The notes under the pieces are model-generated. The model had not been told where the DNA came from and made no database searches. It saw nothing but the letters and a program-made list of their open reading frames with translations. The position numbers were made by a program, and so were the translations under genes. A stretch of DNA of 64,000 nt from Pycnococcus provasolii (lineage: Eukaryota > Chlorophyta > Pseudoscourfieldiophyceae > Pseudoscourfieldiales > Pycnococcaceae): assembly GCA_938743325.2 (NCBI GenBank), contig OW568888.1, positions 434,001 to 498,000 of the forward strand, in the 5' to 3' direction. Within the stretch, counting starts at the first letter, position 1. Every line of letters begins with the position of its first letter. Below, piece after piece: positions 1-64,000 of this stretch.

Positions 1-459
1 GGAGCACACGTGAGTTTGATGACACTCGGTGCTCTGCTCGAGAAAAAGTTTCCACGCCTGCACGCTCACATGAGCCGGCATGACTGTTCAGATCCTTCGT
101 TGTTTGCGACGGACTGGTTCCTTACACTCATGTGCAAGAGTCTTCCCGCGGAGACTGCCGCGCGTGTGTGGGACACGGTGCTGAGCGAGGGTTCGAAAGT
201 GCTATACCGCGCGAGCCTCGCTCTGCTCAAGCTTGCGGAGGATCGCATGCTACGCGGTGATCACGCGGGCAGCGTCCTCGAGGCTCTCAATCACGAGACG
301 CGCGATTGCCACGATCGTGAGCGACTGTTGACGACAATGTTTCACGGCATTGGCAGTCTTCCAATGCGAGTTGTGATGCGTGCGCAGGTGAAGTCCGTCT
401 CCGTGGTCAACAATCAGTTGGCGGATCGTTTCAATCGACGATCCACATCTCGCAAGTAA
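1..459 (+). CDS. TBC-domain Rab GTPase-activating protein, C-terminal part (5' end outside window)
   Basis: The frame is open from base 1 to a stop at 457-459, giving the last 152 residues. The segment TDWFLTLMCKSLP followed by RVWDTVLSEGSKVLYRASLALL is the C-terminal half of a TBC domain, the catalytic fold of GAPs that switch off Rab GTPases in membrane traffic. The Arg- and Gln-finger motifs lie in the N-terminal half, outside the window, so activity cannot be judged. After the domain there are about 60 residues ending in a basic Ser/Arg tail. The next gene runs on the opposite strand and ends 151 bp downstream, so the two are tail-to-tail. The GTG at 10 is only an internal codon. Family assignment is firm; the subfamily is not resolved. 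Confidence 0.85.
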   Translation, partial: GAHVSLMTLGALLEKKFPRLHAHMSRHDCSDPSLFATDWFLTLMCKSLPAETAARVWDTVLSEGSKVLYRASLALLKLAEDRMLRGDHAGSVLEALNHETRDCHDRERLLTTMFHGIGSLPMRVVMRAQVKSVSVVNNQLADRFNRRSTSRK

Positions 460-610
460 CAAGTACAGTAGAAAGTTCCTCTTATTTTTAAAAAGGTTGT
501 TATTGGGGATTCGGGGAGTTTGTTTTTGGTAAAGCTGAAAGATTGGCGTCTTTACACACAACTGTTCACATCCGCCATGCTCAAGCAAAAAGCCAACAGG
601 ATCAGTCTTG

Positions 611-1834
611 CTATGCGTTCGTGCCAGTCACTCGGATAAAGAGGTCGCACGCACAGACCGCGAGCAACGCGAACACGATGCGCGGCATTTGCTTGGCACG
701 GAATCGCATTGTCGCATCTCCGATGCCAGCCGCTTGCGCCTTGTCTGGCGCGGTCACATCAATGAAGGCGTAGCACATAGAACCGAGCAGGCACATCGAG
801 CTTGAGAAAGCCTGTCTGCTGGAGAACTCGCTTGAAAAGACGACGGCGCCGAGGAGCAGCGTTGCCACCGTCTTTGCTTGGCTGAGCACCGCGTACATGA
901 GGCTCGAACAGATGGACGCGACGAGCGTGCTGAGCAGCTGCGTGGACATGGCGAGAACACAGCTGAGGAAGACGTACGTCGTGGGAAAGTTTCCAGAGAA
1001 AAAGGCGTTGTGTACGACTCCCAGCAGTCCGCTGTGTGCTGAGTCGGTGTCAGGGTCCATGATGGATGTCGACGCCGGTCCTGACGTTTTCGGTGGAAAG
1101 AGTCTGTCGCATATGACCCACGTCATCGTTCCTGTGATGAGGCTGATGGGCACGGTGTAGTAGAGCATGGTGTTGGACGTGATGTTGCAGTCTTTGCAGA
1201 TGTGCTTGACGACGACGGCATTCAGCTGGCTCATTGCGATTGACGTGAATGCGAAGATTGCACCAAACACGGTGACTGTGGCATCCGCCTGCGACGCGGA
1301 GACGAAGCTGTACGCGATGATGGCGAGGCACATGCACTCGATTGTGGATCGCGATTTTCGGTAGAAAACGTAGTCGAACGCGACGCCAATGGGCAGTGCG
1401 AAGAGTCGCGAGAGCTGGTGGAACGCGACGGAGCAGAAGAGCAGCGTCAGGTTGGACGTGAAGACGGAGAGTCCGGAGCAGAAGTTCATGCCAAGGTTCC
1501 ACAATATTGACGGTGGTTTGGAAGGTCGCGAGCCGTCGGTGGGATTTCTCATTTCGGACGTGACCCCTTTGTTGGTGGTGCGCACGAACCCGAGCACGCA
1601 GAGTTGGTGGAGCACGAGCAGGAGTCCCGCGAATCCGGGGTAACTTGCCTTGGCGAGCACCACCTTGTTGGCGACGACGACACCGGCGGACGCCGCGACG
1701 TTCGCGCTGACAATTCCAAGCGTGTACGTCCAAGGACGCTCTCCCGATCCTAATCCCACCCCCTTATCATCCTGAGCCTTCACTGAGACTGAGACGGACA
1801 CGGGTGCAGACCCGGAAGACTGAGACGCCGACAT
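611..1834 (-). CDS. Triose-phosphate/nucleotide-sugar transporter family (DMT superfamily)
   Basis: A 407-residue intronless protein starting at the ATG at 1832-1834. About ten hydrophobic segments begin near residue 38 after a Ser/Val-rich N-terminus. The segment around ANVAASAGVVVANKVVL and the later SVAFHQLSRLFALPIGV are typical of the TPT/nucleotide-sugar transporter family, which exchanges sugar phosphates or nucleotide sugars across Golgi, ER or plastid membranes. The substrate cannot be read from the sequence. No clear plastid transit peptide is seen, which favours an endomembrane location; this is inference. A TGTAA pentamer lies about 60 bp after the stop on this strand. A telomere-like array sits about 155 bp upstream of the start. 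Confidence 0.85.
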   Translation of the reverse strand: MSASQSSGSAPVSVSVSVKAQDDKGVGLGSGERPWTYTLGIVSANVAASAGVVVANKVVLAKASYPGFAGLLLVLHQLCVLGFVRTTNKGVTSEMRNPTDGSRPSKPPSILWNLGMNFCSGLSVFTSNLTLLFCSVAFHQLSRLFALPIGVAFDYVFYRKSRSTIECMCLAIIAYSFVSASQADATVTVFGAIFAFTSIAMSQLNAVVVKHICKDCNITSNTMLYYTVPISLITGTMTWVICDRLFPPKTSGPASTSIMDPDTDSAHSGLLGVVHNAFFSGNFPTTYVFLSCVLAMSTQLLSTLVASICSSLMYAVLSQAKTVATLLLGAVVFSSEFSSRQAFSSSMCLLGSMCYAFIDVTAPDKAQAAGIGDATMRFRAKQMPRIVFALLAVCACDLFIRVTGTNA

Positions 1835-2927
1835 AGAGAGAGCTCTATATCACGTGACCGATGACCCACGGGAGCGAGATGGAGGCAAGGAGAGATTTGA
1901 GATGGCGGGGAGAAAATCGGGACACGGAAAAAACGCGCACACAACACAACTCGGAACCGGTATCCCCAAGGGAGGAGAAAGATAGACTAACAACCCTAAC
2001 CCTAACCCCTAACCCCTAACCCTAGCCCTAACCCTAACCCAGTAGCCCTAGCCCTAACCCAGTAGCCCTACTCGTAGTTGGTAGTTGGAGCCCTTACATA
2101 CCCTAACGTGCTCCTCCCTAACACTAACAGGAGCCTTCCCCTCTCCTAGAGCTGGACTCTTCGTTCCTTCCCGAGGAACATTGGCACCTCCCCAACTCAC
2201 CACAAGCAACGCTCAAGGCATCCCTCAAGGCATCCCTCAAGGCTCAAGGCTCAAGCAAGTCCGGTTAACTTAACTGCTCTTCAATCAGTCGTACAGTAGT
2301 TCTTACAATACGCATCACGCACACATGACTTCTGTTATCAGGTTGCACATGCTCGCAGGAGTCGCTCAGGTTGTTGTCTCCTCAAGGGTGAATCCTCCAT
2401 GGAGAGGAAGAATACATACAAGAATCAATAATACGGGATCCCACCTGGCTGCCTGGTTCCACCCTCCTCACCTCAATGAAGGTGGCCTTCATCATGAGGT
2501 GTGTGAGCCACTGTGAGTCTCGGCCAAGTTTAAGTGAAAGCGTAACTTTGCTTGAAAGAAGTTCCTCGTGGGACCCGTTCTTCTTCCCAAGGCCAAGGGC
2601 AATTCTCGTTGAGTTGATGAGCCTCACTCGTTCTTGGAATACGCTCGTTCTTGGAATCCTGTCGTTCTTGGAGCTCGTTCTTGGAGCTCGTTCTTGGAGC
2701 TCGTTCCTCCCAGGGGCCGGAGGGTCCCATGATGGTCCCGAGCTCTCTCAAGTAGACGGCCTTTCCTCCTCGTCGTTAAAAGAAGGCGTTGCCTTGCCCA
2801 GGTTACTCTCCCTTCCCTTCGAAGCCCGTTAATAAGCCCCGTTGTTCCGCCTACCTCGTTCCCTTAAGAGGAACCCTTCTCCTTCGCAGACCAACAACTT
2901 AACTTCTCAGCTTCAGCTTTGCATATC
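1835..2927. other. Intergenic region with simple repeats, no gene seen
   Basis: About 1.1 kb between the transporter start and the RSP2-like start. It holds the telomere-like array at 1990-2070, short direct repeats of CAAGGCATCCCT near 2214-2250, and a run of GTTCTTGGA/GAGCTC units at about 2630-2705. Short open frames here lack the third-position G/C bias of the neighbouring genes. It presumably contains promoters for both flanking genes, which point away from each other. Confidence 0.6.
1990..2070. repeat. Telomere-like array (CCCTAA variants)
   Basis: Imperfect CCCTAA, CCCCTAA and CCCTAG units run for about 80 bp, with two longer units containing CCCAGTAG. It is internal to the window and flanked by single-copy sequence, so it is an interstitial array and not a chromosome end. 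It lies 156 bp upstream of the transporter start, where it reads TTAGGG on the coding strand. Confidence 0.85.
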
Positions 2928-4994
2928 ATGGACGCCGCGTACCTGAAGGATACCGTCGGCCCCGCGCTCGCGTCCGCGTGCGCAGCCACGGCCATAGCCA
3001 TGCCGCCCGACCCCGTCGAGTACCTCGGCATGTACCTCCTCAAGCACGTCAAGAACGTTCAGGTGGAAACCGCCTTCTTCGACGAAAAGGCGGTGCGCCT
3101 CGCTCGCGAACAGGAGGAAGCAGAAAAGGCGGAGGTGGCGGCACTCGCCGCGGCACAACTCGCCGAGGCGAAGGAAAAGGCGGTCGCGCAGGTGCGCGCG
3201 CTCGTCGCCGAGCCGAACGAGTGCCTGCAGGCGGCCGTCGACGTCATCTCCAAGTTCACCGAGTGCGGAGGAGCGTACGCCATGAACGTCGTCAGCCCGC
3301 CCGTCGTGGACACGCCCCTCGAGGAGGACGAAGACGACGACGCGCTCGCGGAGGCGCAGAAGGCGTGCGTCGAGCAGGAAGTGGCGGACAGCGCCGCGCT
3401 CGAGGAGGAAATCGCAAAGGCGCAGGAGGAGGAGGATGCTGCCGAGGCGGCAGCCGAGGAGGCGGGTGAGCCGTGGCCGCCGGAGGAGGAACCCGTCGAG
3501 ACGGAGGTTGTTGAGCAGGATTACTCCGAGTGCTTCCTCGACTACATCGTCGCCTCCGAAGGACAGAGCTTCATGGTCGGATCCACACTAAAACGTGGCC
3601 AGCCGGAGAACGCCGAGACGGACCCGCCCACACCCGCAACAGAGGACGAGGGTGTCAGCCTGAGCGTGCTTGACGAGGACACCAAGTCGCTCGAGCTCAA
3701 GAACGTGCTGTACAACGAAAAGGTGAAGCACTTCAAGAAGTTCCCGCGCGTGGGAGGGTACGCCGTGCACGGCCTGAAGAGCGTGGCGTCAACCACACGG
3801 AAGGAGCTGCCAGAGCTGCTGACGCGGCGCAACGCGTACAAGCCCGTCGAGGTTCCGGAGGGTGAGGAGCCGAAGGTTTACTCCGTGCTCGAGAAGGCGA
3901 AGGAAGTGCCGCTGGAGGATCCAGGCAGGTACCGCGTCATGATTGCCACGGATTCGCTCAAGCCGCGTGCGGAGGGCAAGCCGTTCGCCGAGGCTGACCT
4001 TGAGTTCATTGCCCAGGTTGCGAAGGCTGTGGAGGAAGCGCTGCAGGAGCGCGAGGCGACGTTCGTCGCGCCGGACAAGGCGGACGCGTCGTTCGCCGCG
4101 TACGAGGCGCTGCTCGCAGCCGTGGCTGAGATTGACGCCGCGGCGGTGGAAGAGCAGGAGAAGCTCGAGGCTGAGCATGCGACGAAGATGGAGGAACTGC
4201 CCGCGGCGGAGGAGGCGGCTTCCGTGCTGCCGGAGGAACCGCCGGTGGAGGTTCCGGAGGGCGAGGAGCCGCCGCCCCCAACGTCGGAGGAGCTGAATGA
4301 GCTCTTGTTGGCTGCGCAGAAGGCTGTTCCACCAATCACACCCGCCGAGGCGCTCGTTGCGGCTGCCACGCACAAGCACGCGACGAGCCTGTCCGCCTTC
4401 ATGCGCGCGGTCGAGGATCTCAAGGCTTGCGGCGCAGACGCGTTCACGACGCTCATTTCGCATGGCGAGTGCAACCCGCCGGAGCTGACGTACCAGGTGC
4501 TTAAGGCTGCGTTGTTCGCCGTTGGCTACGACTACGAGACGTTCAACACGTGGCGCAAGCTGCGCACGCTTCTCACGCCTTCGTTCGTCGAGGAAATTTT
4601 CGTCGCATTCGACTTCAACCTCGACCGATCGAAGGACACGTGGAAGTGGGTTCGCGCCCTGGTGAAGCCGTACGAGGGGATTGAGGCTGGCACGCTGCGC
4701 CCGGCTCTCAAGGTTCTCGCTGCCGACGGTGTGATTGGTCTCCCTCTGCTCGGTTTCCTGACGACGCTTAAGCGCGTTCAGGATGACGGCGAGTCTCTGC
4801 GCGCGGCTGTGAAGAGCCTGAACGAGTTCAAGGTTGCTCTTCAGGTTGCGGACGACGCGGTTAAGATTCGCAAGGAGTTTGAGGAGGCTGAGCGCCTTGC
4901 GAAGGAGGAGGCTGAGCGTCTTGAGCGCGAGAAGCTGGACTACCACGAGGTTCCTCAGGAAGGCGCGGAGGGCGAGGCGGCGGCGGCTGAGTAA
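2928..4994 (+). CDS. RSP2: Flagellar radial spoke protein 2-like (DPY-30 motif plus GAF-like region)
   Basis: A 688-residue acidic, Glu/Ala-rich protein; the first ATG in frame is 2928. Residues about 4-43 (YLKDTVGPALASACAATAI then PPDPVEYLGMYLLKHVK) form a DPY-30/RIIa-like dimerisation motif. Coiled, Glu-rich stretches follow. Around residues 200-370 there is a globular region (SEGQSFMVGSTLKRG ... VGGYAVHGLKSVAS ... YRVMIATDSLKP) consistent with the GAF domain that follows DPY-30 in Chlamydomonas RSP2, a radial spoke stalk protein of 9+2 axonemes. The C-terminal 200 residues are helical and lack a motif I recognise. DPY-30 is clear; the RSP2 orthology rests on the domain order. Another DPY-30 scaffold protein is the main alternative. 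Confidence 0.7.
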   Translation: MDAAYLKDTVGPALASACAATAIAMPPDPVEYLGMYLLKHVKNVQVETAFFDEKAVRLAREQEEAEKAEVAALAAAQLAEAKEKAVAQVRALVAEPNECLQAAVDVISKFTECGGAYAMNVVSPPVVDTPLEEDEDDDALAEAQKACVEQEVADSAALEEEIAKAQEEEDAAEAAAEEAGEPWPPEEEPVETEVVEQDYSECFLDYIVASEGQSFMVGSTLKRGQPENAETDPPTPATEDEGVSLSVLDEDTKSLELKNVLYNEKVKHFKKFPRVGGYAVHGLKSVASTTRKELPELLTRRNAYKPVEVPEGEEPKVYSVLEKAKEVPLEDPGRYRVMIATDSLKPRAEGKPFAEADLEFIAQVAKAVEEALQEREATFVAPDKADASFAAYEALLAAVAEIDAAAVEEQEKLEAEHATKMEELPAAEEAASVLPEEPPVEVPEGEEPPPPTSEELNELLLAAQKAVPPITPAEALVAAATHKHATSLSAFMRAVEDLKACGADAFTTLISHGECNPPELTYQVLKAALFAVGYDYETFNTWRKLRTLLTPSFVEEIFVAFDFNLDRSKDTWKWVRALVKPYEGIEAGTLRPALKVLAADGVIGLPLLGFLTTLKRVQDDGESLRAAVKSLNEFKVALQVADDAVKIRKEFEEAERLAKEEAERLEREKLDYHEVPQEGAEGEAAAAE

Positions 4995-5399
4995 ACCGTA
5001 AACCAGTTATCCATACCGGCGTAACAACCTCGATTCCTATCTTAGACTCGTATCGTATCGCATCGTATCGTATCGTATCGTATCGTGGAGTACCCACCCT
5101 GTAGGCCCAACCTACATGGAAGAAGTCTTCAAATCACCGACTCGTACCGTACCAAACTCGCCGCCGAAGAATTCCTCGGCATAGAAAGTATACAGTACAG
5201 TAGTAAGGACCACTTAAGGTAGATAGTCTATCCACGTCCGTCCGGGGAGGTTCGGGGTTCGGGGTTCGGGTTAGGGGTTCGGGTTCTGGTGGTTCTCCCC
5301 CCACGCCCCGTCCTTTCCACGTGGAATGCCTTCGAAGAAAGAATTCCTTGCCCCTGTTCTGTCGTCGCCCGGCACACCCTGATCAGGTTCGTCATCGGC
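4995..5399. other. Intergenic region with two short tandem arrays
   Basis: A (CGTAT)n-type array occupies about 5048-5085. A TTCGGGG/TTAGGGG array occupies 5243-5290, 110 bp upstream of the thioesterase start codon. No coding-like frame is seen between them. Confidence 0.6.
5243..5290. repeat. TTCGGGG/TTAGGGG array upstream of PPT1
   Basis: Several head-to-tail GGTTCGGG units with one GGTTAGGG unit. The G-rich strand is the coding strand of the downstream thioesterase gene. Confidence 0.8.
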
Positions 5400-6377
5400 A
5401 TGGCGCCGCTTTGCGTTCGCTTCAAGGCTTGTGTACCTGTGGCTTTTGTTTGCTTATTGCTCTCATCTTCATGGTTGGTCTCTGGCTCCCGGCTTTCAGG
5501 AGAATTAGGATTAGAAGAGGTTGAGGTTACACTAGCGGCGAAGCCTTTAGGGGGTGCTCCCCCTGTTGTGCTCTGGCACGGCATGGGCGACACGTACTCG
5601 TCATCAGGCATGTCTGAGATAGCCGATACCATCAAGTCTCTCACGGGGGGTGCGTTCGTGTACTCCGTGCGAATCTCCGACGACGCGTCGAAAGATCGCG
5701 AGTTTACCTTCTTAGGTGACATGAATGCCATGCTCGCGCAAGTGTGCGACGACCTCGCGAAAATACCGGAACTGCAAGACGGTTTTAACGCCATCGGCTT
5801 CTCGCAAGGCGGACAGTTCCTGCGCGCGTACGTGCAGAGGTGCAACAAGCCACGCGTCAAAAATTTGGTGACTATGGGCGGACAGCACATGGGCGTTTCA
5901 AACTACCCTGGGTGCCTCGGCAATAATCCAGTGTGCAGAACTGTTCGCGCACTCCTCGAGCTTGGTGCCTACAACCCAGCAGTGCAAAAACGGGTTGTAC
6001 AAGCACAGTACTTCAGAGATACCGCGCAGTACGATGTATACCTGCGCGAGTCCATCTTCCAGGCGGACATCAACAACGAACGCTCTCAAAAGAATGCGAC
6101 GTACAAAGAAAATCTCCTTAGTTTACAGCACCTCGTGTTGTACGAGTTTCAAGACGATATCACGGTGGTGCCTCGCATCTCAAGCCTGTTTGGCGAAGTC
6201 GTAAACGGGCACGTCATACCATATAACGAGACTGACCTTTACAAGGAGGACTGGATTGGACTGAAGGGACTAGACGATGCAGGTCGCCTCTTCCTGGGCG
6301 TCGTTCCTCATGCGGTGCATATGCAGATAAACTTGGATTGGTTCAAGAAGAACGTGATACAACAGTGGTTCGTGTAA
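5400..6377 (+). CDS. PPT1: Palmitoyl-protein thioesterase (PPT1 family)
   Basis: A 325-residue protein from the ATG at 5400. Residues 1-29 form a classical signal peptide (basic start, then VPVAFVCLLLSSSWLVSG), as expected for a lysosomal or vacuolar hydrolase that removes palmitate from cysteines of proteins. The alpha/beta-hydrolase nucleophile elbow is GFSQGG, with Ser as nucleophile. Candidate triad partners are Asp in FQDDITVVP and His in VPHAVHMQI, both in positions matching mammalian PPT1. LWHGMGD near the mature N-terminus and the C-terminal ETDLYKEDWIGLKGLDDAGR block also match the family. Open frame continues upstream from a GTG, but the signal peptide makes 5400 the natural start. 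The stop lies 22 bp from the CDK7 stop on the other strand. Confidence 0.92.
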   Translation: MAPLCVRFKACVPVAFVCLLLSSSWLVSGSRLSGELGLEEVEVTLAAKPLGGAPPVVLWHGMGDTYSSSGMSEIADTIKSLTGGAFVYSVRISDDASKDREFTFLGDMNAMLAQVCDDLAKIPELQDGFNAIGFSQGGQFLRAYVQRCNKPRVKNLVTMGGQHMGVSNYPGCLGNNPVCRTVRALLELGAYNPAVQKRVVQAQYFRDTAQYDVYLRESIFQADINNERSQKNATYKENLLSLQHLVLYEFQDDITVVPRISSLFGEVVNGHVIPYNETDLYKEDWIGLKGLDDAGRLFLGVVPHAVHMQINLDWFKKNVIQQWFV

Positions 6378-6399
6378 CTCAATCAATTACAACTCTCAA

Positions 6400-7686
6400 C
6401 TACAGGTTGTTGTCAGCCTGCGCAGGCGGAGGTGTTACGTCGGCCATCGCGACGCTCATGCCATTGGGCCTCGCCAGATGTCCAAACGGCGTCATTGCAG
6501 GTACTCCAGGTGTCGCGTGCATTGCGGCAGGAGCTTGTGCCATCTTCTCCGCTGTCTCTGGTGCATCCTCCGAAAAACGCAGACGTGCGCGCGGCATGGG
6601 CGAGATCATATCGCCACTGTCGCGCGCGCGCTTCACGCCCGTGCTTGGCGGCGGCCGTGCCATCGTGGACGGCGGTGCTGCGGCTGGCGGTGGTGCGACA
6701 CCCGCCGCGGCGGCATCGTCGCGGATCCGTTTTCTCGCCGCGGCGGGAAGTGCGAGTTTCGCCGGCGGCGTGGGTGCCGGTGCACTGGTGAAGTACGCAT
6801 GCTCGAGTGCCTGCGCACACGTCGGTCTCTGGCTCGGCGCGTACGCGAGCATGCGCGCAATCAGCGCGGCGGCATTGTCTGGCACACGTGGCACGATGCG
6901 CTGCACGGTTCGCGCGAACGCGGGTGTTCCGCTTGCGGATGGCCCCGCGTTTCCCTTGTATGGCACGAAGTCGGGCAGTGCCGCGACGCCCGGCCAGCAC
7001 GCCTCGTGCGGGTCGCCGAGCACGCCAAACACGCGGTCGAGCTGCTGAATATTGCTTTCTCCGGGGAAGAGCGGCTTACGGTTGTACAGCTCTCCGAGTA
7101 TGCACGCCGCGGCGAAGACGTCGACCGCAGGTCCGTAGTGCCGTGCCCCGAATAGCAGCTCCGGCGCCCGGTACCATGTGGCGAACACCTGGCAGGTTAG
7201 CCTTGGGTTTGGCGATCCGTACGTTCGCGCGAGTCCAAAGTCCGCGAGTTTGAGCGTACCGTTCGAGCTTATGAGCAGGTTGTTCGGCTTGAGGTCGCGG
7301 TGCACGACGTTCTGCGCGTGTGTGTACTTGAGCGCGGCGAGCATCATCGCGCCGTACGACTTGATGTCAGCGTCCGAGAGGATCACGGACGTGTCTTTGA
7401 TGACAGCTTCGAGGTCGGAGACCATGCACTCGAAGACGAGGAATATGTTCGACTTGTGCGAGAAGACGTCGAGGAGCGGGACGACGTACGACGCGGAGTT
7501 TGGGTCTGAGCATATTTCGCGTAGGAGTTTGATTTCACGCAGCGCCGTGAAGTTGACTCCTTGTGACGACGCTCCGAGTCTTATTTTCTTGAGGGCGACG
7601 AGGCGCGCGAGCTGCTTGGAGAAGGCGGCGTGCACGACGCCGAACGTGCCCTCGCCGAGCTGGTGGCGCTTCTCGTACCGCTCCAT
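6400..7686 (-). CDS. CDK7: Cyclin-dependent kinase 7 / CDKD-type protein kinase
   Basis: A 428-residue Ser/Thr kinase. The kinase domain spans about residues 4-300: Gly-rich loop GEGTFGVV, VAIK-equivalent VALKKIRLG, catalytic HRDLKPNNLLI, DFG in ADFGLA, and APE in WYRAPELLFGARHYG. NFTALREIKLLRE in the alphaC region is the CDK7/CDKD signature replacing PSTAIRE. CDK7 with cyclin H acts as CDK-activating kinase and, in TFIIH, phosphorylates the RNA polymerase II C-terminal domain. The T-loop here reads LTCQVFATWYRAPE, somewhat divergent from the usual VVTRWYRAPE. The last 120 residues are Ala/Pro-rich with RKRIRDD and RARDSGD patches, possibly nuclear localisation. It diverges from the RCC1-like gene, sharing a 256-bp upstream region. 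Confidence 0.93.
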   Translation of the reverse strand: MERYEKRHQLGEGTFGVVHAAFSKQLARLVALKKIRLGASSQGVNFTALREIKLLREICSDPNSASYVVPLLDVFSHKSNIFLVFECMVSDLEAVIKDTSVILSDADIKSYGAMMLAALKYTHAQNVVHRDLKPNNLLISSNGTLKLADFGLARTYGSPNPRLTCQVFATWYRAPELLFGARHYGPAVDVFAAACILGELYNRKPLFPGESNIQQLDRVFGVLGDPHEACWPGVAALPDFVPYKGNAGPSASGTPAFARTVQRIVPRVPDNAAALIARMLAYAPSQRPTCAQALEHAYFTSAPAPTPPAKLALPAAARKRIRDDAAAAGVAPPPAAAPPSTMARPPPSTGVKRARDSGDMISPMPRARLRFSEDAPETAEKMAQAPAAMHATPGVPAMTPFGHLARPNGMSVAMADVTPPPAQADNNL

Positions 7687-7942
7687 GATATGCCTGCCAA
7701 CCCTCCCGATCCGGAAGGGGAAAGATGGGCAAAAGGCGGGAGCAAAAAAGGGCTTCGAAAAAACCCACCTGCCAGGCAGCCAGGGGCCATGCGAGACCTA
7801 ACCCCGAACTACTCTAACCCCGAACCCCGAACCCCAACTTACAACCCTATTCGGTCGGGAACTTGTTCCTTTCGTTTTTTTCCGTTTTCGCCCTCAGAGA
7901 TTTAGGAGGCTTGTCCATTCTCTGTCCCATGCACGTCAGCGG
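7687..7942. promoter_or_regulatory. Shared upstream region of CDK7 and RCC1-like gene
   Basis: The two divergent start codons are 256 bp apart. The interval carries a telomere-like array at about 7798-7842 (CTAACCCC and CGAACCCC units). Both promoters must lie here or in the adjacent 5' coding sequence; this is inferred from position only. Confidence 0.5.
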
Positions 7943-8959
7943 ATGTCAGCGGATCCAGCGTTAGGAGAGTTGGCTCCAAGGACAGTTGGCCTCCAAGGAC
8001 AGTTGGCGTACGATGCGCTGCGCGTCTTCGTCAACTGCCAGCGTGAACGTAGATTGAACAAGGTGAGGGAGCGGAAACAAGCCGCGCGAAAGGCAACTGG
8101 ACTGCTCGCAGCAGGTGGTCTCAGGATCGTTGATGAAGGTCAATCGTTAGCGATACGAGTCGACGGCAGCGTCGCGTGCTGGGGAGACAACGGCAACGGC
8201 CAGGCGCCTCCCGCTGGCGTTCCGGGAAACTTCGTCGCAATCGCTGCGGGTAATGCGCACTCTTTGGCGCTACGAGTCGACGGCAGTGTCGCGTGCTGGG
8301 GAGACAACTTCGACGGCCGGGCACCTCCCGCTGGCGTTCCGGGAAACTTCGTCGCAATCGCTGCGGGTTTTACGCACTCGTTGGCGCTACGAGTCGACGG
8401 CAGTATCGCGTGCTGGGGTGATAACCAAGACGGCCAGGCGCCTCCCGACGGCGTTCCGGGCAACTTCGTCGCAATCGCTGCGGGTGCGCGTCACTCTTTG
8501 GCGCTACGAGTCGATGGCAGCGTCGCGTGCTGGGGAGACAACAATCGCGGCCAGGCGCCTCCCGACGGCGTTCCGGGCGACTTCGTCGCAATCGCTGCGG
8601 ATTTTGCGCACTCTTTGGCGCTACGAGTCGACGGCAGTGTCGCGTGCTGGGGAGCCAACGGCAACGGCCAAGCCCCTCCCGACGGCGTTCCGGGAAACTT
8701 CGTCGCAATCGCTGCGGGTGCGCGTCACTCTTTGGCACTACGAGTCGACGGCAGTATCGCGTGCTGGGGAATCAACGGCAACGACCAAGCACCTCCCGAC
8801 GGCGTTCCGGGTGACTTCGTCGCAATCGCTGCGGGTTTTGCGCACTCTTTGGCGCTTCGGCGCGACGGCAGTGTTGCATGCTGGGGCCGAAACCGCGAAG
8901 GCCAAGCACCTCCCGACGGCGTCTCTGGTCCATTCAGGGTTACGCAGGCGGAGTTGTAA
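7943..8959 (+). CDS. RCC1/BLIP-II-like beta-propeller protein with seven near-identical repeats
   Basis: A 338-residue protein starting at the ATG at 7943; an earlier ATG at 7929 runs into a stop after 11 codons. After about 70 residues it has seven tandem repeats of exactly 39 residues (117 bp), each with the core RVDGSVACWG, then a variable four-residue stretch, then QAPPDGVPGNFVAIAAG and HSLAL. This is the RCC1/BLIP-II blade pattern; seven blades would close one propeller. RCC1-like propellers are protein-interaction modules and sometimes GTPase exchange factors; no partner is evident. The repeats are so alike at DNA level that recent duplication or gene conversion is likely. No signal peptide or membrane segment is seen. 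The TAA stop is within a TGTAA, and another lies 20 bp downstream. Confidence 0.88.
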   Translation: MSADPALGELAPRTVGLQGQLAYDALRVFVNCQRERRLNKVRERKQAARKATGLLAAGGLRIVDEGQSLAIRVDGSVACWGDNGNGQAPPAGVPGNFVAIAAGNAHSLALRVDGSVACWGDNFDGRAPPAGVPGNFVAIAAGFTHSLALRVDGSIACWGDNQDGQAPPDGVPGNFVAIAAGARHSLALRVDGSVACWGDNNRGQAPPDGVPGDFVAIAADFAHSLALRVDGSVACWGANGNGQAPPDGVPGNFVAIAAGARHSLALRVDGSIACWGINGNDQAPPDGVPGDFVAIAAGFAHSLALRRDGSVACWGRNREGQAPPDGVSGPFRVTQAEL

Positions 8960-9514
8960 AAAGGATTTTTGTTTACTCAACTTGTAACACCTCTTCAGAA
9001 TTGAATGTATAGAATCTATTCATATTCAAGGTGTCATTCTACCCACTGTCACTGTCACTGTCACGTCATCCGTCACAGGTCAAGCACCAAACGCACCGGG
9101 TTCTCGACGATGTCCTTGATGCGACGCAAGAATGTCACCGCCTCAATCTGAACTCCTTCCCCTTAAGTCCTTACCCAGCATGTGATGACTCTGGACAGCC
9201 CGTTCCAGTCGCCTCATGAGTTCTTTCTCCGCGCGTGAATCTAACCTTAGTAAGGTCATGCCCACGGGTGGCATCCATGATGCACGACATCCATGACGAC
9301 GACCTTGCTGCGAAGTCTGTCACCCGCACGCACGTTCTCCGTCGGCGATCGTTTGCAGCAGAAGCAATTCGAAGACGGTACGTACGTGACCAGTACGAGG
9401 GTATGACGATGTTGTTAAGGTTAGAAGTAAACCTTTCTCACCTGAGGCTATTCTTTACTTTTTTACTACCTTATTAATCAGGACGGAAGCTTATTATTAG
9501 GCATAGTTAGTTGC
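8960..9514. other. Intergenic region, no gene seen
   Basis: Moderately AT-rich sequence between the convergent RCC1-like and secreted-protein genes. It has a short TGTCAC tandem run near 9042-9065 and nothing else I can name. Small open frames lack the codon bias of the neighbours. Confidence 0.5.
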
Positions 9515-10753
9515 TCAGAGCATCATCAGACACGCACCCACGGCCACGGCGACTCCCATAAGCGCGCTTCCACCATGCCTCGTCGATACGCCCTCGAACG
9601 GCTTCTCCTGCGCGCCCGACAATATGCCCAGCTTGAAACCACCCAACGTCGTCCGCGTCGTCGTCGTCGTCGTCGGCACGTTCGGGGGTCGCGTCGTCGT
9701 CACGAACTTCTCAACAAAAACCTCAGGTGCCGCCGTCATCGTCGGAGCCGCGGTGGTCGTCGGCGCCGCCGCAGGCGTGTAAGTTCCAGTTGGCATCTTC
9801 GATGGAAACTTGAACACCGAGTTGGTGATGAGATTGTATCCATTGACATCGGAAATCTTCAGCATCGTCGGCCACCTCGAGCACGTTGCCGCGATAGAGA
9901 CCGAATCAGCACATCCAAAGGCCTTGCAAGGGAGCCACTCGCTAGCGGCAGTTTGGCAGTTTGGCCAACGCGCCGGATCGTCCAGTGCGCCGAGCGCCGT
10001 GGCCAAAAGCCAGTACTGGTACTCCGATACCATACACTTGTAGTCGCAGGTTGCGTCGTTGTAGAAGTACCAAGCAGATGGAGGATACGTCACTTCGCCA
10101 CCTCCGCTCGCCACACCACGAGCTTGGTCCATGGCAAGCTCGATGGAAGACTTGTTGGTGTTGCCTACTCCGAGCTTCGCGGGGTACACGAGGCTGTAAC
10201 CCGAGTCGAACAGGACGTGCGTGATCTCCTCAAACGTCGCATCCTTGCCGTTGGAGAATATGCCGTCATTCTCGATGATCTCGGCTGGCCAGAGAGTAGT
10301 CGCCTTGAATCCCATATCCTCGACGGGCTTAACGTCGGTTTCGCAACTGCCCTCGCTTGCACATACGGCCACCGCCGCCTTCTCGCACAGCAAGCGCGCC
10401 ATGACGTCGACGTTATCCGGCATGCCGTCGTTGTCGTTGTCGAGCAGGTTCGCGAGCATTCCGGCGACGTGTGCGTTTTTTTTTTCGCTGACGTCCCCTC
10501 TCGTGAAGATGGGCATGCCAAACACGCTCGCAAACTTGTCGAAGCCCGCCTGTACGAGCACCGCCGTATCTTCCCCCGTGGTAAGTTTCGCGGGCATGTC
10601 GACGACGTCAGGTTGTTTGTTGAGTTTGGCAAACTCAACTGACGCGGCGGTCGTGTTGTGCGTTTCACAAGCTGCGCCCACCACGCTTGGAGCTACTGCC
10701 AGCGCGAGAACTAAAAAACAACGAAAAGCAGCGTGGTGGTGAGCCATCATCAT
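9515..10753 (-). CDS. Secreted Thr-rich protein, possibly GPI-anchored, unknown function
   Basis: A 412-residue protein beginning with three Met codons; 10751-10753 is the first. Residues 1-27 are a signal peptide (CFLVLALAVAPSVVGA). The body contains DNDNDGMPDNVDV (about residues 103-115), resembling a calcium-binding thrombospondin type-3/EF-loop repeat, then FEEITHVLFDSGY, which recalls the zinc helix of secreted metallopeptidases but has Glu where the first HExxH His would be. Several Cys suggest disulphides. From about residue 325 the chain becomes a Thr/Pro/Ala stalk and ends in a hydrophobic tail (LMGVAVAVGACLMML), consistent with a GPI signal or a membrane anchor. I recognise no characterised family; a cell-surface role is inferred. 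Confidence 0.75.
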   Translation of the reverse strand: MMMAHHHAAFRCFLVLALAVAPSVVGAACETHNTTAASVEFAKLNKQPDVVDMPAKLTTGEDTAVLVQAGFDKFASVFGMPIFTRGDVSEKKNAHVAGMLANLLDNDNDGMPDNVDVMARLLCEKAAVAVCASEGSCETDVKPVEDMGFKATTLWPAEIIENDGIFSNGKDATFEEITHVLFDSGYSLVYPAKLGVGNTNKSSIELAMDQARGVASGGGEVTYPPSAWYFYNDATCDYKCMVSEYQYWLLATALGALDDPARWPNCQTAASEWLPCKAFGCADSVSIAATCSRWPTMLKISDVNGYNLITNSVFKFPSKMPTGTYTPAAAPTTTAAPTMTAAPEVFVEKFVTTTRPPNVPTTTTTTRTTLGGFKLGILSGAQEKPFEGVSTRHGGSALMGVAVAVGACLMML

Positions 10754-13512
10754 ACGAATTAAAAAGATCTACAAAAAGAGTGTAGAAAAAACTCAGCCCC
10801 GGCGGCTGCGGCCCTTAATCTTACTCTTCTGGGGGGCCCCCGGCAGCCCGGGGACCTCTTGGAACGGAGCCTCTTCGACGAAAGACGAGAGCGAGAGACC
10901 AGGCGAGGGCGAGAGGGAGCGAGAGGGGAGAGCGCACGCATACACTCATACAGTACACTGGATTGGACTGGACTGGACTGGATTCTACCACTCACGCACT
11001 CACGAGACTCACTCGCGGTGCCTATTAATGGCTATTATCATCGCTGGCTAATCAGGCCATTAAGGCGGCTGTAACTTGTACAGTAAGGCGGTGGTAAGAA
11101 TGGCGATGGCGCAATCTCGACCCCTCTCTTCTTGTACCCGGTAGGAGGAAGGATCAAGGCTGCACCACCAATCGCTCTCGTAGTCACGGCCACCTCTCTC
11201 TCTCTGCTATTATAAAGTTTTACCACCCTGTTTCTGTTCCTGTTTGTTGCTTGAGCGTGCTGTGTCGCCTCATACTCGTCACGTAGATAGAGATAGGTAC
11301 ATACTGTAATATTGATTGGTGTACGATACTTTTCGTCGTCTCATCCGGGATCCGCTGAGTTCTGCTCATCGGATAGTCTATGATAGGTGAGTTCTGCTCA
11401 TCAGGTGTCAGGAGTGGGATTCGGGACCCGTTCGTTCTTCGTCGATTTCTGTTGATGACACACACACTGACTGACTGACTGACTGATTTCGAGTGATGAG
11501 TACACCTGATGAGCACCGTCCATAGACTACACAGAGCAGTGATGAGTGAGTGAGGTGAGGCGCCCCTTGTGTCGACAGGGGACTGGGTCACTGGGACGAC
11601 TAAGGTAGTCTATGTATGCATGATTGCATGGTGGTGACGCATGGTCATGGTCAGTTTTCTTCGCCAGTTCGCTCGCTCGTCGACAGTTGACCACCCTCCT
11701 CCTCCTCCTCATTGTTGATAGGAAACACCGGCCCTGATTGCAGTTCGCGAACTCGCAAGAGCTTGCAAGGGTGAGTTGAGCTTGCCTGAACCGGGTTTTG
11801 GCAGGTCCTGACCTTTGCCCGGTCAACGAACGCCTTGTCTCAACTCCGTGCCTCAACGCCTCCTCATGCCTCGGCAGCGTGCCCTCCCCTCCGATACCTT
11901 AAAATATAATATGCACAATGGCGGTACATAATATCATATGTTACAAGGTAGTTAGTTGGCAATGGCTTTAGTAAAAGTCGAGTTTGTCCTGAATTCGTTC
12001 GATTTTCCTCCCGAGCCTAAGTGCGGCGGTATGCAAGGCGTCAGGTGCGCGCGTGACAGGGTGCGTGCTTGTGACGCTTTTCGTCGCCGCGTACCTGACG
12101 GGTGCGAGACGTGGTGCCTGTTTCGACGCGCGCGTCTTTGACGTTTGTGGTTGCGCGAGTCTCCGTTCAATCATAACCTCCTCGATGGACCGCGTTGCCA
12201 TGTGCCTGAGCCTGGCCGTGTCCGCGTTCGGCGGCGTGCCGTCCGCGAGTCTCCTTGCTGACGCGATGGACATGGCGGACGGCGGCGGCGCGAGCCACGC
12301 CGCGCGGCTGTACGTCAACTGCGACTCCAGCGAAGTGCCGCTCATTAAAGGGTACTTACTGTAGAGTGTGCGTAAAGTATATGCAATGATGAGCGAGAGT
12401 GAAGAATGAGAAAGAATGCCCCGGAGACGGACGAGAGCGAACGAACCCCGAGACGCAAGAGCCGACCTCATTCACTCCTTAGACTATGGAGGTGGCAGTG
12501 TGGCACATGGCTGCATGGAGCAGGGCGATGGGAGAAAACTAATGACGGAAACGAACGCACCTAAGTTACCACTACAATATGACCATCTGCATGCCCAGAT
12601 CCCAGAGCCTACCACTAGGCACTATTATTACCGCAGACTAAGAGAGAGTTGTGCAAGGCGAGTGTGCAGTAAGGCGAGGGCAACACGGTGAGCACACACG
12701 CGAACTGCTCCCTCCAGTCCCTCGGTGTCCCTCGGTGTCCGTCCACCTGTTCCGACCTGTGGGATCGACATACCGGGTACCTATCCTAGACTATTTTACA
12801 GGAAAGTTGCTCGCCTCGCCAGTCGCCAGTCGCCAAACAAACGTTCCCATAGGGTACAGTGATACAGGATGGTAGGTAAGAACTACCGCCCTTGATCACC
12901 ATTCAACGCCACGTACACGACTACCCATATACAGTACGTGTGTCATGAAGGCTCCCCCTGGCAGCCTGGGGGGAAGTCTCCCCCTCCTGTGGCCTCCCTC
13001 TCGTTCGCATTCAGAATTCGCATTCGTGTTCCGAATTCGCATTCGCATTCGCATTCGCGCGCGCGCTTTCCAAAGTCACCTGGTTCGGGGTTACTTATAT
13101 TTCAAACCTCATTGGCATTCTCCCTCGCGCTCCTTCCTGCCCGATTCCATTCCATTCCATTCATTCGCGCAGCACTCGCACTCGCCAGCCCTTACTTGTT
13201 GGTTACCACTTGTGTGCGTTGGCTCGCTTGTCTTCGTGGTGGCCTCTTGCCGTTGTGCTGTGCTGTGACTTGTGAGTGCCTCTTCTTCTTCTTCTTCTTC
13301 TTGGGATTTGATTGGTTTCGGATCGCGAATCTGCTCGTTTCTTTTGTGGCTCTTAAGAGTGAGTCTTGCAAGGCCGGCTGCAGGATTACTGTCGCACGCA
13401 CGCTTGAATCTCGTGAAAACACACGCGTGCTCCTTGTTGTTTTCTCGTGAGACATCTCAAGCAAGCAAGCTCGCATACATGGTGCAGTACGCCCTACTGG
13501 ACGGTGTCAGAT
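10754..13512. other. Long gene-poor stretch
   Basis: About 2.7 kb with little that looks coding. It includes GGACT repeats near 10962-10981, CTGA repeats at about 11466-11487, TTCGCA repeats at 13010-13065 and a TTC run near 13280-13303. The only segment with the coding-type base composition of this genome is about 11993-12364, listed separately. I saw no convincing tRNA or other RNA gene. Confidence 0.5.
11993..12364 (+). other. Candidate coding exon or small hypothetical gene
   Basis: An open frame of 123 codons ending in TAG at 12362 has the strong G/C third-position preference typical of genes here, unlike its surroundings. It encodes GCVLVTLFVAAYLTGARRG, a hydrophobic stretch, then AMCLSLAVSAFGGVP. 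The first in-frame ATG is 12184, giving only 59 residues, so an upstream exon is likely if this is real; a pyrimidine-rich stretch followed by AG sits near 12003-12021. The opposite strand also has an open frame over the same bases (11968-12340), with less typical codons. No homology is recognised. Confidence 0.3.
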
Positions 13513-14784
13513 ATGTACGTGTGTGCGGTATCCACCGCCTTGCAGCGCGCACTCTTGCATGTTCAAATGTGGGACGGCGAGAACAACTTAACTCACATAC
13601 ACATCCTACTACCCGTACAGGACCGCGCGTGCCTCGACCTCGCGCACGCGCTCGTCACGCCACCGCCGCCACCGCCGCCGCCGCCGACACAGGATGGCGA
13701 CGCGCCGCCAGACGCGCAAGCGCAGCAGCACCAGCTCGAAAATCTTGCGATCGACCTCGACGGTGCCAGACAACTGTGCGCGTGCGTTGAGGATGGCAAC
13801 GTCGTGACGCCCGTCGAGAGGAGAACACTGCGCTACATTGCTCGCAGGTTCAAGTGCACGAAACGAGCGGCTCAGGCGCTCGAACAGTACGCGTACGTCT
13901 GCGAGGCAGGGTGCACCGCGTCGGCGCTGTGGGTGTGGAGAGGCGTAGCGGCCATCGCGATTGTCGTTGCTCTTACAGCAACTGCAAGTGCGACATTCGC
14001 ATCCACGAAGGCATGCGTGCTCGGCGCTCAGGCGCAAAACCAAGCCTTGCGGCGTTTGGAATGCGCGAATGACGAAGCGTGCGAGCTGCGGGCGGCGTCG
14101 CTGGCGGCATATGACGCCGACGACGACGACGACGAAGGCGAAGACGAGGAATATGTACCATCACCGCCGGAACCGCCGTCGAAGCCGCCGGCGCATTCGC
14201 AGCAGGCTGAGGACGGCGAGAGAAGACTGCGCGAGATTGAAAGCCGCATCGCCGCGAAGCGCGCAGAGCTGCGCAAGCTCGAGCAGGCGTCGCCGCCGCC
14301 ATCGGCGGCGCATTCGCAGCAGGCTGAGGACGGCGAGAGAAGACTGCGCGAGATTGAAAGCCGCATCGCCGCGAAGCGCGCAGAGCTGCGCAAGCTCGAG
14401 CAGGCGTCGCCGCCGCCATCGGCGGCGCATTCGCATCAGGCTGAGGACGGCGAGAGAAGACTTCGCGAGATTGAAAGCCGCATCGCCGCGAAGCGCGCAG
14501 AGCTGCGCAAGCTTGAGCAGACTGGCAATACGGTGGCAAAGCTCCTCGCCGCGTTGGAGAAGCCATCGACGACGACGCCTTCACCTCCGCCTCCTCCCCC
14601 TCCTTCCTCCTCTTCCTCTTCCTCTCCTTCGCCTGCGAGCTCGCCAAGATCACCAGACGTCGTCTTTTCGAAGTCTTTGAGGGAAGTTGATTTGGAGACT
14701 CTCTCTCGCGGTCTGACTGCGTGCGCTTTGGTTCTCTTGGTGAGTTTGCTCGTTGGTTGGCGTCTGAGATCCCTCATTCAGTAA
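13513..14784 (+). CDS. Membrane protein with three 39-residue coiled-coil repeats, unknown function
   Basis: A 423-residue protein from the first in-frame ATG (13513). The frame is open further upstream from a GTG, and a good 3' splice site pattern ends at 13620, so the true N-terminus may differ. Order: a Pro9 run; a helical region; a membrane segment VWRGVAAIAIVVALTATASATFA; an acidic run (DADDDDDEGEDEE); three tandem copies of a 39-residue unit containing QAEDGERRLREIESRIAAKR and AELRKLEQ; a Ser/Pro-rich stretch; and a second membrane segment near the C-terminus (CALVLLVSLLVGW). The repeats (117 bp each, starting near 14191, 14308 and 14425) differ at only a few bases, so they expanded recently. 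They should form a charged alpha-helical rod. Function is unknown. Confidence 0.65.
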   Translation: MYVCAVSTALQRALLHVQMWDGENNLTHIHILLPVQDRACLDLAHALVTPPPPPPPPPTQDGDAPPDAQAQQHQLENLAIDLDGARQLCACVEDGNVVTPVERRTLRYIARRFKCTKRAAQALEQYAYVCEAGCTASALWVWRGVAAIAIVVALTATASATFASTKACVLGAQAQNQALRRLECANDEACELRAASLAAYDADDDDDEGEDEEYVPSPPEPPSKPPAHSQQAEDGERRLREIESRIAAKRAELRKLEQASPPPSAAHSQQAEDGERRLREIESRIAAKRAELRKLEQASPPPSAAHSHQAEDGERRLREIESRIAAKRAELRKLEQTGNTVAKLLAALEKPSTTTPSPPPPPPPSSSSSSSPSPASSPRSPDVVFSKSLREVDLETLSRGLTACALVLLVSLLVGWRLRSLIQ

Positions 14785-15027
14785 TGGAGTGTACTTTAGT
14801 TTGTCCAACCAACGGCCGTTCATTCCCTGGCGCGATTTCACATACATGGCGCGAAGTGACTGCTTTCCATGCTGAAGTTTTCCTACATACGAAGAAATTG
14901 GTTCTGGGAGGGATCCCCCTCTGGAAAAATGTTCCCCCCTCCCCCTACAATGTGCTACCGGCTCGTTTATTTGGGCTCGGTGGATTATTCGCATCACTTT
15001 TCATCGTCGTGTTGTCCAAATCGAACG

Positions 15028-16370
15028 ATGCTCGCGCCCTCTGCTCGTGCTCCTGCTGCTGGTGGTGGTGCTCGTGGTGCTCGTGGTGGTGCTCGTGCTC
15101 GTGGTGGCTTCTATTCATCTTCGTCGTGTCGTCGTGGTCGTGGTCGTGGTGTTTGGCCATTAATGTTAGTGAAGGGGGTTAGTAGGGAAGGGGCTCGTTT
15201 GTCATCCATGCGTTCAGCGACTGGTGTGACGGAGTGGGTGCCTACGATCGACGTGTCCGCGCTCAGCGACTCCTCAGGCCCCCTCCGCGCGCAGTGCATA
15301 CAACAAATGGCGCAGGCGTGTGCGGAATCCGGATTCTTCTACGCCGTGAACCACGGAGTCGCGCCGGCGACCATCGATGCGGCTATGGAGGCGGCTGGCG
15401 CGTTCTTCTCACTCGACAAGGAGGATAAGCTGACGATCGACAACGCGAAGTCCGCGGCGTTTCGAGGATATATTGCGCAAGGACTTGAAAACACAAACGG
15501 CGTCGTCGACGAACGAGAGCAGATCGAGTTTGGTGTCGAGAGTGCGTTTCCTAAACCCAAGCCTTGCCGTGATGCGCACTGAGACGCGCACTCACAACGT
15601 TTCACATCTATTGCCCACAAAACAAAACAATACGTATATCTTCAACAGGCAAGGCTGCACCACCAGGCGTCATGCCGTACTACCTTCGCCTGCAAGGCCC
15701 CAACCAGTGGCCATCCGACGCCACTTGCCCGGACTTCCGGCCCGCCGTCGAAACGTTCGCCGTGGAGATGGAAGAGGAGGCGAGGCGCCTCACCGGTGCG
15801 CTTGCGGAGGTGCTTGGTGAAAACTCCGACGTGTGGGATCGCTTTTTCGACGACCCGTTCGTGCAGATGAAAATCTGCCGCTATCCAGGTTTGGAGAGCG
15901 CGGATGCGGGCGTGAGCGGTGTTGGTGCACACTCAGATTCTGGGTTCCTCAGTATGCTGGTGCAGGATGACGCCGGTGGTTTGCAAGCGCAGCTTCCGAA
16001 CGGTGACTGGGTAGACGTCCCGCCCATCAAGCACGCGATTGTCGTCAACCTGGGCGAGGTGCTGCAAGTCATGAGCGGTGGCGAGCTGCGCGCGACTGTT
16101 CACCGCGTGCAACGTACGCAACGCAACCGCATATCGGTTCCATATTTTTGGAACCCAAGACTGGAGACGACACTGGCGGACTTGGGCGTTTCCACGGGCG
16201 ACGCGTCGACGTCGAGCGGCACGCACGGCGGTCGCAACGAAGTATTTCTGGAGTATGGCGCGAACGCCTTCAAGAGTTTGGCACGTTCCCACCCTCGCGT
16301 GATGGATCGCCACCACCCTGATTTATGCGTGGTGGACGGGCGCGTGATGGTCGCAAATGCTGCACGTTAA
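15028..16370 (+). CDS. 2-oxoglutarate/Fe(II)-dependent oxygenase, IPNS-like (two exons)
   Basis: Exon 1 is 15028-15532 and exon 2 is 15649-16370, joined across a 116-bp GT-AG intron (15533-15648). The join gives REQIEFG followed by KAAPPGVMPYYLRLQG, the continuous family pattern, so I trust it. The 408-residue product has an N-terminal Ala/Arg/Ser-rich extension that may be a transit peptide, then the DIOX_N block (VPTIDVSAL ... ESGFFYAVNHG) and the catalytic jelly roll. Iron ligands are His and Asp in GAHSDSGFLSML and a distal His in ATVHRV; the 2-oxoglutarate contact is Arg in NRISVPYFWNP. Such enzymes hydroxylate or desaturate small molecules; the substrate is unknown. The start is the ATG at 15028; others in frame are possible. 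Confidence 0.85.
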
Positions 16371-16594
16371 GAGTACTATTACCCGACGGTTCCGTCCTAA
16401 TTTCAGATGACGGGAAAAACGTAGTTTACCGTCTAGCTTGGCATAGGACTACACCGGCGGCGACGACGACGACAACGACAGAGGAGACGACAACAACGAC
16501 AGAGGTGACGACGACGACGACGTTAGAGGCGACGACAACAACGACAGATGGCGCCGTTTTCGTGCTCGCCGTCTTGCTCGTTGCTGCGGCGTAA
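16364..16594 (+). pseudogene. Orphan 3' end of a secreted PQQ-dependent sugar dehydrogenase-like gene
   Basis: Overlapping the end of the oxygenase gene in another frame is a segment encoding LLPDGSVLISDDGKNVVYRL, the closing blade of sorbosone/glucose dehydrogenases of the PQQ beta-propeller type. It is followed by a Thr-rich stalk (runs of TTTTT broken by EE, EV and LEA) and a hydrophobic end (GAVFVLAVLLVAAA) typical of a GPI signal, then TAA at 16592. No other part of such an enzyme is visible upstream in any frame. It is most simply the leftover 3' end of a host gene, or a 3' exon whose other exons were displaced. Stalk-plus-tail architecture matches two other secreted proteins in the window. 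Confidence 0.5.
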
Positions 16595-17651
16595 AGTGTG
16601 TATTCGAAATATAATTTAATTTATCGTAAGATTTGATCGGTTTACAATTTCCTCGGAACCGTATTTGCAATTTTCCGAGAAAATAATAGGTCAAGAAAAT
16701 AGGTCGAGAAAAAAAAAGTCCCTGTGGGATCCCGCTCCGGCACATAACTTTTTAAGCCGGCGCCATTTTTATGTTTCACTTCACTATTGGTCAACCCAAA
16801 ACGTCATTATTTTTATAACGGAAAAAAAAAGTGAAGGTTGCAAAATGATGCGCATGTCCTGCCCGTCATTTTCAGACAATTGTTTTCGACTTGCGGTGGG
16901 TGGAAGGGTTTTAAAAAAGATATAAGTTAAGATAGGGGTATGTAAGAGTCACGAATGATACACATGTATATGATAAAGTACATGCGGCCGGCGTGTAGAA
17001 TGTACGGGTAAGTTACTCTATATAGGCAGGTCACACATGTATAGACATAGTCTGGTCTACATATGTCGTGGTAAGAATACCGTAACGCGTCGCTCGTTCC
17101 GTTCTTTGCGTCGTTAGTACATAGGGTGCGTTGACAGCGTGCGTAAGTAATGGATGGTGACGTCACTGTTTGTATCTGCCCTTATATTGAGTTGTCTCCC
17201 ATCGAGACCCTGCATGTGCATGCATTGGGCATTTGGGCCCACCCACAACGGCGAGCTTCTAAGGTAGCTCACGGTTAGAACCAGCGACCACGGAGGGAAG
17301 TTGGAACCGTTCCGCGGAGGGAATTCGGTGCAAGCGTTCGCCGAATGTGTAATTCTTAAGAAGAAGACACCAGAGGGAGAGAGGTTGAAACCAAAGTTTG
17401 GGCCACCCACAGCTGTTCCCTGTTTCTTGCGCCATCCATCAGCGGCCATCATCATCAACCTTCATTGATCAGCCTGCTCTCATCGATCCTACACTTGACG
17501 CGTTCTGCTGCCTGTCACGGTCTGTCATTGGTGACTTGTGAAACTCAGACCTGTGCTCTGGTTCTTCTTTCTTTGCGTTTGCCTGGTGCACGAGTATCGT
17601 AGTGTCTTGGTGCACGAGTACTCGTAGTGTCTGTCTGCGCCGCCGGATCAT
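16595..17651. other. AT-rich intergenic region, no gene seen
   Basis: About 1.05 kb, more AT-rich than its surroundings. It has a near-direct repeat of GGTGCACGAGTA...CGTAGTGTCT at about 17585-17632, just upstream of the fusion gene start. No coding-like frame or RNA gene is recognised. Confidence 0.5.
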
Positions 17652-20600
17652 ATGTGCCCGCCTCCTGGCTCTGGGGCCTCCCCTGGCGTTTCAACTCCAG
17701 CTAATAATGGTGGGGGAGGTGGTGGGACCAACAACAACAACAACAATAACAACAACAGTGTTGGCGTGCGCGGTGGTGGTGGTGGTGCTCCCCCCGGTGG
17801 GCCCCGTCTGTGGCCACCATCTGCTTTTGCGCAAATGTACGCGCACACTAGCGTGTGGCTTGCACGCACATTTGCACAAACGCAAAAGCTTGCCGGTATC
17901 GCTCGCGTCATCAAGACAAAGATGCAAGATAACGCAAAGACGTACGTGTCCGTAGCGGCGCTTGCTCTGCTCTTGGCGTACTTCCGACTCGTCACGATTA
18001 TCTCCTGGGCGCTGCAAGCTACGTTCCTGCTCGCCGTCTTCGTTCCTCTTCTTGCGTCGAAACTACTCGCACCAGTTGCCGCGCATAGAACGACGCTGCT
18101 CGAAAATGCGGACGCTCTCGCACGTGCCGACGAAACAAGAAGGCGGCACAAAGCGACTTGTGACGCAACGCCGCAAGCAAGCAGCTGCAAGACGGAGCAG
18201 AGAACGCTACGCCTCGACGCTCTTCGCCGCTTTCTGCCAATGCCGTCGGCAGAGTCTTCAGGCCAACTCTCGTACTTTCTCACTGGCGCCACAGGCTTTG
18301 TCGGAACGTGCGTCCTTCGCGAAATCTTACTGCACACGGACGCCGCCGTCACAGTGCTGGTGCGTCCCAAGCGAGGTGTGAGCGCGGCAGAACGGCTCAC
18401 CGCTCTGCTGAACGACGCTGCTTTAGCCGACGTGCCGCAGCAACGCCGCGGCGATGTCAAGCCGCTCGCCGGAGATGCCACGCAACCTGACTTTGGCCTC
18501 GACGAGCACGATGCGCGAGCACTTCAGTCGGAGATGTTCACGCACGTTCTTCACTGCGCAGCTGACGTGTCGTTCGCGATGGACCTCGCGGAGGCTGCGC
18601 GCGCGAACATCACTTCGTCGCTGCAGGTGCAAGAGTACGCAAGGCATTGGCGCGCCACAATGGTATACACGAGCACCGCCTTTGTACACGGTGGCGCGTG
18701 TGGCTCCGAGCGCGCTCCGCTTCCCTGCGAGCTGTTCGAGCTCTCCGGCGGCGCCGATCCGGAGCAAATATATCACTCCATGCTCGGAAGTGGCGCACTG
18801 GCCGCCAAGGTGATGCGACGCCTTGGCTTCCCAAATTCGTACGCTTTTAGCAAGTGCATCGCAGAGCACCTGCTGCTACGAGATCACGCGACAGATGTGC
18901 GCATCGTGCGGCCTGCCATTGTCGGTCCCTCGTGGGCGACGCCTTGGCCGTCGTGGGCTGGAAGCAAGCCGAGCACACTCGTCGCCGGTGGCGTGCTTTA
19001 CCTTGCACGTCGTTCCTCCGCCTGGTCTCTCGGGCCGACGAACATACCGGTGATTCCCGTCGATGTGGTTGCGCGAGCCGTTGTTGTGTGCAGTCTCGAT
19101 TCAAGGGAGCACGCACCGCGCGTGTTTACCGCGGCTTGGCCGAGCGGATGCGCGCCGGAAGACAAAAATGCCAAGCAACTACAGAAGCAGACGCTATGGT
19201 GCGACTGGGCACGTGCTGTCATACAGCTCGGGACGTTGCGCAACCTTGTGCCCTTCGGGCGCATGCATGCACTCCTCTTGCATGCGCTAGGCACAGAGAT
19301 GGTGTCCCGCGTGCGATGGACACATGGCGGATTTGCTACGTTGCACCGTGTTCTGAACCGCGCACCGACCGAGCTTGCATTGCGTGTGCTGCGTCGCATT
19401 CGACCGAAGCAGGCGGAGCAGCTTGCGGGAGCACTCAAGCTTCTCGACCTGCCTCTGCTGTTTCATCCATTCACCGCGAGGAATTTTGTCTTCGAGTCGA
19501 GCTTGTCACATCGCAAGCTCGATGGCTTCGACGGGGAAGAATACCTTGCTGCATGCTGCATAGCTGCCATAGACAGCTTCCTAGCTGATCCGCCGCGAAA
19601 TCTGGGACTCGCCCGTGCTGATGTCCGTGACTGGCGTAGTCACGAGCTAACTCCCGCTCAAGACTCGTTGTGCACCCTGTGGCGATCAATGCGGACGACG
19701 CTGAACGCGTTTGCATGGAGCATCAGCCAGCCGCTGGGCAATGCCGCGCATCGTGCATTAGGCTTCGCGCTAACGCTTCTCTTTGCTAGCCTTGGAATGA
19801 AACTCACGGTGGATGTGGCTAGCTTCGCGGAAATGGCAAGACATCTTCGCAGGCGCTGCGACGGCGATGCGTCGTTATCGGCGCGTCCACCTGTTGTCGT
19901 GCTCGCTCCCACGCATCGTTCTGTGCTCGACTTTCTCGTCGTATCGTACATCACTTTCGCCATCCCCGAGCTTGGTCTTGCCATGCCTCATATTGCTGCG
20001 GCAGAGGAGTTTGGCACGTTGCCTGTTCTAGGCTGGCTTGCTCGAGCAGCTGGTGCGTTTTTCGTCAAGAGGCAGGGTGGCGGTCGAGCTGATGACGGTC
20101 TGGCTGCTCATGTGTCGTCGCTCAAAGCGCGGTACCGCGCCACTCGCGCCGCCGATCCGCCGCTAACGCTTGAGGTATTTGTGGAAGGCACGAGAAGCCG
20201 AGATCGCCGATTCGGAGTTCCGAAAAAGGGATTTTTGAGAATGCTGCAGGATACTGGTGGTGAGCACGTCGTCGTGCCGCTTTCCATTTCGTATGAACGT
20301 ACGCCTGAGCAAGCCCGCTTTGTTGGGAGTGGTTCAGGCTCCGCGGGAATCCATTTGAGCACGCTGCTGAGTGCTCTTGCGGCTCACATGGGCTTGTCCC
20401 ACGTCGCTATTCGCATGTTGGCATTGGCTCGCGGAAAGCGCTCTACAACATCGACGTCGACGTCGATGCCGACGACAAGCACTCGTGTTGGACGTGTGCA
20501 TGTCACCGCAGGATGTCCTGTGCCGCTACGAGTGTCTGACAACGCCGCGGACGTCGCCACTGCGGTAGTGCACGAGCAGATGAAACTCGTGCACGCTACA

Positions 20601-23111
20601 TCGTACCACACAAGCGCGACGGCTATGTGCCTTGGCATGCCCCCCTCGGAGGTGCACTTGGCTCTTCGCGCATGTGGCGTTCCGTTCCTAGAAGAGAGTG
20701 GTGAGAATGATACGATTGCAAGATGGAACCCGACGCCGCCGCGCGCAGGTGCGGAATTGGAAGCCGTTTCCCTGCACTGCCTTCACTTCGTCGCACCGCT
20801 GCTGCTTTCTAAGCAGGCTGTGGAGTCGTTTGCCAGGGAAGGAAGCTGCGTCGGGAACAATGCTGTGGGAGAGGCTGCGGCGCGGAGATGGCACGCATGG
20901 CTCACCGCGGGAGTCACGCCATCTGACGAGTCGATCATCACTGCCGTGAGTGAGATGGATGAGTCCATGAAAAACGCGCGCGACAGGCTTCGCGATCGAC
21001 TGATTGCGTGCATGGCATCTGCTGACGCTGCGGCTGCCGATGCTGTTAAGCATCTTGCCTCGCTTGGTGTCCCACACCCGAGTGCCGAGCACGTGTTGCG
21101 TCACGTCCCGAAGTCAAATGCGCATGGCCCGATGGCATTTGCTGCCGCCACCGCGGCTGCTGCCGCCGTTTCTGCGGAGGGCGATTGCAACACACATGCG
21201 CGTTCGCCGCCTAAATATGGAAGTGGCAATGCCGGTGGCGGCGCTGTGCGACCAGTGTTTTCGAGAAGTGCCACTGGCGTCAATGGCAATGCTTCTCCCG
21301 TTTTCTCGCACCGAACGGAGGCGGAAGCCTTCGGTGCGTGGGGATTTCTTGACAGCCGATTTGTGCTTCGTTCGACATCCGAGCATGCGAACGGTGCAGT
21401 CGTGCTGCTTGGTGATCGCTACGAACTCTGTGGACGTGCCATGCCTGGTTTAGTCGACTTCTTTGAGCGTCAACTCGATGTCGCGGGACTTGCGGATCGC
21501 AAGCCACTGCCTGAGGCTGATGCCACCGCGCCGCCGATTGTGCAACCGAGTGATTTGAAAGAATCGGACATTGAAGCGCTGCGTTTGACGCTTGGCGATG
21601 ATCGTGCGGTGTCAACCGATTCGGCGTGTCGATGTCGTCATGGCACGGGTCATTCACAAGAAGATGTGATGGCCCTCCGTGGATCGCGTCCCATGCCACG
21701 CGTGCCAGATGCCGTCGTCTGGCCATCATCCGAAAAGCATGCCGAGTCTCTGTGCACACTCGCGGTCGAACACGGCTGGTGTTTGATTCCATTTGGTGGT
21801 GGCACCAATGTCACGCATGCACTTTGGTGTCCGCCAAAGGATGTTGACAGTCGCCCGATGGTCTGCGTTGACATGCGCCACATGTGCACCGTGCACTGGG
21901 TGAACAAAGACGACGGCTTGGCGCGTGTGGACGCAGGCATCGTTGGGAGGCACCTCGTGGAAAAGTTGCGCGCACACGGCATGACGCTCGGCCATGAGCC
22001 CGACAGCCTGGAGTTCTCAACGCTCGGTGGTTGGGTGGCAACGCGAGCGAGTGGTATGAAGCGCACGCGGTACGGAAATATCGAGGACATTGTTCGCTCT
22101 GTACGCATGATCACGCCACGCGGGATATTGTGGCAGCACCACGACTACCACGGGTTGGATAAGACGGCGCAGACGGCATTCGGGCGCACAAGCAGTGGGC
22201 TGGAACTCGCGCAACTTGCGCTCGGCTCTGAGGGTTGCCTTGGGCTGATCACGAGCGTCGTGATTAAGGTTCGTCCTCTGCCAGAGTGCGAGGAGTGCGA
22301 CGCCGTCGTATTCCCAGACTGGGGAACGGGCCTGCGTTTCTGCCGCGCGCTCGCCAGATGTGCGATTAGACCCGTGTCCACACGCCTCGTAGACAGCGAG
22401 CAATTCCGACTCGGTGCCGTGCTTCGCGGCGATGCAACGAGATCGTTGACGGGGTGGATGAAACATGTACTTTCGCGAGGCATGCTGGCTGCGCGCGGGA
22501 TTGACACCTCGCGGGCGGTTGCGGCCACACTTCTCTTCGAAGGCTCGCGTGCCGAGGTGGCTGCCCAGCGTGCATCCGCGCGTGCCGCGGCATCAGGACT
22601 TGGCGGCCTCTTCGCGGGCGAGGCGACGGGACGCGCGGGGTACAACCTTACATTTGCAATCGCGTACCTTCGCGACTTTGCATTGTCGCATCACGTGCTC
22701 GGAGAGAGCTTCGAGACATTCGTTCCGTGGAGTTTGATGAAGGAATGCGTCGCGCGCGTGAGACGCCGCATTGCCGCCGTACACGCGAAGCGCGGCTTGC
22801 CTGGCACGCCGCTCGTGAGTGCGAGGGTGACGCAGCTGTACGACGACGGCGGATGCGTGTACTTTTACCTCGCGACATGCATTGCCGGCGTCGGCGAACC
22901 GTCCGCGGCATTTGCGGAATTGGAACATGAAGCGCGCGAGGAGGTGCTGGCAAGTGGCGGAAGCCTGAGCCATCACCACGGCGTGGGGAAGCTGAGGGCG
23001 GACTTCGCCGTGCGATCATCGAGTGGTGTACTTTGCGACGCTGTCAAGAAGTTGAAAGAGGCTGTGGATCCAGAGAATGTTTTTGGCGTGCGAAATGGCC
23101 TATATACATGA
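17652..23111 (+). CDS. Trifunctional fusion: fatty acyl-CoA reductase, DHAP acyltransferase-like, alkyl-DHAP synthase
   Basis: One intronless 1819-residue frame from the ATG at 17652. After a Gly/Asn-rich start and a hydrophobic hairpin (about 98-140) come three enzymes. (1) Fatty acyl-CoA reductase, about 205-660: NAD(P) motif GATGFVG, active-site YxxxK in SYAFSK, and a FAR C-terminal domain. (2) PlsC-type acyltransferase, about 740-930: HX4D in THRSVLD, GAFFVKRQ, EGTRSR and VPLSISYER, the GNPAT pattern. (3) Alkyl-DHAP synthase, about 1250-1819: WGFLDSRF, FAD-binding IPFGGGTNV, EPDSLEFSTLGGWV, RASGMK, CVYFY and SLSHHHGVGKLR. Together these make fatty alcohol, acyl-DHAP and alkyl-DHAP, the entry to ether lipids. 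No PTS1 is present (C-terminus GLYT) and no clear PTS2. TGTAA follows the stop. FAR-acyltransferase fusion is known in Dictyostelium (FARAT, from memory). Confidence 0.93.
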   Translation: MCPPPGSGASPGVSTPANNGGGGGGTNNNNNNNNNSVGVRGGGGGAPPGGPRLWPPSAFAQMYAHTSVWLARTFAQTQKLAGIARVIKTKMQDNAKTYVSVAALALLLAYFRLVTIISWALQATFLLAVFVPLLASKLLAPVAAHRTTLLENADALARADETRRRHKATCDATPQASSCKTEQRTLRLDALRRFLPMPSAESSGQLSYFLTGATGFVGTCVLREILLHTDAAVTVLVRPKRGVSAAERLTALLNDAALADVPQQRRGDVKPLAGDATQPDFGLDEHDARALQSEMFTHVLHCAADVSFAMDLAEAARANITSSLQVQEYARHWRATMVYTSTAFVHGGACGSERAPLPCELFELSGGADPEQIYHSMLGSGALAAKVMRRLGFPNSYAFSKCIAEHLLLRDHATDVRIVRPAIVGPSWATPWPSWAGSKPSTLVAGGVLYLARRSSAWSLGPTNIPVIPVDVVARAVVVCSLDSREHAPRVFTAAWPSGCAPEDKNAKQLQKQTLWCDWARAVIQLGTLRNLVPFGRMHALLLHALGTEMVSRVRWTHGGFATLHRVLNRAPTELALRVLRRIRPKQAEQLAGALKLLDLPLLFHPFTARNFVFESSLSHRKLDGFDGEEYLAACCIAAIDSFLADPPRNLGLARADVRDWRSHELTPAQDSLCTLWRSMRTTLNAFAWSISQPLGNAAHRALGFALTLLFASLGMKLTVDVASFAEMARHLRRRCDGDASLSARPPVVVLAPTHRSVLDFLVVSYITFAIPELGLAMPHIAAAEEFGTLPVLGWLARAAGAFFVKRQGGGRADDGLAAHVSSLKARYRATRAADPPLTLEVFVEGTRSRDRRFGVPKKGFLRMLQDTGGEHVVVPLSISYERTPEQARFVGSGSGSAGIHLSTLLSALAAHMGLSHVAIRMLALARGKRSTTSTSTSMPTTSTRVGRVHVTAGCPVPLRVSDNAADVATAVVHEQMKLVHATSYHTSATAMCLGMPPSEVHLALRACGVPFLEESGENDTIARWNPTPPRAGAELEAVSLHCLHFVAPLLLSKQAVESFAREGSCVGNNAVGEAAARRWHAWLTAGVTPSDESIITAVSEMDESMKNARDRLRDRLIACMASADAAAADAVKHLASLGVPHPSAEHVLRHVPKSNAHGPMAFAAATAAAAAVSAEGDCNTHARSPPKYGSGNAGGGAVRPVFSRSATGVNGNASPVFSHRTEAEAFGAWGFLDSRFVLRSTSEHANGAVVLLGDRYELCGRAMPGLVDFFERQLDVAGLADRKPLPEADATAPPIVQPSDLKESDIEALRLTLGDDRAVSTDSACRCRHGTGHSQEDVMALRGSRPMPRVPDAVVWPSSEKHAESLCTLAVEHGWCLIPFGGGTNVTHALWCPPKDVDSRPMVCVDMRHMCTVHWVNKDDGLARVDAGIVGRHLVEKLRAHGMTLGHEPDSLEFSTLGGWVATRASGMKRTRYGNIEDIVRSVRMITPRGILWQHHDYHGLDKTAQTAFGRTSSGLELAQLALGSEGCLGLITSVVIKVRPLPECEECDAVVFPDWGTGLRFCRALARCAIRPVSTRLVDSEQFRLGAVLRGDATRSLTGWMKHVLSRGMLAARGIDTSRAVAATLLFEGSRAEVAAQRASARAAASGLGGLFAGEATGRAGYNLTFAIAYLRDFALSHHVLGESFETFVPWSLMKECVARVRRRIAAVHAKRGLPGTPLVSARVTQLYDDGGCVYFYLATCIAGVGEPSAAFAELEHEAREEVLASGGSLSHHHGVGKLRADFAVRSSSGVLCDAVKKLKEAVDPENVFGVRNGLYT

Positions 23112-23328
23112 TGTAACAACACGTAACTTTGACTGATTTGTTTTTTTCTTTGTCACTCGCCTCTATTACTCCTACAACAAGTGTCGCGTTCTGCACGATC
23201 AGAGAGCATTTCTTTTACAAACGAACAACTTCCTTAGCACATCATGTATGGTTAACCCTCGAATCTCGATGCAATGCTTTAGAGCACCCACACCTTCCAA
23301 GAATGACGCCGCTCAGTGCTCGTCGTCG

Positions 23329-23841
23329 TTAGACGATGATTATTCTTCCTCCATCATTTGATTCATTTCCACCACTTCGTGATCGATGTACCTGTCTGTT
23401 GGCTGAATGATGCGCGCCGGCCAGCGCTTCACGGAGCTCGTCGTAGTTCACGTTTTGCCCAAGTTCGTCGCGCACCCAGATGTCCTTGCCATAGTGTTCG
23501 ACGAGTGCTCGCCGGCTCATGTTGAAAGCCCAACTCATGCAATGAAGGTGATGCGCAGGCAACGACGACATCATCATCGCCGCCTCCGAGTTGGTTCCAG
23601 CCGCCTCCGACTTCGCGCAGGAACCGTGACGACGATGCAGCTCGACTACGACGTCGAGAAGGAGGAGGGAGAAGAAGAAGAGGAAGCTGACGACGGTGAT
23701 GCGGAAACGGCGGACGCTTGCCTCTGGAGCACCGCCGCGAAGCGCTGGTGTGCGTTGGCCTCCCGTGATTTGCTCGGGCGCTTGGTGAAAGAGGGCGTAG
23801 TGCAGATCCCGCACCCGCAATCATTGACAACTCCGGTTTGA
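23329..23841. other. Possible small coding region, strand unresolved
   Basis: Two frames compete. On the minus strand, 23329 to about 23585 encodes SWAFNMSRRALVEHYGKDIW and VRDELGQNVNYDELREALAG with gene-like codons, possibly ending at a splice donor near 23390. On the plus strand, ATG 23635 to TGA 23841 encodes an acidic segment and then LWSTAAKRWCALASRDLLGR. Neither matches a family I know. At least one is probably a real exon, given the base composition, but I cannot choose a model. Confidence 0.3.
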
Positions 23842-24029
23842 GGAGGAGGAGGAAGTCGTCGAGTGAGTTTTTTTTGATGCACAAACAACAAAGGATGGAC
23901 CCGAAGCGTTCAGTTTTTTTGTACTTTTTGTTTTTGTTGTTGTTAAACCCAATTAAACACCCAGCACCATTTGTCATCACCATCACAACAACACTTTTTG
24001 TTTTTTGTTGTTGCCCTATTCGTCGTGAT

Positions 24030-25340
24030 CTAGATGCCCTCCATCATCAGCTCGCGCGTGCTCTTGAGGTTGTTGCGCACAGTGGTGCTGATGGGGGCAA
24101 GCGGAAGCGTCGCGAACGGCTCCTCCAACTCAATGCCAATCTCGTCGACGCCCATGAGCGCGTATGAGAGAATGAAGACGGCCGGAACGACCGACCATCC
24201 CATCACAGGCGTCAATGTCAGAGGCAGCGAGCAGAGGAACATCATGAGCACGCGTCCGGTGTGACGCGTGTAGCTCTGCGGGATGGGCGTTTTCAGGATA
24301 CGCTCAGATCCTCCGAGGCATCCTCCAAGAATTTGGATGTACTTCTGCAGCTCCGTCGCGGCATCGAATGGCAGCTTCGCCTCCTCGATGAGCTTCTTGC
24401 ACGCGTCGGTCAAGAGAATCATGCAGATGAGAGGGCCGTGCGGGCAATCTTCCGTGAGGCGCTTGACGTCCTGCGCTCCCGCCTCTCCCATCGGCTTCAT
24501 CGCCTCGATGACTCTCGGGGTAGCCGTGTCCTTGTCCTCGGGAAGCGAGTGCTTTCCAAATCCAACGGTTCGTCCCTGGCGCAGGTGCGTCTTGAGAAGC
24601 CAGGCGAAGCACTCGGCGAGGCAGATCACGCGCATCGCGAGCATGCGCGTCGACGGCGTGCTGTACGTCGCGGCGACGCGTCCAACGTCACGCAGCGTGT
24701 TGAGCATGGTTCCCCAGAGGATGCGGCCTTCGACGAAGCGTCCGTATCCCGAGTTTGTGCGGAACACGAGCATGAAGGAGACGAGTCCGCCTCCGATGCT
24801 GAAGGGCAGCGCGTTGATGGGCTTGACTGGCCATCCAAGCAGGCACGTGGCGACGGCGATGGCGACGGGCAGCAGGCTCGGCACGAAGATGCGTTTGAAG
24901 ACGGTTGACGAGAAAACGTTGAAGAAGACGCGGAAGAAGCGCAGCGAGCTTCGGTGCCTTTCCCATGCGTTCTGGTCCATCACCTGCGACATGACGGTGG
25001 CGCTGCTCATGAGGTCGGTTCTCAGCGTCGGGTCCACCGCCTCGAGCGACTTGCGCGCATCGGACGCGAACACGCCACCGCCTCCGATCGCGTCACCTCC
25101 CGAGGATGCGAGAACGTCTTCGTCATCCATCGTGGTGTACACCACCTCCCCCCCGACGACCACCTGTTTTCCCGACGAGGCTACGAGGTTAGATGATCGA
25201 TCCTTCACGACAAGACCAGATCTCCTACTGGGAACAGCACGAGCCGAAGAGGAGGTGATGGAGCGGATGCCCGGTCCTCGACGAGCAAGAGGCGCCATAC
25301 GCTGGCACTTCTGACACTTCTGCACGGCCGACGAGAGCAT
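24030..25340 (-). CDS. Bestrophin-like anion channel, probably thylakoid (VCCN1 type)
   Basis: A 436-residue protein from the ATG at 25338-25340. An in-frame ATG at 25514 would add 58 residues, but that stretch lacks coding-like codons. The first 60 or so residues are Ser/Arg-rich and suit a plastid transit peptide. The bestrophin/UPF0187 core is clear: VFRTNSGYGRFVEGRILWG, IPQSYTRHTGRVL and ALMGVDEIGIELEEPFATLP, with four main hydrophobic segments. Plant and algal members conduct chloride or bicarbonate across thylakoid membranes and help tune proton motive force. Selectivity here is not readable. It diverges from the glycosyltransferase-like gene, with a telomere-like array between. Confidence 0.85.
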   Translation of the reverse strand: MLSSAVQKCQKCQRMAPLARRGPGIRSITSSSARAVPSRRSGLVVKDRSSNLVASSGKQVVVGGEVVYTTMDDEDVLASSGGDAIGGGGVFASDARKSLEAVDPTLRTDLMSSATVMSQVMDQNAWERHRSSLRFFRVFFNVFSSTVFKRIFVPSLLPVAIAVATCLLGWPVKPINALPFSIGGGLVSFMLVFRTNSGYGRFVEGRILWGTMLNTLRDVGRVAATYSTPSTRMLAMRVICLAECFAWLLKTHLRQGRTVGFGKHSLPEDKDTATPRVIEAMKPMGEAGAQDVKRLTEDCPHGPLICMILLTDACKKLIEEAKLPFDAATELQKYIQILGGCLGGSERILKTPIPQSYTRHTGRVLMMFLCSLPLTLTPVMGWSVVPAVFILSYALMGVDEIGIELEEPFATLPLAPISTTVRNNLKSTRELMMEGI

Positions 25341-26150
25341 GTCGAGACAAGGAGACTCCGGAATGGGGCGTCGGCAAGCTAAAACGGAACTGGTATCCCG
25401 GCCCCACTCCCTTCCGTCGGCCCTCCAAGTCCCAGGGGTTTCCTTCTGGAGAAGATTGGGATAAGATTCATATTCATCCGAGACGTTCCCAGGAGGGGGG
25501 GAGCGGGTTCCCATTCAGCATCGGAAAAATGGGAAAGGGGATCCTATGTAAACCCTAACAGTTGTTAGCTTGGCCTTCGCCTACCTACGATATCCGTAGC
25601 TCTGTACAGGATAGTCCTTAGTCTACCCTAGCTAGGAGGTGTTCCCGCTTCACCTTCCCGCTTCCTTCATGGCGCGATTTCATTTTCATGGGGCGCGATG
25701 TGTAACTTAAGGACTGCGTGATTAGGCCAGTCGTCCGTCCCTCGCAGGAGTCGAGGAGCTCCGCCTTCCAAAAGACCAAAAACCAATCAGGGTAAACAAA
25801 AACAAGAACCCGATTAGGGTAGAGGGTTCGGATGATTAGGGTTAGGGTTAGGGCTAGGGTTAGGGCGGCGTCTTCCACACGGTTCCACGTCGCAAGCGCA
25901 GACGCGGTGCAGATCGCGCAGAACTCCACATCTTTCTCGGGACGCGCAGCAAGAGCGTAAGCACCGCGTCGTCTGCGTGTGCGTGTGCGTGTGCGTGTGC
26001 GTGTGCGCTCTCATAAGAAGAAGAAGAGAAGAAGAAGAAGTCTGCGTGCTTGCTCTCGAGAGGCCTTTGCGAAACCCCGCGGCTTTGCTCTCTTGCTCCT
26101 ATACCGAGCACTCCTTCGAACGCCTTGTTCACTCCAACTTCTTCGGTGGG
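25341..26150. other. Upstream region between divergent bestrophin and glycosyltransferase genes
   Basis: About 0.8 kb, or 0.64 kb if the longer bestrophin start is used. It contains a TTAGGG-type array (25811-25866) and a GTGTGC microsatellite (25976-26007) followed by GAA-rich sequence. No independent gene is seen. Confidence 0.5.
25811..25866. repeat. TTAGGG-type array
   Basis: Four to five near-perfect TTAGGG units with flanking GGTTCGG and GGGCTAGGG variants, oriented G-rich on the strand of the downstream glycosyltransferase-like gene, 285 bp before its start. Confidence 0.85.
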
Positions 26151-27578
26151 ATGACTCCTCCTTCCACCTTAACAACGACGGCCTCAAGTGGCAGCCTCGG
26201 CCTCGGCCTCAGCTCTTCGTCTCATTTTACTCGTTCTTCTCGTTCTTCTGCGCTGCACCATCACCTCCTCCTCCTCCTCCTTCTGGTGTGCTCGTCCCCC
26301 CTTTCCTACGCTCTCCTCGACCACTCTCAGCACTGGATGGCAACCTTAACAGGATCGCAAAAATCGGCCGTGCCTCCCGACATGCTGTTCGTATCGGCGC
26401 AGCCAGACCACCCGTACATGGCCTGGGAAGCGGAGATCTACGGACACAACTTCCAGCGATTGGGAATACCGCCGCACCAGATCGTCATGCTCTTCGCCTT
26501 GTTGGACGGAAAGCCGCCGAGCGAATACATCAGGTGCCTCGCAAAAATATACCGCGTGCACTGGTACTACGACGACAGGCCGGGGCCAGACAAGCAGTAC
26601 ATACCTAGCCTGCGCCTCATGAACATGAGGAGGTTCTTCAAGGAGCACGACGACGAACTCAGGCATAAGCACGTCTTCTACCACGACGCCGACATCATAT
26701 TCCGACGACTTCCAGACTTCTACAAACTCACGAAGCTGCCGAAGGTTGTCATGAGCAACACCGCCGGATACCTCGGAGCGAACGTCGTCGACCGAACGGC
26801 CAAGGCATACGCCAAGGTGGACACGTCTGTGACAGAAACGACGCTCTTCGAGTCGATGTGCGAGAGCTTCAAGTGGCAGTGGGACGAGTGCCGTGACACC
26901 GTGCGACGCAACGACGGCGACGCCACCGGCGGCGCGCAGACGCTGTTTCAAAATCTCACGGACGCCAAGTGGTGGGAGGATGCGTACACGAACACGATGA
27001 CGATGTTCCACGACATGGGCAAGTTCGAGAGGGCGCACCCGAAGCAGTCGCCGGAGGGCGACCCGCAGTTTGGATGGAAGGCGGACATGTTCGGCGTTCT
27101 CTGGAGTCTGTGGAAAGCTGGCATTGACACGACGAGCGACAAGAGTCTCGACTTTTCGTGGCCGGTGTACGGCTACGACGACTACAAGAGCAAGAACATC
27201 CTGCACATGGCTGGGGTGACGGACGAGTGTCCGAAGGATGGGCCGTTCGCGAATGGCGAGTGCCGCTTCTACAAGGCGCGCTTCATCAACTCGAGCCCGC
27301 TCGACGCGCAGTGCAAGAATCGCAGCCACTTTGACTTCGTGTCGAAGACGAGCGCGAGCTTCGCTTATGTGCAGGAGATTATTGACTTGGTGGAGCACAG
27401 TACGATCACGGAGGAGGAGGAGGCGAAGGCGTTTACGTGCTTCGAGTGCCGCACGGGTGGGGACGAGCGCGCTCCGGCACCTCTGCACACATTCCCAGGC
27501 TGGAAGCCCGCCGGCGACGGCGAGGCGACGCCGCAGGGCGTTCCCGCCGGCGACGAGGACACCGCCGAGGAGCTGTAG
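26151..27578 (+). CDS. Glycosyltransferase-like type II Golgi protein
   Basis: A 475-residue protein from the ATG at 26151. A Ser-rich N-terminus precedes one hydrophobic segment (LLLLLLLVCSSPLSYALL), typical of a signal anchor. The lumenal part contains MLFVSAQPDHPYMAWEAEIY, then a DxD-bearing FYHDADIIFRRLPDFY and SNTAGYLGANVVD, a pattern seen in GT-A fold glycosyltransferases that bind nucleotide sugar through Mn2+. The C-terminus is acidic and Gly/Pro-rich. I cannot name the donor or acceptor. The DxD assignment is from pattern only; the secretory-pathway location is well supported by the anchor. A TGTAA occurs at about 27679. Confidence 0.65.
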   Translation: MTPPSTLTTTASSGSLGLGLSSSSHFTRSSRSSALHHHLLLLLLLVCSSPLSYALLDHSQHWMATLTGSQKSAVPPDMLFVSAQPDHPYMAWEAEIYGHNFQRLGIPPHQIVMLFALLDGKPPSEYIRCLAKIYRVHWYYDDRPGPDKQYIPSLRLMNMRRFFKEHDDELRHKHVFYHDADIIFRRLPDFYKLTKLPKVVMSNTAGYLGANVVDRTAKAYAKVDTSVTETTLFESMCESFKWQWDECRDTVRRNDGDATGGAQTLFQNLTDAKWWEDAYTNTMTMFHDMGKFERAHPKQSPEGDPQFGWKADMFGVLWSLWKAGIDTTSDKSLDFSWPVYGYDDYKSKNILHMAGVTDECPKDGPFANGECRFYKARFINSSPLDAQCKNRSHFDFVSKTSASFAYVQEIIDLVEHSTITEEEEAKAFTCFECRTGGDERAPAPLHTFPGWKPAGDGEATPQGVPAGDEDTAEEL

Positions 27579-28026
27579 GCGTACTATTAAAATGTTTAAT
27601 TGATCATTACTTATTTATTTAAATGCACGACAAGTTGTTTATTTTTTACTAATTCAAAATATAACATGTGTGCAGGCGTTGTAAGGGTGCTTATATGTGC
27701 GCCTAATAATGTTCTTTCGACTTCTCCCGTATATGTGTACACACGCATAGTACTAGGGTACTCTTACAAATAGGTGACGTGTCACGCACACGTACTGTAT
27801 GTATAAGACCTACTCTGCTGGACTCTTCCTGTCAAATATATTGTAAGGGGGCCATCATCAGTGCAGTTACGATAGGGTGCTCCGGTTAGGGTTAGGGTTA
27901 GGGAATCCTACCTCAGTTCGGGTTGTTCGCCTAGTCTATGATGTGAGTTCGGGGTTAGTTTTCGGGTTCGGGTTCGGAAAAACGTGTGGTTCTCGTCTCC
28001 CCTTATCTCTCACATCTATCTCCGCC
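27579..28026. other. Intergenic region with telomere-like array
   Basis: AT-rich 3' flank of the glycosyltransferase-like gene, then a TTAGGG run at 27884-27903 and TTCGGG/TTAG units at about 27919-27977, only 50 bp before the ABC transporter start. Confidence 0.55.
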
Positions 28027-30219
28027 ATGGCGTCCTCCTCGCCGCCGCCGTCGTCGTCGTCGTCGTGGCTGCCTCCGTGGTGGCCTCGTGATTTTCGGTG
28101 GTTTGGATTAGGGAAATCTCGAATATACCTGTCGCTCCCGCAAGACTCCGATGACGTCGAGCTTGCTTCCTCAGGGGCGGCGTTCTCGGGTTCTCGGGCT
28201 GTTCCGGAGGACCTCGAGTCTTTGCCCGAGTACAAGAGACACGCGCGCCTCCTCCGTGCGATGCTCCCTTACATGTGGCCGAAAAAGGGCGAAGGTGCAC
28301 TCAAGAGAAACCTCGTGCTCGCGTTCCTGTTCCTGTTCACGTTCAAAGCGACGGGCATGATGATCCCGTTCGCGTACAAACACGCCGTCGACAGCCTCAC
28401 GTCGCGCAAATTCCCGCTGAAGGAAATCGTCGCGTACGCAACCCTGCAGGTGGCGCAGTCGGCTTCCAGAGAGGCGAAGGACAACTGCTTCAACCTAGTC
28501 ACCGCACTCACGCAGAGAATCATCAGCCAGCGTGTGCTCAAGAAGGTGTGCGCGCTGAGCGTGCGTTGGCACCTCATGCGAAAAACAGGCGCCGTGCTCA
28601 AGGCGATGAGCCGAGGGAGCGCGTCGCTGAGCGACTTCGTGCGATTCATCACACAGCAGCTCGTGCCGATCATCGTTGAGACGGTCGTCGTGTGCATAAT
28701 CTTCCTGACGCTCTTCCGGCCTGAATTCAGCGTCGTGGTTGTCGTCGTGATTGTCGTTTACATCGCATTTACCGTCAAGGTGACCAACTGGCGCAACGAG
28801 CACCGACGCGTGCAAACGAAGCAGGACGACGCCTTCCAGCAAAAGGCGATGGACGTGCTCCTTAATTTCGAAACCATAAAGGTGTTCCACAGCGAGGAGT
28901 TTGAGGCTGGCGCATTCCGCGACGCGCTCGTGCAGCTGCAGAAGAGCAACATCCTCGTGCAGCAGAGTATCAGCGTGCTGAATCTTGGACAGAACATCAT
29001 CATCGTCTGTGGATCGTTCTCACTCATGCTGCTCGCTGCACACGAGGTGGTCGAAGGACGCATGACCGTTGGCGACTACGTGCTCGTGCTTACATTTCTG
29101 CAGCAGCTCTACGGACCACTAAACTACCTAGGCACGTACTACCGCCTGATCAAGCAGGCGCTCGTCGATGTGGAAGCTCTCCACAAGCTGCTCGAGGAGA
29201 ACATCGAGGTGAACGATGCCGACGGCGCGATAGAGCTGCTTGGCACATCTTCGACGGGCAAGGCTGGAAAGGCGACGACGGCGATATCCTTCAACAAGGT
29301 TACGTTCGGGTACGATCCTAGACGCGAGGCTATTTTGAACGGCATTAGCTTTGACGTTCCGCTGGGCTCGAAGCTTGCCATCGTAGGCCCAACGGGTGCG
29401 GGAAAGAGCACGATGAGTCGGCTCGTGTACCGCTTCTACGACGTCTGGGAAGGTAGCGTGTCCGTCTGCGGCTTGGACGTCCGCGATGTCACGCAGCTCA
29501 CCCTGCGGCGCGTGCTTGGCATCGTTCCACAGGATACCGTTCTCTTCAACGAGACGTTACATCTGAACATCTCGTACGGGCGAGCAGGTTTCGACGATGG
29601 CGTTGAGCAGGCACGAATGCATGCCAAAAAGGGGCCGAATCTACGCCTCATCCCCACGCTGCAGCAGCTTCGCGAGAGGCGAGGGAAGAAGGCGACGGGT
29701 GGTGGCGCCGGCGGCAGTACTGCCAAGGAGGACGACTCCAAGTGGATCGACGAGCGTCTTGCGCCACGAAGCGTTGTCGAGGAGGCTGCATCCGTGGCGA
29801 AGCTGACCGACTTCATCGCAAAGCTTCCTGACGGCTACGAGACGGTGGTTGGCGAGCGCGGCTTACGATTGTCTGGCGGAGAGAAGCAGCGCACGTCAAT
29901 CGCCCGTGTGGTTGTGAAAAATCCCGAGATTTGCGTGTATGACGAGGCGACGAGTTCGCTGGACACTCACACGGAGCGCGAGGTGGTTGCTGCCATTAAC
30001 AGCCTTGCGAGTAGCGGCAAGTACGCAGCTAGCCTGAGTGTCGCTCATCGCCTAAGCACTGTCGTTGATTCGGACATCATCCTCGTGCTCTCCGGCGGTG
30101 TGATTGCAGAGCGTGGCACGCACGAGGAGCTGCTTGAGATGGATGGCACGTACGCTGGCATGTGGCAAGCGCAGAATTCCTCCAACAGCAGCAGCGCGAA
30201 TCTCAGCAATGAATCTTAA
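28027..30219 (+). CDS. ABC half-transporter, ABCB6/HMT1-ATM (ABCB7) type
   Basis: A 730-residue protein from the ATG at 28027, which sits in GCCATGG. An N-terminal Ser/Pro/Trp-rich extension precedes a six-helix ABC_membrane domain (about 85-395) and one nucleotide-binding domain. Walker A is GPTGAGKST, the Q-loop GIVPQD, the signature LSGGEKQR, and Walker B ICVYDEATSSLD. VLLNFETIKVFHSEEFE and PLNYLGTYYRLIKQ match the heavy-metal-tolerance/mitochondrial ABCB subfamily, which moves glutathione- or porphyrin-linked compounds. A charged, Gly-rich insertion of about 55 residues (containing RERRGKKATGGGAGG) lies between Q-loop and signature, which is unusual. It probably homodimerises in a mitochondrial or vacuolar membrane. 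TGTAA lies 25 bp after the stop. Confidence 0.88.
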   Translation: MASSSPPPSSSSSWLPPWWPRDFRWFGLGKSRIYLSLPQDSDDVELASSGAAFSGSRAVPEDLESLPEYKRHARLLRAMLPYMWPKKGEGALKRNLVLAFLFLFTFKATGMMIPFAYKHAVDSLTSRKFPLKEIVAYATLQVAQSASREAKDNCFNLVTALTQRIISQRVLKKVCALSVRWHLMRKTGAVLKAMSRGSASLSDFVRFITQQLVPIIVETVVVCIIFLTLFRPEFSVVVVVVIVVYIAFTVKVTNWRNEHRRVQTKQDDAFQQKAMDVLLNFETIKVFHSEEFEAGAFRDALVQLQKSNILVQQSISVLNLGQNIIIVCGSFSLMLLAAHEVVEGRMTVGDYVLVLTFLQQLYGPLNYLGTYYRLIKQALVDVEALHKLLEENIEVNDADGAIELLGTSSTGKAGKATTAISFNKVTFGYDPRREAILNGISFDVPLGSKLAIVGPTGAGKSTMSRLVYRFYDVWEGSVSVCGLDVRDVTQLTLRRVLGIVPQDTVLFNETLHLNISYGRAGFDDGVEQARMHAKKGPNLRLIPTLQQLRERRGKKATGGGAGGSTAKEDDSKWIDERLAPRSVVEEAASVAKLTDFIAKLPDGYETVVGERGLRLSGGEKQRTSIARVVVKNPEICVYDEATSSLDTHTEREVVAAINSLASSGKYAASLSVAHRLSTVVDSDIILVLSGGVIAERGTHEELLEMDGTYAGMWQAQNSSNSSSANLSNES

Positions 30220-30325
30220 AATTTTTCTGTCGTGTCTAGCTAGTTGTAAATAAGTCATTAGAATGCTAAAAGTAAACCTTACAAATACAGCACGCACACA
30301 CACACACTCACACTCACTGCTGTTG

Positions 30326-31324
30326 TTACAAGTTTGTGGTGGTGATCGCCACCTCCGCGAGTCGCTCGGGTGTCCACTCCGCAGCTTGTTGTTCTCCAAC
30401 CACCTGCTCGAGAGCCGGCATGCCGACCCACCTGCCGACGTGGCGACACACGATTGGCCAGTTGGTATTGTCGGCATATTGGCCCGCAATTGCGACGGTG
30501 GCCGTATGATGGTACACTTGATGAAAGCACTCGGGAGGAATGATGACGAGCTCGCCTTCGGATTGGTGCACGGTGATTCCGTGGTTTTGTATCGCCTCTT
30601 CAACTGCGCGTGCGTGCTCTTGCGTGCCTCCTCGCGCCGTGAACGATGTGCCGTCAGCAGACCATTCGGCGTATGCGTCAACGGCGGCTTGCCACCCCGC
30701 TCCAATGCTTGTGTTGTCGCCAGCCCACGCCGCGGGTGGCACACGCACGCACACCTCATCTGCAGGGAAGGCGTCGTGCGGAATGAATGTCCAGGTCTTC
30801 TCGCCCTCGACAAGGTAGTTCCAGCCCACCCAGCCGAACGCGTCGGCGTGCAGGCTGGACCGCGAGCCGGCACCTCCGAATAGTACGCAAGTCCCTGGTC
30901 TCAACGACGGTGGCAGTTGGTCGAGTTTATTTTCTGCGCAAATTTCTTTTGGGAGCCTGGCGGCGTCTTGCACGTGCGCGGGCGCGTTGGCGAGAAGATC
31001 TTCCTCGACGATTAACACGGAGCTGTCGTGGTCAGACGCGTGCGCAATTTCGCCGAGCGCCTCCATGAACGGTGCGACGAAGGAAGAAGTGTGGTTATTT
31101 TCACGCAACAGGACCTCAACGTGAGTGTTTTCGGCGGATGCGACGAGGTCGGAGAGCCACGAGGAGCCTATGTGTGTGAAGGCATCCTTGATAACGAGCG
31201 GAGTTTCCTTGGATGCGGAGCGACGGAGGGCACGGCGCAGTGTCCTTGGGTCGAGCAGCGAGACGTGCGACGACGACGACGACGACGACGACGCGAGAAC
31301 CAGGCGCGACGCCAGTGGAGCCAT
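30326..31324 (-). CDS. JmjC-domain (cupin_8) 2-oxoglutarate oxygenase
   Basis: A 332-residue protein from the ATG at 31322-31324. A Ser8 run follows the start. Residues about 150-300 form a JmjC/cupin_8 fold: FGGAGSRSSLHADAFGWVGW supplies the HxD iron pair, the following LVEGEKTWTFIPH is typical of FIH/JMJD6-like proteins, and the distal His is in PPECFHQVYHH. Such enzymes hydroxylate proteins or demethylate lysines; small JmjC-only proteins are more often hydroxylases. The gene is divergent from the SET-domain gene with only 123 bp between start codons. It is tail-to-tail with the ABC transporter (106 bp), and a TGTAA occurs near 30279 on this strand. Confidence 0.82.
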   Translation of the reverse strand: MAPLASRLVLASSSSSSSSHVSLLDPRTLRRALRRSASKETPLVIKDAFTHIGSSWLSDLVASAENTHVEVLLRENNHTSSFVAPFMEALGEIAHASDHDSSVLIVEEDLLANAPAHVQDAARLPKEICAENKLDQLPPSLRPGTCVLFGGAGSRSSLHADAFGWVGWNYLVEGEKTWTFIPHDAFPADEVCVRVPPAAWAGDNTSIGAGWQAAVDAYAEWSADGTSFTARGGTQEHARAVEEAIQNHGITVHQSEGELVIIPPECFHQVYHHTATVAIAGQYADNTNWPIVCRHVGRWVGMPALEQVVGEQQAAEWTPERLAEVAITTTNL

Positions 31325-31447
31325 TAAGGGGCGGAGGAAAACCAATGGTTGTGGAATCTCTCTCAACAGGCGAATTTCCCCCCCGGGCGGAATTCCGATT
31401 CCCTTCGAGCTGTCTGTTCATTCCGATTCCGATTCCGATTCCTCGTC
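31325..31447. promoter_or_regulatory. Compact divergent promoter of JmjC and SET genes
   Basis: The 123 bp between two divergent ATGs must serve both genes or contain their 5' leaders. It has a TTCCGA/ATTCCG tandem run at about 31415-31442 next to the SET start. No TATA-like box is obvious. The shared role is inferred from position. Confidence 0.45.
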
Positions 31448-32656
31448 ATGTCAGGGCGCTCGTTCTACGAGGAGCTCCTGTGGATTGAGAACAACTATGG
31501 AGAAGGTGCCTCTTCGCGCCGTCGGGAACTTCGCAACCTCACTGGTGATGGTGGAGTTCGACCTGGGCCGCGTGCCTCGTCGCGCCGCCTCGCTGCACAA
31601 CAATCGCGACGTCCGGCGCCACCTGCTGCTGATGAATCGGCACCGCCACCTGCTCTGCCGCTCGACGCTTCGGCGCCACCGCCACCATCCTCGGCACCGC
31701 CTGTCGCGCCACCACCCGTCGCGGCACCGCCACTTCCACCACCTGTTTTCACGTGGCCACTCCCTGCTGTTTCGTCGTCACCACCACCGCCACTTCCACC
31801 ACCTGCTCCGTCACCACCACCGCCACTACCACCACCTGCTCCGTCGCAACCACTTACCTTGGAGGAGGTGTGTGCGTTGACTGGGCGCACACGTGTGCCG
31901 AGTCAACATTTTGACTTGGCACTATGCCCGGACGTCGTCGACGCACTGCAATTGTGGAGACGACGAAAACGGCGACGGACTACTGACAACGCACTGCCGA
32001 TGGCGGCACAGATTGGCACCCACGACGGGCTGGAGCTGAGAGAGCTGCCGCGGACGGACCCGGCGCGCGCCTTCGCGAAAGAGTTGTTTGCGTCTAACTT
32101 GCAATTTGGCGTGTTCGCCAAAGAGAAGATTGGGTGCGGCGAGGATCTGGGTGAATACGGAGGCTTAGTCCGCACGCGCGCATGCGTCGACCGGCACGTG
32201 GTGCCGCTCGAACCCTCGCGCGCCGAGGACGACCCGCTCAGGTGCGCGAAGACGAGCTTCACCTACGACCACGACCTTGACCTGACGAACGTCGAGTGGG
32301 CAGAAGATGTCGCCATCGACCTGTTGGTGGATGCGCGAGTATTCACTACACTCATGGCTTTTATCAACGACTTTCGCGTTGATCCCTTGGAAAAGGGTGC
32401 GGCGTCATCGGCGTCAACCTGCGCTCGGGTCGCGAATGTTGCCTACGAGTCGCGCCTCGACGACGATGGTTGGCCACACATCGTGGTCGTCGCCACGAAG
32501 ACGATCCGACCAGGCGAGCAGGTCCTGGCGGACTATGGAGAGGGCTTCTGGTCAATCCTTCGCGGGTTTGTTGATGAAAGATCCATGATTGAGGAGCACG
32601 TCCAAAAGGCGAAAGATCAAGCGCGCGCCGAGGCGCTTGCATCGATGAACAAGTAA
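31448..32656 (+). CDS. SET-domain protein with Pro-rich N-terminal half
   Basis: A 402-residue protein from the ATG at 31448. Residues about 60-165 are a Pro/Ala-rich low-complexity region with repeated PPPLPPPAPS units. The C-terminal 200 residues carry SET-type motifs: GVFAKEKIGCGEDLGEYGG at the N-terminal side, then FINDFR (NHS-equivalent weakened), ANVAYES, and PGEQVLADYGEGFW, where the Tyr belongs to the catalytic/cofactor region. SET proteins transfer methyl groups from S-adenosylmethionine to lysines of histones or other proteins. The NH motif is replaced by ND, so activity is uncertain. TGTAA follows the stop. It ends 56 bp from the RpoA-like stop on the other strand. Confidence 0.75.
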   Translation: MSGRSFYEELLWIENNYGEGASSRRRELRNLTGDGGVRPGPRASSRRLAAQQSRRPAPPAADESAPPPALPLDASAPPPPSSAPPVAPPPVAAPPLPPPVFTWPLPAVSSSPPPPLPPPAPSPPPPLPPPAPSQPLTLEEVCALTGRTRVPSQHFDLALCPDVVDALQLWRRRKRRRTTDNALPMAAQIGTHDGLELRELPRTDPARAFAKELFASNLQFGVFAKEKIGCGEDLGEYGGLVRTRACVDRHVVPLEPSRAEDDPLRCAKTSFTYDHDLDLTNVEWAEDVAIDLLVDARVFTTLMAFINDFRVDPLEKGAASSASTCARVANVAYESRLDDDGWPHIVVVATKTIRPGEQVLADYGEGFWSILRGFVDERSMIEEHVQKAKDQARAEALASMNK

Positions 32657-32712
32657 ACTGTTGTAAATATTTTTTTTCAATTAATGGTGACTACTAACTT
32701 GAGTACAATTTC

Positions 32713-35424
32713 CTATTGATCTATGGACCAGCCTAGATCCTCAACCATGCTGATAATTTTATCCAAAGACTTGGGCCCAATGCCATTCAGCGTAAGCAAA
32801 TCGTCCTTCCTACGCGAGCATAAATCCGACAGCGTGGATATTCCACTCTGGCGAAGCGAGTTCTCGACGCGCGCTCCAAGCTTGAGCTCCGTAACCTTCG
32901 TCGAGCCGTCGACGGGATCGCCCTTTGGTGCAGCAGCCTTCTTCTTCGTGGATGTCTTCTTCTTCGACGATGCCGCCGAGTCAGCAGTAGCAACCTTCTT
33001 CTTCACCGTCTTCTTCTTCTCCGCTTTCACCTCCTGCTCCTTCTCCTCCTCCGCCGCAACCACCGCAGCCGCGGCAGTTTCTGATGATGCGAGCGAGCTG
33101 TCGTCGTAGTCAATCATAAACTGATCCTCCTCACGCTCGATCGTTGCCGATGATGATGTCTGCGATGATCGTGCCACGCTCGATCGCCTGCTCGGTGCCA
33201 TAGCATCGCCGTACAGAGCTGCATCCACGACGGGACCACCCGCATCTGCGGGAGGAGGGCCGCGTCTTCCTGGAACGGACTCCAAGCCGGCGTACGCGAC
33301 GGCGTTCTTTCCAAACAGAACCTCGTCGTACACCGTCTGCCGGCAGTCTTCCTCGCCGCCAGGTGCGTCGCCAGGCAGCGGGCGATCGAACAGGAGCGCA
33401 CGCACCTCCTCGTCGTGCGGAACTTCCGACGCATCGAGCATGCCGTTCGCGTACAGCTGCCGAGCGATGCCCTGCGAGTTGACGAAGCACACAACCAGCT
33501 GCGGATCGTAGTGTCCCGCCAGGTGCGCCTGCAGCTCCGCGTCGTCATTCGCGTCGTAAGGAGGAAGGCTTCCCAGGCTCGCGACGCCCGCCGAGTCGAG
33601 GTGCTCGAGGCTCTCGCGTGCCATCCGCGATGCCCAGCGACGTCCGTTGCGCTCCTCAAGCCACGCGACGAGCTTGGCGTAGAAGTCGCGATCCGCGAGA
33701 TCCTCGCAGGCGTTCACCGTGCACCACATCCCGTCGTGCAAGTCATCTGGCTCGCCAGGCTGAGCGACGCGCACGACGCGGTGTGCACCGAGTGTCTCCG
33801 GCCCTCCTCCGCCGGAGGCGCGCGTCGTGACTCCTGCGGGCGGCGACATGAGATCCGCCACCTCCGGCGTCGTTGGCGGCTGCCACCACCACCGGTACCT
33901 GCGATACGCTTCCACACCGAGGCTCGACAGCTCCTCCGCCTCCACGCCACGCCAGTGCTCATCCTGCTGCCTGCGCTCTGCGCCGTCCTCAAGCGCACGC
34001 CAGTCGGCGTAGTCGTCGAAGCCGCGCATCGCCGCGTCGTAGTCACGCATGTGCTCCGCCTCGCGCTCTGCGTCGAGGCGAGCGGCATCGCGCAGGTTCG
34101 GCTCGTGCGCCTGCAGAGCCTCCGCGAGCTTCTCATCCCATCCTTTCATGTTCTCCGCACCTTTCAGCATACCCTCCCACCAGAAAGTTGCCTTGTCGAC
34201 GGCACGTGCCATGAGGTTGCCTGCATCACAGCGCACGTCACTCCAAACCTCGAATGTCAGGCGTTCCGACTGCAGAAGCATGGTCGCCCGTCCTGTCCAG
34301 TCGCTGACGCGTCCATGCTCTGGGCTCGTTCCTGTGATTTTGTACTTGACGCGCTCCACTGGCGTGAAATTTCGCTCGAGCAGAACCTCCGTGTCACGGC
34401 TCACTTCCAAAACTTCGGGCACCTGCACGAAATTGCGATCGACGAGATCTTTCTGCGATGGAAGCACGGACCTGTCCTCGGAGTGCAACACCTGCATGCC
34501 CATTCCGCGCATGAAGGTGAAGCGCAGCGTGAGGCTCCATCCCTCGCGCACGTGCACGACGTGCGTGTCAGGCTGCACGCAGACGATTCCCGCCGGCGTG
34601 GGCACGTCACCTCCAAACAGCGTTTTTGGACCTTCGATGGTAAACTCCTGCACGGCATCCTCCGGTTGAGGTCTTTCCTCCTGCCCCGTTTCCTCTGCCC
34701 ATGTTGTCGGCGGTTCCACCTCGTCCACAAACCTCAAGTTGGCAAGTTTCGATCGCATCTGCAGAACCGTGACGTCCGTTCCAGGGAGCACGGACGCGTC
34801 GGCGAGCAGCATGTCGTCGTCGAGCGACGGCACGGCGAAGCTGGATATGCATACGCCGTTCGCGTCCTGCATGGCTAGCTTGAGCATCTGCGCGAGTGTG
34901 AGTGCCTCCCCCCTGTTGAGCGGGTCAATGACGAACACGCCGTACGACCCTCCCCCTGGCGTATCGAGTTGTCTGACGAGGTCCATTTCTGTCCACGACG
35001 CCGAGACCGCCTCGACGGTGGTAGCCGTGCGCGTCACCTCTGGTGCCTTGATGGCGAGGTATTCGTCCATGGTCATTCGGTTCGCGACTTGCGCATCCGC
35101 GAGTAGGTTCGCCCCGTAGAGTCCCAGTCCAAAGTCGTCGTCGTCGTCGCCAAACGACGCACCACTGGAATTACCGGCGTCGTCGTCCAAGGCTTTGGCA
35201 ATGCAAAAGCGGTTATGCCTGTGACCACGCAGAGCACGTGAAGGCAGACTCGCTGCCGCGAGTCTGCCAAGACCACCACTTGATGATGTTTTGACTTGAC
35301 CCACAACATGAGCAGACACCTTAGTAGAGTAACCACCGCACCGAACTACAATACCACCACCACCACCACCACCACCACACCGCTGCTGCTGCTTATAACC
35401 CTTTGAGCCACGAGAGCTCATCAT
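32713..35424 (-). CDS. rpoA: Nuclear-encoded, enlarged plastid RNA polymerase alpha subunit-like protein
   Basis: A 903-residue protein from the ATG at 35422-35424. Its first 85 residues are Ser/Gly/Arg-rich and poor in acids, a plausible plastid transit peptide. Residues about 150-425 resemble the RpoA N-terminal domain: YGVFVIDPLNRGEALTLAQM (compare FVIEPLERGFGTTLGN), VLPGTDVTVLQMRSKLANL, EFTIEGPKTLFGGDV, and FTPVERVKYKI with LTFEVWSDV. Residues about 840-900 are an alpha-CTD: VTELKLGARVENSLRQSGI, then LLTLNGIGPKSLDKI. Between lie about 400 extra residues, partly acidic and Trp-rich, ending in a Lys-rich linker. RpoA dimers nucleate the bacterial-type plastid polymerase. The alpha-CTD is clear; the N-terminal match is divergent but in the right order. 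It would be a plastid-to-nucleus transferred gene. Confidence 0.7.
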   Translation of the reverse strand: MMSSRGSKGYKQQQRCGGGGGGGGIVVRCGGYSTKVSAHVVGQVKTSSSGGLGRLAAASLPSRALRGHRHNRFCIAKALDDDAGNSSGASFGDDDDDFGLGLYGANLLADAQVANRMTMDEYLAIKAPEVTRTATTVEAVSASWTEMDLVRQLDTPGGGSYGVFVIDPLNRGEALTLAQMLKLAMQDANGVCISSFAVPSLDDDMLLADASVLPGTDVTVLQMRSKLANLRFVDEVEPPTTWAEETGQEERPQPEDAVQEFTIEGPKTLFGGDVPTPAGIVCVQPDTHVVHVREGWSLTLRFTFMRGMGMQVLHSEDRSVLPSQKDLVDRNFVQVPEVLEVSRDTEVLLERNFTPVERVKYKITGTSPEHGRVSDWTGRATMLLQSERLTFEVWSDVRCDAGNLMARAVDKATFWWEGMLKGAENMKGWDEKLAEALQAHEPNLRDAARLDAEREAEHMRDYDAAMRGFDDYADWRALEDGAERRQQDEHWRGVEAEELSSLGVEAYRRYRWWWQPPTTPEVADLMSPPAGVTTRASGGGGPETLGAHRVVRVAQPGEPDDLHDGMWCTVNACEDLADRDFYAKLVAWLEERNGRRWASRMARESLEHLDSAGVASLGSLPPYDANDDAELQAHLAGHYDPQLVVCFVNSQGIARQLYANGMLDASEVPHDEEVRALLFDRPLPGDAPGGEEDCRQTVYDEVLFGKNAVAYAGLESVPGRRGPPPADAGGPVVDAALYGDAMAPSRRSSVARSSQTSSSATIEREEDQFMIDYDDSSLASSETAAAAVVAAEEEKEQEVKAEKKKTVKKKVATADSAASSKKKTSTKKKAAAPKGDPVDGSTKVTELKLGARVENSLRQSGISTLSDLCSRRKDDLLTLNGIGPKSLDKIISMVEDLGWSIDQ

Positions 35425-35754
35425 GATGAAACAACACACCACAGAGGAGCGAGAGCAAACACGTGTACTAAAATAAAAGTACGCACGCTTTTGGAAAAAG
35501 TGCAGAATGCCCACAGGTTCGTTCGCGTTCGCGTTCGAGTTCGCGCCGCCGACGAACACTCCAGGGGGGGGGGGGCCGAACCCCTCCCTCCCAGGGGGTG
35601 GATAAAGCCCAGGGGAAAAAGCGCAACGCCTGGGGGACCCGCCCTCCGAATTATTCGGGGTTCGCTGGGTGGCTGGCTGGCTGGTTTGTTTTCTGTTTCA
35701 TTTCGGGGTTTATTTTGTACACGTTTCACAGACTATACAACTAACCTTAGTAGT
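35425..35754. other. Intergenic region upstream of RpoA-like gene
   Basis: 330 bp with GTTCGC repeats at about 35519-35545, a G9 homopolymer near 35567 and GGCTGGCT repeats near 35672. No gene seen. Confidence 0.5.
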
Positions 35755-36819
35755 TCAGCTACTAGGGGTACCTCCATAGCGCAGCTTGCTCACGAAAGCC
35801 TTGTCGTCCGCGCACGCGTGGTCGCAGCTGTACATGCCTGCGAGGCTGTCAAACGCACGGGAACACATCGGACAGATTATGCACTTCGCCTGAGCGCGCA
35901 TTGCCACCTGCACCCGCATGACGAGCTGGTGCTGGCGATCGTACTTCGCAACCGCATCGCGCGAATCCACGTCGAGAGCTGGCGTGACGCACGACGACGA
36001 ATGCAGCAACGCGGAAAGCGACGACGCGCTGTCAATTTTCAGACCCGCCGACTCGTTTCTTGCACCGTTTCGGGCACGTGCGGCGCAGACGGAGCGGGCA
36101 TAAGGCATGAGCGCCTCCCCGTATCCGTTCAGTTCGCCAGGCTGGCCAGGATGTCCCACGACTGTTCGGTACGCGTCCACGCATACACCAAACATTTTGC
36201 ATGTCCGTCTTCGCGCCCTGACAAGTTTCTGTAGTCGACGCGTCCCAAATACTTCATTTTCGAACGCCGTCTCACCACCACGGCCGACGCACGTGCGAAA
36301 CACGTCTGCGCGCCAGAGCGTGGCTTGGTGGCTGAACAGCCACGGGCTGTTGTCGTCGTAGCTCACAACACAGTGCTCTGCGTGCGACGCAAGCGCACTT
36401 GGCGGCGAAGAGCACGTCTTTGCGTGCACGAGTCCGTACTTGATGCTCGCCTGCTCCGACTTGTTGAGGAACCTGACGAAGATGACGTCTTCGTCCTCTT
36501 CCATGAGTGCTTGAGCACCTTGGAGCAGCTGTGTGGGTATGTCGTCGAAGAACACGAAATCATCCTGCGTGTACAGCACGAAGCGGGCACTCGCTTGTTC
36601 CTGGCCCAGGTATGTGGCGAGTCGCGACGCGAAGTCAGCCGTGCCCGCGGGGTAGCAGTTGAAGAGAGGATGCTGATGCTGCGACGGTTCACGCTCCTGT
36701 TCGGTGATAACGTCAACGGCGCACGCGTCACCGACGACGTGGCGGCGCAGGCACGCGACGACGGGCGCCCAGTACGGCGCGCGCGCGTCGGAGGAGTGCA
36801 CGACAACGGCGCGCGACAT
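35755..36819 (-). CDS. Glycosyltransferase-like protein, unknown specificity
   Basis: A 354-residue protein from the ATG at 36817-36819; the frame extends upstream without an ATG of better context. It begins with AVVVHSSDARAPYWAPVVACL, a Rossmann-like strand as in GT-A enzymes, followed by RFVLYTQDDFVFFDDIP, where QDDF resembles the metal-binding DxD of capsule and LPS-type glycosyltransferases. NSPWLFSHQATLWRADVF and ETAFENEVFG match the acceptor/donor-site blocks of the same class. There is no signal peptide or anchor at this start. Near the C-terminus, CIICPMC and later Cys could form a small zinc site. Function is inferred from fold-level motifs only. Confidence 0.55.
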   Translation of the reverse strand: MSRAVVVHSSDARAPYWAPVVACLRRHVVGDACAVDVITEQEREPSQHQHPLFNCYPAGTADFASRLATYLGQEQASARFVLYTQDDFVFFDDIPTQLLQGAQALMEEDEDVIFVRFLNKSEQASIKYGLVHAKTCSSPPSALASHAEHCVVSYDDNSPWLFSHQATLWRADVFRTCVGRGGETAFENEVFGTRRLQKLVRARRRTCKMFGVCVDAYRTVVGHPGQPGELNGYGEALMPYARSVCAARARNGARNESAGLKIDSASSLSALLHSSSCVTPALDVDSRDAVAKYDRQHQLVMRVQVAMRAQAKCIICPMCSRAFDSLAGMYSCDHACADDKAFVSKLRYGGTPSS

Positions 36820-37022
36820 GGGGGAGCGAGCGTGACAGGAGTGGTTGGGATGACACGGGAAAAAACGCCAAGAAGGAAAACGCCCACAATGGTCGAGGGG
36901 GAGAAGAAACAACCCCCAATCAAGAAAATCATCCTTGTTTTTCACCAAACCCCCATATTCATTCATTCATTCCGCCCTCTGGCACCTCTGGCACAGTCAC
37001 ACACGACGGATCGTTGGCGTGA

Positions 37023-37025
<3 letters not shown>

Positions 37026-37071
<46 letters not shown>
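37026..37071. repeat. (GT)n microsatellite
   Basis: An uninterrupted GT run of about 23 units in the short upstream region of the glycosyltransferase-like gene. A smaller CA run lies at 37205-37222. Confidence 0.95.
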
Positions 37072-37072
<1 letters not shown>

Positions 37073-37263
37073 CAGCCTTGTGATGGACTGTAACACGCAC
37101 GGGTTCTCCTCACCTTACCTCACTTGACCTTGCATAAATAAAAATTGTGGTGCCGGTGCTGGTGATTTCCGTAGTCACGGTGTTCAATCGGTGAACTTGC
37201 ACAGACACACACACACACACACAGAGTTAGTTGTTTCACGTGAGGAATACTTTTTTACTGAAC

Positions 37264-38424
37264 TTACTTGACAATCAAAGGCGAACGCTCCGTCGGCGCG
37301 GGCGAGGCGGCGGGATCGACGAGCGTGGTGGTGTTCGCAGGAAGCGGCGACGCGGATGGGGAGGGGTGCGGCGACGGCGCGATTCCGTCGTTGCGCCGAG
37401 GAAGCTCGCGGAGGATGTAGAGGAGTAAGGTGGACGGCACGATCTCACTCAGGCAGTAGTAGCACAGAACGAAGATGTGCGTTCGCTCGCACACCGGCCA
37501 GTTCTCGTCGTCAGGTTGTCCCTCAATCTCGCAGAAGAGAACGAGCGCGGCGCGCACGAGGAAGCTTAGTGTGCAGATGACGGTTAGGAGCATCACCTCA
37601 CGAAGCCGGCGCTGAAGCACCTCGTTGTACACGCCTCGCTGCCCGCCAGAGACGCGGTCGACGCGCCGGAGCAAGAGCACGAGCCTTCCGCCGAAGAAGA
37701 CGAACCCGAGCGCCGCGGCGAGCGAGACGGCCGCGAAGAAGAGCATCTGTGCGCGAATCATCGCGACGGTCCACTGCGTTTCGTGCTTCATGTCGCCGAA
37801 CACACCCCACAGGATCCAGATTGCGATTTCGACGACGTACACGAGCACGTTGGCGCCAATAAATGCGGGATGCAGCATGACGTTGAGGCTGTACGACGGG
37901 TTGCGCACGCGGTCGACAATCTCCGCCCAGTACACGATGAGAAGGCAGTACGTGGAGAAGAAGACGTACCCGGGCAGGTTGTTCACGACGGTGAGCGCAA
38001 AGTCGACGTGCGGCGCGTAGCTGAGGAAGAGCGGCACGTTGACGGACGGAATGGCAATCGTTGTGAAGAAGGTGGTTCGCACGAGCGCGTTGATGCCCGT
38101 GCATACGAAGAACACCTTCTGCTTCGTCACGCCTCTCGACAGCCTCCTGTGCGTGCGCACGAGCTGAATGCACGCGAGTATGGTGACGAGGCCGTAGAGC
38201 GACGCGAGTGCGATGCACGCGGCCATGGGTGATATGTCCGCGTCGACGATTTTCTTGACGAAAGGCGCCATCAGGAGCGACTTGCGACCTCCCCATGTGT
38301 GTGTGTTGTCGTGGCCTAACAACCACGCGGAGGAGGTGCCTATCGCATGGCCGCCGTCGTCTGTGTTGTGTGTGCCGTACGAGTGTGCGCCATATGGCCG
38401 CTCAGCTAATGCGTCAGCATACAT
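37264..38424 (-). CDS. TOM1/TOM3/THH1-family seven-transmembrane protein
   Basis: A 386-residue protein from the ATG at 38422-38424. It has about seven hydrophobic helices. VNNLPGYVFFSTYCLLIVYW with AEI, LGFVFFGGRLVLLLRR, and the last-helix region SEIVPSTLLLYILRELPRR match the plant THH1/TOM1/TOM3 domain closely. In Arabidopsis these tonoplast proteins are host factors for tobamovirus RNA replication and interact with ARL8; their normal role is poorly known. The C-terminus is Pro/Ser-rich and cytosolic by analogy. An N-terminal extension of about 90 residues with His/Gly/Ser runs is not conserved to my knowledge. This is further evidence for a green-lineage genome. Confidence 0.85.
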   Translation of the reverse strand: MYADALAERPYGAHSYGTHNTDDGGHAIGTSSAWLLGHDNTHTWGGRKSLLMAPFVKKIVDADISPMAACIALASLYGLVTILACIQLVRTHRRLSRGVTKQKVFFVCTGINALVRTTFFTTIAIPSVNVPLFLSYAPHVDFALTVVNNLPGYVFFSTYCLLIVYWAEIVDRVRNPSYSLNVMLHPAFIGANVLVYVVEIAIWILWGVFGDMKHETQWTVAMIRAQMLFFAAVSLAAALGFVFFGGRLVLLLRRVDRVSGGQRGVYNEVLQRRLREVMLLTVICTLSFLVRAALVLFCEIEGQPDDENWPVCERTHIFVLCYYCLSEIVPSTLLLYILRELPRRNDGIAPSPHPSPSASPLPANTTTLVDPAASPAPTERSPLIVK

Positions 38425-38947
38425 GATTCGACAAAGGGAGGGAATGGAGGGGGGAGAGGGGCCGGACGTGTGCTTGCAAGGCCACCTATGTAGGTGCAAG
38501 GCCTAATAAACAGCACACACTTGACAAAACAAAGTCGTCAGCTTTCCCCCCTCGAGGGAAAGAGCAAATCACAAAGGGAAAGCCGGTGTGGTACTGTGGT
38601 AGTGTGGTGTGGTGATGGGATTGGGAACGAAGGAAGGCAATAGGGATGAGGGGGGACCCATCCTTGCACGTACTCGTACACCTGACACTTCTGCCTGACA
38701 CCTGATTGATGCCTGACATGGCCATTATGTAAGGGTAAGACCCGCCTTGCAACTCCGCCTCGGACCGTCGGAGGAATTACTCATGTGCATAAACCTTTAT
38801 GTTAGTGTTAGGGTTTCATCCTAACCCTAACCCTAACCCTAACCCTAACCCTCTTCTCCTTCTCCTTCTCCTTCTTCTTCTTCTTGTTTGTCGTCGCTTT
38901 GCTTTTCAGCCACTCAAGTGCTCATCAGAAGAAAAGTCAAACTCCAT
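38425..38947. other. Upstream region between divergent TOM1-like and GGCT-like genes
   Basis: About 520 bp with a CCCTAA array (38819-38853) followed by CTTCTC repeats, 95 bp before the GGCT-like start. No coding frame is seen. Confidence 0.5.
38819..38853. repeat. CCCTAA telomere-like array
   Basis: Five to six perfect CCCTAA units in tandem, the cleanest such array in the window, with a reverse-oriented GTTAGTGTTAGGG just upstream (38801-38813). Confidence 0.9.
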
Positions 38948-39790
38948 ATGTCGCCGAACACGCGAATATCTTCGCGAATATCTTCGTCACAATCTATCTA
39001 CACGCGTGTGCGTGCTCATTCGCGAACACCTTCACATACTGCGCACGCACGTCGCGCAAGCTACCCTGTTCCCGCCTTGCCCGCAGAAGAAAGCTACCTC
39101 TACTTCGCGTTTGGCGCGAACACGTTGCCGTCCACGATGACGCGCGTGCGTTCGGTCACACCTCTCGCACAGCCTTTCGTCGCCAAGGCATATCAGTGGG
39201 AACTCAGATTTGAAGTTCCAGGTGCACCGTTCGTCGAACCGGGGTTCGCGACGATCGTCGAACGTCGCGACGACGACGACGACGACGTCCCGAACTACGT
39301 GTCAGGGGTGGTGTGGACGCTCTCTAAGGATGACTGGGAGAGAGTACAGGCGACGGAAACGGGGTACGTCGTGACGCCAATTGACGTCGTCACCGACGTT
39401 GGAAGGGAAAAGAAGCAAGTCTTGACGCTCGTCTGGCCGAGACAGCGGTGTCGCGCCAGACTACAGCCTTCCAAAAGGTACTTGAGCATCATACGAGAAG
39501 GTGCGCAGCAATTCAACATGGACTTGGAGTGGAGAACGTACCTTGCCGAGAAGGTACGCGCATATGATCCGTCAGCGAACGAGGCACGATCACTGGGCGC
39601 AGCTTTGTATGCCGTGACTGCCGCGACGTTGGCGCCACTGACAATACCACTCGTCGTAATGTCTGGTGGTCGCAACGGCGATGTTGGCGATGCTGTCACG
39701 AATATCACCTGGGACATTTGGCACGACAACGTCGCTCAGCCTTTGCTCAAGACGAGTGGAGGCATGGATGATGATGAAACTGGATTGTAA
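38948..39790 (+). CDS. Gamma-glutamylcyclotransferase-fold (GGCT/AIG2-like) protein
   Basis: A 280-residue protein from the ATG at 38948. The first 55 residues are Ser/Arg-rich, nearly free of acids, and fit a plastid or mitochondrial transit peptide. YLYFAFGANTLPSTM is the glycine-rich substrate loop (YFAYGSNM in relatives); EVPGAPFVEPGFATIVER and YVSGVVWTLSKDDWERVQATETGY follow the GGCT order, with Glu of ATETGY in the position of the catalytic glutamate. GGCT enzymes cyclise gamma-glutamyl peptides to 5-oxoproline in glutathione turnover; AIG2-like members can have other substrates. A C-terminal hydrophobic segment (VTAATLAPLTIPLVVM) may associate with membranes. TGTAA spans the stop codon. 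Confidence 0.8.
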   Translation: MSPNTRISSRISSSQSIYTRVRAHSRTPSHTAHARRASYPVPALPAEESYLYFAFGANTLPSTMTRVRSVTPLAQPFVAKAYQWELRFEVPGAPFVEPGFATIVERRDDDDDDVPNYVSGVVWTLSKDDWERVQATETGYVVTPIDVVTDVGREKKQVLTLVWPRQRCRARLQPSKRYLSIIREGAQQFNMDLEWRTYLAEKVRAYDPSANEARSLGAALYAVTAATLAPLTIPLVVMSGGRNGDVGDAVTNITWDIWHDNVAQPLLKTSGGMDDDETGL

Positions 39791-39839
39791 AAATGTTATG
39801 TTCATTAACAAAACCACGCCCCTTTTAACAAAACCACGC

Positions 39840-40734
39840 TTACGCCTTGGCCGACGCGAATCCGCGGATGAGGTTCAGCGCGAACAGCACGGCACCAACT
39901 TCCACGCCAGCAACAATGCCCGCTTGCAAGCCCGATCCTGAGCTCACCTCAACCTTGACGGATGGCGCAGAAATCGAAGGCATGCTCACGCTCGGCGCAG
40001 ACACGGAAGGCAGGCTCGGCTTGGATGCCACCGGCTTGGGTGCAGGCGCAGGCGTCGGCGCCGGAGCCGGTGCCGGTGCCGGAGCCGGAGCCGGAGCAGG
40101 CGCCGGTGCCGGTGCCGGTGCAGGTGCAGGAGCAGGCGCGGCTGCCGGCGTGACGACGGCTTTCCTTCCCGCTGACGCCATGTCAGGTGTCGGCTTGGCC
40201 GCACCCCCCACCTTGGGTGCCGACGTCGCCGCTGGCTTGGGCTTGGACTTCGACGCCTCAGTCTTAGCCTTTGCTGCCTCACCCTTCGGCTTGGGTTTCT
40301 CCGCCGCCGCCGCCTTCTTCTGCGGCGGCTTGCCCTGAGACTTCAGCTTGTCGAGGTTCTCAATTCGGCTCTTGCGTGCTGGCGTCGTGTCATTCTTCGA
40401 GTACATCGACTAATCACATTTTGTGTGTTTAAGTACCAATCAGTGGGGGGTGGGTGGGTATTTGTTTTCTTGTGAGTGAGGATTGTTAGAGTATTTGAGA
40501 AAAGAGAGAAAAGTCACTAACGTCGACGCTCATCACCGGTGCCGCGATAGCCCCCATGGGGTTGATTGCCGTCGCCGCGGAGACTGCAATGACGGCTGAG
40601 AGCGCGGCTGCGGGTATCCCCTTCGGCGGCGCGGGGGAGGCAGAGGTGTTATTCTGGGAATTATGCGAAGCACGCGTTGTCGTGAGACGACGCGGCACAG
40701 ACGTAGATCGGGCACAGATCGAGGACATCATCAT
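39840..40734 (-). CDS. Plastid-targeted protein with Ala-Pro repeat and C-terminal membrane helix (two exons)
   Basis: Exon 1 is 40522-40734 and exon 2 is 39840-40409; the 112-bp intron starts GTTAGT and ends in AG, and the join preserves frame (260 residues). The two halves fit: exon 1 alone is a Ser/Arg transit-like start (MMMSSICARSTSVPRRL) plus a hydrophobic Ala-rich segment ending AIAAP, like a bipartite thylakoid signal. Exon 2 gives a Lys-rich region, about 20 alternating Ala-Pro pairs, a Ser/Pro/Val region, and a final hydrophobic helix (GIVAGVEVGAVLFALNLI). I know no family. A rigid Ala-Pro spacer holding a membrane anchor away from a basic head is plausible. Exon 2 alone (ATG 40406, 188 residues) is the alternative. 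Confidence 0.6.
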
Positions 40735-41159
40735 TCTTCGTTGAGGATAGATAGTGCCGTAGGATAAAAGCGAGCTGCGGTCAGTGGGATACACTACACT
40801 ACAAGAGAGTGCTGGGAGGGGAGGGGAGGGGGGGGGGAGGGGAGGGAGGGGCCGTCCCCTCGGAGGAGAGAATTCTCAACCGCACAGAATCTGGAACAGG
40901 ACCACCTTTGAGTCATGCTAGGGTGGTTCCCCATGTGCCCAATCCAATGGGTTCTCAATGGGACTCCTCACTCCTGCGACGTGTGATACCCCTATGGGGG
41001 GGGGATACCTCTTCGAATCCCCTTTGCTAAAAGATAAGCTGTGGGATTTGGTTCCCGGGCAGATGGAGATATATTTCTCCAGTCCAGACGAGCTTCCCCT
41101 TTCCTTTCTGCCCCTTTCCCTTTCTCGGGCTCCATATCCGTATCTATATACACCTGATA
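40735..41159. other. Upstream region between plastid Ala-Pro protein and PsaH
   Basis: 425 bp between divergent starts of two apparently plastid-targeted proteins. A GGGGA-type purine run lies at about 40813-40850. No gene seen; shared promoter function is possible. Confidence 0.45.
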
Positions 41160-41886
41160 ATGGCGCCGCTCGCAGTCTCCCGCTCCACGTCCCGACTTCA
41201 AGTCCGCGCCGCATCCGCAAGGACGTCGTCGCGCCGCTCCATTCGCGCCGTGGCTGCCTACAAGCCGGAGGAGTCGAAGTACTTCGACATCGCCGACATG
41301 GAGAACACCACGGGTGCCTGGAACCTCTACGGACAGGGTGAGTTTAGGTGGTTTGTTGAGTTTGGTTGGTTTGGGTTTGGATGCGTTGTGCTGTGTGCTG
41401 GTGCTGGTGTCGACGAAGATCCGTCGCTCGATTCTGCAGTTTCGATCGGTGGGGAGTGACCTTTGGGCGGCGTTGTTTCTTGGAGTTTGGCGGGAAACTA
41501 CGACAAAACAACTTCGAATTCCCAGACTGACGTTTCGTTGATCACACACACCCTTTTTTTTTTCCCCACCTCCTCGAACAGATGACAAGGCGCGCTACCC
41601 GGAGAGCCAGGCGGAATTCTTCGAGCGTGCGGGAGCCAACCTCGCTCGCCGAGAGAGCCTGCTCGCCTTCATCGGCATCTTCGGCGCCGGAGGAGTCGTC
41701 GCAGCTGAGTCTGTCCTCACCAAGGCGTGGAAGGTCAACGGAGCTGGAAACGTAAGTCACTACCACCCAAAACACACACACACAAAAAAAAAAAAAAAGC
41801 AATCGCTAACCACCGAATACACTAAAATAAACCAGGGCCTGCCCGAGGGCTGGGAGCAGCCGATGGGTCCTCGTGATCGTCTTTGA
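41160..41886 (+). CDS. psaH: Photosystem I reaction centre subunit VI, PsaH (three exons)
   Basis: Exons 41160-41337, 41582-41751 and 41836-41886; introns of 244 and 84 bp begin GTGAGT and GTAAGT and end in AG. The product has 132 residues. Residues 1-35 form a plastid transit peptide (Ser/Arg/Ala-rich). The mature protein has the PsaH pattern: YFDIADMENTTGAWNLYGQ, then RYPESQAEFFERAGANL, a membrane helix (LLAFIGIFGAGGVVAAESV) and the C-terminal MGPRDRL (compare LGPRGKL). PsaH binds near PsaL and is the docking site for LHCII in state transitions. It is confined to the green lineage, so it anchors the taxonomic call. This is the most intron-rich gene in the window. Confidence 0.95.
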
Positions 41887-42049
41887 GCCTCGCAAGATTT
41901 TGGGACGAACTGACGAGAAGAGTTTGAAAGGTTTTCATTTCCATGCGGTTAACTAAGAAAGAGACTTTTCATTTGAAGAGATAGTCATACACATGTGCCT
42001 TTCCCTATTTTGCGTATTGTCATCAGTACAGTCAATTACACGTCAATAC

Positions 42050-42730
42050 TTACAAGCACAGGCCAAAAAGAGGCACGGCGTGTTCTTTGTTCGCGTGGGT
42101 GGTGGGTGTACAACTTGCGGGAAGCGCGTGCTGCGTTTCCTCGTCAAGAAGGGAAGGGAAGAACCCATAAATAGTGGCGTCCTGAACGCCAGGTAGTCCG
42201 TTAGCCACCTTCGTTCCACACTCCGAGCAGAAGCGTCTCGTTCGCCCAGGATGTTTGTCAAGTATCGTGTTGGCGTTGGCGTCGTAAGGTGGCCTTTTGC
42301 ACTCCTTGACGTATTCCCTTCCTTGCGTGAATTCGAACGCGGCCTCTTTGACGTACACCACCTGATAGATGGGCGCGGCGTGCGCCTTGCGACAGTACTT
42401 GCACGAGCAGGAGCACGCGTGAACCACCTGGTTTGCGCTGACGTCGCACGCGAAAAGTGCACTCAGGGACCCGCCCTTGGACGAAACCAAATACACATGG
42501 GCGTTAATTCGAGACGGGGAGAAAAAGGGCCTCGGAGGGAGGGGCTTTTTCAGTTTTTCTTCTTCTGAATTCTTCTTCTGAATTCTTCTTCTCTTCCTTG
42601 GGAACCAACCGCGTGAACAAACCACTGTACTGTGTCCTTTTCTCATTTTATTCCCACGCCGGCGACTTGTGCCTCCGCCTCCGCCTCCGCCTCTGGCGCC
42701 TTGAGCTTGAGCTTGAGCTTGAGCTTCCAT
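42050..42730 (-). CDS. GFA/CENP-V-like zinc-binding domain protein
   Basis: A 226-residue protein from the ATG at 42728-42730. The first 65 residues are low-complexity (Ala-Gln pairs, Gly7, basic clusters). The C-terminal half has the zinc-site spacing of the GFA family: HACSCSCKYCRK, then RRFCSECGTKVANGLPG. Members include glutathione-dependent formaldehyde-activating-like proteins and centromere protein V; most are uncharacterised and bind structural zinc. The expected first CxC block near the domain start is not obvious, although a GGSLSALFACDV segment sits there. Function is unassigned. It is convergent with PsaH (163 bp between stops). Confidence 0.7.
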   Translation of the reverse strand: MEAQAQAQAQGARGGGGGGGTSRRRGNKMRKGHSTVVCSRGWFPRKRRRIQKKNSEEEKLKKPLPPRPFFSPSRINAHVYLVSSKGGSLSALFACDVSANQVVHACSCSCKYCRKAHAAPIYQVVYVKEAAFEFTQGREYVKECKRPPYDANANTILDKHPGRTRRFCSECGTKVANGLPGVQDATIYGFFPSLLDEETQHALPASCTPTTHANKEHAVPLFGLCL

Positions 42731-42816
42731 TCCCTTCGAACGTTGCTGTGCGTGCTGTCACTTGCGGTTAGGTTAGGTTCATTTCATTGGCCTTCTAGTT
42801 TCTTCTTGACTTTTTG

Positions 42817-43194
42817 TTCATTGTGGTGATACATGCGAAGCCATGTCCATGGATCAAAGACTGGCCCTACACCAAACCGTCGCAGGTTGTGCTCGCGGGC
42901 GTCGGCATCATCACCACCGTCATGTTCGGAGTCCTCGCCATCAGTGTCGTCACGTGCGTGGTCGTCTCCCTATGGTCAGCATTCTCGTGGATTGTCATGA
43001 CGCTCGTAGGACAACTCGTACCGTCGCTAAAGCCGCAGTCGTCGACGAGGAGGGCGACGGCCAAAGGGGCGGCGTCGCTCGCCGTGACACAAGCCAAGGA
43101 AAGAGAACGCAGGCAACAGCTAGCGGAAAGGGCGCCGGAGGAGCAGGAGGAGCAGGAGGAACAGGAGGAGGGCGACGAAACGAAAGAAGACTGA
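42817..43194 (+). CDS. Small membrane protein ORF overlapping the guanylate kinase frame
   Basis: This frame, open from about 42814 to TGA at 43192-43194, has gene-like codons and encodes [19 protein letters not shown], then a long hydrophobic region ([19 protein letters not shown] and [15 protein letters not shown]) and a charged coiled tail rich in Glu/Gln. The first ATG inside is 42922, but coding-type sequence begins before it, so an upstream exon or different start is probable and the 5' end is unresolved. It overlaps the 5' part of the guanylate kinase open frame, whose translation there is His/Arg-rich and looks non-coding. No family recognised. Confidence 0.45.
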
Positions 43195-44243
43195 AAATAG
43201 TTGCAGGAAACGGAATGGGTGGTGGTGGTGGTGTCGGTGGTGGGAATGGTGGCGTAGAAGGAACGTGGAAGGCTGTGGGTGACTTAAGCAGAGGAGCAGC
43301 GGAGAAAGGTGGTGGTGGTAGTAGTAACGGTGGTGGGAATGGTGGCAGCAGCACAAGCAGCAGCAGCGAAGAAGACAGTTCAGTCGCCAAAGACGACGGA
43401 AAGTGCCACCACGGCCTCGTTTTGGATGTGGCATCGGCGCAGCTGGATGCGGCGACGAGCAGCTTGGACGACGACGACGGGGGCGGTGCCTCTGCGCTCG
43501 CCACGTCGCTGTCGTCGTCCATCGAGTCGGCTGCCATGGCGAGCATCAGCAACGCGCTGGACACAGCCATCTCGTACGAGCCGCAGGTGCCACCAGCGAA
43601 GCCTGTTGTCATCGTCATATCCGGCCCGTCGGGCGTTGGAAAAGATGCCGTCATCAAGAGACTGCAGGAGCGCCGGTCGGATCTGCACTTCGTGGTGACA
43701 GCCACGAGCCGTCCGAGAAGGCCGGGGGAAGTGGACGGCGTCGACTACTTCTTCGTGTCGCGCGACAAGTTCGAGTCGATGATCGCAAACGACGAGCTTC
43801 TCGAGCACGCGCTTGTTTATGGCGAGTACAAGGGAATTCCAAAGGCGCAGGTGTTCGATAAGCTGCGGAGAGGCCAGGACGTGGTGCTTCGCCTCGACGT
43901 GCAGGGCGCGCGCACGATGCGGAAGCTGCTGCCTGACTCGGTGTTCGTGTTTCTCGTCGCGGAGTCGGAAGCTGCACTCGTGAAGCGCCTCATGGCGCGC
44001 AAGACGGAGCCTCTGGAGAAAGCTATCGTGCGCGTTCAGACGGCGCGCGAGGAGCTCGCGGATGCGAACCGCTTCGACTACGTGGTGGTGAACCGCGAGA
44101 ACGAGCTCGAGGAGACGGTGAGCGGTCTGGATGCAATTTTCCGCGCGGAGCGTCTTCGCGTCGCTCGCATGCTCAAGACGGCGGAAGGTCCGACGGACGT
44201 GGACGCGCTGCTCGCGAAGGAGAGTGGCAATCAGCAGCAGTAA
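42843..44243 (+). CDS. GMK: Guanylate kinase, plastid/mitochondrial type
   Basis: The open frame from ATG 42843 gives 466 residues, but the first 124 overlap another, more gene-like frame; the start at 43215 (342 residues) is more likely. A Gly/Ser/Asp-rich region precedes the kinase domain (about residues 250-445 of the long form): P-loop [16 protein letters not shown]-binding [34 protein letters not shown], and [15 protein letters not shown]. It phosphorylates GMP to GDP. The match is best to the plastid/mitochondrial plant enzymes (rice V2 type) rather than the cytosolic form. The Asn/Gly/Ser stretch does not look like a standard transit peptide, so targeting is inferred from subfamily. 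The CobW-like gene follows in the same direction 155 bp on. Confidence 0.88.
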
Positions 44244-44398
44244 CTAAAACCGTACCTACCTGATTGGAATCGAAACGAAACACTCCCCGACAAGAAATAA
44301 TCTCACCCGTCCCCGAATTCCCAACCCCGAATGGATTCAACGAAAGCCCTTCCCCTCTCCGCCTCCTCTCCACGTGTCACAGCTCTCCCTCCGCCGCC

Positions 44399-45700
44399 AT
44401 GGCCTCCTCGGACTCCGACTCTGACTCGGACTCCGAGGCTCCCCCCATGCTGGTGTCGCTTTCGCGCTCGGCGATCCCAGTCACGCTGCTCACCGGGTGC
44501 CTGGGCGCCGGCAAGACCACGCTGCTGTCTCACTTGATCAAGAACGCACCGCCGGGATACCGGATTGCGGTGCTCGTGAACGAGCTCGGTGCGTCGGAGG
44601 CGATTGAGGCGGAGTTTTACGTGGGACACGCTTCGAGACGCAACGAAGGCGACGACGGTTCGGGTCGCGTCGCCGGCGGCGATGCGATGGTACCTATGCC
44701 GCAGAGTGTTATGCGGGCGAGAGGAGGTGCCGACGGAACGAACGCCGCATCCGCGTCGTCGTTGAAGTCAAGCACGCCAGACTGGGTCGAGCTACCCAAC
44801 GGATGTCTGTGCTGCACAGCAAAGAGCGAATACGTACAGCTGCTCGAGAATATCGTCAGAACCCAGCCGGGTAAGTACCACCACGTCGTCGTGGAGACTA
44901 CCGGTGTCGCAGATCCTGGACCTGCCATTGAAGCGCTATGGACAGACGAAGGCATGGAGGCGTGCGTCTTCCTCGCAGGCGTCGTTACGGTCGTTGACGC
45001 CGTTCACCTGCTTGGTCAGTACCGCGAGAAGAGGCAGAACTTGAATCGAAAGCGTGCCGGTGCATCGGCGGAAGCAGACGAGCCCGCACGAGAGGCTGTC
45101 CTTCAAGTTGCGTTCGCCGACCACGTCATCGTCAACAAGTGTGAGACTGCGGGTGACGCGTCTACGGCAGAAGCCGAGGAGGCTGTGCGCCGCATAAACA
45201 GCGCCGCGACTCTGGAGCGCGCGGACCGCTGTGTTGTCGACGTGAAACGCCTGCTTGAATTACGCGCCCTCGATGGGGACGGTGCGGCGCGCGCGGCGGC
45301 TTCGGCGTCGTCGTCGTCGTCGTCGTCGTCGGCACCTGGCGCGGACGAGTCGCCGTCATCCTCGGCGCACTTTGGCGGCGTGAACACGGTGGCCGTCGAC
45401 GTTTCGGGTGTGCGCACGGAGTCCGCCGTTCGCGCGTGGGCGGAGTCGCTGCTGTGGGGAGAGCAAGTCGGGTGCGAGATTTACCGCCTCAAGGCTGTGT
45501 TTGCGATATGTGCCGACGCCGACGGCGTATCGTCGTCTCCCCCGCGCCGCGTGATGCTGCAGGCTGTCGGGCAGCTGTACGAGCTGACAGACGGCGGTCT
45601 GTGGCCCGACGCGAACCTCAGTGCAAGCGATTGTCGTTCGCGCGTCGTTGCGATTGGCCGTCGCGTGCGTCGCACGAAGCTGTTGGAAGGCTTGCTGTAA
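44399..45700 (+). CDS. CobW/COG0523 metal-chaperone GTPase (ZNG1/CBWD-like)
   Basis: A 433-residue protein from the ATG at 44399, in good context (GCCATGG). After an Asp/Ser-rich start comes the G3E GTPase: Walker A GCLGAGKTTLLSHL, the metal-site GCLCC (CxCC), Walker B-like VVVETTGVADPGP, and VNKCET in the NKxD position, where Cys replaces the usual variable residue and Glu replaces Asp. The C-terminal CobW_C domain ends with LYELTDGGLWP and RRTKLLEGL. An insertion of about 50 residues lies between the Walker A region and CxCC, and a Ser9 run splits the C-terminal half. ZNG1 proteins hand zinc to methionine aminopeptidase. TGTAA spans the stop. Confidence 0.87.
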   Translation: MASSDSDSDSDSEAPPMLVSLSRSAIPVTLLTGCLGAGKTTLLSHLIKNAPPGYRIAVLVNELGASEAIEAEFYVGHASRRNEGDDGSGRVAGGDAMVPMPQSVMRARGGADGTNAASASSLKSSTPDWVELPNGCLCCTAKSEYVQLLENIVRTQPGKYHHVVVETTGVADPGPAIEALWTDEGMEACVFLAGVVTVVDAVHLLGQYREKRQNLNRKRAGASAEADEPAREAVLQVAFADHVIVNKCETAGDASTAEAEEAVRRINSAATLERADRCVVDVKRLLELRALDGDGAARAAASASSSSSSSSAPGADESPSSSAHFGGVNTVAVDVSGVRTESAVRAWAESLLWGEQVGCEIYRLKAVFAICADADGVSSSPPRRVMLQAVGQLYELTDGGLWPDANLSASDCRSRVVAIGRRVRRTKLLEGLL

Positions 45701-46092
45701 CTACCTACAATGATGAGTACCTGTACATACAACAGAGGTTGCGACGAGGTGGCCCCACTAACTAGACTATTGAAACAGCCCCGGACGAACTAATGAAAGC
45801 GAAAAGAAACCCCTGAAAGAATGAAAGGAAACCCCTAACCTACTAACGAGCAAACCCCTAAACGAGCCCCTGGTATATATATTGGAATGTAGGGTGTGCG
45901 GTTTGGTCGTTCCTGGGAGCCTCCCTTCCCCTTCCCTTTCCCCTTCCCCTCCCCTGGGCTTTAAAAAGGGCCGCCTGCTTTGGCCTTCTCCCTCTTTTTT
46001 GTTTTTTTCCCCCTCTTTTGATTCTTTTCCCTCCCCCGCGGGGAACCCTGCCGGCTCTTCTCCTCATTCTGGTGAGGAGTGAGTGCCTTTGC

Positions 46093-48255
46093 ATGGGCTA
46101 CAAGAAGGACCGCGCGGCGCGCGAAGAGAAGGAGGCGGAGAAGAAGGCGGAGCGCGACGCGAAGAAGGCTGCGCGCGAGGCGAAGCGATCGGAGAAGAAA
46201 TCGCTGAAAGACGGGGATGGCGCGGATGAGCCTGGCGAGCCTTCCGGGTCGGCTTCGGGCGCCGACGATAAGCAGTCGCTCCGCCCGACCGCGGACGAGC
46301 TCGGGTTCTTCATCAGAACAGGGCCTGACGCCAACGTGCGCAAGCACGCAAACATGGACATACACGCAAGCAGCGTGCAGCTCTTCGCGGGAAGTAGAGA
46401 GCTGCTTTCGTCCGCGGAACTCAGGCTCGTGCACGGCGTCAAGTACGGGCTCGTCGGGCGAAACGGCGTCGGAAAGTCCACCCTTCTGCGCGCCATCGAC
46501 GAGCGCATTATCGACGTCCCGTCGTTCATACACATCATACACGTCGAGCAGGAGATCATCGGCGACGACACAACCGCGGTGCAGTCGGTGGTGGGCGCCG
46601 ACAAGGAGCGCGCGTGGCTTCTGAACAAGGAGAAGGAGCTCCTCGAGAAGGACGACGACGACATTCCCGAAGGCGCCGTCAACTTGAACGAGGTTTACGA
46701 GCGACTCGACGAAGTTGACGCAGACGGCGCCATAGCACGCGCTGCCGCCATCCTCACGGGCCTTGGCTTCGACCACGAAATGCAGGAGACACCCACCAAG
46801 GCTTTCAGCGGAGGCTGGCGCATGCGCATTGCGCTCGCTCAGGCGCTCTTCATGGAACCCGACCTGCTGCTTCTCGACGAGCCGACGAACCACCTAGACG
46901 TGCATGCGCTGACGTGGCTGGAGGAGTTCCTGCGCACGTGGGAGAAGTGCGTGATTGTTGTCAGCCACGACCGCGGGTTTCTGAACAACGCGACGACCGC
47001 GACGATGCATATGCACCGCAAGCGCCTCGCGTACTACGGAGGCAGCTACGACACGTTCATGAAGGTGCGCTCCGAGCATCGCGCGAACCAGGAGTCCACC
47101 GCGAAGGAGCAGGGTCGGCGTGCGTCTCACCTGAAGCAGTTCATCGCGCGATTCGGACAAGGTCACCGGAAGATGGTGAGGCAGGCTCAGTGCCGCATGA
47201 AGAAGCTCGCGAAGCTGCAGGAGGAGATGGTGGAGGTGGACACGGACGACCCGTACCTGAGACTCGAGTTCCCGAGCGCCGCGGCGCTGCCCCCTCCTTG
47301 CATATCCGTGATTGGCGCGTCGTTCGGGTACACGGATGACAAGATTTTGTACGAGAAGCTCGACTTTGGTGTCGACTGCGACTCGCGCGTTGCCGTGGTG
47401 GGTCCGAACGGCGCGGGCAAGAGTACGTTCCTGAAGCTCCTCGACGGCGAGATCGTTCCCGTCGACGGGTGGATCAACCGACACACGAAGCTTCGCCTCG
47501 CACGCTTCTCGCAGCATCAGGTGGAGGTTCTCGACCTCGACGTCGACAGCGTGACTCACATGCGCCGCCTCGGCGGCGAGGAGATGTCCGTGGAAACGGC
47601 GCGTCGGTACCTCGGAAAGTTCGGGCTTTCGGGTGACCTCGCCACACAGCCAATTAACCACCTGTCCGGTGGCCAGAAGAGCCGCCTCGCGTTTGCGGAG
47701 CTTGCTTGGAAGCAGCCTCACATCCTGCTTCTGGACGAGCCGACGAACCACCTCGACATTGAGACGATCGAGTCGCTTGCGATGGCATTGAACAGGTTTG
47801 ACGGTGGCGTGATTCTGGTGAGCCACGACGAACGCCTGATTGAGCTCGTCGCAGATGAGCTGTGGGTCGTTCACAAGGGCGACGGCGTGACTGCGGGCCA
47901 CGTGGAGGTGTTCAACGGCTCGTTCGAGGAGTACCGCAATCGCCTTCGCGACGACGTACGCAACGGCAAGATTTCCTCGAAGAAGGATACTTCGAAGTCT
48001 GCTGGCGCGAAGAAGGAGAAGAAGGAGAAGAAGAAGGACGAGGTGGTGGTGGTGGCGCGCAATTCGCTTGAGGCGCCGCGTGCTGCTCCCGTTCCTGAGG
48101 CGCCGCCCGCCGCTCCCGCTCCCGAGGCGCCGCTCACCGGCGCGGCTGACGGCGCATGGGGCGACGAAGACGCGGACGACGATGCGCCACCTGTGAAGGC
48201 TGCACCTGTATCTAAGGGTGCGTACGTGCCGCCTCATTTGAGAAATCGCGGGTAA
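46093..48255 (+). CDS. ABCF3/GCN20-type ABC ATPase with PPHLR-type C-terminal tail
   Basis: A 720-residue protein from the ATG at 46093; upstream codons in frame look non-coding. A Lys/Glu/Ala helical start is followed by two ABC domains without membrane helices: GRNGVGKST, FSGGWRMRIALAQAL and LLLDEPTNHLD in the first; GPNGAGKST, LSGGQKSRLAF and LLLDEPTNHLD in the second. A basic linker lies between. GCN20/ABCF3 proteins act on ribosomes and, in yeast, help Gcn1 activate Gcn2 in amino-acid starvation. The C-terminus adds a Lys-rich stretch, a Pro/Ala repeat, WGDEDADDDAPP and finally GAYVPPHLRNRG, a motif seen at ends or starts of translation factors (DDX3/Ded1, CDV3) and not typical of GCN20. 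Confidence 0.9.
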   Translation: MGYKKDRAAREEKEAEKKAERDAKKAAREAKRSEKKSLKDGDGADEPGEPSGSASGADDKQSLRPTADELGFFIRTGPDANVRKHANMDIHASSVQLFAGSRELLSSAELRLVHGVKYGLVGRNGVGKSTLLRAIDERIIDVPSFIHIIHVEQEIIGDDTTAVQSVVGADKERAWLLNKEKELLEKDDDDIPEGAVNLNEVYERLDEVDADGAIARAAAILTGLGFDHEMQETPTKAFSGGWRMRIALAQALFMEPDLLLLDEPTNHLDVHALTWLEEFLRTWEKCVIVVSHDRGFLNNATTATMHMHRKRLAYYGGSYDTFMKVRSEHRANQESTAKEQGRRASHLKQFIARFGQGHRKMVRQAQCRMKKLAKLQEEMVEVDTDDPYLRLEFPSAAALPPPCISVIGASFGYTDDKILYEKLDFGVDCDSRVAVVGPNGAGKSTFLKLLDGEIVPVDGWINRHTKLRLARFSQHQVEVLDLDVDSVTHMRRLGGEEMSVETARRYLGKFGLSGDLATQPINHLSGGQKSRLAFAELAWKQPHILLLDEPTNHLDIETIESLAMALNRFDGGVILVSHDERLIELVADELWVVHKGDGVTAGHVEVFNGSFEEYRNRLRDDVRNGKISSKKDTSKSAGAKKEKKEKKKDEVVVVARNSLEAPRAAPVPEAPPAAPAPEAPLTGAADGAWGDEDADDDAPPVKAAPVSKGAYVPPHLRNRG

Positions 48256-49196
48256 TAAAAAAAGTTTTTTTTGTGACACATACTTAAGGTTCAAGGATCA
48301 TGGTTCTCGTGATTCGTGAGGAACCACGTCCTATATTATTATTATTTTCCCCATGTGTTTGCAACAACAGTGTGTGTTATCATTGCCCCAAGCTTCCCAC
48401 CATAAATTGGACGAACACCAGGGTAGGTCTGGTTTTGGTCCAAAATGCGGAGCCATTTCAGAATTCAGATGCCAAGTCCATGACAAAATCATTCGCAAAT
48501 TGCTTGCGCTTTGCCCTGTATATTGTCGACCACTCCTTCATTGCCTCTTTCGCGTCATCCGCTCCCAAAATTTTCACAGCAACACTGAGAAATCCGGCCA
48601 TTACATCATGAGCCCGGCGTCCTTGAACGCACCCACGACATTCTTTGACCGAACGAATAGCGCTCCTTTTGTCGTCGAGCACAAATGAGCCTCAGGACTC
48701 AAATCCCGGAAGAACAACACGAGCAGCGAAATCAAGACGACGAACAACTTCAGCAGCGCCTTCAAGAAAGCCTTGATAACATGCGCGGCAACAGCCAACA
48801 AATAGTTGTCGATGGTGATGCCTATGTTGGACTTCCACTCACAGAACCTTTTACTGTCGTCTGTCCCGGCAAACGCGGTAAGTCGAACGCGACGGCGATG
48901 AGCCTGTGTGTGGAGTTTGTAACTCTTCTTCTTGTGGATCATTACGCTCACGTAGCCGTCCGCGCGCGGGCGGCGCGGCGACATCACGACATCAGCTTGA
49001 TCTTCCGCCGTGTGTTCTTGTACGGGTCATGCTTCTTGGTCATCTGCGATGTCTCGAAAGTTGGGATCAAAATCGTATCGTAGTTCTTGCAGAGATCCAG
49101 CGGCCAGCGCTACCTTCCGGTGAAGCTCGGTGAGTAACGTAGCCGTCCGCGCGCGGGCGGCGCGGCGACGGCGTCGATACCACGACGCCATATTCA
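48256..49196. other. Gene-poor region with possible coding remnant
   Basis: On the minus strand, two adjoining frames between about 48458 and 48942 encode an ATG-initiated segment with a hydrophobic helix (ALLKLFVVLISLLVLFF) and, in the neighbouring frame, AGFLSVAVKILGADDAKEAM. They might be a small gene with an unseen intron or a decayed host gene. Base composition is lower in G/C than in the firm genes. A 32-bp GC-rich direct repeat (CGTAGCCGTCC followed by GCGCGCGGGCGGC) occurs at 48951-48982 and 49138-49169. No homologue is recognised. Confidence 0.35.
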
Positions 49197-49628
49197 CAGG
49201 GCTACCAAGTACTTATACTCAATACTTATACTATACCTAGAGTATTGAGTATTTTGAGTATTACTAATTATTACTAAGTAATACTCTAAAATACTCTACC
49301 GACCATTTTGGTCGGGCTGGACCATTTTGAACGGGGTTAGGGGTTTGCGATTGGGGGTTAGACTCACCGACCATTTTGGTCGGGCTGGACCAGGTTGTCG
49401 AGGCGCCTAAGGGAAAGGGAAAAGAGAAGTCAACTACTCAGTAACTTAACTCATTTCTATTTAGCTTTAAAATAAAAAAAAGTTGACATACAGATATACA
49501 TTAAAACAAAAAAAAGTTGACATACAGATATACCGGAGTATTTAAGAGTATTTTAGAGTATAAGTATTTTTTGAGTATTTTGAGTATTTTGAGTATTACT
49601 TAGTATTACTTAGTACTTGGTAGCCCTG
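49197..49628. mobile_element. Non-autonomous hAT-type DNA transposon (MITE)
   Basis: Perfect 17-bp terminal inverted repeats CAGGGCTACCAAGTACT bound a 432-bp AT-rich element, and an 8-bp duplication CATATTCA flanks it (49189-49196 and 49629-49636). Terminal CAGGG and an 8-bp duplication are the hallmarks of the hAT superfamily. Beyond the 17 bp, both ends continue as imperfect AGTATT-rich inverted sequence. The interior has two copies of CACCGACCATTTTGGTCGGG-type sequence (about 49298 and 49366) and two copies of AAAAAAAGTTGACATACAG (about 49475 and 49509). There is no transposase frame, so it depends on another element. Because the right flank happens to continue CAGG, the duplication could be read as up to 12 bp. 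Confidence 0.85.
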
Positions 49629-50223
49629 CATATTCACAGGAGAAGGACATAAAGGTGTCGACTGAAGCCAAGACGATACAAAGTCGCAATTCAACTCGTA
49701 AGGAGAGGGTATGTAAGAGTTAAGACGTATCTAAATACTTTGGGTGGTTGCACATAGCGGCACCCACCACCGCTTGTCACGAGTCACGACCGGGATCCCA
49801 AAAGCAGAAAAAACATGGTTCCAACAAATCACCGTCACCGATATTGAAGATGGTTCAGAGGCGTATCCCAACGAAAATTTTTGAGGGAAACATCCGACCT
49901 GACTAGGAAGGTAAACCCCTAGAACGAGGGGCCCGACCCCTCCCTCCTCCCCCAGCCTGCCTGGCGCAAATTCCCTCCTGGTGCTCCGTGGTTGGTTGGT
50001 GTCGTGGTTCTCAAGGAGTGGATCCCCAACCAATCGCAGTGCCGGGTCCATTCCCAGAGGAGAGGAGAGGAGAGGAGAGAGCCCGAATTCCCTCCGAAGC
50101 AGGCCGTCCCCTTCCCCAGAATTCCCCCCGGGGCCAGAGAGAACAGAACAGAACGCGTACTCGTCTTTTGTCGTTCCTCCGGGAGTCTACGAGTAGTGGG
50201 GTTGCCTGTGTGCCTCTGCTGCC
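49629..50223. other. Intergenic region upstream of the 1640-residue protein
   Basis: About 0.6 kb with an AGGAG repeat (GGAGAGGAGAGGAGAG) at 50060-50080 and no coding-like frame before the ATG at 50224. Confidence 0.45.
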
Positions 50224-53200
50224 ATGGCCGCGACCTCGCCTGGTGGCTATGCTGGCTCTACCGGTGGTGGTCCTGGCGCGGGTCCGGGTCCTGGTCCTGG
50301 TGGTAGTGCGGGCAGTCAGCAGCGGACAGTAGTCGCAGGAGGCGTCGGGGCAATGCAGTCGGTGCACAGTAGCATCAACTACTCGAAGGTATGCTTTGCT
50401 TTTGCTTTTTGCTTTTTGTTATGTTTGCTTTGCTTTTTGCTTTTTGCTTTTTGTCGTTTTCCTAGTTTGCTAACCTCCTCCCTCTCCTTATTGTTTTCCG
50501 TCGTCGTCAATAACAGTGGGATAAACTCGCGGTGGACTCGTCGGACGACGATTATGATGAAGGGGGCGCGAATGATGCAAATCTCGTCGACTCGTACGAA
50601 GGCTCGGACGTCGACTCATCCGGATCCTCACTAGGCGCGGCGTCTGATGGCGAACCGGAAACGCTCGGTGATCCCCCAGCGGCGGCAGCGGCGGCAGCTG
50701 GAGTTGCGCTGCCACCTGGCGACGTGCTCGACCAAAGGAGGTGGAAGGCGCTTGCTGCTTCCATGGCGGAAGGACTCCTCGAGGACTTCATGCGCTCTTC
50801 GAGCTGGGCAGGTGACGCGTCGGTGTCATCAACGACGACGACGACGACGACGAACATTCACGGTGGGAAACAGGCGACGTCGGAGAAGAAGCAGACGAAG
50901 CCTTCGTTGTCTACCGACACATCAACCAACGGCCGCGTGCCGCCTGCAAACGCAAAGACGAGCAGCGCAACACCTTCCACCGCAAGTGCTGACGTCAGAC
51001 CTCAGATACAAACGAAGCCAATCAGCTACGAGAAGTGGGATCGACTTTGCACGGACAGCAGCAGTGAAGACGACGGCTACTCTGGCGACGACGCGGATGC
51101 GCGGCCTGTGCATCCGTGGGACGTGATCGGAAAGACGCTTTCGTCGGTTGCAGCAGCAGCGCCGCCACAGCCGCCGCCGCCGTTGTCGTCGTCGTCGTCG
51201 TCGAACCTTGGTGCAGACGCAAACGCGTGCGGGGATCATGCCACGATCGCAGATGCCAACCTGCAGCGCGCTATCGCTGACCACGACGGCGATGACAACT
51301 GCACGCGTGCGCGTTTCTACGCGTGCCCCACTCATCAGGTGCCTTGCATTCTGCAGAGAGCGAGGCACTCGCTGCGCGCGTGGCTTGCACCAGATGTTTC
51401 AGAAGCTGGCACGCGCGAGATGCTTTCGTCACTCAGCGATGCCGAGGCGCCGAAGTTCGCCAATCACTGCCTCTGCGACTGGTGCCGTGCCGAGCTCGTG
51501 GTAAACTGCGCGATGGGGCACGCCGCCGCATCGCTGCCCGAGCTTGCGTACTCCGCCGCGGCGGAATCAGAGGGATTTCCATGGGAGTGCGACGACGCGC
51601 GCAAGGCAAGTCTCGACGTTGCTCTCGTGGCGTGTGCCGCAGCATGCGGCGCCGGGTCACCGTCGTGCGGGCCGCCGCAGTGCAGAGCGCGCGCATTCTT
51701 TTCCATGGGTGCTGAGGCGGATGGGTGCTGCATTGCGCTGACAAATGTTCTTGCACAGGGCGACGTTGCTGCAAGATGTCGATCCGCGGAGGTGGCGTCG
51801 TACCGGCATCGTGGCCGGCCATGCCACTCCGTGAATGCCGGCGTTTCGCTCGCGTCGCGACTGCTCACGCTCTTCCCGAACGATGGAATGATTGGGGCGC
51901 CGGAGACCATGCGAATCGCGGACGCAACGCCGCCTCTCGTCTTCTACCCTCTCGGGGTGAGCGCAGCCGCGGGGCAGCCGAGCGTCGCATTACTGCTTCT
52001 GGAGCAGGGATGCAATCCTCTTTGCCCCGCGTGCGTCGACCTGCGCGCGGACGCGGACCTGCAACCCATCGGGTACGCGCTACCGCCGCTGTTCTATGCC
52101 GCGCGGCGAGGTGGTGGATGGCTTATTGAGGAAATGGTGCGCGCCGGGTGCTGGGATGATGTGCTGTGGCTGCCTCTCGCGCTGGAGGGCCACCCCGAAG
52201 ATCACGCGGCGGCAATGGAGCTGGCGCTGAGCCCCGAGCGTGCGCGCGCGCGATGTGTGGGCGACACGAGCGCATCGCCGAGCGTGCTCATGCGCTGCCT
52301 GTCATACCTCGCTATGCCGCTGCTACGAGACGCCTCTGACGACGTGTACGAGATCTCCGACGTTTGGCGCTGGCTACGCTGTGAGCAGGGTCGCCAAGAG
52401 GATATCGTTACACACGTCGCTGGGCGTTTTGGCCTCAACGTGCTATTTCGACCGGAAAAGTGCGCGGACGAATTGCTGCGTACGCTTCCGCGCTGCGTGG
52501 GCAGCACCAACAGCGGCGGCGACGGCGGCAGCTCGTCGAAGACTGGAGCGAAACTTGACGTCGGCCGGGCTACTGCGGCTAGTCTTGTGCTTCTCGTCGC
52601 GATAGCTGAGCTGCGTTTCTTCGATGCTTGGGATGCCCACTCCAAAGCACACGGCTTGCCATCGCTGAGCGGGTACGGCTGTGAGATGGAGGGCCGCATG
52701 AGCCCAATGCTGTCGACGTTTGAGCTCGGGTACGTCGCCGCACAGCTCGGTTGGGGCCTGGGAGATGCGCCGATGCTGTGGGATCTGCTGCAGTGCGTGG
52801 CCATGCTGCCACCTCATGGAGTGGAGTCGAAGGCATCGTCATCTTCCTCGAAGAAGGATGGCAAGAAAGACTCGGCAAAGGGCGCATCGTCCACGGTTTC
52901 CAGTGCGCCGCAGACGGTGTTGAGCAAACTTATAGCTTTTCGCCTTCGACCTGACGGCGACTACTTTGAGCCCGGGCAAGAGGCTCGGCACGTGGTAAGC
53001 ATGCCCGTGGCGGCGTTGCGCGCGCTTTGCTCGTGCAGAGGTCTCTCCGGACCATTTCTCGAGAAGCGGGACATGGCGGCGGCGCTCCGCGCGCAGAAGG
53101 GCGCGGAGGCGGCGAATTGCCTTGCCGAAACATTCCACGCGACACCAACCGCGCGACGTCTGCAGTTTGTGCGTCGCGTTTTGCTGATGACGGGCGCATT

Positions 53201-55274
53201 CGGCACGGGACTCGAACAGCAGTCGCTATCGCCATCTTCCAAATGCGAGGGCGGTGATCTGCCCGGACTTGGCGACCTTCCGCCCTATGCGGGTCTCCTT
53301 GGTGAAAGTGATGACGCGCACGACGCCGTTGGCACGGCTCCGCCGCCGCTTCCCGAGATTGCATGTCTGTCGACCCACGGTGCAATCACATCTTGCGTTG
53401 AAACACTAGGCACGTACCAGCGCCGCATCTTCCGGCGCTGCCGAGGACTGGAGCGCAGCAAGCTCGCGTTGGCAGGGCGATGTCTCTACGACACTAGTTT
53501 CATGGGACACGAAGTCCCACTCAGTCGATTCGGCACGGCAACAACACCGGCAATGTCGCCGCAGAGCTTGAATGGTGCCGCCGGAAACGGTGCAAAGGTT
53601 GCAACAGCCACCGCCGTCCCTCCTCCAGCAGCGAATGGCGGGGTGTCGTCAGCTGCGCGCGCATCGGCACCTGCGCCTAGCGATAGTTCCACTTCGTCAG
53701 CAGCCGCCGCGTCAGGTGGACTGGCGGTGGTTGTGAGCGTCACCTGCTCGTACGGCACGCGGTGTTTCAAGGTGTGGGCAGACGACCCAATATCTCGCGT
53801 TACCGTTGCGTGGAATGACCGAGCACGACGCGAGGGATGGCTTGATGATCACAAATCTCACACATTTATGTGCAGCGGCCGACCACTCGCACCGGAGGCT
53901 GGTGCAACCGCACGAAGTCTAGGTGCAATCCGGAAGGGAAGCCCTGCTCCGCTGAATGCCAATGGCAGCAGCTTGGAGCTCTCCGTGGTGTTTGACGATC
54001 CTAAGGCTGAGCGACTCGCCGTTGAAAGTCTCGCTGCGGCCATCGAGGGAGGTATCGACCCGTCAGCCTTTGACGAAGATGCAGAGAGGAAAAAACGTAA
54101 GGCTGAACGGAGAAAGGCGCGCAAGGCGGAAGCAAAGGCGGAAGCGCGTGAACAGGAGGAGCAAGAACGGCTGCAGCGCGAAAAGGAAGAACAGGAGCGA
54201 GAACGCAAGGCTGCTGAGGAGGCTGAGCAAGAACGTCGTCGTAAGGCTGTTGAGGAGGAGAAGCGCAAGGCTGAGGAGGAGGAGAGAAGGCGAAAAGCGG
54301 CTGCTGAGGAGGAGAAGAGACGCAAGGCTGAGGAGATCAAGAAACTCAAGAAAGCTGCTGAAGAGGAAAAGAAAAGACGAAAGGCAGAGTTTGAGGCGGA
54401 AAAGAAGAGGCGTAAGGCGGCTGCCGCTGAGGAGGAGAAGAAGCGCAAGGCTGCTGCCGCGGAGGAGGAGAAGAAGCGCAAGGCGGCTGCCGCGGAGGAG
54501 GAGAAGAAGCGCAAGGCTGCTGCCGCTGAGGAGGAGAAGAGACGTAAGGCTGCTGCCGCTGAGGAGGACAAGAGGCGTAAGGCTGCGGCTGCGGCGGCTG
54601 CGGCTGCTGCCGAGGAGGAAAGAAAGCGCAAAGAAGCTGAGGATCGCAAGCGCAAGGCTGCTGCTGCCGAGGAGGACAGAAAACGCAAAGCGGCAGAGGT
54701 GGAGGCGGAGAGACGTGCACGTCTCGCAAATCGCCGTGCCGCCACTAGCATGGGAAGCGCTCCAATGCCCGATGCGATGCCCACTCGACACGCCCATGTT
54801 GCTCCTAGTGCTGCTGCTCTTCCAGCGCATGGTGCTCACATGGCACATGCTCGTATACCGCCGTCTCAGATGTGGCACGCACATTCGCCGGCGTCACATG
54901 CGCCGCCTGTGCAGATGGCACCACGTCAAGTTTGGCGCTCGCGACAGGTCACGCAACCTGCGCCGCCACCTTCAGCGCCGCCGCCGATTCCCCCTCCACC
55001 CGTTAATGTTCCGATGGCGTACAACATGCCGCCGGCGCCGCAGGCACAGCCACATCCGCAGCCGCAGCCGCTGCCGCAGCCGCAGCCGCAGCCTACTCAG
55101 CCACCGCAATCGCAGCCTGGCTCCATCTGGGGCTGGGGCTGGGGTGGTGCGGCGACGGCACCGGCACCGGCGACTACAGTTCACCACACGATGGCAGTTC
55201 CTGCAGCTCCACCCGCGACTGCACCAGAAGTGAGCGACACGCCGCAAGGTCTTTCGCTCGATTTCCTCGACTGA
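50224..55274 (+). CDS. Large hypothetical protein: ankyrin-like region, ubiquitin-like fold, long coiled coil (two exons)
   Basis: Exon 1 is 50224-50388 and exon 2 is 50517-55274, across a 128-bp intron (GTATGC...AACAG). The join gives INYSKWDKLAVDSSDDD, a motif resembling the CDC37-like YSxWDxIEVSDDE opener, and a second YEKWDRLCTDSSSEDD follows near residue 220. The 1640-residue product then has a Cys/His-rich region, an ankyrin-like stretch (PSVALLLLEQGCNPLCPACV ... PPLFYAARRGG), and further helical sequence. After this come a possible ubiquitin-like fold near residue 1125 (VVVSVTCSYGTRCFKVWAD), about 200 residues of Lys/Glu/Ala coiled coil with repeated RRKAAAAEEE-type units, and a Pro/Gln/His-rich tail. 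I cannot assign a function; domain calls beyond the coiled coil are tentative. Confidence 0.7.
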
Positions 55275-55390
55275 CTTTTGTGTACATGGTGACCCGCCTC
55301 GTTTTTTTGTTTTTAACAAGAGAAAAAAGTTTGTATTACACTAAGATGCTCATTCGATAATGAAACGACTTCCGTCCAACGGTTGTCCAT

Positions 55391-56290
55391 TCATGGTACA
55401 TTCAGCTGCTTGGCGAGCGCGTCGCGATCGGCGCGCATATCCTTCGCATTGGGAAGGAGCCGGCAAACCTCCTCCATTGCGGTCAACGCGTCGTCAAGCT
55501 TCCCGAGTGACTGGCATGCCTTTGCGCGCCTGTAGTGCGCCTTCGCGTTGTTTGGCGCCACCTTGATCGCGGCGAGTGCATCCTCGAGCGCGGCGTCCGC
55601 GTCCCCGAGCTTAAGGTGGCACAACGAGCGATTTGCAAGGACGGCGTCGTCGTTGGGCACGAGCGCAAGTGCGCGCGAGTAGCTTTGCAGTGCTTGCGGC
55701 ACGTGACCCTGCTTGAAGAATAAACTGCCAGCTTCGCGCTCCTGCCTTGCTCGGCTCGTGACCGCGGCGATCTGCTCCGGCCGTTGCTCATCCATCGCCT
55801 GGTTCGCCGCAGCGTCGTCCTTGGCAGCGCCCTCTGTGTCCCCAAGCATGAGACGCACCATGCCACGTTGCGCTAGGAGGTCGGGCTGGTCCGGCACGAG
55901 CTCGAGCGCCGCGGTGTACTCGTCGTTCGCCCTGGCCCAGTCGCGCGCCGCGTACGCCTCGTCCCCACGCTGCCTTGCGCACGCCGCCTCAGCGCGCGAG
56001 GCAGGCGCTGCGCTAGCAAGCGCCTCAAGCGCCTTGGCCGCACGTCCGTCCTCCTCCGCGCCACGGTTTTCGCCGAGACGTAGCCGCACGAGCGCACGGT
56101 TCGCGTGCGTCGTTCGCAGCAAGTCTGAGACACCCACCTCCGTGATTGAGCACTCATGCAGCATACCTAAGGCGCGTGTGTACATGGCTTCAATGTCGCG
56201 CACGCTCGACGCGTCGTCCCAGCGGACTCCTTGCTCGAGAGCGCGCGCGGACGCAACCACCTCCTCGGCGCTGATGAGCGCGTCGGACAT
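55391..56290 (-). CDS. Tetratricopeptide repeat (TPR) protein
   Basis: A 299-residue, all-helical, Ala-rich protein from the ATG at 56288-56290. TPR units are plain in the second half: RGDEAYAARDWARANDEYT, GSLFFKQGHVPQALQSYSRA, LANRSLCHLKLGDADAALED and HYRRAKACQSLGKLDDALTA, in the arrangement of three-repeat co-chaperone clamps (STIP1/TTC-like). A weaker set occupies residues 30-110. Basic carboxylate-clamp residues (K in FKQG; R in YRRAKA) suggest Hsp70/Hsp90 tail binding, by analogy only. There is no targeting signal. It is tail-to-tail with the 1640-residue protein (116 bp). No catalytic domain is attached. Confidence 0.85.
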   Translation of the reverse strand: MSDALISAEEVVASARALEQGVRWDDASSVRDIEAMYTRALGMLHECSITEVGVSDLLRTTHANRALVRLRLGENRGAEEDGRAAKALEALASAAPASRAEAACARQRGDEAYAARDWARANDEYTAALELVPDQPDLLAQRGMVRLMLGDTEGAAKDDAAANQAMDEQRPEQIAAVTSRARQEREAGSLFFKQGHVPQALQSYSRALALVPNDDAVLANRSLCHLKLGDADAALEDALAAIKVAPNNAKAHYRRAKACQSLGKLDDALTAMEEVCRLLPNAKDMRADRDALAKQLNVP

Positions 56291-56590
56291 GAGCGAGGAT
56301 TTCGAGAGTAGGATGAGGCGGATGAGAGGGGCGGGTCATCGACGTTCGACCTCGAGGGGATCCCGATCGAAGGCTTTTTTACGTGACGCATCTACCCTGA
56401 AATGTCCCATCCTCGGCTCGTGCCCGTCCCTTCCTTGCGAAGGCGGAGGGGCGGAACCTGTTTTCACCTACAGTGGATGTCGCAACAACTTCTCGTGATG
56501 TCACCAACAGCACTGATTTCAAGGCATTTTCAATGAGTTCAAGGCACAAAAAAATTGGAATGGTTTAAAGATAAATTTTAAGAATCATCC
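56291..56590. other. Short intergenic region, nothing recognised
   Basis: 300 bp between the start of the TPR gene and the end of the propeller/EGF gene (both minus strand). It must contain the TPR promoter. No repeat or frame stands out. Confidence 0.4.
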
Positions 56591-59098
56591 TTAGCGGATG
56601 GCGATGCCGATGACACTCACAGCAAGCAAGGTGAATGTCGAAACCGCGTTGTTCAACGCCGACGATGTGGCCGGCGATCCGCCGGTCGTTGATGGCGTTT
56701 CTTTAGGCGTGGTTGTGGATGGCGACGAACCGCTCGTCGTTGACGCGGTTGAGGGCGCGTCTGTTGTCGGCGCCTGTGTCGTGGTCGGCGTCGGCAGCGT
56801 CGTGGTCGTTGGTGCTGTCACCAATTCCTCGCGCTTCTTCACATCGATTTCGCACAACGTTCCTGCAAAGCCGTCTGGGCACGTGCACGTGAAGCCCACA
56901 CTCCAGATATTGGAACACTTCCCGCCATTCATGCACACCTCGGGAAGGCACTTGTGGCAAAGGTATCCCGTCATCAGCAGCATGTCGTTGTTGAACGTGT
57001 TCAGGTCACCGTACCCAGTGTCCGTCTTAACAATCTCGTCAGGATTGCCATAGCACGTCTCGCGCGACATGCCGTACTGCTCACCAAGGCACATGTCACT
57101 TATGTTGCCGTAGCCACAGTCGTGAGCAATGTGATTGATCTCATACCCAAGCCTCGTCGCATTCTCAGGAAGTGCGGGGCACTGCATCGACACCTCGTCA
57201 GGAACGGGGAAGGCGGGTGGCGTGCCAACCGGAATATCCGCCTGCGCACACGGCTCAGACGCTACGAGCATGAAAATTTCGCCGTTCTTGCCACCAGCAA
57301 CGTACAGCTTTCCCGCGTCGTCGATCGCAAGTCCCTGGAGGCCACGTATGCCGGTGGCTACACGCGCAACCTCCTTGCCTGTGGGCAGCTCGAGCGCAAT
57401 GATGTCTCCACTCGCATAGTCGACGACAATCAGATGATGCTCTGTGATAACGGCACCTGCGGGTGTGCCGAGATTCTCGGCGAACGTTGCATGGCTCGTG
57501 CACCCGTACACGCTGTACTCGAACGTAGTCTCTGGCGAGCTCCAGATGCTGTAGTTGCCATAGAAATCCTCCCTCGCAGGCCCTTCGAAGCGTCCAGACT
57601 GCACGTCGACGGCGACCACTCGTCCGGCATCAGAGTCAACAATGAACAGGCGCTTCGAGCTTGCATCGTACGTCAAGTGCGACACAACACCAGGCACGCG
57701 TCCGACGAGCACGTCCGTGTACCGTCTCACCGCGGCCATCGAGTGGTCGAGCGACCCTGGCCCGTGCGGTTGCTCGAAATCGTACCTGATGAGCATCGAC
57801 ACCTTTCCATCGTAGCGCGCGTCGAGAGGGTCGTACGCCTGCGCAACAGCCCAGTAGACGTTGTCGTGCGTTGTCCCAGAGTCGTGCTCGTGCACGATGC
57901 CAACGCAGAACGGTGCGGCGTGCAGCATGTCATCGTGCCAGAAGAAGCAGCTCTCGTCGGGCGTGCCATCGAGAGCAGCGCTCGGTCGATCGTCCGGACA
58001 CGGCTTTCCGTCTGACGTCACGACCTGCGGGTGTGATTCGTGGCTGTCGTACAGCGTCGGCCCCATGAAGTAGTTGGGCACGTCCTGGTAGTGGTAGTTG
58101 TTTTCCGCCTCCTGGCACGTCGCAAAGTTGCCGCGCTCGTCGAATGAGAAGGCTGCGATGTTCGCCATGTAGTGGTACGGCGCCCGATCGCGGCGCGTCA
58201 CGCCCGTGATGTTCGAGGCGTTGGATATGTCCAGCAGCAGCATGAGTTCCGTGTCGTTCATGGCGACCCACAGCTCCTTCGTCTGCGGGTGAAATGAGAT
58301 GTCACGCGGGTTGCGCACGTGCGCTTTCAAGGCTGGCTTGATGGGAAGCGGCGTAAGCTTGGCCGCGCTGGGCTTTGCACCAAACGAAGGAACGCACGTT
58401 CCAGAGCTGTACGTCGTTTGCTGCGTGGGAGAGTCGTCGGGGGTTGCGGTGGTGTCGGTCTTCTTCGTTGTCGGCGGACCTTCTTGGATTCTCTTGTCCA
58501 TAAGGTCTCGCACGGACTTTTCAAGCAGCGTGAAGTTTGCTGCAGGGAAGCGCGCGTGCACCCTGAGGTCGACGTCAAGCACGACGTATTCTGGGTGCGC
58601 GTTGGTGAAGAATGTGTAGTGCAAGTTCCTGTTGCTGTCGTCGACGACGGTAACCGGCGTCGTGACGTTTGACATGCCTCGCTTTCCCCACGCCTCGCAT
58701 ATGTGGCTGTTGACGCCTCCCTTAAGGCTTGCCACGAAGTGCGGCTTCACCTTGGGGTCGTAGTACACCTGCTGCAGGAGGTCGTACACCTGCTGGTACG
58801 TGGGGAAGTCCTGCCTTCCCGGCGTGCATCCCGTGTAGAACGTGCCAACGACGGTGACGTACATTTCATTATTTTGCGCGTTGGCGTGGTGCAGGTCGCT
58901 GAGCTTGAAGTCTTGTACAGAGGGTGGGAAGCACACTTTGTGCGTGTGGTGCAGCTGCTCCACGCGGTCGACGACGGTGTCTACGTCGTACGGCAGGTGG
59001 CAGGTATCCGTGGCGAGGCACGGCGCGCGCGCGTACGTGCGTTGCAAGAGCACACTAAGGAGGGCTAACGTGAGCATCCGAGCCGCCGCGACGGGCAT
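56591..59098 (-). CDS. Secreted NHL-like beta-propeller protein with EGF module and Thr-rich stalk
   Basis: An 835-residue protein from the ATG at 59096-59098 (a second ATG seven codons on is also possible). A signal peptide (LTLALLSVLLQRTYA) precedes a Cys-containing globular N-terminal domain, then a propeller-like region (about 270-640) with blades such as VRNPRDISFHPQTKELWVAM and GIRGLQGLAIDDAGKLYVAG, like NHL repeats. A Cys-rich segment and an EGF-like module follow (CMNGGKCSNIWSVGFTCTCP, then DGFAGTLCEI). The end is a Thr/Pro/Ser stalk and a hydrophobic tail (VSTFTLLAVSVIGIAI), consistent with GPI anchoring. It is probably a cell-surface adhesion or recognition protein; no enzyme motif is seen. 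Stalk and tail match the protein at 9515-10753. Confidence 0.78.
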   Translation of the reverse strand: MPVAAARMLTLALLSVLLQRTYARAPCLATDTCHLPYDVDTVVDRVEQLHHTHKVCFPPSVQDFKLSDLHHANAQNNEMYVTVVGTFYTGCTPGRQDFPTYQQVYDLLQQVYYDPKVKPHFVASLKGGVNSHICEAWGKRGMSNVTTPVTVVDDSNRNLHYTFFTNAHPEYVVLDVDLRVHARFPAANFTLLEKSVRDLMDKRIQEGPPTTKKTDTTATPDDSPTQQTTYSSGTCVPSFGAKPSAAKLTPLPIKPALKAHVRNPRDISFHPQTKELWVAMNDTELMLLLDISNASNITGVTRRDRAPYHYMANIAAFSFDERGNFATCQEAENNYHYQDVPNYFMGPTLYDSHESHPQVVTSDGKPCPDDRPSAALDGTPDESCFFWHDDMLHAAPFCVGIVHEHDSGTTHDNVYWAVAQAYDPLDARYDGKVSMLIRYDFEQPHGPGSLDHSMAAVRRYTDVLVGRVPGVVSHLTYDASSKRLFIVDSDAGRVVAVDVQSGRFEGPAREDFYGNYSIWSSPETTFEYSVYGCTSHATFAENLGTPAGAVITEHHLIVVDYASGDIIALELPTGKEVARVATGIRGLQGLAIDDAGKLYVAGGKNGEIFMLVASEPCAQADIPVGTPPAFPVPDEVSMQCPALPENATRLGYEINHIAHDCGYGNISDMCLGEQYGMSRETCYGNPDEIVKTDTGYGDLNTFNNDMLLMTGYLCHKCLPEVCMNGGKCSNIWSVGFTCTCPDGFAGTLCEIDVKKREELVTAPTTTTLPTPTTTQAPTTDAPSTASTTSGSSPSTTTPKETPSTTGGSPATSSALNNAVSTFTLLAVSVIGIAIR

Positions 59099-59377
59099 GG
59101 CGAGTTGTGGAAGGAGTGAGGGCGGGCGTCGACTCTGTGGCGGAAAAGCGGCCACCTGGGACCTGACCAGTCGTGGGGGAGGAGGATCAGGGGGAGCGGG
59201 AGCAGGACTGGAGCAGTCGCCTGATTCCCCTCCCCTCCCCTCCGCCGGAGGTTGACGTCACGTCCAGACACACACCAGTGCACCAGTGACCAGTCCAGGC
59301 CCAGGACCCGGGCAAGCATAAATTATCAATGCCTAATTGATAAATATCAATTTATAGCCAATACAATTTACATAAAT

Positions 59378-59856
59378 TCATCGAAATCGAGCAGGTACCG
59401 CGAGAACTGCAGCTGGCGGATATCCTTGGCAAACCGCGCGGTCCGTCAGAATTCACACCCATGCGCGACGTCATCGTGCCACCTGCAGGAGTGCTCACTG
59501 ATGCTCAAATCACGCACCGCCTGCGCTACCCACACGTGAGTCATTCCCGGCGCAACGTCGAGCTGGCGCAACAGAAACGCAGCAACAACTGATGGGACCC
59601 ATCAATCAAAGATGCACGCAACCGATCTTGCCAGATCGATTCGCGTCCAGGGGGGCCTGTGGAGAGAGGGGTGAGTCCGCGATCCGATCCGCGATCCCTA
59701 GGTGCGATCCGATCCCCGATCCGATCCCCGAAACAAACACAAGGAATAAACACAGGAGAATGGGTTTCACATCCCGTGAACCCCCAGAGGGTTTCACATC
59801 CCGCGCCCTTATTATTGCCCTCCTGTAATTCAAACGATCATTATTCACAATCTCTA
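59378..59856 (+). mobile_element. Ty1/copia LTR retrotransposon 3' fragment, copy 1
   Basis: A 479-bp segment that opens with sequence encoding the closing motif of a copia RNase H domain (RELQLADILGKPRG, compare QLADILTKPL), followed by non-coding sequence with repeated GATCCGATCC that may belong to the 3' untranslated region or LTR. Only this 3' end is present, so the element is broken. AT-rich segments containing inverted ATAGCCAATA/TATTGGCTAT flank it (about 59325-59377 and 59857-59920). The pol-type motif is convincing; the LTR boundary is not determined. Confidence 0.6.
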
Positions 59857-59926
59857 ACATAAATTCAATTATAAATAACAATTGATATTGGCTATAATTG
59901 TATTCAATTATAAATTAATGATGGCA

Positions 59927-60405
59927 TCATCGAAATCGAGCAGGTACCGCGAGAACTGCAGCTGGCGGATATCCTTGGCAAACCGCGCGGTCCGTCAGAA
60001 TTCACACCCATGCGCGACGTCATCGTGCCACCTGCAGGAGTGCTCACTGATGCTCAAATCACGCACCGCCTGCGCTACCCACACGTGAGTCATTCCCGGC
60101 GCAACGTCGAGCTGGCGCAACAGAAACGCAGCAACAACTGATGGGACCCATCAATCAAAGATGCACGCAACCGATCTTGCCAGATCGATTCGCGTCCAGG
60201 GGGGCCTGTGGAGAGAGGGGTGAGTCCGCGATCCGATCCGCGATCCCTAGGTGCGATCCGATCCCCGATCCGATCCCCGAAACAAACACAAGGAATAAAC
60301 ACAGGAGAATGGGTTTCACATCCCGTGAACCCCCAGAGGGTTTCACATCCCGCGCCCTTATTATTGCCCTCCTGTAATTCAAACGATCATTATTCACAAT
60401 CTCTA
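59927..60405 (+). mobile_element. Ty1/copia LTR retrotransposon 3' fragment, copy 2
   Basis: A direct repeat of the preceding fragment at a fixed offset of 549 bp. I see no difference between the two copies over about 479 bp, so the duplication is young even though the element itself is only a remnant. The 70-bp spacer between the copies is AT-rich. To the right of this copy the sequence is unrelated and G/C-richer. Confidence 0.6.
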
Positions 60406-61074
60406 CACAGCCACACCTTCTCCCATAGGAATAGCCTAATAGGTACTGATGGCAGATGCTCAAGGACGCTTGTGGTTGTGGTTGCCGTTTCCCCTCGCCG
60501 TTTCTTTGCCCAGGGATCTCCCTGGCCCACCGCCCACCGGCACTCCTCCTCGGCCTCGGCTGCCCAGTTGTGGTTTTCTACCTCGGTGCCGTGCTCCTTC
60601 CGCTTCTCTTCCGCTTCTCTGCATTCGTCTGTGCCGTTTTGGTCTTTTGGATTGGTTCCGCCTTGTGCTTCCGTAACAGAGATGGTCAAGTTCCCTTCGC
60701 TTGGCAAATTGGTGTTGCACATCCCCGCCACCTTGTTGGCTGATTTCGTTGTTTCGTGACAGCCCGGGCGGCATGTTAAATTCGGAAAAAAATACCTTAC
60801 CCCTTCCTACGGCTCAGGCGTCACAGGCTCTCCTCCTCGAGGGCGAAGCGTAGTGGTGTGGTGGCGACGACAACCATGACAACAAGCGCAAGTGGAGCTC
60901 CACACGCCGGACGAAATCACGAAAAACAGACAAAAAGTGACTTGATGGTAGTAGCGTTGAAATCATCAGTGACATATACGAAAACGCGCTGTTCAATGGA
61001 CGACCGTTGAACAGAGAAAAGTACATTCCATCATTGAATGGGCAATCTTATTAGAACATTACAGTATCGCGAGC
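60406..61074. other. Region with a possible hydrophobic exon, unassigned
   Basis: Between 60456 and 60743 the plus strand has a frame encoding two hydrophobic stretches (LLGLGCPVVVFYLGAVLLPL and FVCAVLVFWIGSAL) with mixed codon bias and no ATG start, so it could be an exon of a small membrane protein or chance. The rest, to the PNPOx-like stop, shows nothing I recognise. Confidence 0.3.
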
Positions 61075-62007
61075 TTATGGATTCACGGACAAACTCGTCC
61101 ATCCTCCGACTACTTCATTGAGCTGATCGCCGGGAAGAACGGAAAGGGCGCGTGACTTTGCATCCGCACAGCCGTCGCGGTAGTGCACGGAGCGCGTCTG
61201 CGGGTTACCTTTCAGAGTGAGATGGTCGACGTAGCTCGGAACGACGAGCGCGTAGACGAAATTCTCACTCACGCCGTCCTCGTCGCATTCCTTCTCCGCC
61301 ACCTCCCCACTCCCCAGCGGCGCTTTCGGATGAGCCCAGTCGAACTGCTCACGCGCACCTTCACTCATCGCCTTCCAGAGGCTTCGGCGCAGCTTCACGA
61401 GGTCGGACGCGCTCGGGGGCAAGTTGTCGCTTACCTCGCGTATGCCGTCGGCGGCAACCTGCGGCGACGTTTCGTCTCCACCCACAAGAAAGCACCGTCC
61501 TTGTATGCGAAGCTGCTCGCGTGACTCGGGAAAGTACCAGCATATTTCTGTCGCAATGTTCTGTGAGAGCTGTTGCATTTTTTCGCTTCTCCGGTCCGTG
61601 CAGAACACAAGGTCGTCCGTAAGCCTCTGCGGTTTCTTGAGCTCTCTTCTGAGTCCACGGTACACGACCGTTCGACACCGCGGCGTTCCGTCGGCAGCGA
61701 CAGTCGCGAGCTGGATGTACTTGGCGTATGGCAGTTTTCTGTTTTTTGCGACGTTTCTCTCAAGCGTCGCAATCCACCGAGGCCGAGGCGTTTCTTCGTT
61801 CGCGCCAACAGCACCACCTGCGTCCTCGTTTGGATCATCGGCGGCGGCTGCAATGTCCGCGTACCCCGGTTCTTTGCTTGTCGCCATTCGAAACGTACTA
61901 AAGCGGTAAAACCCACGGTTTGAAAAACCACAAAGCCACTTTTGTGCCCGTATGGATGTGGGTCGAGCGATAGGGTGAGTGTACAGGCGTGTGCAAGCTA
62001 GCTTCAT
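61075..62007 (-). CDS. Pyridoxamine 5'-phosphate oxidase-like FMN-binding protein
   Basis: A 310-residue protein from the ATG at 62005-62007. The first 48 residues are basic and Ser/Arg-rich, consistent with organelle targeting; a second start at 61887 (MATSKEPGYAD, in good context) would give a cytosolic form. The split-barrel flavoprotein core shows KYIQLATVAADGTPRCRTVVYRG, LVFCTDRRSEKMQQL, TEICWYFPESREQLRIQGRC and the C-terminal VVPSYVDHLTLKGNPQTR. This is the Alr4036/pyridoxamine 5'-phosphate oxidase-like group, common in plants and cyanobacteria. True PNPOx makes pyridoxal phosphate, but the last motif (WRLNP-type) is weak here, so substrate is uncertain. A TTAGGGG pair lies about 150 bp upstream. 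Confidence 0.83.
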   Translation of the reverse strand: MKLACTRLYTHPIARPTSIRAQKWLCGFSNRGFYRFSTFRMATSKEPGYADIAAAADDPNEDAGGAVGANEETPRPRWIATLERNVAKNRKLPYAKYIQLATVAADGTPRCRTVVYRGLRRELKKPQRLTDDLVFCTDRRSEKMQQLSQNIATEICWYFPESREQLRIQGRCFLVGGDETSPQVAADGIREVSDNLPPSASDLVKLRRSLWKAMSEGAREQFDWAHPKAPLGSGEVAEKECDEDGVSENFVYALVVPSYVDHLTLKGNPQTRSVHYRDGCADAKSRALSVLPGDQLNEVVGGWTSLSVNP

Positions 62008-62741
62008 GCGCGGAGATGAGACGGCATGCAAGGCCAGGCAGGGAGTGGGGAAGGGGAAGGGGAGGGGAAAAGTCTGTGGCGCAGATTACCCGGTAGATGA
62101 GATGAGACGCCGAGAGAGAGCCCGAGGGGAAAGCGAATAGGAGGAAGCGAATAATAGGGGTTAGGGGTTTGTCCGTAACCCCCAAACTGGAACTGGAGTA
62201 GACTGTAGAGTCCTTTACCTTTAGGGGTCTCCCCTCTCCCCAGGGCCCAGGGGGGGGGGGGGGCAAGAGCAGGCTGGCAGGGGACCCCCTTTCCTTTTCC
62301 GAACTTAGGATTAATTAGGGGTTGGCTGCTGTTAGCATGATTTCTTGTTTTCGGGGTTGTCTCCCGCCCTGGTGCCTGGGGGAGGTTGTTGCGGGTCCTC
62401 GTGCCCCCCCCGCGTTGAGATGGCATCCCCGGATTCCCCGCCAGTGCCCCCGGGGGGGATCATCAGCCCGCGGGTTGGAGGGGTGGAGGATTGCTTGATT
62501 GGGGAGGGAGAGGTTGAGGCCAAACCCATTCCTTCCTTCCTGCTGCATGGGCCTCGTGCTGGATTTTGTCGATAAGCGAAATCTTTTGGCGAGTGGCATC
62601 CGAGTCACTCCCTGTTCTCCCACTCCAGCACCCTCCCTCCCCTCCCCGTCCTCCGCCCTGCACCGCTGCCCTGCCCCTCCCCTCCCCTCCCCGGCACTTG
62701 GGTTCCCCTCTCACTTTGTGATTGTTGGTAGGCTCTGCGCG
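62008..62741. other. Upstream region between divergent PNPOx-like and RRM genes
   Basis: About 0.73 kb with GGGGTTAGGGG at 62156-62168, a G13-type homopolymer at 62250-62263, and CCCCTCCCCT pyrimidine runs near 62640-62695. No coding frame is convincing. Confidence 0.5.
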
Positions 62742-64000
62742 ATGCCTCCTGTCGCCACCGACGACGGGCTTGGGCAAATGGGCTTGAGTGGGGGCACTGC
62801 GACACACGCACATCCACCTACTGGTGCACTTGCAGCCGGGGAGACGGCAGTTGGAGGCAGGGGCAGGAGACAGGTCTCCCCTTCCGCAGCGAGCAGAAGT
62901 GGTGGGGGTAATGGGGGCAATGCGGGTGCGGATACACGCACACACACACACACACAGACGAGCCGCGATGTGGACGACAATATGAACTCGCCCGTCGCTG
63001 ACGCCGATGCGGCGGCGGCTTCTGTACCCGCGTCAGGGAGCAGGCGGAATAAAGTGAAGGGAAAGTCGGCAGCGGTTGCGACGGCGGCGACAAACACGAC
63101 GACGACGACGACGACGGCGACGGCGTCAGCGGCGGTGACAGAATCAGCAGCCGCCGCAGCCGCCGCAGCCGCAGCGGCAGCGGCGGCAGCGGCAGACACA
63201 TCACTGGCGAACCCGTCGTCCGCATCGGCCGCCGCCGCGGCAGCCGCCGCGGCGGCTCAGGCGGCCCAGGCGATGTTGAACCAGCAGCAGCAAGCTGGCA
63301 CGGGTGTGCCTCAGTCACAACAGCCACGAAGCGTCTTCTTGGGCGGCATTCCTCCCGCGTTTCAGAACGAGGCGACGCTCACCGCGCACTTGGCTCCGCA
63401 CGGCGAAGTGTCGAGCATCAAACTCCCACGCGAGCCAAGCACGGGCCTGCCTCGTGGATTTGCGTTTGCCACCATGGCGCGTGCGGAGGATGCCGCGCGG
63501 CTCGTGACGCTGGGCCGAATCGAGCTGGTGCCAGGTGTCAGCGTGGACGTCGGGCCAGCCGCGAAGGAGGTTGGTACCAAGGTGGGCTCTGTCGGGCCAA
63601 GGCATAGCCAGAGCACGGAAACGGAGCGTATCGTATTTCTAGGTGGCATACCGCTGACGGCAAACGAGCGCGACATCAAGTCTAGCGTTGAGGCGAAGCA
63701 CGGCAGCGTGGTTGGCGTGAAAATGCCCAGAGATGCGAGTGGGCAGAGCCGAGGATTCTGCTTCGTTACAATGCAGAGTTCGATGGATGCCAATCGCATG
63801 ATTCAGAGAAAGCATATCGAGGTGTCTGGCCGAACGGTGGACGTCGGGCCGCCGGCTCGCCGCGGTGACCGCAGCGGAGGCTCGAGCATTTCGAGCGTGG
63901 GCGCTAGCCGAGCGAGCGCGGGAGGTGGCGCAATGTGGCAGCCTCCCATGGGACCGTGGATCAATGCGCACGGAATTCCCATGATGATGGGCGGCAGCTT
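62742..64000 (+). CDS. RNA-binding protein with two RRM domains (3' end outside window)
   Basis: From the ATG at 62742 the frame stays open to the window edge, 419 codons so far. The N-terminal 190 residues are low-complexity: Gly/Ser/Ala, a Thr run from (ACG)n near 63098-63116, and long Ala runs near residues 130-180, then Gln-rich NQQQQ. RRM1 starts near residue 195 (RNP2 VFLGGI, RNP1 LPRGFAFATM) and RRM2 near residue 296 (RNP2 VFLGGI, RNP1 QSRGFCFVTM). Both end with VDVGPxA, so they are sister copies, in the arrangement of Musashi/DAZAP/hnRNP A proteins that regulate mRNA processing or translation. A Gly/Met-rich tail begins after RRM2. A CA-dinucleotide run (62937-62956) is inside the coding frame and does not break it. 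Confidence 0.85.
   Translation, partial: MPPVATDDGLGQMGLSGGTATHAHPPTGALAAGETAVGGRGRRQVSPSAASRSGGGNGGNAGADTRTHTHTQTSRDVDDNMNSPVADADAAAASVPASGSRRNKVKGKSAAVATAATNTTTTTTTATASAAVTESAAAAAAAAAAAAAAAADTSLANPSSASAAAAAAAAAAQAAQAMLNQQQQAGTGVPQSQQPRSVFLGGIPPAFQNEATLTAHLAPHGEVSSIKLPREPSTGLPRGFAFATMARAEDAARLVTLGRIELVPGVSVDVGPAAKEVGTKVGSVGPRHSQSTETERIVFLGGIPLTANERDIKSSVEAKHGSVVGVKMPRDASGQSRGFCFVTMQSSMDANRMIQRKHIEVSGRTVDVGPPARRGDRSGGSSISSVGASRASAGGGAMWQPPMGPWINAHGIPMMMGGS

Follow-up and report, generated by a model that had tools for sequence, protein, structure and literature searches.

One gene of the green alga Pycnococcus provasolii encodes a predicted three-module enzyme for entry into ether lipid synthesis

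The genome of Pycnococcus provasolii (Chlorophyta, Pseudoscourfieldiophyceae, according to the NCBI taxonomy) contains a gene in which a fatty acyl-CoA reductase (FAR), a GNPAT-like acyltransferase (AT), and an alkylglycerone-phosphate synthase (AGPS) are encoded as one chain. The product is likely a trifunctional alkyl-DHAP synthase that is anchored in a membrane and catalyses the committed first stage of glycerol ether lipid synthesis. This assignment is based on the single chain, the homology and predicted folds of the FAR and AT modules, the AGPS homology, and the conserved catalytic residues, together with the ancestry shared with other algal fusions and the adjacency of genes for the same parts in bacteria.

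The FAR module could convert acyl-CoA to fatty alcohol using NADPH, the GNPAT-like module would acylate dihydroxyacetone phosphate (DHAP), and the FAD-dependent AGPS module would swap the acyl chain for the fatty alcohol, yielding alkyl-DHAP. The hairpin may hold the three modules on one membrane face (ER, peroxisome, or lipid droplet), and intermediates could be handed over between modules. Other enzymes would presumably then turn alkyl-DHAP into alkyl (plasmanyl) lipids by reduction and acylation.

Gene structure and domain composition

The window, a stretch of 64,000 nucleotides, lies on contig 28 of the genome searched for copies of the gene (46 contigs, 32.33 Mb). Extracts of the published description of P. 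provasolii CCAP190/2 give 32.2 Mb in 44 chromosomal pseudomolecules plus organelles (PMC11130579). The frame (Table 1) has no internal stops and gains only 8 codons when measured from stop to stop. The initial annotation had placed FAR, GNPAT-like, and AGPS enzymes in this order on one intronless frame, and Pfam matches above the curated cut-offs bear this out: NAD_binding_4 (residues 210–477, E 3.4e-40), Acyltransferase (749–880, E 4.9e-18), FAD_binding_4 (1352–1492, E 1.5e-31), and FAD-oxidase_C (1551–1811, E 7e-31). The motifs that it named as intact were all located, namely GATGFVG from residue 212, EGTRSR at 845–850, GGGTNV from 1382, EPDSLEFSTLGGW from 1449, and SLSHHHGVGK in the AGPS part, which includes H1774–1776. 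The gene is single-copy; neither a second copy nor a separate AGPS was found in the 46 contigs, where three further matches to the fusion protein were weak (26%–34% identity) and confined to the FAD part.

Table 1. Features of the fusion gene (window coordinates)
Feature	Position	Strand	Remarks
Whole gene, FAR - acyltransferase - AGPS fusion	17652..23111	+	1819 aa, ATG to stop, intronless single frame
Low-complexity Gly/Asn/Pro-rich N-terminus, residues 1-60	17652..17831	+	Asn-run length varies between two P. provasolii records
Two hydrophobic stretches, probable membrane hairpin, residues 99-143	17946..18080	+	hydrophobic 19-mers
Fatty acyl-CoA reductase module, residues 196-646	18237..19589	+	fold match spans 196-646
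FAR catalytic YAFSK (Y397, K401; residues 397-401)	18840..18854	+	Y, K in 22/22 aligned fusions
GPAT1/GNPAT-type acyltransferase module, residues 672-1184	19665..21203	+	
Acyltransferase HX4D motif HRSVLD, H755-D760	19914..19931	+	H, D in 22/22 aligned fusions
Acyltransferase EGTRS motif, 845-849	20184..20198	+	E845, G846, R848 in 22/22; S849 in 21/22
Alkylglycerone-phosphate synthase module, residues 1215-1815	21294..23096	+	AGPS structure 4bby, E 2.8e-126
AGPS His triad H1774-1776	22971..22979	+	aligns with SHHHG of guinea pig and Dictyostelium AGPS; 21/22 fusions, gap in the remaining one

Distribution among algae

The whole-protein search listed 85 homologues, whose domains were counted from the Pfam column. 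NAD_binding_4, Acyltransferase, and FAD_binding_4 occurred together in 67 of them, from several algal groups, and the three-domain protein is therefore not particular to this alga. A check for the same domain order in other proteomes, proposed in the initial annotation, found it in diatoms (Thalassiosira, Cyclotella, Discostella, Stephanodiscus, Cyclostephanos, Skeletonema, Nitzschia, Fistulifera, and Seminavis), Triparma, Phaeothamnion, and the dinoflagellate Effrenium. P0069 has all three domains and groups with the brown algae Ectocarpus and Hapterophycus. The remaining 18 homologues comprised 11 proteins without one of the domains (fragments, AGPS of Leptospirales, and an Ectocarpus protein in which FAR was not called) and seven of acyl-CoA synthetase type without AGPS. 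Database labels of such fusions are alkyldihydroxyacetonephosphate synthase, alkylglycerone-phosphate synthase, or hypothetical. According to extracts of PMC3143110, Thalassiosira pseudonana and Phaeodactylum tricornutum have no FAR-DHAPAT fusion, whereas T. profunda and T. oceanica in our homologue list carry it.

The diatom, Triparma, and dinoflagellate fusions share with Pycnococcus the three modules in the same order and a hydrophobic stretch before FAR, and fall into one clade with it. Many of them differ in having additional N-terminal ACBP and/or DegT-like modules: BLAST revealed an ACBP-like stretch in 45 and a DegT-like stretch in 58 of 79 sequences, both being absent from P0001 and P0002. 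In these diatom/dinoflagellate-type fusions the DegT/DnrJ aminotransferase-like module occupies residues 1–745 of P0012, which carries ACBP as well, and residues 60–430 of P0067; it has a conserved SFGxIKTxTALGG motif with the probable PLP lysine.

The protein search with the AGPS part covered the best 120 of 4373 matches. Three metagenomic, probably bacterial proteins of about 800 aa (P0295, P0311, and P0322) combine a PlsC-like acyltransferase with an AGPS of another type and apparently represent an independent AT-AGPS fusion.

Gene pairs in bacteria

Scanning of bacterial genomes with the single fusion protein yielded no relative, while alignment A3 yielded at least 568 AGPS relatives, of which the best 80 were kept with up to 3 kb of flank each. 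Among these 80 loci, our own HMMs detected a fused FAR-AT frame at 16 and FAR alone or AT alone at 20 others; the rest had neither, and a three-domain frame was found at none. FAR-AT was located downstream of AGPS on the same strand at 15 of the 65 loci having at least 2.2 kb downstream. These belonged to Pseudomonadota (4), Myxococcota (3), Gemmatimonadota (2), Nitrospirota, Actinomycetota, and Bacteroidota (1 each); three had no phylum in the table, two of them being Sericytochromatia by record title. One record counted in Pseudomonadota, Comamonas sp. KCTC 72670 (about 9 Mb; L043/L104), has an AGPS that groups with Archangium and a CarF-like desaturase, and is probably a mislabelled myxobacterium. 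The two Sericytochromatia genomes (L105 and L106) also have a PF10520 protein; that of L105 has no clear motif of either the CarF or the FAD4 type.

The AGPS/FAR-AT pairing is a known arrangement, since the Myxococcus operon is published (PMC9131029), and is found here in further phyla. As far as the extracts of that article go, the M. xanthus operon comprises MXAN_1676 (AGPS), MXAN_1675 (FAR1-like and GNPAT-like), and MXAN_1674 (NAD epimerase/dehydratase), and its AGPS makes only a minor share of the ether lipids, its loss causing a minor fall (PMC9131029), which counts against our assignment. The operon and the alga have the same three domain kinds, with FAR before AT on one chain, but AGPS is the separate first gene in M. 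xanthus, whereas in the alga it forms the C-terminus of the same chain, which also has the N-terminal hydrophobic hairpin. The gene pairs and the operon strengthen the earlier proposal that ether lipid entry is the likely function.

The downstream frames scanned at three loci (L024, L033, and L059) all encoded epimerase/dehydratases, and the Nitrospira FAR-AT frame (L027:4779-7730) runs on into an epimerase/dehydratase domain. In P0077 from Leptospirales, AGPS is joined to a short-chain dehydrogenase. The L027 domain and the P0077 dehydrogenase are candidate fused alkyl-DHAP reductases. The epimerase of the L033 operon matched no relative in the P. provasolii genome, a weak negative.

Catalytic residues and alternative readings

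The FAR module contains NAD_binding_4, GxxGxxG, and YxxxK, has a predicted FAR fold, and is followed by AT on the chain, as in FARAT. The AT module contains the HX4D and EGTRS motifs and a predicted GPAT1-type fold, which does not separate DHAP from glycerol-3-phosphate acyltransferases; the context suggests DHAP as the acceptor. Among solved structures human GPAT1 was the closest, and no GNPAT structure was among the matches listed. This agrees with a scheme in which the modules act in different pathways: FAR would supply alcohols for wax esters, AT would use glycerol-3-phosphate for phospholipids or triacylglycerol, and AGPS would be used occasionally. We consider such a scheme unlikely, as FAR and AT are tied to AGPS on one chain across divergent algae, the bacterial gene pairs point to a single pathway, and the genome has other GPAT-like genes. 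A GPAT_N search of the genome, run without a positive control, gave zero matches.

The AGPS module is homologous to characterised AGPS over the full length and in both FAD oxidase parts, falls with AGPS proteins in the tree, and is predicted to perform alkyl-DHAP synthesis. Structure 4bby is presumably that of guinea pig AGPS. Pycnococcus has equivalents of guinea pig D303, T309, R419, R515, Y578, and H615–617, which we take to be the catalytic and disease residues of AGPS. The H300 equivalent is His in Pycnococcus and Met in 6 of 22 fusions. Over these 22, two rows also have gaps, position 804 is changed in two rows, positions 807 and 849 are each changed in one row, and Gly 801 varies.

If one module, most likely FAR or AT, were catalytically dead and structural, the protein would perform part of the pathway. 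Dead domains may persist in multidomain enzymes, and the Pfam FAR C-terminal domain was called neither at E 1e-3 over the full length nor at E 10 in residues 467–749. Nevertheless, every mapped catalytic residue is present in Pycnococcus and, with the few exceptions given, across the 22 fusions, and the 17 substitutions that distinguish the two P. provasolii records leave all listed residues untouched. The loss of catalytic residues, which together with an absence of ether lipids was named in the initial annotation as an outcome that would speak against it, was looked for in the alignment and not seen in Pycnococcus, and a dead module appears quite improbable to us.

Fusion of neighbour genes through assembly or gene modelling has a negligible probability and was ruled out: fused gene models are known to arise as artefacts (PMC3143110), but nothing in favour of one was found for P. 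provasolii, the stop-free frame was read from DNA without a gene model, the same order occurs in other lineages, and P0002 (1821 aa) from a second P. provasolii record has an identical architecture, with the 17 substitutions, two extra Asn, and 99% identity. A D-lactate or 2-hydroxyacid dehydrogenase as the C-terminal FAD module can be dismissed just as firmly: FAD-oxidase domains are common to these enzymes and D-lactate dehydrogenase 8jdc also matches, but with 85 bits versus up to 426 for AGPS chains, which match over the full length, and the AGPS Tyr, Arg, and His residues are present.

Phylogeny of the fusion

The 23 fusion rows of a 39-row AGPS tree (including a few FAR-less fragments) formed one clade (100/100) together with P0087, which consists of AGPS alone and shares 73% identity with Pycnococcus. 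One clade also united the 15 fusion-type rows of a 68-row tree with bacteria (100/100) and the 32 fusion-type rows of a 62-row quick tree (SH-aLRT 99), in which seven AGPS-only pieces were nested inside. Non-fused eukaryotes were thinly sampled in the AGPS trees (one animal, amoebozoans, and kinetoplastid-like rows), and the relation of the fusions to bacteria and animals is left open; the AU test grouping fusions with guinea pig AGPS, the one animal sequence, gave p 0.162.

The joined FAR-AT and AGPS tree, rooted with 16 bacterial gene pairs, placed Pycnococcus with Triparma and diatom-type rows (100/98), and the FAR-AT-only tree did likewise. Dinoflagellate-type rows, P0061, and Seminavis P0054 fell outside this group, as did P0069 in the joined tree only. 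Pycnococcus as sister to the 19 other fusions was rejected (p 0.0117) in a test chosen after the FAR-AT tree had been inspected. Gene transfer between ochrophytes and the Pycnococcus lineage, in either direction, is suggested, and no more than suggested because the test was post hoc, the outgroup distant, most rows metagenome proteins, and a single green lineage with FAR-AT was available. Old paralogues could yield the same picture. The Seminavis robusta fusion P0054 is very divergent from the other diatom fusions, branches outside them, and may represent an older, second paralogue. The AGPS part matched no relative in two scans of viral_contigs, and a viral carrier of the gene was rejected.

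Membrane anchor, location, and products

The N-terminal hydrophobic hairpin described initially was confirmed as two hydrophobic 19-mers at residues 99–117 and 125–143, ahead of FAR. Of 64 testable fusions, 59 had a hydrophobic 19-mer in the 160 residues preceding FAR, versus 27 of 207 windows of equal size from the AGPS part. The 19-mer of highest hydrophobicity lay at or after the FAR start in all 16 FAR-AT frames from bacteria, and therefore the anchor was apparently added in algae. A hairpin leaves sidedness unchanged, so that all three modules would face the same compartment. In animals, by contrast, FAR1 is tail-anchored on the cytosolic face, whereas GNPAT and AGPS act in the peroxisome lumen (extracts of PMC9131029).

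Characterised GNPAT, AGPS, and FARAT are peroxisomal (extracts of PMC7375469 and PMC9131029). The Pycnococcus fusion ends in GLYT and had no PTS1 or PTS2-type match, in line with the lack of PTS1 noted initially; the PTS1-type end [SAC][KRH][LM] was found in 0 of the 79 sequences P0001–P0079, some of them incomplete. Animal AGPS carries PTS2. The absent signal bears on location, not on chemistry. Pex19 is encoded in the genome, and therefore peroxisomes are likely present in P. provasolii.

Alkyl products are likelier than plasmalogens in this alga, since no PEDS1-type desaturase was recognised in its genome. The one PF10520 gene found contains FQGHH..PWTIT, presumably the FAD4 type, in contrast to REHHV..AITRHDF of a CarF-like protein, presumably the PEDS1/CarF type, and looks like plastid FAD4 rather than PEDS1. 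The genome has one match for a YhhN (lysoplasmalogenase-type) gene.

Comparison with known systems

Animal FAR1, GNPAT, and AGPS have homologous domains and perform the same reaction series but are three proteins. The initial annotation credited the joining of FAR and AT to Dictyostelium, which holds for that organism but not for it alone: extracts of the literature report such fusions also in Tetrahymena, Paramecium, Phytophthora, and Naegleria (PMC3143110) and in Myxococcus (PMC9131029). Dictyostelium FARAT (PMC7375469) and Tetrahymena ART1 (PMC3143110) combine FAR and DHAP acyltransferase in the algal order, but their chain, as described in the extracts, is without the AGPS attached in the alga. 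Knockout of Dictyostelium FARAT left 13% of the ether storage lipid, and the protein has an SKL end and resides in the peroxisome lumen, unlike the algal fusion with its hairpin and no PTS1 (PMC7375469). Myxobacterial ElbD is likewise a multidomain ether lipid protein with a FAR-like domain and an acyltransferase, but has acyl-CoA synthetase and carrier-protein domains, and no AGPS domain is named in the extracts (PMC9131029). In Guillardia theta, FAR and AGPS are separate, each with a PTS1 (PMC9244630). The earlier statement that no three-domain version is described holds for the open-access literature searched, in which no FAR-DHAPAT-AGPS protein was found, including extracts of PMC9244630, PMC3143110, PMC7375469, PMC13256971, PMC8100218, PMC6723447, PMC5028394, PMC9131029, and PMC4690255.

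Plants are described as largely lacking ether lipids (extracts of PMC13256971). If our assignment is true, one polypeptide enables a green alga and many diatoms, as well as bolidophytes, dinoflagellates, and perhaps brown algae, to begin the synthesis of glycerol ether lipids, and the sequences hint that more algae than usually assumed can make these lipids. Marine alkyl-glycerol biomarkers could then come from such algae, and the fusion gene would be a marker for ether lipid capacity in plankton data. The fusion is also a natural construct for testing substrate hand-over among three enzymes. Animals have these as separate proteins, and rhizomelic chondrodysplasia results in them from loss of AGPS or GNPAT. 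A broader and more doubtful proposal, which we offer tentatively, is that the full algal form (ACBP - aminotransferase-like - hairpin - FAR - DHAPAT - AGPS) may be a one-face membrane assembly line outside the classical peroxisome lumen, widespread in marine algae; Pycnococcus would have a minimal form, exchanged between the ochrophyte and green lineages, in a kingdom thought to be largely without the route.

Elsewhere in the window, a 948-aa frame (32713-35559, minus strand) matched the RNA polymerase alpha C-terminal domain (E 3e-11) and, under the cut-off, the RpoA insert; it is a probable nuclear-encoded plastid RNA polymerase alpha subunit.
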